Shown here piece after piece: positions 1 to 64,000 of a stretch of 64,000 nt of DNA. This stretch comes from Phytoseiulus persimilis (Eukaryota > Arthropoda > Arachnida > Mesostigmata > Phytoseiidae), in contig CM075102.1 of the NCBI GenBank assembly GCA_037576195.1, positions 37,692,745 to 37,756,744 on the forward strand, given 5' to 3'. Made by a program: the position numbers and the translations under genes. Within the stretch, counting starts at the first letter, position 1. Each line of letters opens with the position of its first letter. The notes beneath the pieces were generated by a model. It saw only the letters and a list, made by a program, of their open reading frames with translations, had not been told where the DNA came from and did no database searches.

Positions 1-1060
1 CTGAATACTCCCCGAGCAACAAATGAATATCAACCAGTTCATCAGGAACGAAATTCCGAGACTGATCACGAACTGGAGAGCACAATACTGATAGCCGACA
101 CTCAGCGGGTCCGATGACCCGACGAACAGAATCATTTTGCTGGAACCCGGGAGCAGCAATGATTAAACTCTACTGGCAATCAAACCCCTCGAACCAAACC
201 TCTAGGGTTTCTCTATCCCTTACGTTGGCCTTGAAACGCAACATGCGTCCGGCTCGAAACAGAAGTTACGGTAATCACCTCAATATGTACACCGGGAGCA
301 GCCGGACAGCATCAAACGCCAATTCGAGGACAGAGCTACAAAATATGAAGTCCCAGAATGCACGCGAGACCGCTCTGAACATGGAGCGGGGGGGTGCTTG
401 TGACGAATCTGCAGACGATGAAGTCTCCTGACTCCGATCGGTCACCGTTTTCCCATCGCTGAAATGTTTCTCTCTGAAGTGCTTGAAGGAACGTTTCATT
501 GCTCCATGCCATCTGATCCATAGAAATACAGTACTTCACAACGGAAACGATGGCAGCGCCATACATTCTTGTCGGCTTTTGTTATTATTGATCTTGTATC
601 ACTGCTCGAAAAGCGAAGATGATGAGTGCTCTAGTCATTACCCTGTTCTCTTGTCTCGATTCCAGCAAGCATCGAAAGCTTCCCAGCAATACTTGGTGGA
701 GTATTTCCTCTGCAGGGCAACCAATTCTGTTGGTTGGATAACTCTGCGAAACCCGTTCCATATTATGCTGAAATGAGTCGTGGTTTTAAGAACGCCTCCG
801 AGCTTCTTCCATTCTGATCTGTGGATTTGGTGAATTCAGTTATTCGCCGCACCTCGGACAATCCTCTTACCGGGTGTAATTCCCAAGGGTGGCAGCGCTC
901 CATAAATTTGGCCACCCATCAGAAAGAGGAGTCTGTATTTCGGTGGGAAAGCTGTATTTCTTAACTGGCTCTGCTTGCTTCCCTTCCGGGATCGGACCGA
1001 GAGAGCTGAGACTCTCCTTGTTCATCATAGTTCCCTCTCCCGATGTCGGAATTCCTAGAA
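1..1060 (-). CDS. Gustatory-receptor-like gene C, 3' half, partial
   Basis: Seven-transmembrane chemosensory receptor fragment; the gene leaves the window at position 1. Four minus-strand exons join with consistent phases: 1060-871, 767-642, 458-279 (or from 473) and 139-1. Exon 871 ends at CG|GTAAGAG, and exon 767 follows a TTTCAG acceptor. The second exon encodes a loop containing ELVALQRKYSTKYC, which lines up with MRQKHSQCLSLLREIE in gene A. The third encodes a hydrophobic segment with AFWDFIFCSSVLELAFDA (TM5). The fourth encodes SDPLSVGYQYCALQFVIS (TM6), matching EDPLWTLGYSFVLSVDIV in gene A. An intron separates TM5 from TM6, which genes A and B lack. A segment at 1340-1197 with LNCSVLALTSLFPFWELW may be TM4, but I could not join it. 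TM1-3 were not found and TM7 lies outside. Known: arthropod gustatory receptors have this loop and topology. Inferred: that this gene belongs to that family. Confidence 0.55.
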
Positions 1061-1340
1061 CTGGATTTTAATTCCTGAATATTGATGTGTACCGGAGCAC
1101 CGGAACCGCCGACATATCATCTTTCTCGGAATTGTTCTTCTCCGTTGGTGCTCTTCCGACTCATTCGTAGTATTAGGAACTGTCAAGGTTTCTTTCTTTC
1201 CTTTGCGAGAAACCATGTGAAATATTCCTCTGCAAACTAGTCCACAGCTCCCAGAAGGGAAACAGAGATGTCAGCGCTAGAACGCTGCAATTCAGGAACG
1301 TGTCGAGCCCGCCTGCCATCTCGAAGGAACTCACGCCGGT

Positions 1341-3920
1341 GTAGACCTTTCACCGAGTGTAATAAATGTCTCAGTTGAAAGAGAAATCACCCTAATCTAC
1401 GAAAGTATCACTCTTCGGCTACTTTTCGCAACAAGGCTCTTTCTCGTGCCGCCGGAACCATTCGTCGTCAGCTCTTGTGATAACGTTCGAGAAGCTCAAA
1501 ATCTCACGAAAAGACTGAGATAACACGCCTTGTTTTAGACTCTCTTCCATCCTCCTATCCAGTATGGAGGTGAAAAAACTGGGACGCTGGATTTCCGAGC
1601 GGAATATCGGTCGGCGTGAAACGCGTGGTCGTCTCTGAGAGAGGAAACTCTCTCTGGATTTCCTCTGAGTCAACCGGATCTCGAATACCGCTGGACAACC
1701 AAAGAACTCCTTTGTGGCGACCAGACACTGGCCATCCTAAAAACGTGGCTGGCAACGAGAGTCTATCGTATAAAACACGTGCGCAGATGCAGCAACGCTT
1801 CCGCGGCACTAAATAGGTACACTCGACTCTTTTCTAACGGCGCTAGATGAGCCGAGGCGATCATACGGCTCGAAATTTGCTTCGCAACGATCCTCAAGGG
1901 ATTCTCCCGTACTTCAGTCGACAGGAGGCGAACGATGATTCGGCATCTGTGATATTCGATGAAATACAATCATCGTCGATTCTTGCACGTGTCTTTTGTG
2001 ATCTGCTACACCATGACGGGATATCGCAGTTCCAGGACGGCCGCATTCAGGGAAAGCAGAACGTCGATCCACGGTAGTTCCGCAACGTGACAGTCCATAT
2101 TTACCAAGTTTGAAGAAAATTTGAACTGCTTGAAGGTTCAAGGAGAGTATTTCTAGCGCACTGAAACTTAATTATTCAATGCCTTATCTGATAATGAGCT
2201 TATCAGGCCGACTTTGGGATTCACCGGCATGAGATCCAGAACTCCTCTCTGATTCTCGTTCACCTGGCTCACACACGAGCAGGGGGAGAGCCAGTGGCAG
2301 ACTGCTTCGACCAGTCCCTCGCCAAATAACTGGCGTTTCCGAGCTTTCAATGCTCCTGGAAAATCAGATATTCAGGTGTCGCGGGCCGAACACGAAGGTT
2401 CGACAGCTACCGATCGCCCTTGAGCTGGGCGTTCAACAACAGCGAATCCCGCGGGATAACAAATCACTTTTCTCCCATTTCCAGCTCTTTGTCATGCGGT
2501 GGCTGAACTTTCACTTCCAAACCTCCGTTCTCGAGTGTTCAGGAGAAGGAGCTTGTGCTTTGTAATCGAACGCTCCTGCAACTCGCCAGAGTACGTTCCT
2601 GCACGCTTGTCATAGTTGCTTAATGTTTGTTTCGGAATTTTATCATAGCAACGTGCCCAATCGGAACGACTCACAGTCAGCAAGGTTATTCGAGCAGAGT
2701 CTGCTGTAAAATTATTCCGCGAACAGAGTCTTCTCTTAGATTGTCCCTACTAATTGACCTCCCTAAAAACGACAGACTGGGCTTAGCTGAAGTCCTCATG
2801 TTACAATCCTAATGCTTAGGGAGAAGGAACATTCGCTCTGACATGGACAAACATTGTGCTCGTTGAGAACTGACCTCTCGCTTCAGCGGGCGCCAACCGG
2901 CTACCTTGTTGGCTAGTTACTCTAGAGCAGGCGGGCTCTTGAGTCTGCTCTCGTGTTGCGGGTCCGGTTTCTGGAAACAACTCCTGAGAAACGAGTGGCG
3001 GCTGAGAGGCCGCGTATTGGATGAGATCGATCACAGCGCAGATCGAGCACCTCAGACGCAGGCTGTAGGATTCCGTGACAGATTCGAACCGAGTGCACTC
3101 TGTCAGTCAGTAGAGACAGCGGCCAGGCTAGCGAGCAGGAACACCCCCGTGGTACTTACCCTCGCTCGACACATGCTCTACCCTCTCCTTGGGCGAGACT
3201 ACATACTCTGTGAAAACAAGTCCCGATTCAGATATCTACTTGGGGATGTTCCCTTTCATCGTGATGAGCTCAGATTACGAACTTCCTCCGGGAATTCTCA
3301 CGGGAGCTTTCCTAGTCAGCTCTCTTTTATCCAAGAGAAATAATTGACGCCCGTTCTACTCATCACAACGGTGCCAGGCGGAAGCATGGCGAGCTCGGCA
3401 AAAAGCATTCCAAGAACGACTTTCCCGAGTAGCACCAAGGAGACTCGAGAGGAAGAATTCATCCGCGGCCGAAGACTGCGCACGCTTTCGGCCACGCGTG
3501 TCCAGCGGATGACCTTTCAACAGGGCGGCTCAAACTGATTGACACCACAGTTGAGACTGGAGTCATTCGATCGAATCATGCCGAGACCATGAACAAGTAC
3601 GCGCTCATGTCTACAGTGCGCTTCATAATGATGAGCGCACCCCGGATTTCCTCAAAATAATCTAGAAAATACGAGTAAGAAGCTCCGACGGCGTCTGCAT
3701 CCCGATCTTCTCGAAAAATTGTGACACCCAACCCAAGTGAGGAGAGAACGGGATAATCTGGGGAATTTCATTGATGATTCGTAATATTTTTTTGCTCCAA
3801 AAAGATACGTCTTCACAAGAAAACCAGGAAATTCAGTGAATTGAAGCAGCTCATCTGCTGTCGAGGGATGTCAGTCAGTGAGGAATAGGATTGCCTTCTC
3901 CTTTAATCAGCAGGAAGATC
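1341..3920. other. No recognisable gene
   Basis: Short open frames occur on both strands, the longest being 2906-3343 on plus (145 codons). None shows a domain, a repeat or a splice context that I trust. The 5' exons of the minus-strand receptor-like gene C should lie here if that gene is intact; the frame at 1673-1419 (minus) is the best placed but has no clear membrane segment. Confidence 0.4.
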
Positions 3921-3927
3921 CGCTTTT

Positions 3928-4832
3928 TCATACTTTCGACTGGATTCTCCATGACAGAGGATTCGATTCTATCTTAAGCCGTCCGGAATACTGATTCAAG
4001 CCGCTGCTTCGAATCGCATTGACGACTTTCTGAGTGAAAGTCCCTTGCGAGTATGCCCCACAAATTTTCGATAGGGTTACAATCCGGTGAACGCGCTGGC
4101 CAGTCCAACGAACGTATCCGTTCTTTCTTGAACCATGCAATACTACTCTTACTGACGTGGGTCGAGGCATTATCTTGTTGGAAAATTAATTCACGATCGC
4201 TGTGGAGCCTCAAAAGAAGGCACCAGAGAGCCCGGAAGAACTTCTTGATGCTCCTCGCTGTTCATTTTTGTAGAAGGAAACCTAAGTTCTAATTTTCCGA
4301 GAGAACTGAACGCTCCCCAAACCATCTCCTTGAGAGAAACCGTTCCTCTTTCCGCAAGTCATGCCAGTATCCAGTTAGAGCATCGGGACCGATCGTCCAT
4401 ATTGAACGTTTTTTCATCACTGAATTATATCTGGAAACGCAAAACGTGTTGACAATCCTTCCCCCTTACAAACTTACATCCAAAAATTGACGATAGTTCC
4501 TACGATACTTGCCATGCGCCAGTCTGTTGTCATATTCAAGCACCCGAACTCCATCCTATGTGCTCTGTAATCGATGGTGAGTCGCGAAACTTTGTTCATA
4601 TTCGAGCGTACAATACGTCGTCTTGGTTGAGTATACGCAACACGGTGGATGGACTAACATGAAGTCCCAATAGATTTTTGATCTTGCGACAACCCATCGT
4701 AGAGTTGGAAGCACAGCTTACGGCACGACGCCAGGACTCTTTCACGGCCGGCAAGACTGAGTATCTCTCAAGATCTGTCGAATGACGAATCGTGATCACT
4801 TGAGCTACCTTGCGGTAGGGGGTCGCATCCAA
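3928..4832 (-). mobile_element. Decayed Tc1-type transposase
   Basis: Remnant of a Tc1/mariner-superfamily DNA transposon that moves by cut-and-paste. The 5' part (4832-4596) has the second helix-turn-helix of the DNA-binding domain, around GCRKIKNLLGLHVSPSTVLR. The catalytic core follows: FSDEKTFNMD (first Asp, near 4420), YWHDLRKEERFLSRR (near 4350), QQDNASTHVSK (second Asp, near 4165) and SPDCNPIENLWGILARDF (catalytic Glu, near 4070). All three DDE residues survive. The frame is broken: reading shifts just after FSDEKTFNMD, and an in-frame stop lies near 4290. It therefore cannot make an active protein as read. I could not find the terminal inverted repeats or a TA target duplication. A fragment of this size fits an old copy of a family whose intact proteins are about 340 residues. 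Confidence 0.87.
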
Positions 4833-4839
4833 TCACACC

Positions 4840-5750
4840 CTGACGCCAGGAAGCTCTTCTCTCAGGATCTATTCCTCTGTCGGCGGCCAGCGAGATGAGC
4901 TTTTGATTATCGAGGGGCGCAGACACTGTCAAGGAATTGGCCGCCGGATGATGTTAAACTCGTCTCTAGCCCTAGTACAGTAGCTCTACCTCAAGTCTCC
5001 CCCTGAACATCCCCTTAGAACATGCACGACCTCTTACACCGCGAACATCCTTGCTCAGACAGACATTGTCTTCTGGTGCAAGAACAAAATCGAGAAACGA
5101 TTTGGAGTGAGGGAATGCTCTCGCGGGGGCACATCGATCACCACGACGCAAGTCGGACGTTCACTCTGACTTCGGTTTAATCCTCCTTGTTGCTCTGCGA
5201 GTTCAGAAGATACGTCCCGGATGGAACCAATTCGAGGACCCACGGAACCTCTCTGATGAGGGAGGCTCGGATTACCATGGAGGGCGAAAAGAGAATAATG
5301 AAGCTTCGCTTGAACCACGCCATATGTCTCGATGATACCTTCTAGGGAGTGAGTTCCATACGAAATCGAAAGAAACAGTCTCCAGAAAGATTCTCTTCAA
5401 AACCCTTCACGGAAAACCCCCGCCAGAAGTTCGTTCAGTACTCTGAGACTTGCAAATGAGTGGCGATTGTGCAGTTTTTGCCGCAGCTTAGGGTCCTGAT
5501 CAAGCTCTAATACACACTCGGAATCGGATCAAGATTGAGGCATGACTGGAAGGTTTGTGGCGAGAAGCCAAATTCCGGCTCCTGCCGCGGGCATATTGGC
5601 TCGGATCAATGCTACCGCCTGTCGACTGAATGATATCGAGAGCGACCATCTGGGAAGCGAAATCATCACACCTCCAACATACCAGTACTTGGTAGTTGTA
5701 AAGCCTCCTTTATTTTGAAACTACAATATAACCCAGGCCACACCGATGCC
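4840..5750. other. No recognisable gene
   Basis: Apart from one 87-codon minus-strand frame (5318-5055) without features, nothing stands out. The part next to 4840 probably includes the upstream end of the Tc1 remnant. The part next to 5750 should hold the 3' untranslated region and polyadenylation signals of COX4. Confidence 0.4.
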
Positions 5751-5752
5751 AT

Positions 5753-6511
5753 TTACTTCCAGCAGTTCTTCTCGTAGTCCCACTTCGAAGAAATGCCCTC
5801 GACGGGATTAGCTCTGATGTCGATCATACGTTTCAGTTGAGCCTGCTTCGCTTCGTCGCTGAGAGACTTGGGAAGAGGTGGGAGGACGAAGGTCCTGAAG
5901 AACGCGTGAATCCAGAAGAGGACGCCGACTGCGATTCCCACACCACCGACAACGAACTTCCAATCACCACGAGGAGCCTCGAATTCGGCAAACGTTTGTC
6001 GGTAGGAGTGGCGGTACAGAGCTTTTTTCTCCTCAATGGAGAGGCTCTTCCAGTCTCCTTTCTCTTTTTGGAGGATCGCATCGATCTGGGGTCCGGACTC
6101 TTGCCAGCGTACAGCGGGGTACGGCATGTCGGGCCGGTCGACGTAGCCATAGGACCCATTCATACCTGTGAGCGAAAATAACCTGTCAGGCATCGTCGTG
6201 ATCCAGCTGGAGTCTACCCGGATGAAGAGCGGAATTCGATCGTTCTCGTGCAGCACTCGAACTCCTCGTAACGAGGATCGAAGAGACGGCTTCGAGAATC
6301 GATTTTCGTCAGAGAAGAGTGCCGTCGAAAGTGGAGATCTGTCTGAACACCCGCTCTATACGGGTGTTCGCGGAAATACATTGCACCGCCGGATAACGGG
6401 CTCCCTTGCACACTTACCCTGACCGACAACCTCCCGCTTTCCGATCTGCTCTCGTCCATAGTAAGTCCTCCTCGCGAGCAAAGAGAGTGTTCTCGGTTTC
6501 AGAAAAGTCAT
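5753..6511 (-). CDS. COX4: Cytochrome c oxidase subunit 4, mitochondrial
   Basis: Nuclear-encoded subunit of respiratory complex IV in the inner mitochondrial membrane; it supports assembly and regulation of cytochrome c oxidation. Two coding exons, 6511-6418 and 6165-5753, join at CAGG|GTAAG and CACAG|GT, giving 168 residues and a TAA stop. Residues 1-25 are rich in Arg and hydroxylated residues with no acidic residue before Glu21 (starts MTFLKPRTLSLLARR), as expected for a cleaved import signal. IGKREVVG (23-30) and YVDRPDMPYPAVRW (39-52) are family landmarks. WKSLSIEEKKALYR follows, then the single membrane helix around 102-121 and the conserved end WDYEKN. The start codon was chosen because it begins the presequence and sits just after an acceptor-like site (TTGCAG at about 6517), so a 5' non-coding exon is likely further upstream. 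The length matches arthropod COX4. Confidence 0.97.
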
Positions 6512-7060
6512 TCCTGCTGCAATCAGAAGAGTAAACGCGCTCGATTACGGAGGTGAACAACTCGCAAGCGGTGGGATAAGCAGCGATTCCAAAGCTGGGA
6601 TCGATGAGCGTAATGCTCCAAAGTATCAACGGCGACTCGCGAATGTCCGCCTGAGGTGACCTGCTCGAAAAAACGCAAGACCGATTCGGTCTCATGCAGG
6701 TTCCATACACCAAGCCTGCTTTGTGAACAATCCATCGCTCGAGAAACCTCAGCCACCACGGTGACTGACCGTCAAGCCCGATGGAGGAGGCTCCTGTCCC
6801 ACTCGCTCATCAGCTCGGATCATCTGCGCTCTGAATATTCGTAAGCGATAACTTTACCTGATCTTTCAACGCAACCAGTAATGTCCCAACACGACCTTTG
6901 CAGACCGAAGGTGTTTTGGTCCGAAACCTGCGACTGAAGGACGCCGCGACACACGTCTGCTTAAGGCGGGAAATTCGAAAAGTGGAGATTCAGTCATGAC
7001 TATTCCTTCCAAAGATCCGCAAAGGGCCCGCCGGGATGAGCGCCCCACCAGAAAGAATCG
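6512..7060. other. Upstream region of COX4
   Basis: It should contain the non-coding first exon and promoter of COX4, read on the minus strand. The TTCTGATTGCAG just above the start codon looks like an acceptor. No TATA-like element or first-exon donor could be chosen with confidence. Short open frames on both strands look like chance. Confidence 0.4.
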
Positions 7061-7061
7061 A

Positions 7062-7165
7062 TTTTTGAAAACTTAAAATGCTCATATCTCGAGAACCAGT
7101 GGAGCCACAGCGCCGATGAAAAAAACCGTTGTGAAGCTCTTTTCAAGGGCTACCAAGGGGTCCCG
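7062..7165. repeat. Dispersed repeat fragment shared with the foldback element
   Basis: The string CTCATATCTCGAGAACCAG, followed soon by CACAGCGCCGATG, resembles a block in the right arm of the foldback element near 14880-14820 (read on minus: CTCATATCTCGGCTCCCAG, then CACAGCGCCGATC). Spacing and order agree. This suggests two copies of one repeat family. No terminal repeats could be drawn for this copy. Confidence 0.5.
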
Positions 7166-7259
7166 GAAACCACTTTTCTAGTCGAGGAAAATGAAAAAGT
7201 TGGTTGGTTTACCCGGAAGGAGAAGGCTGACCACTTTCTCAGATATCGCTGAAAGTACT

Positions 7260-7542
7260 CCTATCCATCGTCTACTCGCAGGGCAAGTTTCATCCCGATC
7301 CGAGTTTGCGGGGCCGAGATATCGACAGTTGAAGATCGGCGATGAAGCGGTTTTCCCCTCTTTTTTTTGGTGGGGCCGATTCCTTCCATGCCATCCCGGC
7401 AGGCCTTTTTGAGATCCGCGGATACCTTGAAGTAGGATCCGCGGAGTTTCACGGTCGACTCAAACTGTTTCCAGCTCATTGCCACCAAATAGACTCGCAA
7501 CCTGCTGTCCTCGAGGCGTGGTTCAGTGCATCTTCTTTTCAT
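7260..7542 (-). other. Unassigned open frame, Lys/Arg-rich
   Basis: A 93-codon minus-strand frame with a basic composition (SADLKKACRDGMEGIG, then a KKKRGK cluster). It lies directly beside the dispersed-repeat fragment, so it may be part of a mobile element. No catalytic motif or splice site was recognised. It could also be a chance frame. Confidence 0.2.
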
Positions 7543-7862
7543 AACTTGATATGGGGGAGCAGTGAGAGAAGAAAAGCCAAGTACGTACTATATGAGCTCT
7601 TGCATTCATGTGGCATGTCGCCAAATGAACGCATTGTTTAATTTACTGTGAAAGAACACGCAAACAATGAACTATGTACATCACAAAGCGAGTTAGGGAA
7701 CTCTTGAGAGGGCTGTATCCTATCTTTACGAATTTCTCATCCACAAATTCTTGCTCGGATCATCGGTGGATTTTGATGGCTTCCTTTTCGCTGATTCAAA
7801 CGCTCTTCGGAGAATGAAAGTATCGTTCAAACTTTCTGGTTCGAGGCTCACCCGGTTTTCGC

Positions 7863-8362
7863 CGAGGGTCATTCGCAAGATGCTGAAGTCCCGTTCGGGC
7901 TGAACGGGGGTGGGCGGTTTGGACCACGGTATAACCACGGGCGATAACCACAACAAAAGACAGGTAATCCGTGTTTGCCCTACGACCATTCCCTCATGGA
8001 ATTTCACGATTAAATGTGCGCCGGATCCGCTGGAAGGCCTAGTAATGCGGCGCAGTTTCGGATTCAGAAACTACAGCGGGACCGCAAAACCAATGATTCA
8101 GTTGGAAGTGTCGATTAATCTTGAGGAGCGACATTCGAAGAGCCTGTTGTCGGAGATTGTCTGTATCGCGTCTCACAAGGTACCGGGGTTCCTCACCAGG
8201 GCTCATTGGAGTAAAAGCATACTCTCGACCTTCTCCTGTTCCTCGATCGAGAAACCTCAATCGAATGAGTCAGACAGAATCGATTCCGATAGAGACGTTG
8301 CTCATGAGCTTATTGTGTGCGTTCACCAATGCCTGCTCAGTCAGACGTCGTTGGTCGATCGA
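7863..8362 (-). pseudogene. Possible gustatory-receptor-like remnant
   Basis: A minus-strand frame ending near 8260-8100 holds DNLRQQALRMSLLKINRHF, which has the pattern of the intracellular loop seen in genes A (MRQKHSQCLSLLREIE) and C. Just upstream (8362-8290) the same frame encodes LTEQALVNAHNKLMSN before a TGA stop near 8250. Downstream, 7990-7863 encodes a hydrophobic stretch (ITCLLLWLSPVVIPW) and ends at a good donor, CGG|GTGAGCC. The stop between the two loop segments and the lack of a clean TM5/TM6 exon suggest a degraded copy, or an exon structure I did not solve. The identity is inferred from one motif only. Confidence 0.3.
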
Positions 8363-9639
8363 GATACAATATGTTCCACAATAGACGGTCCGTCGTTCTC
8401 ACGAATGAAAATGCAAACATAGGTTAGTGCTCGACGCACAGTCAATTCGGTCGGCACCTTGAGCGAGTTACCGACGGAACGAGACGCCGCTGTTCTCATT
8501 GTTCTTGGCTCAGCGAAGTGCGCACAGATTCCACGGCCGCGGGTCTCAACGAACAGAGGTGAGCAATCGCGCATCACTAGCAAATGATTGGTTGACGCAG
8601 TTCATTCGCACCCCACTGTTTCACTCCGGCCCATTTCTTCAGCATTCCATTTTTGAACGATCCAGGCCCTTCACTGACTATTGTTGGATACACTGACCGG
8701 GCAAAATCTTTCTCGAGGGAGTTCATAGATGGAGCCCGATGAAACCGACAAAACTGGGAGGTTCTACCTGCTGGCTCTCGGGATTGCCTCCAGGGGTTGC
8801 GCGGAGTCTGTTCTTTGTTTCAAGTGCACAAGTTCATCCTGTTTGGGATTCGTGATTCTGCGTGGGGACTAGCGGCCTCGCAGTCTCGCTGCCGCTGACC
8901 GCGAAACACTTTGGATGATTTTCCGGCTTCATTCAAGAGCGCACACGTCTGGGGGTGAGGGGAGGCAACCCCAGTAGAACCACCCACGGGTGACTGCATC
9001 CGTCTACAGCTGCCATCTCCATCAGACTGAGAGATCTTCGTACCACAACGAGATGATATCGGAAATCCGCCGCTGTCTCAAGGGCGGCGATGTACTCCGT
9101 GTATGCGGGGATCTCCGTTCCGGAGGAGTACCTCATGAACCTCATTCTGTCTCTGAAAGTGCCGCGAGCGGACAAACATCTCCTATGCATAAGATATCGA
9201 GATTTTGAAGTTCTGATCTCTTCTCATAGCGAACCTCTTGCACTCGCTATCATTTGTTACCTCGTCTCAATCGCCATCTGCTTCCCTGCCCCGGGCCAGA
9301 GAGACGCAGATCTGCTCATCTCGCTGAGGCCGCTTTGTCCCCTCCAGGGGTAATCATGAGGTGGTGTGAGTTTAATCGATACAGCTCCGGAAAGGAAGCC
9401 TCGAAAGCCGCATCGAGAAATTCAGCGACGGATTTGCGCGGTCAAGTTGATCCAATTACAAACACAGGAGACTTGGGTGTATGGATCGATTCCGCGACAT
9501 GTAAGTAATATCGCGGGAGCCGGTTCCAATCTTCTCCGGCTTCAGTTTGTTGGGTTGGGTTTGCCTCTCGCAGAAGGAAGCCCTGCGCGAGACTGACGCC
9601 CGCTCCGGAGTCAGCTTCAATTAAACAGAGCGCCCCATC
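8363..9639. other. Unassigned region
   Basis: Contains an 85-codon minus-strand frame (9190-8933) with PAYTEYIAALETAADFRYH that looks coding by composition, and a plus-strand hydrophobic run (LALAIICYLVSIAICFPAP, near 9230-9290) that looks like a membrane helix. I could not build either into a gene. Both could be exons of receptor-like copies. Confidence 0.25.
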
Positions 9640-9825
9640 TCATTGTGGCCTGTTCCATCGGATCTGAACCCCGCCAACCTCAATCAAGTTTTTTATGCTC
9701 ATAAGGATCTCAATCTCGGCTTGGTTCATATTCGCAAGGAACTCGACGCCGGAGTTTTCCTCGCTATGAGCTTCCTCTCGCATCCTCGAATTTATCCTCA
9801 GGTTAGTTGCGAGTGGAGAGAGCAA
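9640..9825 (-). other. Open frame with receptor-loop-like motif
   Basis: Encodes 61 residues including FLANMNQAEIEILMSIKNL, which resembles the gustatory-receptor loop in gene A (VLADMRQKHSQCLSLLREIE) at several hydrophobic positions and in the LA-x-M-x-Q start. It could be an exon of another receptor copy on the minus strand. No neighbouring TM5/TM6 exon was found, so the assignment is tentative. Confidence 0.25.
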
Positions 9826-9829
9826 ACAG

Positions 9830-12800
9830 CCACGGGAAGCAGGGGCTACTGACTCGTGCTTTCCAACCTCCTAGTCTCGCATGATCCACCAAGTAATGTT
9901 GTGATCATGTTATACCTTTTTTCTGCACGAGAAGGACCTGCAACTACTCCAATGTTCGCCATCCGAAACTGCCTGGGCCAATACCTCAGGTAGAAACTTT
10001 GACGCCTCGCCTCTCACAAGTAAACCTCAACTCATGGTAGGTCTGAAAACCGGCTGAAAATAGCGCCTTCCGGTTTGTCTGAAGAAAACATGAAGGGAAA
10101 AAGTTGTGACTGTGGCTGAATTTTGGAATTTCGGGACTGACTTCTGAGGGAGCACTGATCTGATTGGACTCACGTAGCGCTCCTTTTCATGGGCCGATAC
10201 TCGGCATCCTCTCGAGCGATTGCACCGAATTCTTCTTTGCCTGAAAGGTGGCAAAATCACGCATCTTTTCCGGCGTCGTTGGTCCAGGACGGAAGCGGAG
10301 TTCTATTTTTCTTCGAGACGGAGGGGAAGTTTACTCCGCCATTCGATGCATATGCTCCGACCGGGAATTAACGTGATGAGCTTGAAGCACAACCTGTTGA
10401 CACAATGCTATGACGGGACAGTGTCGAGCTCTATCAGTCGCAAGGGAAGGCAACATGAGGCTAATCAGATCAGTACTTTGTTGAAACTCGCTCTCAAAAC
10501 TTTGAAATACAGTCACAGCCGGGATCGTGATTTTTCTCCATGTTTTCCCAGGAGACAAAGTGGATGAAGCTATTTTGAACCGGCTTGCCGATTGACCATA
10601 AGTGAAGGTTTACTTGCCAACTGTCTCTCGATCTCTGCCCACTGCATAAGTCGTCGTGGGACCTTCGTTTTCTCCGTTCATCATCATCCAGACTAACTCA
10701 ACGAGCCGTGTTCTCGTGTCTCTCCTCGTTGAAAGCCCCTTACAACTGTCTTCAATTATCTCCACCTCCGATTCAATGGTCGGTTCTCCTTCACCTGAGT
10801 TTCATGGCAAGGTATTTCAAGATTCTCAATGTATTTCTTGTTATCCTCGAGCGGCGTCCACGTCTTCCCGGCCAGGAATGACCCAGCAAGCGTGCGGGCA
10901 CGAATTAAGATAGCCTCCATTGATTCTGTCTCGCGATGTTCGAACATCCGTGGCTTCTCTGAGTCTCCTCCCAGTTCTCTCAGCTGATGCGGAACCGGAG
11001 TGCAGAGTTCGCCTGGACTGGAGCAGCGAGAAACGCGATCGGAGCAGTCCTCCCGGCAACCATCCCTTTTTGGACCTCTATCTCTCCATGAGTTCGAGAC
11101 GGAACTCTCCCCAAATCCTGCGCGGCTTTTTGTCTGTTTGCTGTTACCTCCTTGACAAGTGAGATTCCAGTGAGCCTCTTGTTGGAGCCTCCGCTTGGGA
11201 ACAAACAACAGCTGTAACCAGAATGGCTCTCCTCCCACGCTCGTAGAATCAGAATTGAGAGCTTCTGGGAAAAATGGGGTTCTTAGGGAAGATTCGGATC
11301 GGTCGAGGCCAATTTTTCTCCGGGCGTCGAGGCGGTCCAGCCGCGATATCCCGGAAATACTTCCCGAGGAAATCCACAGAGTGAAATTGGAATGGACAAA
11401 ATTCCCGGCGAGACGTCCCAGACAATCTCTCACACGAAGCACGGTCTCGCTTCCCCGAGTTGCGTTTGTGCGCCGTGTTCGATATTTGGGACTTCGTGGA
11501 ACCTTCAACATGAACGAACGAGAAAGTGCTTCTTCTTTTTGGACCTATCTAACGCAGCAGAACTATTGAAGATATGTTTGTTATTTGCCTGCGGTTGGCT
11601 CTAGTCACCGCTTCGTTCGCTTCCACGGCGCTGGAATATCCCTGGAGTTTTTTTCTTCTTTGAGAAGAGAGGGTCTATCCTGTTCGCGTTTCCAAGTCTT
11701 TCTCTTATCTCCGCGGCTCAAGCACCGGTATCCAAGTTTTCCTCGGCAATAAAAAAATCAATCAAATCGGTGGAGTTCGATTTCTAAGAGCTCCGGATGT
11801 CGATTTACCTCTTCCCTGACATGGTCTCGTGTTTCAAAGTTTATTACTGAACTGGTCTTCCTATCGATAGTGGAGAATCTTTGGGGAATCCCGGTTCAAT
11901 GCTCCACCGGGTATCGCCAAGTCCGTTCGAAAACACGGAACTGCTTCCCCGGGAGCTCAACGGGCAAACTCCTCGCCCATTGTGTCGGCCTTGTCCACTG
12001 CACCATTGGTGACTCGAGCGGCTCCAGGAGACGCAGCCAATCTGTGTTGCACTCACGCCAGGGATCGAGTTCCATGTGAGATGACAGGTTCAGGAATTTA
12101 CTCCTTCTCTAGTTTCTTGGTGTCAATATCACATTGATTGGATTCGGTACAAAAGCCTCCAGGTTCCCCGAGGGTATATCGTTCTCATCCAGGAGTGGGA
12201 AGCGACTTCGCAGGTACGAGCTCGGATGACTGGATTCGGGGCTTGGATTGACGTTGTCCCGCGAGTGTGGCTGGATGTTGAATCCAAGAGAAACCATGCG
12301 TAGGGAGCGAAATGATTTCGGACTTTCTTGGCTTTCGAGCGAGTTCTCGACTGCGGGCCATGAATCGTTCGTTCCCGGCATGCCGATGAAAACAGCGGCG
12401 TATGTTTCCATCCGGAATCTGCGTCTGGAAATCTAGCGTAGACGCATGGATGCGGACTACTCAGGGAATCGTCCTGAATTCGAGATTGCTGATCGACCTC
12501 GTCTGATCCCAGAGCAGATGTCCACGTTTCGTGGAGACGAGCGCTCCGGGCGAAGACTTAGATCCAAATATTCAAAAGACTTCTGTCGCGGTCGAATTGG
12601 AGAAAACCGTACTCCCCATTGAGTGCGCGTCTCCAGCCGCAGGGTGCGAACGGAAGCGGCTTCGTGGGTGCACCATTGTTGTGCCTCTGGGGCCAGCGGA
12701 CTATCGTGGACCATTGAGGAATACGTTTGATTTCGAGCAGATCTTTGTGCCGAATTCAGCCGCAGTTGTCTCTCGGAAGCGTCAACGCGAGGGCTCGGAG

Positions 12801-13670
12801 AAACTGTGAGATTTTTCGGAGCCGTCATCAGAGTTTCGTTTTGAGCAGCTCTCCGCGCGGTCGCGAAGCCAGAAGGGAGTTTAGTTTGAAGACCAAATAT
12901 ATCCATCCCCATCGTTCGTTGTTTCATCCGCTCTTTGCTCCTCATGTATTCGGCAGTCCCTCGCGGCGATCCCTTGCTCCTTCTCCTCTTCCAGCTCAAA
13001 CTCCTCTCAAGAATCGCACTCCGTCGAATATCGTTGGAGAGAGATTTCTTTTATACCCGACTCCCTGGTTCGAGTAAGAAACCGTAAGAGGGCTCGCTCG
13101 AGGAACATGGGATTCATTGAAGCCACTTCGAAGTGAAAGCGTGAGCGGTGAGGATCAAATTCCGCGCTAGAAAGAGTCGTAGTCGCCCAACGGATCTGTA
13201 GGTGTGGATGGCGCGAAAACCTCGGCCCTCCTGTCGGCAACCGCAGCTCTGTGAGTCCGAAGGCCTCTGAAAATATCCCAGCGCAGGCTCGGACCCTCGA
13301 CGTGTTTTGAATATGTATCAATGTGCTGTTATGCTTCTCTTCTCCTCCTCTGACACCATCCATTCCACAGTAAAATGAGCTCCGCATCCATGGGTAGAGT
13401 TCCTCCATCGATCCTTTCTTGATTGTTCCAAGCACGTATTCCAAGTTCCATGACCCATGGTATAGCGAGTCAACGCCGATTGGTGATGCAACATAATGAC
13501 TTGACACCGCATTCCCCAGTTCTTGGAGAAAAATTTCCGCAATTCAACTCCCAGAAAAACGTAGACGAAGTTACTCAACACCTGGGCTCTGTTCGTCGCT
13601 CGTCTCTCGGGGGTTGTTTCCAATGGACGGTCCTGCTGGACGGTTGTATCCTGCTTCAAGGCTATACAAA
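9830..13670 (-). other. Run of long minus-strand open frames, unassigned
   Basis: Long minus-strand frames follow one another: 13659-13318, 13507-13007, 12999-12457, 12411-12109, 11511-10756 (251 codons) and 10558-10331. The frame 12411-12109 starts just after an acceptor-like TTTCCAG and has a balanced composition. The frame ending at 10796 stops at CAG|GTGAAGG, a fair donor, after ENLEIPCHETQ. A small segment at 10086-10033 follows a strong pyrimidine tract and acceptor. These could be exons of one or more minus-strand genes, but I recognise no domain. Open frames on both strands are common here because the DNA is stop-poor, so many may be chance. Confidence 0.25.
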
Positions 13671-14107
13671 TTACCCTGAAGTTTCGATGAGGAGCTCTTA
13701 TTCAGCGGTTCTCACTGAGAATTTCTCAGCCTCTTTCTCTCCGTGGATGCCGAGCCTTCTCCGAGGAGAATGTTATGGACGACCTCATCTCAGCATCGAG
13801 ATCGATGAATTGAGCTCGAAGTTGACTGTGGGATTCGCACCAGTTTGTTTGTGCATCTTGCTGTCACAAGCAGCGATCCAGTTAGAACCTTGATTTTGCA
13901 CTCGCGCGACCCAGGGTTCAGGAACGGTCTCGGCCATCAGTGGCCCCGCGGATTTTGCACTACTCCAGACAAAACTTGGTCAACTTAAAAGGCGGATGGA
14001 CGAATACCTTTAAAATCGATGAGTTCGAGACCGATGCGAAAATAGAGAGCGTCGAGTGCGCACTCTGGAGTTGAGCTGAATCGAAAGGTCACTGAGAGTC
14101 GAAGGTT

Positions 14108-14473
14108 TTGCAAGAAAAAAATAAAATAAAAAATGAGGCGATTTTTTTTTTCCGCCTAAAATATTTTTTCCTTCGGTCGACCCTCCGATTTTTTTGGACC
14201 CCCTACCTCCCTGAGCTCTCTAGTGATGAAGTCGGAGCTCAAAACATGCATACACGTCAGGCTCGAGCACCTGCGCATAGCTCATCGCCCGGGAGCAACG
14301 GCTGGAAGCAAATGCATCCATCGGCGCAGGGAGTCGAATCCCGAGAACAGAAGCCACAAACATTGTTTCTGAGAATCTTGCCATCACTTCTGCGCCCAGC
14401 GGAAGCCTTGACCGATCTCTTCATACCCTCAGAGGAAGAGACAGGCTCAGAAGAGAGTGATGCCGACGAATAA
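14108..14473 (+). other. Open frame inside the foldback element
   Basis: A 121-codon frame that starts inside the left arm and ends in the central part. Its second half has a plausible protein composition ending in an acidic tail. It has no recognised domain and is probably not a functional gene, although it may be a relic of the autonomous element's coding sequence. Confidence 0.2.
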
Positions 14474-14511
14474 AGATCACTTACTTTGCCGGAACCACTT
14501 TTTTTCCGGGA

Positions 14512-14525
14512 GGGGGGGGGGGGGG
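14512..14525 (+). repeat. Poly-G run
   Basis: Fourteen consecutive G followed by TGGGG, in the central part of the foldback element. It can form a quadruplex and is prone to length errors in sequencing. Confidence 0.9.
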
Positions 14526-14954
14526 TGGGGAGGGAGAGTCCAAGGTAAAAAATATTTTCGGCGAAAGAAAAAAAGCGCCTCTTTTTTTTGGATTTTTTTT
14601 TGCAAAACCTTCGACTCTCAGTGACCTTTCGATTCAGCTCAGATTGGTCTCGGAATCACCCCTCCAGAACTACTAGCGAAACGTCTCCTACGATAACAAC
14701 TCCAGAGTGCGCACTCGACGCTATCTATTTTCGCGTCGGTCTCGAATTCATCGATTTTAAAGGTATTCGTCCATCTTCAATCCGAACGGCATGTATGCTA
14801 TCCGATAGCTCTCTTCTTCAGCTTTCCAAAACTAACTCGATCGGCGCTGTGACCCATCTGGGAGCCGAGATATGAGCCTTTTGAGTTGACCAAGTTTTGT
14901 CTGGAGTAGTGCAAAATCCGCGGGGCCGATGGCCAAGCCTTAATCGCCGAGACC

Positions 14955-16542
14955 CTTTGTCTTGCGGCGAACCGATTCACTCTGAGACTTTATCGTCTGT
15001 CTTGTCCGCATCCGTAAGAGTATGAATTTCCGTTTTCCGCTTCTCGGAAACGCAGGTCTGCAATAATGACCTCTATGAGAGACGTCCCAAGCCTCAAACC
15101 CATCGTCAACGAAGCCGATGATGCCGCCTATCCTCCTCATCTCATGAATGTTTGGAAAAGCTCATGAGATGTAGGACCCGGCATTTTCGAGCCTGTTTTG
15201 CTCCCGAGCTTCAGGATTGCGCGCTCAATTCATTGAAATCCTCAAGGGGGTCATTCAGAAAGTCGAAGAAGACTCGTGTGTCAGCTGTGCTGAAGATTCG
15301 CGAAACGAATAGCAATGGTATTTCTGTGCGACGTACATATTGGCCATAGGCCCTCAAAACATGAGAACGTCAGCGAACTGGGGAAATTTCCCGAGAACCC
15401 TCAAAGATCTGTCGTTCCAGCCCGGACCTATTCTATCAAATCCCGAGATTCGGCCAATTTTTAAAGGAAAAAACCGGCTGCCCGCGTCGGCCGTGTTGCT
15501 TGCATTTGTCTGAAAACGGACCCTCAAGCCAAAACGCAGAGGGTCAATATAGAATCACTGGTCCAGATGCTTGTTCTGAATCGATTTCTCCGCGAATCGA
15601 GTCAGGCGATGACTTGACATGAAAGCCTCCCTTGAGTTTCCTCCAGTACTCGGAGAGCTTTTGACGCCGTTAGAGTTTTGATCCCTGTAAAGGACCACGC
15701 CCGCCTCCTGTTCCGCCGAGCTACTGCTCAAGACGTCAGAGATCCGTCCTCGAGCGGAGAAAATTGCGAAGAAACTCTCCGAGATAACGATAGAACGTGA
15801 TTTAAGGGCCCTCCTCCTTCGAGGTTCGATGAGCCGCCTAATCTCGAGTCGCGCACGAGCGCGTCTCACGGATAACTCGTCCACGCACCGAGGAAACATA
15901 GCAGCATGCGATATCGAAAGCAACCCCTGTGAATGCATCAGCCGTCGTGAAAAGGAACTCAGGAGGATGTTCGACGGACGGAACCGCACGAGAACAGATC
16001 GGGGACGTGCAGCCATCGAGAGTGTTCGAACGGCCATCAAGGGAAGGTTGCTCGCCGGCTGGCGTCCATCGAGAATCTGGCGGCGGCAGTGGCAGCATCG
16101 ACGGCCGTTGAGACGGCAATAGAAGAAGCGTCAGGAAAGTTGGCTGTTTATGTTGGCCCGCTCGCCCGCCCGTCCGCTTGCAGGCAGGCAGGCAGGCAGT
16201 CGAGCTGTCTTGCTGGAAGGCAGGCAGACAGCCTCTGTCGTGTGTGTATGTTTCTCTCCAGATTGTGGTGCCAGCAGTGAGAGCCTGCTGCTCTACTCTC
16301 CATCCCTTCCTCCTGCAAATACCCTCCCCTGGCTCCAGCAGGCCTTCGGCACGACAGGATCCATCCTCAACTCCTCACAGAGCCTCTGACCATCCTGGCT
16401 TCGGTGTCGACTCCAGTTCAATTTCTCTGTTCTGCAGCAGTGAGCTCTTCGGCAGTCGGGTGGCCAAAAACACGACAACCGCTGAACCGACAAAATTGTT
16501 GAGGCTGATCCGCAACCATCACTGTACTAGAGTCACGAAAGG
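14955..16542. other. Upstream region of PLC-gamma
   Basis: No gene recognised. The stretch before the PLC-gamma start codon should hold its promoter and 5' untranslated sequence. It includes CAG/GCA-rich and GGCA-repeat sequence at 16176-16232. The long minus-strand frame 16040-15555 is Arg/Ser-rich and looks like chance in stop-poor DNA. Confidence 0.4.
16181..16230 (+). repeat. GGCA tandem repeat
   Basis: Four uninterrupted GGCA-type units at 16181-16199, with further GGCAGGCAGACAG at 16218-16230, about 330 bases before the PLC-gamma start codon. Confidence 0.85.
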
Positions 16543-19500
16543 ATGGCGGCAGCCCATTCGGTGAGAGCACGGCCTGTTCACACGGGGGCACACGACGGGC
16601 CCTCGCCGGGAATATCCGAGTTGGAACAAATCGTTCGAAAACTCGAAAATGGCATGACTCTGGTCAAATTCGACCAGAAAGGCAGACCGGAAAAACGACG
16701 TTTCTTTGTCAAAGTTGAAACTCGTCAGTTGTTCTGGAGTCGCGAGGGACCCAACGGGAGATTTGTCGACGAGGGAAGCCGTGAGTACTGTTTACCTTTC
16801 TTTCTAGCAAGAGTTGCCCGGTTACAGCGTCACGATGAGTTGTCAATTTTGAAGCCGCTGCCGGAGCCGCCCGCGCGGACGCTCCCCTATTCGAGGTGAC
16901 GTCGCCGGTCTCGACAACTCGGATTGTTGGGTATTTTTCGGCTGTGTCTGATAGAGTCTCGAGGTTTCCCCCTCGCTTTGCGGCTGCGGCCCATTCGAAA
17001 CTGGATGACAGCTGGAAAGCGAAGGCCCTCCTCCCGTTAGCTCGAATGAACAGCACAGGCGCGGAAACGGGAAACAATTCCCGCTTGTGGGCACCGCTCA
17101 TCGCTCCGCATACCATGACGAATGGGACGTACCATATTCCGGGGTCGTTTCTAGGATAATTCGCTGATCCTGTCGCGGACGTTTTCTGCGATGTGCCAGG
17201 AAGCGCTCAACGGCGAAGCCAGAGTTCCAATTTTACGGCCAGGAGCGATCTCGTTCGATATTCGGCGGGGCTTGCCACCAGTTGCTTGTTTACCTGTGGA
17301 GTCTCGTTCGGAGTCCGCCATTTCAAGCTGTTGACGCGTCGTCGTCAACGTCCGCCCCTCCTCCCGAGTAGTCCCGAACTCCATATCCGACCCGCAGTCC
17401 CAATGCATCGAGTGGGCTGCCCACTTAATAATGTTTTAGGTGAAGTGGCGTGCCGGATATGCCCCTTGTGTACATAGTGGAAGCATTCCGACTTTGGTGC
17501 GATGACTAGCTGACTTTGATTCCGCGTGGGCGTCCTGGACACGGTTCGCGTCGCACGTGATAAGCAGCTCTATGCTTTTCCATTAGAGAACGCCACCCAC
17601 TTTTGACCTGTTGTTTGGAGCCAGGTCTCGGGAGAGTTCCCGACCTCGACGATTCCGGCCATTAGGGTAAATTATTGAACCTATTCAGACGAATCGGGTT
17701 TTCGACTCCTCGATCAGCCTAAATCGAAAGCCATTAGAGGCTGCCGACTGTCTGGTGCTCTAGAAAGAAAGCCGCACCTCGAGCTTCGTGAATCTTTCCC
17801 GAAGCTCCGAGCAGGAGTACCTCTTTTCCGGGACCCCGACTCTTCGTCTCGGGCGGAGAATCCGTTTCTCGGTGTTCGAGACTGCTCATTGCCGTAGTTC
17901 TAGAGCGAATTGGCCCGTTTGAGAGATGATTCGCTGCCAGTTCGTTCCTCTTCGGCAACCGAGGAAAGCTCTGACCTCTGAGGTTTGCCCCGAGGACCCG
18001 CGCGCAAATAGAAAGAAAGTAACATGTTGCGCTCCGCTTCGGCAACTGATAAACTGAGGGAAGCGTAATGGACAGCCGTCCTGCTGGACAGACACCGGGA
18101 CGCTGGAGAAAGCTCGGCAGCGATCTGCGTGCCCGGGGTGCCAGTTGCTCTCGTCGGTTCGTGTACCCTGTATGTTTTTGCTTCATTCAGCAATTTGTGA
18201 GGTGAAAAACGTCTCTTCCTGATACCGATCCCGCGTGACTGAGTTGACGTGGGCGGTGGCGATGCTGGATTTTTGTGCTTTCCTCATGCGAGCGATCGAA
18301 GCTCCTATGAGGAAAACAGTCGGTTTGATTAGATGCAGGGGTGGTGGGCCAACTAGCAAGCTGGTGGGCCGCTCGATGCCTGTCCAAGCTGTTCGTTGAG
18401 TCGAGTTTCATTGGCTTCCCGGTCGTTTCCTCTGTCATTTCCTCGCCCTTATCCGAGGTAATTGATCAATTCGAGCAAGATCCGAGTAACTTTTGTTTGT
18501 GCAGTTTGAGCACGAACTCATCTGATCGATCGGGACGTGCGATGTTTTGAATATTTTATCACGGCCGCCGGCGAAACCAGATGTTCCAATGATATCGTCC
18601 TGATTCATTCCGTGTTTCATCTCCCTCTCCTGATTATTTCACCCGTCCTCATCCTCTGATGGGCCCTTCCGCACGGACCAAATACGGCTCCTCTCAATCA
18701 AGGATGTTAGGGGAGCTGAGCTACGTTTCCTACCAACTAGAAACGATGGTGTTTGTTATTCCCGTTTCCGCTGAAGGGAGTGGAGGCACGCTCAGGTGAC
18801 TCCTTAAGTTGTACTCTTTGTGATCACGTCGCTGGTTCTTCTCTTTTGTTCCATTCCGATGTTCCTCTCTTGATGTTGTAAAGAAACTTCCGGAATCAGG
18901 GTCGTGGTCGGACTCAGTCGCTGGACGCATCATTCGGTGGGCCCAATACGCGTCCCACTGCATTGTAAGGTTGACCAACATATCACTTGAGGTTTCTTGG
19001 GCGGAAAGGTTCACATCGTCGACCGTGTCTCATCCGTCGCGAGAGACTGGCCGCTCACGAAACAGAGCGGAAGCATACACCGCACGGCTGCGGTCTCGCG
19101 TTCACCCAAACAGCTTCAATCGATGCTGGGCGCTCTCGCGAATTCTCGTCAAAAAGACTCCGAGCCCGCGGAAAGCGACCCGCGGGAGCGCAACAATTTA
19201 TTTACCAGAGCGAACCGAATTAGTTCTCCGCAGTTCGGCCTATTAGCCACGTATTGCAGTCTGAGCTCGATTTGCAACGACTCGGGGCAAGATTGGCCAC
19301 CTTGGGCCGCCCCGTACAGGTCGAGCTGCATTCGGAAGAACACCAGCGATCAGAGTGAGAGAGAGAGATAAATGGTCACGGAGATCATTGCGGCAGATCG
19401 CTACGCAGGATTTGGATTATTCCTTTGTGTTTTCGCCGCCAAGCCGATCGGGAGAGCGAAGTGATCGCTTTCCGCACGTCTCCTTGACATGGAAGAGCGA

Positions 19501-22500
19501 TTTTGCGACGGCGATCAGATATGGTTTTGAGGTCCGAATCGCCTCGAAGAGCGAGCTGAGCTACGTGCTCTTGAGACCGTCGTTTCGCTCCGCTCCGATC
19601 ATTGAGAGCTGCTTTTCGACAAACGAACGAACCAGCCCCGACTAATGCAGCAGACTCGCTAGCATCTGCCTCCTCCTCCCCATCGTTAACCGGACTTCAG
19701 TCACGGACTTCTCTTTCAGTTCGTGTACGCCGATTCTCATTTATTGGACACCCGAGCGGTCGGTAGTCCTTTCGGAGGGGAGACGCCGAAGAATCTTCTG
19801 ACGTCGATGCCGGCCGGACAGCGCCTCGGCATTTTGCATAATTCATCGGATTCGCTCCAAATCGCGTTCTCGTTAATCCGATGAGTTCCGTTCTCGCGTC
19901 CCCAACTTTAAAACCGATAGATAAGGAGCCGTCAGGTCCGCAAGACCGTGATTCTCCGGGGTTTCTACTGAGAAATTTTATATTTCACGTTTTTCCGCGG
20001 GATCTTCCAGCACTGCTCCCGAGATTCATTATGCACAAGCGCCGTGCCCGGTGGAGTCAGTGTTCTCGAAGCGCCGCCAAGTATGCAGCGCGCGCGGTGT
20101 GGCAAACCACCGAGTTTCGCCTTCACGTGCCCGGATCGATAAATATCCGTTGCAAACACGCGTCGTTCGTGCTATCAAAGTCTCCCGAGAATCCGCGCCA
20201 AACAAGCAATTCGCTCGCTGTCCGTTCCACGTGTAGCTCTCGAGCTTCTTCCAAAAAAACGGCGACGTGTGCTGCGATTCCTGGTGGATCTTCCGTTCCG
20301 CGCGCCCAGCCGTTCCTCCCCGTGTGGAGCCGTTCCTCCACGCTGATATCGAACTGACTTGGGGCTCGCGGCAGAGGGGCTTTCCTTGAATCCCTTAAGG
20401 ATGAACTGTTTTCGAATCGATCCGATCTCGGAACGGACCACCGGCCGGTTTCCGTGCTAGCGAGCCGAAGGAATATCCGCTCAGTCGCTTCGATCGCGTT
20501 GCGTCAGCCGCGTTTCGTTGCCGGCACGTGTTGATTATTATCGATCGTAGAGTCGGATATCATGAGAGAAAATTGAGTTGCCGTGTTGTCTCTGAACTCT
20601 GCGTGGTCGCATAGGATCGAAGCCGTTCTTGCCAAGAGCTTCCTCGATCATGCGAGTTCGAGGAGCTCTGAAGGCGAGCAATCTGTCGCGCGATCGGACA
20701 AATCGAGAGCTCGACTAATATCGCGATTGTTGGTGGAGGATCAACGAGCGGCATAACCGAGAGGTACGGGCGGCGCGCAAGTCTCGCGCACACATGCGTG
20801 TGGTACCACCGACGCGTGGCACCTTGTGGCGTGAGGCACCACAGCCGTGTAGAAAGTATGTAATTCCTGAACACAGGCTGTAACGGCTCCTAGTAGAGGT
20901 CCGGGCGGGGGAAAAGGGGGAAAAAATCAGCCGTGGGCCAGAGCGCGGCGGAGCTTATCGTGTCCCGGCTCTCGCTCAATGTCTCTCAGGATTCAAGTTC
21001 AATCAGGAGACTTTTGGCGACGCTGAGTGCGTTCGTAATAGAACTGGTAACCACTAGAGTTGGTCGAGTGTTTCTTCCTCATCGTTCTGACGCTAATACG
21101 CTCGGGAGTAACCTCGGTGTTTTGCTTTTCCAGTGGATTTCAGGGAAGTGAAGGAAATCCGCCATGGACCGAACGCAAAAATGTTCGAGCGTTGGCCAGA
21201 CGAAGCCAAGCGCTGGGACTCTCACAATTGTTTTGCCTTCTTCTACGGCAGTTCGTTCAGACTGAAGTACCTCCAATGCGTGGGTAAGTATTCTCTCGTC
21301 TTCACCCCCTCTACGGCCGTCGTTTTTTCCCTCCTTGTGCAAATACGACGATCGCGGCCGCGGCGCAGACTACTCTGCGATCCATCAAGTAGATTCGGGC
21401 ATCAAGTCGAGGATTTCCAAACGAGTGGAACCTCTCCAAGTGGATAGAGTGAATCTGTCGTCGAGCGGTATTGGAATATTGCCACGTAAGAGATGAAGGG
21501 ACTCGGGAGCGTTCGGAACTAAGTTACATAGTCGGCAGTAGGTGGGCTTCCATTGGTGAGCGGAGCTTGAGTTCCGAAGGAATAACGGGGCGATTATCTT
21601 GGGGGCGACCGGGTCCCAGCAAACTTGCGATGTTCTCGAACACCACCGCTCCTTTCGCTTCGGATAATCCCTCTTTGTCCTGGCTCATTCAAAACAACTA
21701 TGGAATGAGGAGCGTAACGAACAAAAATATTGAACCCTCAGAAGTAGTGGGAGGTAATGGAGGCTGCGGCTCCATCTTGGAAATTGATTTAGCCTGCCGG
21801 GAGAAGAGGGCGCGAGTCCGGTGGTCCAGATCCCGACGGCGAACCACACAGCGACTCCTTCCGAAGAAAGGATTGGAAACGCCAACGCAGTTGGTCTTGT
21901 GTTGTTTGGGTCTAAACTCATTCGGCGGGATTTTTCCCTTGTATGATTATCCCCGTCTGATCTCTGGCGTCTGTACTCTCGGCCGGAAGGCAGCGCAATT
22001 TATCAGACAAACGATTCCAATCTCTAATTCCGAACCTCTGTGCCGACCTTTTACTTCCCGGATCCGCTCCTCGAAGATGCCCGAGGTGGATTCAATCGAC
22101 TTCTGGTGTCTATTTCCTGTCTGTCGCTGGAATCCTGGGCCCGACAGTGGCCAGATAGGTGCTCATGGAGTCTTCTGCGGGAGGTTTAGAAATAATCTGA
22201 AAAGAAGCCGATTCGGGCCTCTGGAGAGTTTTAGAGGAGGGAGATGGGAACGCTCCGATGTTTTGTAAGGTCAGACTCGCTCCAAGAACGGATGGGATGT
22301 TGTTGAAGTGCACCGTTCCATTCCGAATGGTGAGTCCTCGCCGGAGAGCGCGAGCAAGAGGCGAATGGGAGAAATTCTTGTCCCCGCGTCGAGGCTTCAA
22401 TTAGCCATCTTCGGAAGGAATCACCGTTCCCGGTGCTCGAGCTAATGAGCTGAACACGGAAGATGTGTTCCAGGACTCCCGCTGCTCAACCAACCTCGAA

Positions 22501-24353
22501 GCAAGGACCCCATTTAGCTAATTAGCCAGCTCGTGACAGCCTCTTTTCTCCACCTCCTGTCCTAGAAGGTCGCCATTTTTCGTCATCAAAACTCGCCCAC
22601 GCAGCTTCTATTTATTGCTCCCCGACCAGCGTGACATCGGAACGGGATTGCGGGGCTCGGTGTGATTCGTCAAAGTCTACGTTCCCGGCTTCTCTTTCTG
22701 TTCAGATTCTCTTTGATCCAGCAGGACCCCTTCGCCGAGAGGCCGAGTTAAGCTGCTTAGTAGTTTTCGGTCGGTCCGTCCGTCGGCTCGTGAAGGATGT
22801 CCGCCGTTGACGTTGTTGCCGTCGTCGCTTCCTCCGCCGCCACACTTTCCTTTATTGTTATTACAGCTCAGAGGAGATAAAGGGGGCACGGGTCATCGTG
22901 ATAGGATTCTCGAGGCGTTGCGACATTCGTTAACGGTTTTCACGATGCAGCTCGGTGCGGTATCGAGCCGCGGATTTCTCCCAGGACCTACGTCCCGTGC
23001 CGTCAACGGCTGTGATGGACTCCCTGTGCGGGGAAAACGTGCCGCTAGCCGCCACGACGCTGGTGGAGATTCTCCGAGAGAGGCGATGAACAACCTCTCA
23101 TTGTTGGGTTATCTTCTCGCTCGGCGGTCTGTTCTTGTTCGCGTAGTTCACGGGAACGACGAAAGGCGCGCCGCGGTGGACGCCGGCGGCTTCTGGAAAC
23201 TCCCAACATGTTCGCTGATTCAGACGGACGACCGCGGAATAACAAGTCTGTTGCGAGTTGGGAAAAGGATTGCGCCCCACAACACAGTGGCCTACATAAA
23301 TAGAGCGACGACTAGCGACGGAGTCGAAGGGCAAAGACCCCGCAGGAAATTGCGAGTGAAACTCGCCACTGAGAGCTGAATAGGCTCAGGCCGCTCTGCC
23401 CGTCGGAAGTGAGTTTGGTTGTCTCCTTTCAATGAAACTCATATTTGGACTCGAGTGAAGAACCGGTCGGGACAACGTCAAGCGGAGCGGGGGACGATCA
23501 CACAGCATCCACGGCGGACGTCTCGAGCCCAGCGAGGACAAACGCGCCGTTTGAGCTCTGCGTGCGCGGCGTTCGGGGTTCGAGTCGAGAAAATATGTCT
23601 GACTGTTTTCCGATTCCCCAACGGGACCCGACCGACCCACTTGGGTTGTGGCAGCCTATCTAGTCGGCTCCCCACATCTCCTTCAGTCGAGGAACACGAA
23701 TTCATTGCGCTAATCGTTCGCTCCGTCACTCATTCGTGCTCGGTCATCCGTCACCGCGAAGGATTCTGGAGAGAATCGAATGCGGCACCGAACGCGGCGG
23801 GAAGGGGTATCATCGACGACGTATGTATCGGTCGGAACCGCCGCCGATCACCGAGGAACAGGGGAGCGAGGATCGATCCTACGTCAAGCGTCGCGGACCT
23901 TTTTCGCTCCGTTCGTCATTCTTTCCTCGGAAACGGACGACCGGTGGACCTGAACGGACGAACTTTGCCCAAGCTGACCGATTTCCAGCATTTATTAAAA
24001 CTCGAATATCTACGCAAGGTTTAATAGCTGATCGGGATATTCGTCGGCTCTGCCTGGCGGTTTACGATACCGGCGCTCCATCAGAGAGTTTATGCCCTGC
24101 TTCCCGACAAGATTGGACAGGCTCACCGCCCGATGGAACTCCGTGTGGGCTCTAATTCGTTCTCAAATTAATTCCAGCGACAACTCTGCAGGAGTGCGAT
24201 CAGTGGGTCCGGGGTGCGCGCTACCTCGTCGAAGACACAATCGGGGCGAGCTATCCACTCCAGGTCGAACGCTGGCTCCGGAAAGAGTTTTACACGATGG
24301 TCAACACGAAGGACACGATATGTCTCAAAGACATCAAAGCGTTCCTTCCCAGA
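16543..24353 (+). CDS. PLCG: PLC-gamma exons 1-3: N-terminal PH domain
   Basis: Exons 16543-16780 (ends AGCC|GTGAGT), 21134-21283 and 24178-24353 encode residues 1-188. [20 protein letters not shown] and ETRQLFWSR begin the PH domain. [11 protein letters not shown] and [15 protein letters not shown] continue it, and [13 protein letters not shown] closes its C-terminal helix. The domain binds phosphoinositides at the membrane. [12 protein letters not shown] starts the EF-hand region. Phases are 1, 1 and 0. Confidence 0.96.
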
Positions 24354-27300
24354 GTAAGTCACCCCACAACTGCTGTCTGGTTTTCATCGACGGCGTCTAA
24401 TGGAGGAGCGGTGTCGCCGAATTAAACACTCTCGGATACCGAAGAGTCGCGTTTCCCTTCTGTTTGCCCGAAAATCTCCTCCCGGCTCTCTGCGCTATAT
24501 CCGCTCCTTTCAACGCTCCGATGTAAGCGCCACTCCGTTCGGGATTCCCTTGAGCAAGAGCGATGGCATTTGCTCCTGATTCCATTTTCTTGCTCTTGGC
24601 ACAACGTCGCCGCTCCCTTCGCGGCTCCAGCGGTGGGGAGAGACGGCGGCGGCGGCGCATACTCCTACATCGACCTCAGGTCGGATTGCTCTTTATTATA
24701 CCGGATTTCGTTCTCCGTTCTGGCTACCGTTTCTCATTCTGAGCTCACCACGATGAGTATGTATCATAATTGTTGGTTTGTAGACAGAGGGAAGGAGCTT
24801 ATTGTCGCTCTAGTTAAGGTGCTCCGCCCAGGATGCAACATCGGACCGTAGACGACAGGGTTGATATAGCCTCTTGTAAAATGAGATGTTTGCTCGGTCA
24901 TGCGACCGGCCGGGAGTCGGGCGCACGGGAAAAGCCATTTTGATTGTTTTCATTTCGCTCCCTTGTTCGCCCGGAGCCACCACCGGCCTCAGAGAGAGAA
25001 TCGCGTCCTCTATCTCGATTCTTCGTTCTGCATTTTTCATTTCTTCTCGACGGCTTTGTTCGTCTGCCCCGGACGCATTTGAGATTCGCCAAAAAGGGAT
25101 TCCGCCCATTCCGCTGGCCTAGAGTTTTCGCCCCATTTTTCCTACTTCGTTACTCTATTCCTCGTCGTCGTCGTTTTTCCACGCTTGACGCTCCCTGAGG
25201 CTCTCGGTTGAACTCGCGAAACTTTCCTTCGCATCGCCTGGCAAGTGAGAAGTGTCATAGGGACCCCAGTACCGTACTTGTTCTCACGCTCTTTCCATCC
25301 GTTTGGACTCCGTTTCGATGTCTGATCTGAGTTTCCTCGCAGTCCTCAACTCCTCCTTCGAGCTGTCCTGTTTTTCTTCGTTGTGTGTCGTGCAAGCCTA
25401 ATCGTCGATCTATTTGCAACTGATCGAAGTAGAGGAACTCTTCAGGCAGGTTGACGTGCCGAGACGTTGTGTAGAACCTCTGAACTCGAACAGATCCAAA
25501 CACACATTTCCGAACGCTCGGTTGACGTGCGACGGCGCTGTCGGTTCGAGTTCAGAGAATCCAGTTCCGCCGACCTTCCTCCTGCTGTCCGTTGTCGCCA
25601 ATCGACCGTTCCAGCGCGAATGACAGCTCTTGAAAGGAGGCCGCCAGTCTAAACTCACCGCAAAATTTGAGGAGAGGACTCCCCGTTCTGAGGCTAAGCC
25701 CTGTCACCCAAGCTGTGCTGTTCGGCAGCGATGAAGAAATTTCTCCTCCCACACTGCACGTGTTCAAAGTTCTCCGTACGCGGGGACGGAACCTGTTTAC
25801 GTTGGGAAGTCTGTTCCCCGAGGAAGGCAAGAACGCTCTCATCCCGATTAATCACTCAATAATGTTTATCCGAGGACGCCGGCCGGACATTCCGAGAGTT
25901 CGGGTCGGCCAGCGATCCAGACCTCGCGTACAATGACTCTCCGCCGCGGCCTCGGGATCGTGTCCCTCGCGCCGTCGTCGTCGTTGGTCGCAGTGGTTGC
26001 TCGGACGTGGTTCGTTGGCATCTGGGAGCCTTAGTTGGTCGCATGGTGTTCAGAAAGGCAATATCTCTTCGATTTTTTGAGCCGGGTTCTCGCGGCGTTC
26101 AGCTGTCATAACGCTGCCGGTTAGCGTCACGCAGAGGGGTCAGTTGTGTTGCCTTTGACAGACCCCCGGATCGGATCATGATGCTACATACACAGAGTCA
26201 GTCCTGCCACTTGGCGGGCTGCTTGGCTGGCTTCCTGACAAACGAACGGACTGACTGAATGTCTGCGCCGCTACTCCACCCAACTGCTCATACTGCGAAC
26301 TCCAAAGCGCTCGTTGCCACCGGGCCGATTTGGCGTACGAAGCTCCTCGGGAGGGACTCTGTTTGCGGATCTAATCAGGTTCCATTTCCGAGCTTGCCTG
26401 CGCCAAATACCTGATCTGAGAGAAGAGGGGGATACCCGCTCGGGAAAATCGCCTCCGGAGCTCCCTGGCCGGGGCAGGTTCTTCGACATTTGCTCCCGAC
26501 CGGGTGGGAACCAAGTCTGAAGGGGGTGGCCGAAACCATTCGGCTATCTGTTCGCTCGGTTAGCTTCGTCGCGTGCACCGCCGAAGCAGACGAGCTTCAG
26601 ATGTTCGGCATCCTCGCTACAAGAAGCCGATCTATAAACTAAGGCGGCGTTGAATGGATAGCACTTGCAGGTGTTGCCTAATATTCATTTATCTTACGTG
26701 GAGGCGTGTGGAGAAGCTCTCGTTACCCAAGCTCTCAGCGTCGGCATGCCGTCTCGCGGCTGCAGGTGGACGGCAGCTGCTTGTCCGTCTTCGGTAACTG
26801 CGTTTTCGCGCTTTGCTTCTTGAGTTGGATGTTTCCGGGGTATCCAATTTGATCGTTGAGTGCTTCCTCCCTCCCGCGCTCCGAATTGAATCAGTCTGAA
26901 ACAGCGGTCGGGACTCTCCTGCTTGAGCGGCGGCGGGGGCGGCGACGCAGATCTTGGTGTTCGGTTTCGCCGCTGTTGTCCCAGCTGGAAACGTCTTCAT
27001 TTTTTGTGACTGAATGCGACCCAAGAAAGCGCTGGAGCGCATTCCGCCTCGAGACCCAGCAGAAGGAAAACCGCTGCGTGGGAACTCGTCGTAAGCTCCA
27101 TCGTGGAAACTGCATTGTGCTAATCACGTCTCTGCGAAGAAAATCCCGCGCGCTCCCGGCGGCTTACGGACTGTCATCGTCGCAACACGGCCAATCCGAG
27201 CGGAAGACCGCTGGCATCAATCTGAATAAGAGCCTATCGCAATTCGTTTAATCGATGTTTCCAATGTGCGGCCCGTGGAGCGATGATCAATCAAGAACAG

Positions 27301-30300
27301 AAACAAAACACTTAGCGAGGCCTCGGGGCACTATTCTTGCGATGGAGGTTGCACCTCGGAGCTGTTGGCTCCAAAGCCTCTTCGCCGCAACCGTTATCAA
27401 CCGGAGAGTGTCGGCGCCTCCTGATTCCTCCGAGGAGAACGAAAATCGAGGACGATTTCGATGAATCTCACCCCGGAAACCTCAGGGATTCGGTCGTCCG
27501 ATTGAAGTGACGCGAACCCCCACAAACGCCGGCGGTCTGTCCCGGTCCGAGGATACGTTCCCTCCTCGCCAGCCGAGGCAAACCGCATCGGCTCCGGCTC
27601 TCCGATGCCTGTCCGGCACCCGCTCGTCTATCAGAAGCCCGTCCGAGGATTTGATCCTGATCTCCGCCTCATGCGGCCTACAAGGTTTGCTTCGCCGATC
27701 GGGCGTGGGAGCGAACTCGCACTCGAGCGTGTACAGTCGCAAATTCGTACCGCCACCAAACCTTTGTTCTCGGGAGCGGATGAGAGAAGCGAAGGTGAGC
27801 GGCAGCTGAGCGTTCCGCTGGAAAGGCTCGGCGAAGCCGAGTCGTCGGTTAAACTGAGTCGGGAGGCCGACTTTCGAAAGCAGCGGAGCACGCGCTTTGT
27901 GGGAAGGAAGCTCCCGCTCTGGCGCCAGAAGGCGTTGGACGGATGGTCAGCGCGCGATCCTCCCGCGAGCTGGTCAGAGAGCCAATAACCGACAGCTAAC
28001 AGAGGCTTAATTAGTGGCCGCCGATAGTCACACGTGGCGCACCGTGTCTGAAGGAGCTCGGGGTCCTGTCCTCGCATCGTAATTACCAACGACGTCACGT
28101 TGCTTGATCGTCTGTCTGGTTCACCGTCTGGGTGAGTGAGTGTTTGTCGCCACGATGCGCCGACCCCGATGACTTTCGGAAGGTGCGTCTACTCCGTCCG
28201 TCCGTTGGTTCATTTCCTGTTTTTCGCAAGCTCCGATTGACTGACTGACTGACCGACTAAAAGGCACTATGGTAATGGTTTCTCCGGCGACGCTACTAAT
28301 GCCCAAAAAGGAAAACTCGCTCGCATGTCGTCGAAGATATTTACCCTGTCTCGACGGCAGAACGAGCGCTGCCAGGACGACGACGTCGACGACAACAGCA
28401 GCGGCAGCGAGAAAAAGTAACTACCCCTGACCCAGTTTGCCATATTGGTTCTTGCTCGCTCGTCTTGCGCTGAGGTTATTGGTGGCTGGCTCTTAGACCC
28501 GACCTGGGCTAGGCCACACTTGCGCTACCCCCCCCCCCCCCATCCATTTCCCCCTCATGGAATTTCTGCTGGCCGAGGCAGATTTGACTGGGAGAGACGG
28601 ATTGAGTAGATAAACGATAGAGATTTTGTCCGCGAGGGCAGAAACTCATTCGACCAGGGCCAGCGGTGTTTACTGTGACCCTCGTAGTGGATGGAGCCTC
28701 GAGTGTTATCGCGGTCAGCCTTGCCGATGGGAAACAAGTGTGCGCCGCCTGGATCGGTCGGTTTCATCAAAAAAGTTGACCGTCGGAGATACCCGACACC
28801 TGATAGGACTTCGCCGTCGACTGAAATAGGCGGAGCTCCTCAACCCCGGGCTCACACTCGGCTACAGTTGATCGTGCGGTGTTCCGTTTCCAGCCCAATG
28901 TAATTCCGATCCAAGGCCCTGGACCATCTCAGAAAGGCACTGCGGCGGCGGGCGAAAGCGGCAAAAGATCGTGGCCGAAAGTGAAAAATCGATCCCGACT
29001 CACATCTCCTCCTCGACACCTCTCTCCGTCCAATGGGAAGTCTTCGGCTGAAATTCGAAAGATAAGATATCCCGTTCCGAGCTTCTCGATCCCGGGGCGC
29101 TTCGCAATCGGATCCTCCGAGAATTCCACATCGCAATCCCGCCAGCAGCCATCGCGGGCTGGTCCACGATGCGGTTGTGTGCGGAGCAGAAGACTCGAAG
29201 CCGACCGACTAATAGGAGAAGGTTGCGCGGAGGAATATCCCTCGCGGACGAATCTGATCCGATCATAGTTCGGAATCGCCGAAGTGCGGAGTTTCGGAAA
29301 TGACAATAATTGCCCTCCCAGCAGCTCGAAACTACAAATCTCTTCGAATCTCGGTCTCCAATAGTTCCGGACGCGTCCCCGCATCGCCGCTGGAGGAAAT
29401 ATTTGGATGTTTTGCGAGCTCCGATCCAAATCTCACGCCGGTATCTGACGCAACTCCGGCGCTGGTGCCGAACGATCTCTCCGGAAGCATGTTCGACAAC
29501 CGGTGACTGGGAGGCTCTGGCGCCATCGATCCGTTCCGCGCGCCGGCTCGACTTGAAATCGAATCGAGATTCGTTGAGCTTTTGGAACAGAGCCTGTAGT
29601 GCGAAGTGCTCTGCATGATGTTCGGGAGGTTTCCGAAGCGAGCAGAGCCGTCGGTTTGCTTGTGCTTCGTTCGTAGAGTTTCGGAAAATGTTGTCTCACG
29701 GCCTCGCTTCCTCCTCGAGACTGTACCCGACCCGAGTTTCTCTTCCCGGAAAGAGAAGAGAGATCCCAACGATTCATTGAAACACAACAGGGTGCGTCTA
29801 CAGATGCTGGTCGGCCTCCCTTATTTCAATCAGGGCCGGACGCGGAAAAAAGAGCTCGGAGAGAAACAACACTCTTTCTAGGCTGACATGGAGACCCGCT
29901 AAGTGCTTCCAGGACTCTTCCCCGAAGGATTTGCGCTGTCTAGGAGCGAGCGAGCGAGTGAGACAATCCAATTCCAGTTGCGGGCTCCGGAGATCCCGGT
30001 TGTGGCCTACGGGGGAGCTCGTTCTCGAAAAAACCCATGGATCATGACCTCGTGACCTGTGATTGACGAGCGCAGACCCAGAGCGGCGAGCTGTGCAGGA
30101 TAACTTCCTCCAGGAATGCTCCAAGAAGCGTGAGAGAGAATGAAGCCCGCAAATCTCCTCGACATCGTACCCATGGTTTATATTCGGCGAGATATCTCGA
30201 CTCAACGGAGGAGCAACTGGAAGAACAGAGAAAAGTTGCTCCACCTCCGCTTATCAGAGAAAAGGACTTGTGGGCGTCCCATGGGGAGCAGATTCAGCGA

Positions 30301-33300
30301 GAATCTTCATTCCGAGGATGCTTGGACCGGGCCTCTTGGATCTTTGCTTTTGAAGCTGACAGGAAACAGCGCAAACGATTAATCCAAGTTGCGTTCCAAT
30401 AAAGATGTTCGATTTCCCCCAAATCCTCTCCCGCAATCGACAGGGAGTTTAATTGTGATGAGTAGAGCCTGGAAGTTCAGACAGATTTTTCGAATTTATC
30501 CCCTCATCGCAATGAATCGTTCCCGTGCGATTGATGGAATCATTCCGAAAAATGTCAGAACTTCCAGGCTCTACTGATGATGAATGGATAATAGCGGTTT
30601 TCCCCGAGTGCAAGGAGGGACCGCGGAACAAAGCAGAACGAGTCGAGACCCTCACAGCCCGGGTCAAAATTGGCCAACAGGAGACGAATTCGTCAATCTT
30701 CCACTCCGGGCGCGTCTCATCGAGAGAATCACCCGGTCTGAAGTTCGCGTCTCACAAAAATCCTAAAAGCAAACCCCGGAAGCATAACCGGCTGTGCGCA
30801 GCGAGTCTTGGCTGCAAAGCTGAACGCCAGCGAGGGATTCTCGAAGTCGTTCGATGGACGTCTTCCATCATCGGCTTTCGCGACGATGAACGTTGTTGTG
30901 TGGCCAAGCTGAGATAAGTCTCGCGTGCTCTCCACTCTTCGAGGCGGAAAAGTTCTGGGGGAAACGTCGTTCCAGATTCCCGCCCTCCACTCAGTCAGTT
31001 CCAGAGGCAGCCCGTGACGTGACAACCAGCGAGCCGAGCCGCGACGTGATCCCGGAGCTCAAAGGAGTTTCCTTTGTTGAATGCGGAAGGTTCGAGACGA
31101 AAAGTCTCCCGACGCGATGCTGTTGATGAGTTCACCCATCATCAACACCGGCTCTCTCGTTATCGAGGTGTTCCGGAGGAATCTGAAAGGAAGGCCTTCT
31201 TCCTGTATCACTCGGAAGAAACGCAGTAGAGCCTGGCTCGAGCAAGGAACAGCGTACGTTTCCGCTGGCGTTCACGGAAGTTCCTCCCGGCGGAACGGGG
31301 CTCACTCGGCATTTGGAACCTGACATGGCGTGTGACCTTTTGCGTGTGGCTTTCATTTACTTGGAGACATAGGTACATCACCACTTGTGGACGGACATGC
31401 ACGCTTCGAGTTAATGGTCGTGCTATGCTAATGTGTGAGGCCTAAATTGATGTCTACTCAATTCACGGCCTAATCGGGAGCATAACACCTCGCGAAACAT
31501 GTCTGCGTTAGAGCGTCTGCTCTGGAGCCGAGTGTGGCTGACTGCCGGCCATGAACGCGCGCCCACTCGACAGGCGGGGCTCTGCGTCATAACCTCATGA
31601 TTATCGAGTTTATTGATCGAGGTGTTGAATACCTTGGCAGCTCGCGTGAGTCGATGTTCGAATATCTCGATCATGACTTCTGCTACGGTATCCTCCGACC
31701 GAACGCCGAGATGCTCCTCAGCTGCTCAGTGGCGTAAAAGCTTTACAACGGCCGCACAAGGAATAGAATTTATTCCCTTCGCGGGAATCCTGGCTATAAT
31801 TCACGACGATTCCCGCCTTCGGAGGGACGCGCGGCTCCTGTCCTGCCGCATCAGTGATCGTCCTTCCTACTTAGAACGGAAACTCGCCCGAAACAAGAGA
31901 AAACAAGGGGCTCACTCAGTAACCACAGTCTCCGGCCACCTTCTGAGAGCCATCTCCTGCACGAGACCCGGTTACTGATCTGCGCGGGTCTCGTCGCTTC
32001 GGAAACGTCAGACACTTCGAAGATAGTCGGAATGTCACTTGAATCGAAGTCACGCCTTCATGAAAACATGCTCGGAATTAACTCTCCAACCTCTCGCAGG
32101 TAAATTGCAAGCTATCGACGAACAAAATGAAGGAACTCTTCCAACTAGTGGACACCAAATCGCTCGGAGAAGTTGGTTACGAGGGATTCGTGAACTTTTA
32201 CCACAATCTCATGACATCGGAACGGCTGTTGCCCGAGACGCTCAAGTGAGTACGGGGAATGTTTTCCCATGGCACCTGACCTTTTTCGAGAGCTATGATC
32301 GTTTCTCCGCCGAGTCGCTGCAGGAAATCCAGCGCCGGCGCTGTCGGGCTGGGGAGTTTTTTCTGCGCTCGCGAAATCAGAAATCCCCGCTGAGGAGATC
32401 TCTTGGGGTTCTCTGCTGTACCCAGACGACGAGACTCGGAGCTCGGCTCCGTGAATCCAAGACAGGAGCTACGTTCAGTCATTTATGGATTTTTCTCAGC
32501 TACGACTCCGCATTTCGCTCTCTTAAGGGAGACGCTTTTCCAGCAGTGCGCTGGTGCGCCTCAGGGAAGTGAAGAATACCATGCCGAAGCAGCAGCTTGA
32601 GCCCCGAGCGTGATTCCGGTGTGAAGTTTCTCGTCCTTGCTCGAAGTGGCACCTCCCTGCTTGAGCTCAACAAATCCCAATCATTGTGCACATGCTTTCC
32701 CCGTGGCTTTCGTCGACACCGACAATCAGGCGATTCTCATGCAAGAATCCATAAATATCGAAGCGAATTTTCCGCTCAAACAGAAATTTCATGCGCTGTG
32801 AATATTGGGGGATTAGGACTCCGCGAAAAGCTATCATGCCACAGCACGTTTCCGTGATCACGACAAAACTCCAGCCTGCTTCGGTGGGGAAATTCCGCGA
32901 ACTTCCGCGACGAATCGACCGGTGTGTCCTCGTGGTCTCCGGCCAACCCCGTGAGAGGGGACTGAAGCCCCCCGTTATTCCTTCCGATATCGAATGTCAG
33001 ATCGCATTCCCGGTCTCAATATACAGTTTGAGAGTACAATGATATCGGCGACTGGGCGTCATTCACAATCGAGTAATCCCTCTCCAACTACATGGATGGC
33101 GCTGAATTCGGCCCCATCATCGCGTTTCGATCGCGCAAAGTTCCGGTGAACCGAAATGTCCTCGTGCCAAGGTCGACAAGGCCCATGTGTTAATCAGCTG
33201 CCGAATCGGAAGAGTGAGTGGTCCTTTGTTCACAGGAGCTACATCAATGAAGACAATAAGAACGTCACATTAAGGTCGTTTTGCAACTTCTTGCTGACAG

Positions 33301-36300
33301 TACAGAAGGAGCCCATTGGAGACGCTGTTATTTCCGCGAGGATGAGGAATTTCCTGCAGGATGCCCTGAGGGACACTCAGGAGCCATACTTCAGTCAGCA
33401 GGAATTCGTTGACTATCTCTTCTCGAGAGACAACCAACTGTTAGATCAATCCAAGTGCGAACTCAAGCAGGATATGAATCGTCCTCTGACCCACTATTGG
33501 ATTTCTTCCAGCCACAATACGTGAGTACATGACCTAGGCTCTGAGTGCGATGTCGTGTCCACCTCTGATCGGCCCGACTCAGGATGTGGGACACGACCCG
33601 GAGCTCTGCATGTGAGCGTTCGCGGAGTGGGCATCAAATGACTTGAACCTTCCAGGTACTTGACGGGGGACCAAGTCAAAAGTGAATCGTCTTGCGAGGC
33701 TTATGCAAGATGCCTCCGAATGGGTTGCCGATGTATAGAACTCGATTGTTGGGACGGACCCGACGGAACGCCTCATATCTACCACGGACACACGCTCACC
33801 ACGAAGATCAGGTAATGGAATCGCCCGCCGAGCACGGCTCGAAGGAGGTTTTACTCTCTCGGTTCCCCAAACCAGCGGAAGAAACAGAACGAAAGAGCCA
33901 ACGGACTAACAAGCGCGGTCCGTTGCGAGCAGAGCGAAAGTACAAAGGAACAACAGCTGGCGCTGTAGACTCCGACACGGGAAATGAGGAAATCATGTGA
34001 GAGATATATGGATGGATCCCCGCAGATGTTCCGCTCGGATGCCTCGTCTCCTAATCAGAAGACGTTGAAGTCTCTCAGGAGTTTGTGTGCCGGTTTGGTC
34101 TTTCTGTCGGTCGGTTGGTCAGTCAGTCATTCATTCTGTCTAAGGACTCGACCGATGCTGCTCGCCTCCCAAGCTCGCTGCTTGACATGTCGCTACCCGG
34201 CCACATATGGCACGTTCATTATTTTCCGGCGGCCGAGGAACCATCTCCGGCTTTAGATCCCGTGATGCATTCGTGTTTTATTCGTTTCGGGATCTGCTGA
34301 ATCTAATCGACCTTCCGGCTTCCGGCTCTTCGTTTCCCCGTGGAAGGCTCCCGCAGCCGCCGGTTCGGGTCATTTTCTTCGTGACCACTCACGACCCCGC
34401 CTCCCTCGCCGAGCTTTTGGAATCTCGTCGATTGTTTCCGATCCAGTGGCCCTCTGTTGGATGTGAGCAAACTGCGCAATGCTGTTCTCCCACATTCCAT
34501 CAATTCGTATATTCCCATGTCGGTCCAATACGTCGATCTATCATGTCTTTGATTCGTCTGCGGCAGCTGACCGCCTAGCTGAGTTAATGGACAATTTGAT
34601 AATGGACTTTTCATTGCCGTCGCTGAGGACAGCGAGGCTGCCAGCAAAATATTACGAACTGTCACAGGAAGCGTCCTTGATAAACTCGTCTCTTTTCTGC
34701 ATCGCTTCTCTCTATCGATGCCTTCTCCGGGTCTGTTTCTACGATGCTCCGTCAGAGCTCCTAATAGAGGTAGCAGGGAACAACTACAATTAGGGCTCCG
34801 CCTCGGCATGATCAATATAATTGATGGTAATCGTGCAAGTGATAATAATATTAACGCATGCATGCGGGAACTTTGCCCGAGTAATAGAGGCCGAATTGAT
34901 AGCCCGGACCCCTGGCTAAGCGGATCCGAATTGCAGGTTCGTCGACGTGCTGCGCACAATCAAGGAACACGCTTTCGTTGCGTCTGAATACCCGTTGATT
35001 TTGTCGATTGAAAATCACTGCACACTAACTCAGCAGCGCCAAATGGCCTCACTGTTTCAAGAAGTATTTCGAGATTTGTTAGTGGTTACACCGATCGAGC
35101 GCGACGCACGAGAAATGCCTTCACCGCAACAGTTGAAAAGGAAAATCATCATAAAGGTACGTTCGCCTGATAGAGCGCACGCTGTCAGATGCTATTGTCA
35201 CAGCGATGTCGAAACGCGTCCGGTCGGGCATCTGTCCAGTTCCTGTCACTCGTTGTGCGGGGATGAAACTAGGGCCCGCAGGCTACATAAGATTGCCAGA
35301 ATGTCTGCGCGGTCCACACGGATCACGTATGGGCTCATCGTATGACACGGCCCCCGAGCTCTCGAAGTCTCAAGCTGCGTGCAGGATATTCGCGGCAATA
35401 AACGGAGTGTGTGCCATCGTGCGCACACCCGTGTGCACAGATGCCGGAATTCGGGACGATTCTGGAGTTCCGCATCTCGAAATCTCGGCGACGTGTCGCC
35501 GACGGAGGGCACGAAGGAATCTTCTAGAAACAGACGCCTATCCGGGCGTCTGGGGCTCGAGGGCACGACCTCCCGCCCGGAGTCCAAATCAATCTCGCGA
35601 GGGATTGCCGGGGCAGAGTTTCGGGCGACTTGTCCAGAGTCGCTCAAAACAGCTGCAGGCGCTTTCGTGACCTCCCGACGCCGACGGTCGCAGTCTACCC
35701 GTCATCCCCGCGAGCGGAATCGGTGACTCATTTGTAGTTTGAATTTCATGCAGGGGCACGGTCGGACATGATGTCCGAGAGGCAATCGAAGCCGTTGTGA
35801 TGCAGCTCCCGATCCTCGTTCAGTCTCGTTTCCGAGCGTTCAGAATTGTGCGAAACCCGAAAGCGAAATGGAATCTCGTTTTATCACCAGGGTCCAATAA
35901 AACATATCTGAAGGAAGGACAAGGTGCGAGGGCCACCTGCTTGGCTCGGAGTTTTGAAGCCATCGTTCGGCAGCAGCTTTTTCGACGGCGGCGGCGTTGC
36001 GAAAACATCGGCGCCGGGCTCCACTTGCTCTTTGGAGAGGTGGGATCACTGTTGTTCGCACCGGCCAGTCCCCCGCGCGCGCTAATGAAAAATAAATTGG
36101 AGGTATTCGATAGGAGTAATAGCAGGCCGAGAGGATTCGATGCCGACGGGGAGGGACACGCGCGCGCGCGCGAGGCTCCTCGAATAAGCCGACAAAGGGT
36201 ATCATCAGCATGACCAGGATCCGTATCGGAGAGATGACGTGCGTCCTCGAGGGAGTTCGGACCGAGTTCTCACCGAGCCGGCGTTCATACATCTTGCTAG

Positions 36301-39300
36301 CCTCGTGTATGGCTCTACTCTTGACGACCACAACTCTCTCTTGGTCCTTGCTCCGTGGCTCGTTTCGAGCTCCGGAACGACGACAAATGGAGTTTCGGAG
36401 CAGCACAACAGTGGCCAGTGGGCTGCGCAGCACGATACGTTTCCCATGCGACGGCGCAGTTGGCGATGCCCACCAGGAATTATCATTCGAATCACTTCTT
36501 ACCATGACTGTTCGGTCGGAGTGCTCTCCGATCTTCCGTCCGGTAAAGCGATTCTGGAAGAACGACATATTTCTATGTTCCAGTTCGCTGGCCTCGGACT
36601 GGGGAGTGATTTTCTGTCCACAAATGTCACCCGTATTCATAATGCTGATGGTGAACGCATCAACCTGACGAAAACCGTCTGCTAATCATTCCCATCTATT
36701 CCTTCGGCAGAGTGTTGGTGGCTTTACTGATAGACTCGATAGTCATTGAAACTCGGTATTCTGAGCTCTACGAGCCTCACCGACCTCGTCAAGGGTTCTG
36801 AGCACCAGTGGAACCCGTTTGATGTGACAAAGTTCCCCTGGAGGAGCTTGGTTCGATTCTGCTCCAGTGTGTGTTGTTGCCATGAACAGGTGACCACACG
36901 AAAGCCGAGGTCGTGCAAGCTCTTGTATGCTGGCAGAAGTAAGAATGATGCTGATCCACTAATTGAGTAATCAATCCAGCCGTTGGTCAGAGCACCCCTC
37001 GACCGAGCAACGCATGCTCGGCTCGTTTGTGGTCTACAGGACGGAGTCACATCTTCATACTGACGGCCTCCATTCTTCTTGGCGGAGAGTTGTGCGGTGA
37101 ATATGTACGGGCTCTTCGATGCTGTCTGTTGCCGCTCCACCGACAGCTGATCTTGATTTTTCCCGTTTCAGCACAAAAAACTCCCTGAAGGAAGTGATGA
37201 AAAGTTCGTTGTGACTAGAGAAGACTCGATCGGGCCCCGAGAGACTGACATCTCGAATTCAGTGAAGAACGGGATTCTGTATCTCGAAGACCCCATAGAA
37301 AAAGAATGGAAGTCACATTTCTTTACGCTCACGCAATCGAGAATGTACTACGCCGTAGAGGAGCAAATTTCGCCTGCGCCCGGGGAGGAAGAAGACGACG
37401 CCGAGAAGGAACAGGCCACGCAGAATATCCTGCAGAGAGAGGTAAGCGTTTGTGACAAAGGTTCCTCCGCATGTCATCGTGCATGGGATAACTGTGACAT
37501 TGCTCTCTGCCTCAAACTCTGCGCCGCCGGACTGGGACACCTGGAAGGATTCTCATCTTGACACCAGACCCCCGACACGGTTGTCGATTGGCCGCATCCA
37601 GGAATCTATGCGGTTGGGATAGTTGGCTCGCCGCATCGTTCTCATTTTCTTTTCCGATCTCTCCTGAACAGGGTACCACCTCAGATGAGTTGCATTTCGG
37701 AGAACGCTGGTTTCACGGGAAGTTGCCTGGAGGGCGACAGAGGGCAGCTGATCTCCTGAAGGAATACGCCAAGCTCGGCGACGGAACTTTCCTCGTCAGA
37801 GAATCGGACACGTTTGTCGGCGATTACTCGCTGTCTTTTCTGAGACAGGTAAGCTTATTTTCCTGCGTAAACGTTGCGATCGAACAGACTTTCGCCCCAC
37901 TGATGCATTTCCGTTGACCTATAGCTGTCGTAGCCCGGGAGAGCTATACCATCCGTTTCGTAATCCTTTGGTGCCGTATGCATCTCCTGGGCCAGCGGTC
38001 CGCTTGTCGATGCAGGCAGCTGGGGGGTTTCATTCTTGGCGGACTGAAAAGTCTCGAAGCTTTTGCCGTTAAGAAATAATTAAATGTCCGGATGTAATTA
38101 TCGGCTGAGCGACCACTATCGGAATTCCTTCCAGAAAGATAAAGTCTTGACGCGTTCGCGATTGTTAGGCTAGCTTTCCGCGCGAGGACACCGGGAGGAG
38201 AGGAGGATTCTCGAAGGTCGCGTTGAACAGGATATCGTCGAACAGTTTTTTTTCCCCATGCGACGTTTCTCGTCAACTCCTCATTGAAACAAGTGATTTA
38301 GCTCATGAATGCCTGCTCCGCTCCTCGGGACCTCCGTCTCTGTGAGAGAGTCAGAGATCGAGCAACTTTGCGCTCTCAAAAATTCTGCTCGAGCCTGATA
38401 TTCTATTGATGATCTGGAGATTCGTTTCGATTCCTCTGATCGCTTCTTGGATCCAACGGAAGACTCTGCGGATAAGCGAAGCTTCGGTTGCATTCAACAA
38501 TTCTAGTTGACTTTCTTCCCAGAATAATTGTGGAGCAGAATTTCAATCGACGGTACTCGTAGATGCTGTCGGTCAGACGATCGCGTCCATCTACCCTCCC
38601 ATGGCAAACAGCTCTCAGCGGAATGCAGCGTCATTCTCTCCGTCATGCGCCGCTTCTGATGCCCTCCATATTTCTCATGAGCGATTCATTCGGTGGAAGG
38701 TGCCCCATTGCTCGTAGTCTATTGACGAGTTTGGTGCGATTGTTCTCACGAGGCCTGAACTTTCGATCGTGATCACAAGCGACCCGTTCTCGCTCGGTAC
38801 GCTCGTTCACAAGGATTAGTTCGAGAGATTTGCGCGGCTGTTGTCGTCCTGCAACGAGGAAAACATCGAGGCTTATGTTCAGTATAACGGACCCTGATGT
38901 AAGCTACGACAGATCGCGGCATTTCGTTGCTTGCTATCTCTGGCGTTCTCGGAATCCGAGTTTTCCCCAGAGTGGCGCAGAGAGAGGCGCACTTCCCGGT
39001 CCCGCCGAGTTGGGTCTGGCTACCCGTCGAACAATGAAATGAAGCTCGGATTCCTCGACTCCGATGCGTGAAGAAAAGAAACTCAGGAATCCTGCGGTGG
39101 AGAGTGCTTGCAGTCAGCTGACAACCTCTGATCGGATCTGGCGAGCCGTAACGTATTCGAACTCGCGATGACAACAATATTCCGTGAAGCCGGAATCTCA
39201 CTTGGTGCATTTGGAGCCCGCAGACTGCTGAAGGCGTGTCGGCAGCTCCGGCCCGCTCCACCGTTTGCTTGCTTGAATATACGCTCGATCTGACTGGAGT

Positions 39301-42300
39301 TGGGTGAACTTGATATCCATTGTCAGTGACAGGCGAGCTTGATTCTCCGTTGGTTCGGCTCCCTCGGAAGGCTAGTTGACCCGGAAACTCCCGTCTATCC
39401 AGTTGTTAGCATACCACTTGGATGTCAAGACGGCGTGGAGCGACCCTCGGATCTCTGATCGAACTCCGTCAATGATGACACTTCTCCCTGAACTAATGAC
39501 GAAAAATTTTCTGCGCCCCTTCATCGCTAGTGACCCGCTCGAGAAGCGCTTCCGGACTAATCCTTGTAGGTCAGAACGAACGGAAGTTTGGAACTGGCGC
39601 GCGTGAAGGGGTATTCCTGTCAATCAGTCGCATGAATATCATGAGCTTATTGGAAATCCTTTGTATATATTATTTATGATGGTTTTGCTAATGGGTCGAC
39701 CAAGGTGCGGCGGAGCACTCGGATAGCTGTCCAGTTCTTCGTGGCCAGACTTGAACTAAAATCAAGAATTCCTCCTCGCCAGTGTGATTCCTCCATCCCG
39801 TTAGTTCCTCTCATTTCGCAGGTTCGTTTCGATATTTTCATCTCCAGCACACTTTCTTGTTCTTATCGCTGGCTCTCGTCCTGTTGTCCACAGTAACACG
39901 AGTCTTGCACAAGCGTGTGGAGGTGATCCGGAAATGCCGCAGCCAGTCCCGAAATAATTCTGGGAACCTCCTGGATTCGCGGAGCGTTCGTCCAGGAGCG
40001 GGAGGGGGCGACAGTTCGTGTCCGATAGTCATGGGAGTATGTCGGGGAGCGGGGAGGAGGGTTTTCGCGATATTTCCTCGGGAGAGAAGTCAGACTTCCC
40101 ACCTCCAGCAATGTTGACGTATGGTCTTTTTGTTCAGGGAGATACAGTGCTCCGGGCGCTTCCTGTCGGACCAGGTGCAGCCTTGGTGTATTGTTCTGTG
40201 CGAGTCGACAGTGCAGTTTGTCTTAAGACAAGTTTGCACAGCTGCCGTCCAGTGAGGAACTCTTTGCTGTTCTATTTGGCCCCGCTCTCCCGACAAGCGA
40301 AGGAGAACGGAGTCGCTCCTGTCAATCCTTGCAAGGTCGAAATCGATGAATCAGGAGCCTTGCAACCCAGAGTATCCGAAAATGGCTTGAACTCTGGGGT
40401 TGTCAATCTGCAACCCCAAAGGTTGAGCGAGCAGCACGCATTTTTGTTCGAGATGTCGAACGCCCGAGTGGACGATGAGTCGGTGAATGCAGTAAGCCGA
40501 TGAGCGCTTCAACTATCAGCGTATACCGGAATCTTATGCGGAAATCGTTGCAGTTTGCACGGCACGTACGTTCCCCGTCGCTTACGTGTTCATCCACTCA
40601 ACGATGGTCTCTGGGGCCACTGGACCCCATCACGAATAAACGCTCGCAATTTATGGTTGCTGTTGAAGACACGCGGTAGGAGGGGGAGGGGAGGGGGAGA
40701 TGCCTACGAAGTCGCTTTCGAGAGGATCGCTTGTTCGTGCCTGGCGAACGCTGTCACACCCGTCACTTCTCACACAGCATCAGCTCTCGACTGTTCCTCC
40801 GGCACTCTAGCTTGGGGCGACGTGTCTCGACCTTTCGGAAATTTTCCGCGAGCTGTTCTTCTACAGGCTCGATTTGAGAATCTCCGTCAGAACATCGGCT
40901 TCATGTCGGATGATTCACCGCAAGAGGCCGGAATCGGTTCCGCTGCCGAATGCTTTGTCCTTACGATGAGCTTCACTCTGCCGTTCCCATCAGCCGGATG
41001 CACTGAAACAGACCGCTCCCTCTCCGGCCCTTTATCATTATTCTGCGCAACCCCGTGGTGATCGGCTCCTGACGTGAACGACGCTTGACCCGAACGGAAC
41101 GCTGCGACCAAGGTCGAAAAACTTCCGAATCAGCAGCTAGTCCTCGACGTTGCTCATGCCTTGCTTGTGATTTACGAACTCTGTCTGAACTGGCTCTAAC
41201 GGTCCTTTCGCCCATGGCATTCTTCTTTGGTGTCGAGATCAGAACAAGCGGACGATCAAACGAGAGAATCTCATCACAGCAGTCCCCTCGCGGGAAGGTT
41301 GACGTTATCAGCAGAGCCGCATTCATTCTCCGCTGCTGTGCCGGAGCCTCTAGCGGGAAAGCGGAGTTGGAAAGCCCAAGTTTGTTCCGCAATCGCGCTG
41401 TGCTAATTCTCGTCTCTATTCTCGGGTTCCAGGGGAAAGTTTACCACAGTCGAATCCGAACGAAGCAAGAGAGAGGCCAAACCAAGTATTACCTCATAGA
41501 CGCGATATGCTTCGACACGCTGTACTCACTGGTTACCCACTACCAAACGCATTCTCTGAGATCGCAGGAATTCTACATGTACCTGAACGAACCGGTGCCG
41601 CAACCGAATAGGTGAGTTCGGGGTAGGTTTCTCGGCGGCTAAGGGAGATTGTGAGGTACAGGAAGCCTCTGGAGGACATTCCCAAGGATGGGATCCACTA
41701 GGACCCTGCGGTGGTTTCTTTTCCGGAGAAAGTCGAGGGCAGGCGTAATTCTCAAATATGATCACGACAAGAGACAGGGGAATCTTCCCACAGATTTCAG
41801 AACCAAACGAAGTGTTATTCCTTTGCTCTACAATTGAGGCATCCTTCAATTCCAGTCACGAAGGAAAAGAATGGTATCACGCGACAACGAGCAAATCGAA
41901 AGCTGATGAGTTGCTGAAGAAAGCGCCTTGTGATGGATGCTTCCTGGTTCGACCCTCTGAGAATAAGGAGGATAATTGCTTCGCACTTTCGTTCAGGTTG
42001 TTCACTCCCACAAGCTTACTCGAAAATAATGATTTCGGGGTGCCATGACGTCGAGATGGAATTCGTCCTCCCCCTTGACACCGTCTGATGTGACGCCAGG
42101 GTGATAACCGACTCACGTGTAATTTCCAGAGCCGAGGACCAGACCAAGCATTGCCGAATCCGACAAGAAGGCCGACTTTTCTTGATCGGCACGGCGCAGT
42201 TCGAGAGTCTTGTTGACTTAGTGTCATACTACGAAAAAAACCCGCTGTACAAAAAAGTCAAACTCAAGTAAGCTCTTGAATTGAATTTATGTTTTGATTA

Positions 42301-45300
42301 TATTTTGTAACGTATGACAACCCGAAGGAAACCCCTCGGTCAGTGGCCGCTGTGGATCATCTATCATTTCTGTAACCGCATTCAGTGATCCTCTAGAATT
42401 GCCGTATCCTCTTCGGTGTCGCGAGGACGTGCACCTCTTTTTTGGCACACATCTGTCGCGAATATCATCGTGCCTCTTACCATTCCAGTCCACCATTCCT
42501 TGTGGGGTTAATCGAGTTAATACAGTATTTCCTCGGAGTTGCTCACACATGAGCAGAATGTTTCTCGAGCTCAGAACTGACCCACTGGTGATTATTCAAG
42601 GGTGAAGTAATTTGAGCGATCAGAGAAATCGACCCCTTCCGGGCATCGGATTCGCTTCTACAAACTTCCCCTTATCATTTCGTGCCAGCAGCCCGTGTGT
42701 CATATTTTTGGAAATGAGACCCCATCCGGCCCCATCACGAGCCCTGATCATTCGATAGGCAGCTTCGTAAGCCCGTGTCCCTTACTTGCCAGGTACCCGA
42801 TCGGTGAAGGAGCCGTCAACCGTCTCCGAGACGAGCCATCAACTTCAACGTTCCATTCAGACGCAGGTCAATACATGGACCCGAACAACTTCAAAAGTCA
42901 AATCACCGTGAAAGCTCTCCACGACTTCAGGTGCGATGGAATTGGCGGGGCCCACACAATCGTGGTCTTGCCCGATCCCCTGGGCCTGATCTCCTAGTTT
43001 ATTCCTCTAAGATTCCCACCGCATCATGTTGGATCTGAGCGCTATATCTGATAGTCTCCATCTGTTCTCTTCACGTCTCGCATTTCTATTCGATTCGAAC
43101 AATCGTAGACTGCAAATCTATGTTCAGCTTATCGAGACGTGTCCCACCATTTTCACTGGGACTAGAACCGGGAGTGTTTACGTGCGATTTTTGATCGAGT
43201 ATGAGTACAGAACTACCATACATCGAAGTGGCCCTGTTGAAGGCATACCCTTCCCTCGGATCCATCTTTCCAGGGAGAAAAAACTCGAGTCTCCTCTCGC
43301 TGTCAACGATCAGAAAATTCCGAGCATCTCCCGGGAACAGGTGGAAATAAAGGGCAAGGATGGGTTACCTGGGGATTGCAGAGAATGCGCATGATTCTTT
43401 CTCACCACGGAGAGCTCTAAGATTCCTTGAGCCGATTCGATTCTACAAGGGGAAAACTCGCGCAGATAACGAGCCTACTTTTGTTCGGTTTTCCTTAAAA
43501 AAAAAAACACATCGGCAAACGGATTCGTAAGATAACCAGCTGACCAGATAACGATCTCGGCCAATAGCGAGCGCATCTGTTGCGGTTTTTTGAGCAAAAA
43601 TGGTAAAAAAAGTTCGCTTCCTGCGAGATTTCAGGCTACCCATATGCCTCGTTATTCTTGTGTCCAGAATGCACCCAATAATCGTACCTCTTCTGCTGGA
43701 AAATATCTTCCTTTCGATGACTTTTGTACCCAGCTATTGTCAGCGATTGTGACTGATTTGTTCACTCACAACGGCTCAGTGTATGCATGCTTCCCCACTG
43801 AGCATCGCTCGATAAACGTTCGGGTTGCCCCAATAAAGCGCTCTCGAATCACGCTGTCCTCGATCAAGCTAACGATTATCTGATAGAGGCCGTACGAGAG
43901 TCGGATCACCGCTACGAGTGGGGCAAAGGTACGCGCGATTGAGCTGTCCCTGACTGCTTAGTGCTAACTCACTGGTACGTGATACTTGCCGCAACTCTTG
44001 CTGTGCCATAGGTGGTAGCAGGAACCAGTCACGAAACGACTTCATGTTCCATGCATAGTTCCGACGTCCTCCCCGTATGAAATTCCTGACGGGCTTGCCT
44101 TCACAATGAACGAGCGCTCCAGGTTCGGGATCATGATTGATTCGGGATTTGAGAAGTTACTCGCGGAATTCAACGTTGAGGGGTCGTTTCAAGTTTTAGA
44201 GACTTGATTGTACTCGAATCTCGAATGAGAGTCGGTCCACTGTTTTTCTCCGTAGAGAGTGTTCGCGGGGCCAGGGAGATCAGCGTTTGTGAAACTCCTC
44301 TCCATAGAGTCGCTATCGCGCATAACTCTCTAAACCTATATTTGCGATTTGCCTTGCAGAGCCCAGAAACCCGACGAGTTGTCGTTCCCGAAGCACGCAA
44401 TCATCACGAACGTTTTGAAGCAGGATGGCGGCTGGTGGAAGGGGGACTACGGAGGAAAAAAAGAGCACTATTTTCCGGCTAATTTTGTCGAAGAAGTCGA
44501 TCCTTCGTGCCAGACAGATGAAGACGGAACGGAAATGTCTCCGTTGGGGAGCCTCCAGAAGGGCTCCATAGACATCGCAGGCTGCTCCGTCGAATGTATT
44601 CAGTACAGGGGTCCGTTCATCTTCCGCATCAGTTCAGCAACAAAGTCTCTTCAGAAAGATATCGCTGCTCCTTCCTACGAAGAAATGGAGGAGTGGATGC
44701 AGAAAATTCGACAAATCGCTCAATCGGCCAATGACAAAGTGAGTGCGATCTCCCGTCGTGCGTACGTGCATCGCTGCTCCCCAGGCTCCGAGTTGAACCC
44801 TGCATGTGGTGGCCCCTTGTTGACGCAACGTACTTCGAGCATACGATCTGCGAGAGGAAAACCTCGCTGAAGATCCCGCCCAAACGAAGTTTCTCGTTCT
44901 CTGAATGAGTTCTCTGAATGAGTCGAACTTTTTCAGCTTGAGCAGCGCAATCAAATGGAACGCAGCCTCCGATTGGCGAAAGAGCTGTCAAATCTGATAA
45001 TTTATTGCCGATCCGTGCAATGGTGCCCTGAGCGGATCGGAAATTTCGCCGAGATGTCGTCGTTCCCTGAAACCAAGGTCGAACGCCTGCTGGTTCCTGG
45101 TCAAGTGCAATTCTTCATGAAATATCATAGGCTACAGTTCAGTCGAGTCTACCCCAAAGGTAGCAGGATCGACTCCTCGAATTATGATCCCATAAGATTT
45201 TGGAATGTCGGCTGCCAAATGGTTGCTCTCAATTTCCAGACCCCTGGTAAGCTCGCCATTGAAATCGCTAAGGATGAACTGTATTGTTATTGATGTTTCA

Positions 45301-48300
45301 TTTCTTTCCTCCTCCGAGCTCCTGCGAATCGAATCTAAGCGCGCTGTACCTTCTCAGATCGCCCCATGCAGCTCAATGAAGCTCGCTTCCTCACGAATGG
45401 AAGGTGCGGCTACGTGCTCCGTCCGGAATACATGTTCATGGATGACTTTGACCCGTATGACCGGACGAGTCTACCCGCTAGCGTACAACCTTACACTCTC
45501 ACAATTAAGGTATACATATCATATGCTCTGTCTGACTGAGTATTTTCGCGGGAATCTCAGCCTGGACCGGAATCAAGACCCTCTGTCGCGGGCGAAGTTC
45601 CAGATCTCCTGGGGTGCGGGAGCTTCAGCTTCGCTTTGAGCTGCTCCGACAAACTAAGAAACGAAGGATCTTCGGCTCGATCTGGTCCATCTCAAATACG
45701 GATATGCGATGTACAATATTCCACCGATCCTGTTCCTCGCCTCAGCTGATTGAGGCTAACATCCGAGTTGTCCGAAGGGGCTCCCAGGGTGCGGGGCGCG
45801 GAGCTCAGGAACTTGTGAGACCCGTGAGGTGTTTTGCCATCGAATCAATCTCGAATGCTGACCGGCGGGGGTAGGGACAGATCCTGGAGGTCTCGCTCTG
45901 AGCTGTTCATAAGGTGCAAACCATGCTGATCAGTCAGCCAGGAATCTGACTTGTAGAGGGACTCGACTCAATGAGTTGCGGAATCTTCATCTTTCCGTTC
46001 GTCTCCTAGCGATCGTATTCCCAACCTGTTGTAGGATGCACGATCTGTTCTCAACGTAGAGCGCGTTTCGTGGTATGGGAGAACGAACCGGAAACTCTCG
46101 ATTGTTTTCTCTCCTTCATCGTTCCTCGATTTTTGAGCGTTCGTGAGATTTTTCGATCCGAAATATTCCCATCCACGCGTGCGAGTACCCCGGCGGAACC
46201 ACTTTCCGGTGGAAAAAAGGCGTCATCAACCTGCTGAGGATTGCCGGGAGGTTTCTGATTCCACAAGCGCGAGAACGAAGCGGAAGAACGAATTTATTGG
46301 AAACAGACTCGGGCTCATCGGTATTCCAGCCTTGCGGGGTTGAACTTGACTCATATCCGCGGTAAATCATCAAGGGACGTCCCACCGCCTTCTCGAACCG
46401 TCCGAGAAGGTTTTCTTTCGGCGATGCGCAATCCTTGGCGAAGGCGAGAACCCGCGACCGGCGAGTCAGTTTCATAACCGGAGTCCCTGGAGGGAAGTTC
46501 GTGGGAAGGACACCAGCGGGATTTAATCGTTTCCCGTCGGCTTCATGCTCTCAGTTTTCGACGACCTCGATTTTCAGAGAGCAGAGTTAGTTCTCAATCA
46601 TCCAGGAATCGCTGTTTCTCCATCGCGGATGGCAGATGGCAGAAGTATGCAGAACGCGTTCGCTCACGGATGGCTCATTTATTTTCAGGTTATTGGGGGT
46701 CGTCATCTGATGAAACCAGGTCGCGGTATCGTGAGTCCGTTCGTTGAAATCGAGCTCGTTGGAGCTGACTACGACAATGCCAAGGTCAAGACTGCCACGA
46801 TATGTAAGTTGTGGAGGGAGGAGGCGGCCGCGGACTCCGGGCCAGGGTAGAAATGCTGTATTGGAAAACGATATTGAGCTCGACGAAGTGCTTGAAGAAC
46901 GAACGATGACGAGCCCGGGACGTTCGGCAGTACCATTGTCACAGCGGAGCGGAGAATGACAAAGAATGGCCCACGCGCTTCCCGTTCCAAGGACGCACTG
47001 TTTTCAATTCCTCGTCAATCTCCCTGTTGCGCCAGCTCGCCGAAGATTATTCAATTCGAGCTCAGACTCCTGTTTCCCATCATTGTTCTTCGCTCCCGGA
47101 TGCGAAAGTTGTTCTTGCCAACAACTCTGACGACTTCGAGGAGAACGAATCGTCCGCCGACCGGGCCCAAATCTGAGTCCTCATACGTACATTTATTTTC
47201 AGCTGATAACGGTTTAAATCCTGTCTGGAATGAACTCGCCATCCTGGACGTCGCGAACCCTGAAATAGCTTTGCTCCGTTTCGTCGTCTACGACGAAGAC
47301 ATGTTCGGTGATCCAAACTTCTTGGGTCAAGCTACATATCCGGTTTTGTGTCTCCGGACTGGTTACAGAAGTGTGCCTCTAAGAAACGAATACAGTGAGG
47401 ATCTAGAACTAGCCTCTCTACTGATACATTTCGAGATGAATCCCGCAAAGGTACGTGTGTCCATCGAGAAAGTGTGTTGTTCCCCCGCTGAGAAAGGGGT
47501 AGCTTCCCGCTCGTAGAGTCAGTGTCACGCGCGAAGCATGACAGGTTCCTGTCCCGAACTAGTTGCGGTGTTTGAGCTTCGTTGCTACCGAGCTGATCGA
47601 GGTGGGAATGGGGGTGGTCGTAGAGAAGACCGACGCCGGAGCCCATGGCGTGCGGGGACGTCTAATTACGACAAGCGCTTGGTTAGATAGTTAGTTAGTT
47701 TCTAAGCCCCTCCGGCCGAGCTTCCAGCATCTCGATGTTTTTAATCACGCCGGCGAGTGGGAGACGGTTGTGGCAACATTTCCCGCCGAGGCCTCCAACG
47801 AACTAGTTTATGACTCGAGCGTTTGGCTGGGTTGTACGCTAACGCTTGTTTGAGCTCATGTCGATCGGGACTCAGTGAACCGTTGAAGAATCGTCACTTT
47901 TCATCCCTTCCTCGAAAGCGGCAACTTTCTCGTCGATCCTTGATCATGCGCTGATACTCCGACTCGCGGTCGCCTCCTGCGGCGAGATTCGTTGTTCCTG
48001 TGATAAGAAGTCTGAGTTTGTGTGGCGGTAGAGGCGTGACGACTGACGACGTGCGAATGCGAGCGTAGCGGGTTCCGCGCGAGTCTGCGTTCAGGTGGTG
48101 TCAGCTCGCAGAAAGAATAACTCTTCTCCTCCCGAACTCTAGCCTGAAGACGAAGTTTACGCATCGATTCAAAAACTGCGGGATGAAACTCGCGAACTGG
48201 ACGCTCGTCTCGGAGGTGTTGACGGTGGACTCGACGCTGAAACGGCTTCGCAGATCCGAAACACGCTGCAGGAGATGAAGGAACAGTTGAAAGCGAAGAA

Positions 48301-48316
48301 TGACCATAGAAGGTGA
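16543..48316 (+). CDS. PLCG: 1-phosphatidylinositol 4,5-bisphosphate phosphodiesterase gamma
   Basis: PLC-gamma cuts PIP2 at the inner plasma membrane into diacylglycerol and IP3 after activation by tyrosine kinases. Exons: 16543-16780, 21134-21283, 24178-24353, 32100-32245, 33236-33520, 33656-33811, 34937-35156, 37172-37441, 37672-37848, 41433-41611, 41856-41996, 42130-42267, 42793-42930, 44360-44738, 44937-45246, 45358-45509, 46689-46803, 47203-47450, 48143-48316. All junctions keep frame with GT-AG sites, giving about 1263 residues, close to vertebrate PLCG (about 1250-1290). Domain order is PH, EF hands, PLC-X, half PH, SH2, SH2, SH3, half PH, PLC-Y, C2, tail. The start (GGATGGCGG) is the first Met before the PH domain. 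Intron 3 is the largest (7.7 kb). The last exon reaches TGA at 48314-48316, but a good donor (AG|GTGAGTG) overlaps the stop, so a further 3' exon is possible. Confidence 0.97.
16781..21133 (+). other. PLC-gamma intron 1
   Basis: A 4.35 kb intron. Long open frames occur on both strands because the DNA is GC- and CpG-rich. No domain or repeat was recognised. Confidence 0.75.
21284..24177 (+). other. PLC-gamma intron 2
   Basis: A 2.9 kb, CpG-rich intron. The plus frame 21471-22268 (265 codons) is the longest, but it has no recognisable domain and no splice context. I regard it as chance. Confidence 0.65.
28528..28541 (+). repeat. Poly-C run
   Basis: Fourteen consecutive C in PLC-gamma intron 3. 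Confidence 0.9.
30461..30575. repeat. Long near-perfect hairpin in PLC-gamma intron 3
   Basis: AGTAGAGCCTGGAAGTTC at 30461 is repeated inverted as GAACTTCCAGGCTCTACT ending at 30575. Pairing continues through ...GATTTTTCG / CGAAAAATG... with a two-base bulge, and more weakly into the loop side (CCTCATCGC / GCGATTGATGG). The stem is about 50 base pairs around a short loop. It could be a microRNA-type precursor, a small foldback element or a relic insertion. Confidence 0.8.
32100..33520 (+). CDS. PLCG: PLC-gamma exons 4-5: EF-hand region and start of PLC-X
   Basis: Exons 32100-32245 and 33236-33520 (residues about 189-332). [14 protein letters not shown] and [18 protein letters not shown] are EF-hand helices, which act as a structural module packed on the catalytic barrel. 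The second exon ends in [11 protein letters not shown], the start of the X half of the TIM barrel. Its His is the first catalytic histidine (human PLCG1 His335). Confidence 0.96.
33656..35156 (+). CDS. PLCG: PLC-gamma exons 6-7: PLC-X catalytic half-barrel
   Basis: Exons 33656-33811 and 34937-35156 (residues about 332-457). [31 protein letters not shown] and [10 protein letters not shown] are signature strands with the calcium-binding acidic residues. [20 protein letters not shown] carries the second catalytic His. [13 protein letters not shown] ends the X half. Exon 7 ends in phase 0. Confidence 0.97.
35157..37171 (+). other. PLC-gamma intron 7
   Basis: A 2.0 kb intron with no recognised feature except a (CG)n stretch at about 36160-36171. 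Open frames on both strands (for example 36640-35840 minus) have no recognisable domain. Confidence 0.65.
37172..37441 (+). CDS. PLCG: PLC-gamma exon 8: first half of the split PH domain
   Basis: Residues about 458-547. [10 protein letters not shown] starts the X-Y linker. [19 protein letters not shown] and [16 protein letters not shown] form the first PH half, followed by an acidic stretch ([11 protein letters not shown]) as in other PLC-gamma proteins. The insert is unique to the gamma class and autoinhibits the enzyme. Confidence 0.96.
37672..41611 (+). CDS. PLCG: PLC-gamma exons 9-10: N-terminal SH2 domain
   Basis: Exons 37672-37848 and 41433-41611 (residues about 548-666). ERWFHGKL begins the domain, and [19 protein letters not shown] holds the phosphotyrosine-binding Arg of [16 protein letters not shown] and [12 protein letters not shown] complete the fold. 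It docks the enzyme to autophosphorylated receptors. The intron of 3.6 kb falls in the middle of the domain, in phase 0. Confidence 0.97.
37849..41432 (+). other. PLC-gamma intron 9
   Basis: A 3.6 kb intron inside the first SH2 domain. No domain, repeat or RNA gene was recognised. Open frames are short and lack splice context. Confidence 0.65.
41856..42267 (+). CDS. PLCG: PLC-gamma exons 11-12: C-terminal SH2 domain
   Basis: Exons 41856-41996 and 42130-42267 (residues about 666-759). [37 protein letters not shown] (with the FLVR Arg) and [15 protein letters not shown], then [20 protein letters not shown]. This domain holds the autoinhibited state until the neighbouring Tyr is phosphorylated. 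The donor of exon 11 (AG|GTTGTT) is unusual but is the only one that keeps frame. Confidence 0.95.
42793..44738 (+). CDS. PLCG: PLC-gamma exons 13-14: activation Tyr, SH3 and second PH half
   Basis: Exons 42793-42930 and 44360-44738 (residues about 759-931). GQYMDPNNF corresponds to the segment around human PLCG1 Tyr783, the key activating phosphorylation site. [18 protein letters not shown], then [20 protein letters not shown], is an SH3 domain with its Trp pair. [19 protein letters not shown] is the C-terminal helix of the split PH domain. Confidence 0.96.
42931..44359 (+). other. PLC-gamma intron 13
   Basis: A 1.4 kb intron between the exon with the activating Tyr and the SH3 exon. Nothing was recognised apart from a poly-A tract near 43497-43507. 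Confidence 0.65.
44937..45509 (+). CDS. PLCG: PLC-gamma exons 15-16: PLC-Y half-barrel
   Basis: Exons 44937-45246 and 45358-45509 (residues about 932-1085). [39 protein letters not shown] and [11 protein letters not shown] are the conserved Y strands that complete the TIM barrel and bind the inositol phosphates. [12 protein letters not shown] leads to the C2 domain. Confidence 0.97.
45510..46688 (+). other. PLC-gamma intron 16
   Basis: A 1.2 kb intron between PLC-Y and C2. No feature was recognised. Confidence 0.65.
46689..48316 (+). CDS. PLCG: PLC-gamma exons 17-19: C2 domain and C-terminal tail
   Basis: Exons 46689-46803, 47203-47450 and 48143-48316 (residues about 1086-1263). [30 protein letters not shown] and [18 protein letters not shown] form the calcium- and membrane-binding C2 domain. 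[15 protein letters not shown] closes it. The last exon encodes a charged, coiled-coil-like tail ([14 protein letters not shown]) ending in HRR and TGA. Confidence 0.92.
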
Positions 48317-51300
48317 GTGAAAACCGGTTGCTTCCTTCGTTCCTGCTGCGTCGGCTGTGCGCATGACGATGCGTCTGTGTACATGCATGCGCTTAATCCC
48401 TGTGGCCTTGCGGCAGACGCTTGGGTGTATGTACATCAATAGTTCGTCGGCGCACGTTACCGACGGAAAGCTGGGCTTAGCGTTGAAGCTGTCCCATAGC
48501 CTCCAGGGGCCTCGGAACTCTTGTCTCGAGGGCGAAGTTTTGCTAAGTTGCTTTGCTTTCTGCTTCTTTCGCCGCCATCCGCGCGGGTCAGTCCCTCGGC
48601 CTGCTCCGTATCGCTGCGCTCTGGCGTACTGGATGCTTCCTCCCAGCCTGTGATGCTTGAGTTGGTCTTCGAATTACTTTTGCCGCTGCGACTCCTCCCG
48701 CCTGGAGTGTTGTTGTGTCATTGGACTTCTTTCGGAGGCTTCCCGACATCGAGAGCCTTCTCGCGAGCCTTGCATCGCTCACATGGTGCACATGGCCGCG
48801 CACCGTCTATCGGTCCACCGTCCAGGGCCCGATTGCGTTCGGCATTGATTTCTTTGTCTGTTGAATCGTTTCCTTCGGCCGTGCCGTGCCCTTTGTTGCT
48901 TGTGTACGCTCCGAGTGACTCTATGTCGGTGTTAGCCTACCATCTGTTTGAGCGCTGGTCTCCGCGTGTCCGCTGCGTGTGCCAAACGGTGATAACACAG
49001 CCGAATATAAATCAGTGCGTGACATTCGCTGTTGCCTACTCTCGTTTGCACGCTTCCCATCGTCGCTGTCGTTACCGTAGAGCACGAGTAGCGCCGATAG
49101 CACAGCAGCAAGATGATCTTGCTTGCACCCAGATAGTGATCATTATCTCACGTCGTTACTACATTGTTCCCTTGATCACGCAAGCAGCTTCAAAAGGAAA
49201 TAGGAGGATAGGTGAGTGTGCCACAAACGAAAAATGTCGGATCCCACGAGGAAGCTCTGTGCCAGCCAGGCAGCTAAGTGGTTCGGTCTTGCTGGTTGCT
49301 CGGTCAGACGGAGCCGCTCGAGCAGCGGAGAAAACGTTGTCATTGCTGTCCTCTGATTGAGTTGCCCGGTCGCGAGAAACAATGAGATGACTTGATACTT
49401 CGGGACGTTCGGCGGACGCTGTTCGACTCGCCTTCCTTAGGTCATCAGCGACCACAGCGTCATCTGCAGATTGTGCCCTGGTGGGAATCGACTTGGAAAG
49501 TACTGCTCTGCGGTTAATCAGCAAAAGATAGTCAGCTGACAGACAAACAGTGACCGCTGTATTCCTTGATTGATTGATCTCAACCCTGGTGATTCTTCCG
49601 TTGACGAGCTGCGTCTTCGTCTGTATTCCTGGAAGAACAGACTGTTAACTCGTGGATATGTGGTAGCTGATGACCACACGGGGCCGCATCAGAGGGGCGA
49701 TTCGCGGTGGGCCGGGCACCGCAGAGGCCACTGAGGCCAAAAATGTTCATCAGGACAATGCAGGTCAGTCGGAGGTGTGCTTTGAGTTCAAACACTGCGT
49801 TCGTGTTCCTTTGACCCGCGGGTCGCTGGCGTTCGGGAGTGACCGCCCTCAAACGGGGAGTCATTGGACGCTAGAGCCCACTCTTTGAGTGAGAGTGCCA
49901 CCCCTCCGCTCCCCGATTTAGCTGACAAACTGAACCAAGCCGAGAGAACGCCAAAATCTCGCCATCTTGCTCGAAGCATGAAGAGCCTCCGCGTGCGACG
50001 CGCCTGCCATTGACTGACTCTCTCCGGTCCCTGAATCCGGATCCTCCAACGGCTTCTGGGGAGGAGAACGAAGTTCGAATTGCTCTGATCGACGCAATCC
50101 GATCCCGTGGGAGCCCCAGGGCCGCACTGTTGCATGAGGTATTCCGGGGTATCCGTACCGGGGCGTCCGCCCATTCGTCCGTACTCGAATTCATGTGTGC
50201 CAGCCCGCAGGCCTCCTCCTGAATCCTCCGATCGAGACCGGGTTGAGCCCTTTGAAGGCGCCAAACCATCGCTTAGCTAATCTCAAGACTAACCGTCGTA
50301 ATCACGGACCCGAGACTTTTTCCCGAACGTTCCGACAGCCGCATTCTTCGGTTGTCCAACTCAAAGCTAACGTCCTACCTCTCATCGGAGTTTGATTTCC
50401 CTGACTTGGAGAGCTACTTCGATGAAGTCGACCCATCTAAATTTTCGTTTCCCCGTTTTTCTCCTTACAGGCGGCTCCTCCTACAATCCCAATAGAGATC
50501 CGGAATGCGCCCGGGTGAGCTGCGGTTGAACCTTGTTATGCCGGACAGAGAGTTCGACGAAACTTAAATGAGGTCACAATGTTCCCGAAGCCACCGGGAA
50601 GCTGTAGGTTGGGAACGAAGCTCTGAGAGACAACGAGCTGCTACTGCCGCCGCTCTCATCCAAGAAAAGGAACGTTCCGCGTTTCGCTTTGATTGTTATT
50701 CCCGCGTGACTGGGGAACTTTTACATCGGTGCCAAATGTTTAATTCTCATACGCGTAGTACCATCGTACCAACCAATCATCACATTGGGTTCGTCCGAAG
50801 AGGGGAATCGAGATGAACAATCAGGAGAGTGCTAGACCGAGCGGAATCGCCGGTCACCGAAAAAGCCAGGAGAAAGCCCTGGAATCTCACGGGAGCCCTC
50901 GTTCGTGAAGTGTGGTGCTAAGTACACAACGTGACTTCCAACCAGTCGACCTAATGGAATCTCATCAACTGTGAATCGGAGATCTCTGTGAACCGGACAA
51001 ATCACTGAAGTATAAATGTTTCTGAATATACTCGAAACGGTGTGGCGGGCCCCCGAGAAGACGAAGGAAATGCATCGACCGACAGCAGGGCCGTTTAGAC
51101 CAAAGTTGACTCTTGTTATTACATGGTTGGACGTTATACGCGGGTACAACCTTGCGATCTCTTTATCCTGTTGAATCGAGTGTACAGAGACGACGTTGTT
51201 TCAGTTCCGAGAGAATATGTATTCTCATGTGGCTAGACCGATCACACGGTGACCGATGATTAGCAAGTTCTGTCAGGGATCATCGAGTCCGCCCGAAGAT

Positions 51301-52044
51301 GATGACGGAATCTGCAGATTTCGAGGCTCGTGTTCAATCGGAATCCGTCATCAGAGATTTGGGAACGATTCATAGTTCCATCAAGCCTGTGATGTGGGTA
51401 GCGAAGACTGCATCCACTGTTGAAGAGAAAATGTCTGCCATCGATGGACGCTGTAGGCTGCCAGGTGAATCGTTAATTATGCTGATGACGTAACTTGTAT
51501 TTTAAGATCATCACGATCCAACCAGAATCAGTATCATTATAAATTTGATATCATCGTTACGTAGAGCTGTTCAGAGTTTCATAAGGCGATCGGGAGAATC
51601 GCGATCCGATGGATGGGAAAAATCATCATCAGTGCCACCAAAAAGCAACAGAAACATGTAATAATTCGAATCGGTAATAAAAAATGACCATACCGCCTAC
51701 CATCGTTTCGTCTTTCCCATTGCGAGGAAATGTCCATTCTAAGGCTCACGACCTCTCAATGCAAGCTGTCTGGAACTACGTAGGTTCAGCGGCCGTTGCC
51801 CTCAATTCAGTCTGTCCCGAAATCCCCTCAGCTGGGATATTCGACCCAAGGAACGAACAAGCTCAAAGAGAAATTATCAGTAATCGTGAGAATGCTCTAG
51901 GCGCGGCAGTCATCGCGAAAGCAAGATCTTAAGGACGCGGGACCTCTTCTCGGGAGCACCGTCGAAGGCCGTAGGGGGTGGGGAGGGGGGGCTGCCTTCC
52001 TCCGTTGCTACGGGCAAGCTGCCCATTCATTTCTCGCTCCGACT
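48317..52044. other. Region between PLC-gamma and receptor gene A
   Basis: It should include the PLC-gamma 3' untranslated region. A 279-codon plus frame (48521-49360) and two overlapping minus frames (50269-49788) have no recognisable domain. A short plus frame (51299-51493) encodes a plausible exon with SSIKPVMWVAKTASTVEEKM and ends near a donor-like CCAG|GTGAATC. It might be a receptor N-terminal relic, but it is unsupported. No other feature was seen. Confidence 0.35.
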
Positions 52045-55000
52045 TTGATGTTCGCGGACAGGATGTTCTCTGCGCGACATGATACTCGCAAATACAGAGA
52101 GCCCGCCGACCTTGGAGAAATCCTTATTTCTCATTACAGTTGTACATCGAGAGGGGAGACCGATGCGAACATAGAGATGATGGATCGTGCGCAGACTGTA
52201 ATAGCCCTCATCCATCCATCGAATCGAATGTTGTTCCGAACGTTTCGAGGACCAGATCTGTACGAAATGCTGACCGTGAAGCCGGTCGCCCATCACAGGC
52301 CCCGAGCGAGGGATGGGACTTGCGGAGCTTTGAGACTCCTGAAACCCTGCCAATTTTTCCTCCGCTTCTTCGGCGTTCGACTCTTGCGATCGGACAAGAG
52401 CTCGATTTGCAGATCATACATCGACCGGGTGCTCAGGATGGCAGTGTGGTCGGCTTTGCTAGCATACGCCGTCGCAGGAGCTTTGTGCCTATTCTCGTTG
52501 TTGACCAACATTACGAAGGGTGGGTGGGGTCCATTAATTAGCTTAATCCAGTTTAGCGGTCTGCTGTAATTCTCCGCTGTGTGGACAGAACTCACTGTGT
52601 GCCCTCGCTCCTGTGCATTTACAGGGACCACGGTTCTCTCATCAGACGGGATCCATTCAGTGCTGGCGTACGTGACCTCGATTATTCTCCTTGGAGGCTC
52701 CTTTCGAACCGCTGCCGCGCCGAAGTGAACGATTTCCTGCAACGAATGGACCAGTACACCACCGCGACAAGGGATCCCCAAGTGCCTTATAAATCGAGCT
52801 CGGTATCGTTCCTCTACGCTATGCTAGCGATCCTCGTTCTCCACTCAGCCTGCCTGAGCTACACGGCGTCGGTCTTGGACTACAAAGTCATTCCCAAAAG
52901 CTAGCACTATAATACCCCTGCCATCGGACAATGCGACATCGAGCAGAGATGTGGCGGGGGCTCCGTCTGCCCCGAAACTCGGGCCGGGGGCAGACTCTGT
53001 CGGAGCTGGTTCGACCGAACCACGGGAGCTGGGTTCAGTGCGGGGGGAGAATTCGTTGGCTTGGGCTTTTCGATGGACGACCTGGCCCACAGAGATGACC
53101 AAGGTGAACCTGCGGATGATGGAGAGGCTGATAACGAAAGCGATCAGGGTCGGAGACGCAAACGCTCCGCCGCCAGGGCCGGTATAGATCTCCGTCCGCG
53201 AGGGAAATAGTTGTTGAAGCATCGCAAATCTCGGAGAATGAGGCGACCTATGACAACGATAATGGAACCGAAGACGAGCAGCGCGATCGAGGACTCGCAG
53301 GGAAGGTTCGTGCGAATCTGGGAACAGATCAAATCCAGGCGGCGGCGGAATCGTCGCAGATTTTTTCCGCAACGAGTTTCCTATTTCTAAGCAAGTTTCC
53401 CTCATCAGTTACCTTCCGACGTTCTCTGTACAGATTTTGTTCCGAACGAGGAGGGGCCTCATCGATTCGGCAATTGACGAAGACATTGATGGAGAGGGAG
53501 TGAATTTCATCGAGTTCTTCAGACCGTTCCGTTTAGCCATCACAACCACGCGCTACTTCGTCATCAAAAACATCATCTATTTGAGGTGGCTATTCCAGCT
53601 CGCTGATCTTTGTGCGGTTGCGGTTGGCATATGCGCTCCGATCCGCCAGGCTCCATCTGCCTATACAGTGGGATATCTGTGGAGTTGGACAGGGCTCATT
53701 GCCCCAACGGGATGCCCTGGGTGAATGAAGTCATCATCTAATTTCAGTGCGACTCTTATCAGCTGCTTCTGCAGAATTGTTTGCCGTCGATTGCTCGAGG
53801 TAAGCTCCAGTCACTGATCTCGCTTCCGGGTCACAACGAGGAGGGATCTTTCGACACCAGATTGCGATTTTCGCAAGTTCTCACAATGAGATCGAATCCC
53901 AGGTGAACAGTCGACTGGCCAGTAAACAAACGCCTGAGTTGACAGTTGACGTGCTCGCGGATATGCGTCAGAAACACTCCCAGTGCCTCTCCTTATTGCG
54001 AGAGATTGAGCAGAGCTTCAGGTGGGTCTGATGCGATTCCAGCTCGCAGGGTTCGTTTCGTTTGTCAAGCGTTCCAAGCTCACGACCGTGAACGAGCCGA
54101 AAACTGACTGTGAAGTTGAGACCGAGCGGACGTGCTCCATGACAAGTGGGCCTTCGAGCGGATCCATAGGGTTCGCATGGATCATGCGGATTTTTGAAAA
54201 GCCCCATTACGAGCTAAAATCTGAAATTCCCCAGAGCTTGTCTCATTCCAGCTTTTTCTGCCTCCTGTGGAACTTGCTGACGTTTCTGGAGATTGTTTAC
54301 ATCGGCCGTATGATCTATGAGATAAATGTAACAGCTCTATATGGACTGCCCGAGGATCCATTATGGACCCTCGGTTACAGCTTCGTACTAAGCGTTGACA
54401 TCGTGCTCCTGACCGTCTTCCATCTGAATTTCGTCCACGCGGCTGCGAGTGTACGTCTTGAGGCTCTCAAAACCGTCGACATTGTGACCATAGGTGAGTA
54501 TGATCGTGGAGGATGTTGACACATGAATGGACCAGCACGATACTCGTCTACGCAATGCGGTTCGAGCGTTTGTCGCGACCCCGACTCGAAGGAAATCAGG
54601 ACTTCGTGTCGGGCTCTCCGCTCCGGCTCTATTCCCATTATTGAAGTCGATTCTGACACGGATAGGAAGTGATGGCAGGTCGTTCAAGGTTTTAGTAACA
54701 TATGCGACGCTGGACTAACACCTCTGCCATTTCTTGGCAAGCCAGCGCATATTCACTGCGTCCGCAATGTCCCAGACTCCGCAAATTGGAAGATCTACGA
54801 TGCTTTTTGCGACCTGTAGGAGTTCAGAAAGTATGTCGACACGTCCCTGTCATCCTCTCAAAACTCGAAGGGCCCCTCCCGGAGCGCCGGTGGAAGTTTG
54901 CGAGACATTCTGATGCAAAAGTTCGACTGAGACTGACAACGAAGAGCTGGTGTTTGAGTTCTCGAGACGAGCTCTCCGCATCTCATCGATGCATGCATGA

Positions 55001-57082
55001 GGAAATAGTTGTGATGTTGATACTTGTGATTCCCGAGAACTTTTAAATTCCGGAACTTCGTTCTCCGGGGCTTCCTGAGATCGATCGTTCATCAAGGTGG
55101 TGGATCCCGGCCGTAGCGTTCGCTCCGACTCCATCGCACACTCCGCCGAGGCTCAGACCTATTATTCCGCTCGACGAACACGCGTACATTTATATCGGGC
55201 CAGAGTTTCGATCTGACTCCCCTTACGCGTGGGATCATGCTTCTGAGGATCGGATCTTCGGTCGCATTGATGGTGTTGTGAACGTTCCGACCGTTGACAC
55301 TTGAATCCTTCGAGCCTCTCGAGGAGCCAGTCGCCGAGCCGAGCAACCCCAAGCGAGCTGGAGCGGAACGAGGCAGAAAAAAAACGTCGGAAGCACTCGT
55401 TTGAACTTTCAGCAGAGGAGTTAGTGCCGCTCGTTCACAGGAGGAACGAGTGAGTAAGTGGGTGGGCCCACTGCTCGCCATCCAGGCTCTCCTGTTTGCC
55501 TGACTGGTTCGCTGACTTGCTGCGAGAGATGACTCCCAGAGAACGCCTGCGTAATCCCTCGAGCTTTAACTCATTACTTCTTCATTTCTCAGCTCATTAG
55601 TGGCTTAAAGTCGGATAACTCGGGTAAACGGGGCAAGGTGGTAGCGTCACGCCAAGCTCGGTTCGCGAGTCCATCGGAGCTTGCGAGCCGAGCACCTACG
55701 GCTTCGTGACCAGCTATCTTACGTCCAGTGAAGGCAGCAGCTCATCAAAAACCGAAAGGGATTGAAGCCGGCAATGAGGTTCGCCAGGCCTGTCTGAGGA
55801 TTCCGGTATAGAGGCAGCGACACCCATCACACTCCGACCGGCCGACCTGAGCGTACGTTCATCCGCTAGCTCTGCTTGCTTCGCCGCACATGGGCAGGCA
55901 GACGGACGGACGGACGGACGGACCGACCGACGGGCGGACAAGGGGAAAGCCACGTCCAGGAGAAGCTCTTTCATCCTCACAGACTTGCCTGCTTTAACTT
56001 CCCCCTGTTTTCCTTTTTCCGTTAAAAGAGACAGTGACGTTGCCCGAGACACTGGTTCAAGCCTTGCCGGCGGAAAAAACGACAAGGCAGCTGCAAACTC
56101 AATGACACGCCGATGAACCGCAACTTGCGTTCATTCTCGCCGGCTCCGACGAGGACAGACTGCTGCTATGAGTGGGAAAACGAAGCGAAGGAAAATAAGG
56201 GAACCATAACAACGGACTCGTGGCCCGAAACTTTCCTCAATCGAGGCGATCAACTTTTCCATTGAATCGTAGATTTTATCACGCAGCTGATGTCTCCCAA
56301 TCATCTCGATGAAAATCTCAAGATAAAAGCTGCGGAGCTTTCCCACAAGATTCGATGGATTTTCGTGCCGTTGAACAAAAGCCTCTCCCGATGAGCTTGG
56401 ACGCGACTGAGCTAGCAACTCCGACCTACTTAGAAGAACCGTTCCGGAGGCTTCTTCATATTGTAGTGATCGAGCCTCGCCTCCAAAGCCCATAAACTCC
56501 TATCCCCGTTTTCTCATCGAAGGGTTGCTCACGATCTCGCTGTGTCAGATTGGCTCGCGAGAAAAACGAACATTTTTTCCCAGGAACGGCGAGCATCCCA
56601 CCGAATCGTATCGAAGCACACCAACAGGCCGAACTGCTTGTTTCCGTCGCCACCATCCGCGACCCGGGCCTGAGCGTCTGGGACATTCTACCTCAGACTA
56701 AAGTTTTCGGCTATCTCGTCCTACTGTTCGCATGCACCGTTTCTTTCACGCATATCCAGTTCCTCCGAGATGGTCGGTGGATGAATGTATTCGGACACGT
56801 CCTACAAAACAGCAAGGTGAGCCGTGGTCGTCTCGCACGTCTCCAAAAGTCCCGCCATAGCAAGAGTCATGGTGAGATTGCAGACTGCAGCGCGTGACTT
56901 TCCTGGAAGCCCGACATGACCATGAGGGAGCCAAAACTTTGGAGAGTGAACAACGGAACTCCACAAACTGAAACTTGTCTTAATTTCAGAGGAAGTCAAA
57001 CCTCCCGCCTCGGACGAGGATAGCCTACTCGGAGAGGAATTGGGAGCCGCTTTCGAAGAGCCGGTCCACTGAGCGGGGATAA
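52045..57082 (+). pseudogene. Gustatory-receptor-like gene A, probably decayed
   Basis: Tandem paralogue of gene B. Exons: a1 52045-52519 (LLKPCQFFLRFFGVRLLR and TM1); a2 from 52625 (TM2, TM3, linker); a3 53434-53585; a4 53748-53799; a5 53903-54021 (loop MRQKHSQCLSLLREIE); a6 54252-54493 (TM5 and TM6, EDPLWTLGYSFVLSVDIV); a7 from 54746; a8 56584-56816 (TM7 ending TVSFTHIQF, like the TY-x5-QF signature of insect gustatory receptors); a9 56990-57082. Phases match gene B exon by exon. Damage: TM2 (VLAYVTSIILLGGSF) and the loop before TM3 (VNDFLQRMDQY) lie in different frames; TM3 runs into TAG at 52902-52904; a7 has an in-frame TAG at 54816-54818. A ligand-gated cation channel in sensory neurons is the family role. 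The start codon is uncertain; Mets at 52177 or 52180 are alternatives. Confidence 0.6.
55901..55940 (+). repeat. GGAC tandem repeat
   Basis: GACGGACGGACGGACGGACG followed by GACC/GGGCGGAC variants, about 40 bases, in the 1.7 kb between receptor A exons a7 and a8. The remainder of that interval shows no recognised feature. Confidence 0.85.
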
Positions 57083-57759
57083 GATCTCAGGCCAATCCTC
57101 AGCACTCATTCATTCTCCACCCTTCGTTCGGGTCTTCTGATCTGTTCACTTCACATTGGACATGAGCCTTGCAAACGCTGTTCTGGACCTCAGGAACACT
57201 TTGTGTCAAGTTTCCCCTGTTCCTGTAACTATCGTTTCCGGAAGCATTTTTCCGCCGTTGTGGGCCTGCTCTTGGGAGCGATAGTTTCTGCGCGCAGTCT
57301 GCACAACAAGAACCGTTTAGTACTGCGGGATTCCAGTCGAATTATGAGGTCGCCGACGCGCAGTAATCTCATGGAATAACAACCATCTCTCAGCGAAAAA
57401 ACCTTTCGTATTCTCTGGAGGATTCCGAGCGGTGTGATTGCAAATGGATCCAATCTGGTTCTGAACGGTAGCCTTCGCGGCTGCGAGACGAGTTTCCGCT
57501 TATATTCTGCGGCGGAAAATGCGAAAACATGAGCGACTTGGGGTAAATATACTTCAGACGAGGACGGGTAGCACAGTCACTCACGGGCAGAGCTGTTGTC
57601 GCATAACAAGCCTCCGTATGTACCTTCTGCTGTGAACGGGTCTAATAGTGCGGCAAATACTCTCCCGATATTTGCCTTGCTGCTAATGGTTCATCAGTCA
57701 TGGGGGTCGGTGCGGAATTCGACAAACGTCCACAATCGACTCTGCCCTGACAGTGTGCC
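57083..57759. other. Spacer between receptor genes A and B
   Basis: Less than 0.7 kb separates the end of gene A from the start codon of gene B, as expected for a tandem duplication. It should hold the promoter of B. No defined element was recognised. Confidence 0.5.
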
Positions 57760-60700
57760 ATGGAGCTCCAGCGAGCGCGAAAGTTTGAGCGGGGAGACAT
57801 TGGGCCTGCGAGCATGGTCGTCACGATGAAAACCGATCCCCGTCTGGTGAAGCCGTGTGTTTTCCTTTTGAAGATTTTCTCCATCGGAATTACGTGGCGA
57901 ACCGAGAGAACTGCTCGCGGGACAAAGTTGCTCGCCGTTGTTTACCGAGCCTCCCTCTGGACAGCGGTTGTGCTCTACGCTCTCTCGAGGACAGCTTATT
58001 TCCTCTCCCTACTGAGCTACTCAGGTAGTATTGATTCCACACGAAAATACTCGAAGTCGCGAGGCCCTCGCTTCACTCTGGATCGTCACTCTTGAACTGT
58101 GACGATCGAGTGGTGGTTTCTGTGGTTCTCACACCGGAACCTCAACCGTTGTCTCGCCCCGCCCCCCCCCCCCTCTCTCTCTCGGTGCGAGGAAGCTAAT
58201 TTCCCCTCTCAATCTCTCGACCAGGTTTGATCCGCCTCGTGACGTTGGACGGCCTCGATGACGCAGCATTCATCGTGTGTTCTTTCGTTCTTCTGACTCA
58301 AAGCTACAGCGGACTCCAGCTCGACGAGCGAGTTAACGTTTTGGCGAACGATCGTCGCCGAAGGCCGTTCAAAAGTTACGTTGCTTCGAGTTTGTTCTTC
58401 GGATGTTTACTGTTTCTGTTGGGCTCTTCATCCGTGTTAGTTGTTCTCAGTCCAGTTCTGGAGAAGGACTTGCCTCAACCAGCGCCCAAATTTATCACCA
58501 CAACGGAAGCACCGACAACTACAAAGCGGAGCAACATCGCGGCAGGCGCAGGGGGTGTTCCCGCCGAGGACTTGGACGGCAAACTCGGAGCGGGAGGCGA
58601 CAGTTCCCGTCTGAGGAACGGCTTGGGAAATCCTGGAATCTTTGGGAACGGCGGGCCTGGTGGCGGTCTCGGAGCCAGCGGCGTCATTGACTTCGATGGC
58701 AGAATCAGCATTCCAGTCGCGGGAGCAGGTTTCGGAGTGGGTTTCGCATCCGGGACCACAGCGAAGGAATCGAACCCGACCGGTGTATTCGGGAAGGGAG
58801 GTAAACTCGGTGGTGTGGACGGAGCGGGCTCGTTCAGCAACTTCCAAAACGGACTTTGGCTGGACAAGACGGAAGACGGTGTCATCGCGGGTGGAGGCCG
58901 CAACCCGCTTCCCGGGATCCACGGAGCTGGTGCTGCTGCGGGTGCAGAAGGGACCCCGAAGGATGCTTCGCTACAGAACGGTGCATCAGCAGGACAAAGG
59001 ATTTCATTCGGTGAGGACGGTGCTGGCAGTTCCCTCGACAGGAGAGAGGACGACAGACTAGCCGAGAAACGAGGAGGAACTCCATCATCAGCCAAGGACG
59101 GAGGTAATTCAGAAGGACGAGGCGCGGAACTCCACGTTGATTCCGAAGGGGTCGAAACAAACTTTGGTTCGGAAAAGCAGGGACCGTCGTACAAATGGGA
59201 ACTGCTCGGGATAAGACAGGTATGGTTCTTCAGATCCGGAGAAGCAACTCGGCGGCATCAGCGGTTCCCATGGACGACTAGGAATCGGAGTCGAAACCTT
59301 GTTGTTCGAGGAGAAAGGGTCTGATGCCCCCGGAAGAGAGTCGAGCGATGCGACCTACGCGACAGGGAGAGACAGAAACCCCGGAGCAGTGGACCCGCAC
59401 CACTTCGGCAATCCCGGTGGCCGTCATCGGAGCCCAATTGTCAAACCAGACTTGGGGGCGACGACTGTGAGTATCCTCGGCGCTCATTCGACTGATTGAA
59501 ACTTCGGAACGACTGAGCTTTCTCGCCTTCCAGGGACATTTCTCGACCCGCCAGAAACGCGAACTCGTCACTGTACCTGAGGAAGAAGTGAGGAATTCAA
59601 CATCGCGACGTGTCCTTGATTTCCTGCGGGAGGGAGTCGGAATCTCGACATTTGTACGCTATGTGCTTCTACGGAACTTCGGACTCCTGTCGTAGGTATC
59701 ATCCTCCACACATTCCGACCGCTCTTCGCTCGCGTGCTTGTTGAGTTTTATCATTGCTACGTCGGGAACAGATGGGGAACGCAGTGGGAGGATGATGAGA
59801 ACGTGGTCGGACCTCAGAAAAGGCGTCGAAGAACTGAGCAGGCGAAGATAGACGAGGCGAGAAGTGTGATCGTGATTGCATGAGTTCAGGAGTCTTTCCG
59901 ACTAGGGTGGTCCTTTGAATCGATGTCTCTCGCGAGAGAGAACCTTTTCATCTGTGGAAGCGTCCTGCTGATTTGAGTGCCAAGTGATCTATCGCGTCGA
60001 CGAAGAGAGAGAAAGAGAGAAACAGAATCTCGTTGGAGTCGAGCGATGGTTTAGCGGAAAGCCGGGGCCGCGTGCTGTCGGATCTAATCGAATCTGATGT
60101 CGATTTTACAGAGTGGCGTTCTCAGCTGCGTTATGTTGGACCGTCAGAGAACAGCTCCGGACGCTCAACGAGGCTTTGGATCCTTCGACGACGGATCGCG
60201 AGATGCCATCAGAAGAGGTGCTCGGTGAAACGAGACAGATGTTCCTTCAGAGCATCGTTTTGTGCCGAAGTATTGATCTGCTCTTCAGGTAGGTCAGACC
60301 TTTTTCCGGCAGCATGGACTTCCGAGAAACTTCGTTCGAGCATTCTCGTTCGTTGACGGCACCATTCCCGACTTTCTCGGCTCTTCGCACGGGGCTTCAC
60401 TCGGAGCTCCAGCTGGAGTCGGAACGATCAAAATATCAGACTCGCGAGCGATAGCAGGCGGATTCGGTCTGAGGAGCTCATTGATGCTGACCACCTGAGG
60501 TGCCTGGCAAAAACAGTGTTGCAGTCTCAAGATGGCAACGTTATTGCAGGCAATTGAGTTTGGTGTGGACCTTGATTGTGTTTGTGGACGTCCAACTGAT
60601 GCTGGATTTGATCTACGAGATGCCATCAGCGACGGGAGTGGTTTCGGTTCCGCCGAAAGTTGTGATCCTGATCCATCTTACCGTTCTCACTGTACTGCAC

Positions 60701-61764
60701 ATTTTTTTCACCGAGGGCGCGGACAGGCTCCGGTGCGAGTTTGGAAGAACTCTGCATCTTGTGGCTGTTTGTAAGTCTGGTGGGCAGTGTTAATTTGGGG
60801 GGGGGGGGGGGGGGTATCGCCGATTCTCGGCGTTATCGGTACGCTCAGCGGCCAGTACCGTCAGTTCGATTTTCACCGTGTCATGTCGGTGGGCTCGTGG
60901 CTTGATGGCTTGTCGTCGGAGGGGACGCATCTGATACAAATACGCTCTTCTCGCTCCGTTGTGTTCAGAATTCCAAAGCATCGATACACGAACCCGGCCG
61001 TACCGTGGTTTCCGGAAGCTATTGGAGAATTCAGTTGTCATCTTGTCGAGTAGGAACTCCTTTGTACACTCCACAGAAATGTTCTTGTCCCAGCAGCGAC
61101 GTCGCTGTCGTCTCTGTTGTAGGAGGTGGATGTTTCCTCAGCAACAACGACAATGACGGAGAGACCGTTTTTCCCTCAGAGGCCGACTTCTATCTTTGTC
61201 TCTTTAGTTGAACAATGCTGCACCTTCACAAGGCGATTCGTTATCGCTTCGTGTCGCTCTCTGACTTTGTGGCGAATCTTGCTCCGTTCCTCTCTGTCAA
61301 CTGACCCTGAAGAATGCTTTACTTCACGAGCAGCTCGTGCGTTTCCTCTGAGCAGCACGAGACAGATCTTCACTCGACCGGTCAACGAGCCTGAAGTCCA
61401 CCGACATTGAGCTCCGGAGAAACTGCAGATTATTTAGCTCCGGCCAAACGCATCTCATCGCGGTACATCCTTCGCCTGGAGCTGGCGTTCCGGGAGACGT
61501 TTGATCCGCTTCCCGGACGAAACTGGAGAACATGCCAGAATCCAATAGTATTCGACTCCAACCGGATTTCTCACGTTTCCAGGCACCGCTGGCGTTCCCT
61601 CGGAGGCTGTGGGACTTTTGGAACAGGCGGCTCTTTTGATATCCGCTGGAACTTCTTCACCCGCCGGTTTGACGTTTTGCAGCATCACTCCATATTCGAG
61701 ATCGATCGGGATGGGTGCTTTTTGCGCTTCATTGGTCAGCAGATGGTACTTCTGGCACATTTAA
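57760..61764 (+). CDS. Gustatory-receptor-like gene B with a glycine-rich extracellular insert
   Basis: Exons: B1 57760-58024 (RLVKPCVFLLKIFSIG, TM1); B2 58225-59466 (TM2 around FIVCSFVLLTQSYSG, TM3 around FFGCLLFLLGSSSVLVVL, then about 330 residues of linker); B3 59534-59691; B4 60112-60288 (loop with ETRQMFLQSIVLCRSIDLLF); B5 60550-60770 (TM5 WTLIVFVDVQLMLDLIYEM and TM6 VVILIHLTVLTVLHIFF); B7 from about 60979 (tentative); B8 61583-61764 (GTAGVPSEAVGLLEQAALL, TM7 region, TAA). Phases match gene A. The start sits in GCCATGG. Oddities: the linker changes frame near 59190-59215 as read, and the C-terminus lacks a clear QF and ends early, so B may also be damaged or the sequence may contain indel errors. 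The family role would be a sensory ligand-gated cation channel. Confidence is good that A and B are paralogues and moderate for the family name. Confidence 0.6.
58157..58183 (+). repeat. Poly-C and CT-repeat in receptor B intron 1
   Basis: A C-run followed by (CT)n, about 40 bases upstream of the B2 acceptor. It probably serves in part as an extended pyrimidine tract. Confidence 0.7.
58450..59466 (+). other. Glycine-rich linker between TM3 and TM4 of receptor B
   Basis: It begins with a Pro/Thr-rich, mucin-like segment (TTTEAPTTTKR) directly after TM3, then long Gly/Ala/Asn-rich sequence with motifs such as GNPGIFGNGGPGGGLGASG and GAGFGVGFASGTT. In gustatory-receptor topology the TM3-TM4 loop is outside the cell and usually a few tens of residues long. 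The frame is open for over 900 bases after TM3, and the final part (59215-59466) continues in another frame with the same composition. Confidence 0.7.
60797..60814 (+). repeat. Poly-G run
   Basis: Eighteen consecutive G just after the donor of receptor B exon B5, near the 5' end of the following intron. Confidence 0.9.
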
Positions 61765-63800
61765 CCGTTCTCCCGGTGGGGCAACGACCGGAATGGGGAA
61801 ATCATCGAGTTTTTTGTGACTTATGCGGTGAGCTCTGTCGATGCCCGATGTATGGCGAAACCACTGTCTCGAGGAATAATGGCCGAGCAAGAAAATGCCT
61901 TCCAACGGAAAGGAGGAAGCGAGAGCCTCGGTTTTTTCGCACTTCACCTTATGAGGCTTGTCGCCACGGTCACGTCGCATTCAGTGCACTACAAATGATA
62001 GGTTCGTGTCGGACGCAGGTGTCAGCCGGCTGAAACGGAACACTCCCGACACATTCCTCTGCCATGTCCAGCAAGCTGTTTTCCATGTAGCTGACTCCAG
62101 CCGAAACGTGACTAAAGTCGAAATACTTACGTAAGTCAGGGTGTCGGGAACCACTTTGCCTCCGAGATGCTCAAATCGGGGTGGGTCGTTGAAGGAAGCG
62201 ACACGTGGAAAGCTCGCGGTACTGTCACGCAGCCCGAACCCCGTTCTCCCGTTCGACCCGATTCGAACTCGATGTTCAGGATCACGACGGAGCATGGAAG
62301 GAACCAGAACAGGGAGAGACCGGGCTGGTCGAGGTCTTGTTTGCAGAAGGCGCTTTACTCAGAGCAGCGAACGTCCACACCCGCCATGCAGTCATGCCTG
62401 GACCACACCCGTTCACCGGGTGGCGGCCTTCTCCATTCCGCAAGAATACTCAGGATGAGCTAGCTATCCGAGGAGTGAAGACGGGTCGACGGGCGGTAAA
62501 CAGATAGGAGGCTCAGTGAGGGTACAAAGCTGGATTAAACTACAACAAGACGGTCCATTCCGCCTTCGCGGCGCAAAAGGAGGAGAACCACGCATCCGCA
62601 GCATAGTTACGAGCTTCAGATATGCGCATATCCAGATCAATTCGTGATCTGTAGCACTGGTTTAGTTTCCCGAGAGGCTCCAACGAATACAATGCCAGTC
62701 ATGAGTAGTGCCTCCGGGGAGGTAGTCCCCAGAAATATCTAGCTAGTCCCAACAGTGCGGATCCTGCGACCGACGGCTTTGTCTTGGCTTGCGGTCATTT
62801 AATCGCATCAAAGCATCAGGAGAAAGGGCGCATAGGGAGAAAATCCTTTTCCGTGCAATCCATACTCGTATTTGAGACACGTAGGCCCACAACCGACGGA
62901 ATCGGAGAGAAAGAATATCAATCAGCTTCAGGTACCGCGGTCGCGACTTTTTCGTAAGCGACGTGACGTTGGCAGTAATCGAAGAGCAATACGTCAAGAA
63001 TCGAGAGGAGGGGGGAGAGGGGGCGCTGAAGGCCTCGAACGACGAGGTACTGCCAAGAGCCTCAACGAGAACAGCGAGAGGCCTTGGCGGAAAACGGAGA
63101 CGCGCGCAGACACACACAGGGCCGTTTGACTAAGAAAAGGAAGCGGCCGACCGGCTCCTCTCAGTCAAGGGCTGGCGAAGTTTTCCTGCTTGATTATTAA
63201 CACTTTTATGCAAACGAAGAGTACGGGTGAGAAGAGCGCAGCTCCTCAGCTCTGATTAATTGCAGCCGATCGCGGTAAGACCGCCGCGGTCCCTCCATCC
63301 GACGAGGTGGCTTTTGTTAGTCGGAACGAGCCGAGACACCGGAGCAAGCAACAACGTTCACGAAATTCCCCACCGCTAGCGCCGATGGCGGATACGTCTC
63401 AACCTGTGTCGCCCCATCTCCTCCCCCTCGAGGTTCCATCTCTGAGCCCCAGCTGTTGCATCGAAGATTTCCTCGAATGACCACAATTAGCCTCAACTCG
63501 GTAAAACTCCCGTCACCGCGTTCTGAACCGCACAGCTCAAGGATCAACACAGACCCCGGTGCTTTTTCAGATAGCTATTGCGAGCGGGCGAGTGCTTGGT
63601 ACCTCGGCTGGGGGGAAACAAATCTATTCTCCAATATCTTCTATTACCGCGTTCATTATCGGCGTCTTCGACCCTGCGCTCCCCACAATTTTCTACGCAG
63701 AACGTCTTACTTGTTGGTGATAAACAGGATGATTCAGGAGAGGATTGAGAGCCGAAAAGAATCCCCATCCCGTTCAAGCCTTGAGAGGCTGTGCTCTCAC
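61765..63800. other. Unassigned region downstream of receptor B
   Basis: Plus frames at 61990-62130 (VSRLKRNTPDTFLCHVQQ) and 62205-62507 (RFELDVQDHDGAWKEPEQGE) look coding by composition. The first ends at an excellent donor, CTTAC|GTAAGTC. The opposite strand has an equally good donor at the same place. I could not decide which strand is transcribed and recognise no domain. The plus frame 63456-63944 is also unassigned. Confidence 0.3.
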
Positions 63801-64000
63801 CTCAAGAGACCGCCGACGCGGGTGAGTCGTCCAGAGGCGGGCTCGCGGGTGTGTTTCGCCGAGCAAGGTAGAGAGGAAGTCGAGGTAGGGTTCCCTATTG
63901 TGGTGCATCATGTTCTCGGGGAACCGGAACTTCGGGAGCCATGATTCTCGCAGAGCCTCTTTTTCGATCCGTACTTCGGGAGCTGCATACGTGAAATGCG
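63801..64000 (-). CDS. Possible partial exon at the right edge
   Basis: A minus-strand frame open from the window edge encodes 66 residues with a natural composition (APEVRIEKEALRESWLPKF, then NREPYLDFLSTLLGETHPR) and ends at CTTGAG|GTGAGAG, a good donor, in phase 0. The gene would extend beyond position 64000. No family was recognised and no downstream exon was found within the window. Confidence 0.35.

Follow-up and report, generated by a model that had tools for sequence, protein, structure and literature searches.

The locus raises the question of whether a chemoreceptor-like gene can carry, between its third and fourth transmembrane helices (TM3 and TM4), an extracellular glycine-rich loop of about 300 residues, and if so, whether that loop is translated, how old it is, and what it might do. 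An earlier note on this DNA had described such a loop of ~330 residues, likened it to silk or mucin, and suggested that it tethers the receptor to cuticle or matrix or confers mechanical or hygroscopic sensing. The window analyzed here is a stretch of 64,000 nucleotides from Phytoseiulus persimilis (GenBank assembly GCA_037576195.1), and the features of genes A and B described here lie on its plus strand. It is located on contig C2 of an assembly of 181 Mb in 127 contigs (C1 to C4 measure 54.7, 52.0, 38.9, and 28.1 Mb). The loop belongs to gene B, whose tandem paralog, gene A (52280-56820, ends approximate), is a frameshifted member of the 7tm_7 family. On its minus strand, the window also encodes cytochrome c oxidase subunit IV (5756-6355; Pfam COX4, E = 7.6e-49). 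SH3, PH, and C2 Pfam matches lie at 44334-44867 and 46896-47513 (PH just below cut-off), which we take from their domain layout to be probably a phospholipase C gamma gene.

The coding status of the glycine-rich stretch was assessed from its frames, composition, and periodicity. No stop interrupts frame 0 (position mod 3 = 0) between 58200 and 59321, and at 374 codons this run is longer than any other open frame of the window. Across 58461-59219, this frame contains no stops, compared to a mean of 5.06 in dinucleotide shuffles (18 of 5,000 had as few), and a Gly fraction of 0.225, compared to 0.131 in the shuffles, none of 5,000 being as high; the remaining two frames of the same strand contain 3 and 5 stops, with Gly fractions of 0.060 and 0.107. 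The Gly-rich part of the loop proper (58548-59219, frame 0) is 25% Gly, a fraction likewise reached by 0 of 5,000 shuffles. Three-base periodicity over 58461-59219 was strong (chi2 of 42.2 versus 5.7 for the null; at most 1 in 2,001 shuffles) and was found in the first half of the stretch (p = 0.0005) as well as the second (p = 0.004). Eight noncoding controls of 200 to 2,087 bases gave p values of 0.088 to 0.65; these comprised four introns of gene B (58025-58224, 59692-60111, 60289-60549, and 60771-61582), the intervals 62000-62800, 55100-55900, and 56830-57630, and the last intron of gene A (54494-56580, which includes 55100-55900). Among the six exons of gene B itself, with exon 2 represented by its TM2-TM3 part only, periodicity reached p = 0.0005 in one and ranged from 0.047 to 0.40 in the rest, and such weak values may be expected of short pieces. 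Codon-usage scoring was too weak to discriminate between frames. The open frame, the Gly enrichment, and the periodicity together show, as the earlier note had claimed, that the coding sequence of TM3 runs, or once ran, on into this stretch.

The earlier note had drawn the loop over 58450-59466, an interval that does not form a single open frame; frame 0 stays open as far as 59321. A frame 0 stop follows at 59322-59324, and the Gly-rich text beyond 59220 sits in frame 1, in which Gly is again enriched at 59221-59466 (0.183 versus 0.098 in shuffles; reached by 4 of 5,000). Periodicity was absent at 59220-59466 (p = 0.28) and at 59104-59219 (p = 0.49). The 374-codon frame contains no Met codon, which points to exon 2 as an internal exon and led us to reject the loop as a separate gene. 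A mobile element was rejected as well, since the loop is present in a single copy in the genome, both as DNA and as protein, in searches that scored only the best candidates and skipped simple repeats. On the minus strand opposite the loop, 260 Pro-rich codons are open (58478-59257); this frame had no Pfam match, was rejected as a gene, and is probably a by-product of the plus-strand codon pattern.

Gene B could be read through six exons, every intron being GT-AG, in complete in-frame models that begin with the ATG at 57760 and close with the stop codon 61762-61764. Exon 1 (57760-58024) carries the start codon, the N-terminal part, and TM1 (peak KD of 1.76) in an open frame and ends at a phase 1 donor, CAG/GTAGTA. 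Exon 2 (58225-59219), open in frame 0, encodes TM2, intracellular loop 1 (IL1, containing RRRR), TM3, a Pro/Thr/Ser-rich neck, and the Gly-rich loop, the loop part being periodic. Exon 3 (59534-59691) encodes the end of the loop, with RQKR at 59549-59560 and the sequon NST at 59594-59602, and the start of TM4; exon 4 (60112-60288) encodes the remainder of TM4 and IL2; and exon 5 (60550-60770; periodicity p = 0.0005) encodes TM5 and TM6 (KD of 1.93 and 2.06). Exon 6 (61583-61764) contains the TM7 region, lacking the family signature, and the stop, and matches the last coding exon of gene A. An alternative acceptor for this exon at 60968 was dropped; it creates a stop at the junction, whereas the exon at 61583 has its counterpart in gene A. 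A run of 18 G residues lies at 60797-60814, within the last intron.

Two models differ in how the loop is completed. In model i, a single intron (59220-59533; donor CAG/GTATGG, acceptor TTCCAG) joins exons 2 and 3 in frame through the top-scoring donor and acceptor of the scanned stretch, the donor being of phase 0 with a score of 4.8, to give a protein of 665 aa with a 286-residue loop. In model iii, introns at 59104-59233 and 59467-59533 enclose a possible extra loop exon in frame 1 (59234-59466), Gly enriched and aperiodic, to give 704 aa and a 325-residue loop. We lean toward model i. The ~330 residues proposed earlier come close to the length in model iii. A 31-base intron placed by hand at 59189-59219 (GT...AG) restores the frame but is too short to accept, and its donor falls outside the best 25.

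The reading in which all or most of the Gly-rich stretch is spliced out of the mRNA, leaving a receptor with a short or moderate loop, was considered against these sites. A phase 0 GT directly after TM3 in gene A (manual reading) makes a short loop conceivable in the pair. In gene B, the next phase 0 donor is a weak one at 58737 (score of -1.1), use of which would leave a loop of ~125 residues; the accepted donor at 59692 scores -1.6 and is thus not better. The scores derive from an approximate matrix, with sites 59467, 59692, 60289, 59533, and 60111 as the yardstick. However, the phase 0 donor at 59220 is much better, and frame 0 is stop-free, enriched in Gly, and periodic in both halves of the stretch that would be removed. 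We therefore regard removal of the loop by splicing as quite improbable.

Gustatory receptors of the 7tm_7 family are seven-helix, tetrameric ligand-gated cation channels. Gene B alone, queried as 393 aa (the N-terminal 22 residues and 250 residues of the loop being omitted), did not match the 7tm_7 model (PF08395) at E values up to 10, the search yielding one chance match (E = 3.2), and B minus the loop and exon 6 had no PDB match at E values up to 10. Gene A, read through without its loop, did match 7tm_7 (E = 3.4e-7; 30.3 bits, cut-off of 26.6), and BLASTP aligned B with A at 25% identity over 391 alignment columns (E = 7e-29). An ungapped alignment of the last coding exons of the two genes spans 60 columns and has 14 identical residues, a result reached by 0 of 20,000 shuffles. 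Intron phases, read manually, are shared by B and A at four junctions (TM1/TM2, TM4/IL2, IL2/TM5, and TM6/TM7), and in both genes the TM4 exon is entered through a phase 0 acceptor; A has one extra intron in IL2. Because B is a paralog of A and A passes the Pfam model, B is related to the gustatory receptors and has an outsized extracellular loop 2 (EL2), and the chemoreceptor likeness proposed earlier was supported by way of A. Judged by sequence, A and B are a two-gene tandem array of gustatory-receptor relatives. When the genome was searched with B (E up to 1) and with A (E up to 10), the matches were to their own exons and, weakly, to each other's first exon (E values of 0.17 and 0.11), and no further relatives of either gene were found among the best candidates scored. 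A comparison by hhalign of the pair, without loop and TM7, to a profile built from four intact receptors found no match (probability of 0.2).

In gene B, TM1 to TM6 have KD19 peaks of 1.58 to 2.47, the value for TM3 being 2.47. Past TM6, peaks of 1.54 (residues 600 to 618, spanning the exon 5/6 junction) and 1.27 (residues 622 to 640) remain, and the last 22 residues contain no KD peak of 1.0 or more. Gustatory receptors are described in an excerpt of PMC11100771 as bearing the TM7 signature TYhhhhhQF; B has VSRWYFWHI at this place, with 0 of the 4 residues, and A has TVSFTHIQF, with 3 of 4. Excerpts of PMC7746228 give a length of about 350 to 500 aa as a family criterion and, together with PMC9998090, intracellular loops that exceed the extracellular ones as a screening criterion. 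At 665 or 704 aa, B lies outside the length range, and its EL2 of 286 residues is longer than any intracellular loop (IL1, 25; IL2, 50; IL3, 51), against the second criterion. Since B departs from the family in its Pfam score, TM7 signature, length, and loop proportions, we do not class it as a typical member or as one proven to work.

The state of gene A bears on whether B is still functional. Its frame is broken between TM2 and IL1, the sole nearby GT (52725) yields no explanatory intron, and its TM3-TM4 gap of 547 bases has stops in all three frames. As a control, 26 of 27 HSP70 matches in the same assembly had no inside stop, which indicates that such breaks are not routine assembly errors; together with four other receptors of the genome that have open frames of 394 to 544 codons, this makes a pseudogene more likely than an assembly fault. 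A GACG tandem repeat of ~10 copies lies at 55901-55939 in the last intron of A. With A lost and the pore helix of B devoid of the family signature, the pair seems to be under relaxed constraint, and B, though open under both models, may be decaying too. The earlier note had mentioned neither the frame break of A nor the state of TM7 in B.

A rival reading is that B, like A, is a decaying pseudogene whose loop was formerly translated and which no longer makes a working receptor. The evidence for this is that A has at least one frame break beyond any GT-AG intron although the HSP70 genes of the assembly are clean, that the Gly-rich text of B switches frame inside the loop region, and that the TM7 signature of B is gone, its last 17 residues lying beyond the end of the BLASTP alignment with A and the adjacent frame of the same exon 6 DNA (61716-61772) being more hydrophobic (KD of 1.47). 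This must be weighed against the complete open models of B with GT-AG introns and the periodicity retained in the loop and in the TM5-TM6 exon, and we consider it possible but less likely than not that B is such a pseudogene.

The earlier note had also held the loop to be older than the duplication. The best division of the A gap into three pieces with free breakpoints scored 51.1, a value that none of 200 shuffles (maximum, 42.9) and none of 20 noncoding windows (best, 46.5) attained; the test is counted as weak owing to the free breakpoints and the partial overlap of the 20 windows. The gap of A may thus be the broken remnant of a coding loop. The gap as a whole showed no periodicity (p = 0.29), and alignment of its three frames with the B loop was not significant, 29, 120, and 134 of 500 shuffles reaching the score. 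Given this small margin over noncoding DNA, the aperiodic gap, the insignificant alignment, and the broken state of A, a loop predating the duplication is possible at most.

The composition of the loop was compared to what had been proposed for it. The Pro/Thr-rich neck after TM3 was found as described, with 28 residues (58449-58532) of which 46% are T, S, or P. Of the proposed Gly/Ala/Asn-rich repeats, the richness in Gly was borne out: the loop is 20% Gly, with 9% Ala, 8% Ser, 7% Leu, and 7% Glu. At 4% Asn, it is not Asn-rich, and no clear repeat unit was detected, the best self-match being 0.147 versus 0.089 expected, with no tandem repeat. The loop has no Pfam family and no protein relative in the genome at E values up to 1, so that the proposed likeness to silk or mucin is not sustained. 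In model i, its 286 residues include 31 K/R, 36 D/E, no Cys, and one sequon, the NST near TM4. Disorder-promoting kinds of residue account for 69% of the loop, and by charge and hydropathy it plots just beyond the Uversky boundary, among folded proteins (H of 0.437 versus a boundary of 0.420). In single-sequence AlphaFold2 modeling of exon 2, TM2 and TM3 came out as helices and the loop as coil, with very low confidence (mean pLDDT of 39.3; block values across the loop of 29 to 55), a prediction made without an alignment and usable for helix versus coil only.

The location of the loop outside the cell is inferred from the topology of the family. Counts of K/R versus D/E (N-terminal part, 12 versus 5; IL1, 6 versus 3; IL2, 6 versus 9; IL3, 3 versus 5) do not settle sidedness. 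This outside position, along with the length and likely flexibility of the loop, is what would favor a working extracellular tether or a sensor of strain or humidity; with no repeat unit, cysteine, Pfam family, or related protein in the genome, such a role seems highly unlikely. In length, the loop departs from other receptors of the same genome. The PF08395 profile found 11 places, of which 4 were used for the comparison, with two further regions (three more places) inspected only and the four remaining places left out. In all four intact receptors examined, the TM3-TM4 peaks, assigned manually, are separated by 8, 8, 20, and 24 residues, compared to 300 residues in gene B by the same peak-to-peak measure. 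The genome holds receptors in uninterrupted frames of 394 to 544 codons (loci L008, L009, L011, and L015) alongside multi-exon genes like A and B.

Directly ahead of TM4, both paralogs carry a basic RX[KR]R site, RQKR in B and the aligned RTRR in A (53443-53454). RX[KR]R is the furin consensus. By residue shuffling, the chance of finding a site of this kind in an equally long stretch is 0.0152 in B and 0.0103 in A; B has a second one, the RRRR of IL1. It is conceivable, though we think it quite unlikely, that the pair founded a receptor type in which a giant disordered loop is cut after this site to leave two chains. If so, a TM1-TM3 chain would bear a free extracellular Gly-rich tail, TM4-TM7 would form a separate chain, and the loop would be no tether, being free-ended or shed.

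Taken together, these results make it narrowly probable, in our judgment, that B is a divergent 7tm_7 gustatory-receptor relative whose EL2 has expanded to ~286-325 Gly-rich residues serving as a flexible spacer, in a pair under relaxed constraint. The coding signal of the loop, the Met-less frame, the complete GT-AG models ending in a stop, the shared intron phases, the homology of B to A, and the passage of A over the 7tm_7 cut-off support this, as do the short TM3-TM4 gaps in four of four receptors, the uniqueness of the loop in the genome, and the coil predicted by AlphaFold2. Counted against it are the lack of a 7tm_7 match for B, the absence of all of T, Y, Q, and F from its TM7, the Uversky point on the folded side, the null results of hhalign and codon usage, and the donor at 58737. 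Gene B would then be the still open member of a tandem pair whose partner is broken. Its Gly-rich, repeat-free loop is probably unstructured, and would be translated and lie outside the cell. If the protein is made, it is predicted to work most likely as a normal subunit of a receptor channel, with the loop acting as a flexible, poorly constrained spacer above the ligand-binding face rather than as an adhesive or mechanical module. If a 7tm_7 member carried nearly 300 residues in one outside loop, this would demonstrate that a large disordered insertion can be tolerated on the ligand-facing side, and members with a long EL2 could escape family screens that apply the loop-length and 350-500 aa criteria. 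Even a dying gene B would still mark a place where loops of this kind can arise.

Among known systems, gene B is closest to the arthropod gustatory receptors (PF08395), to which it is homologous through A and with which it shares six clear TMs in family order, a positively charged IL1, and a last exon at the place of TM7. It differs from the solved Bombyx mori Gr9, which has a short S3-S4 loop according to an excerpt of PMC11100771, in having an EL2 of 286 to 325 residues and in having lost the TM7 signature. Literature searches of open-licence papers brought up no title or abstract opening describing a Gly-rich loop in a gustatory receptor. The insect odorant receptors, including Orco, belong to the same superfamily and have the same topology; excerpts of PMC9998090 and PMC7746228 state that EL2 is unresolved in the Orco structure, and an excerpt of PMC7067487 states that there is no evidence of odorant receptors outside insects. 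Unlike for B, a Gly-rich loop is not mentioned for insect odorant receptors in the excerpts of these sources. Variable loop lengths, as in B, are described for the GRL/DUF3537 proteins of other eukaryotes in an excerpt of PMC7746228, one green-algal GRL homolog having an IL2 of ~200 residues; the long loops of those proteins, as described there, are intracellular, whereas that of B would, by family topology, be extracellular.
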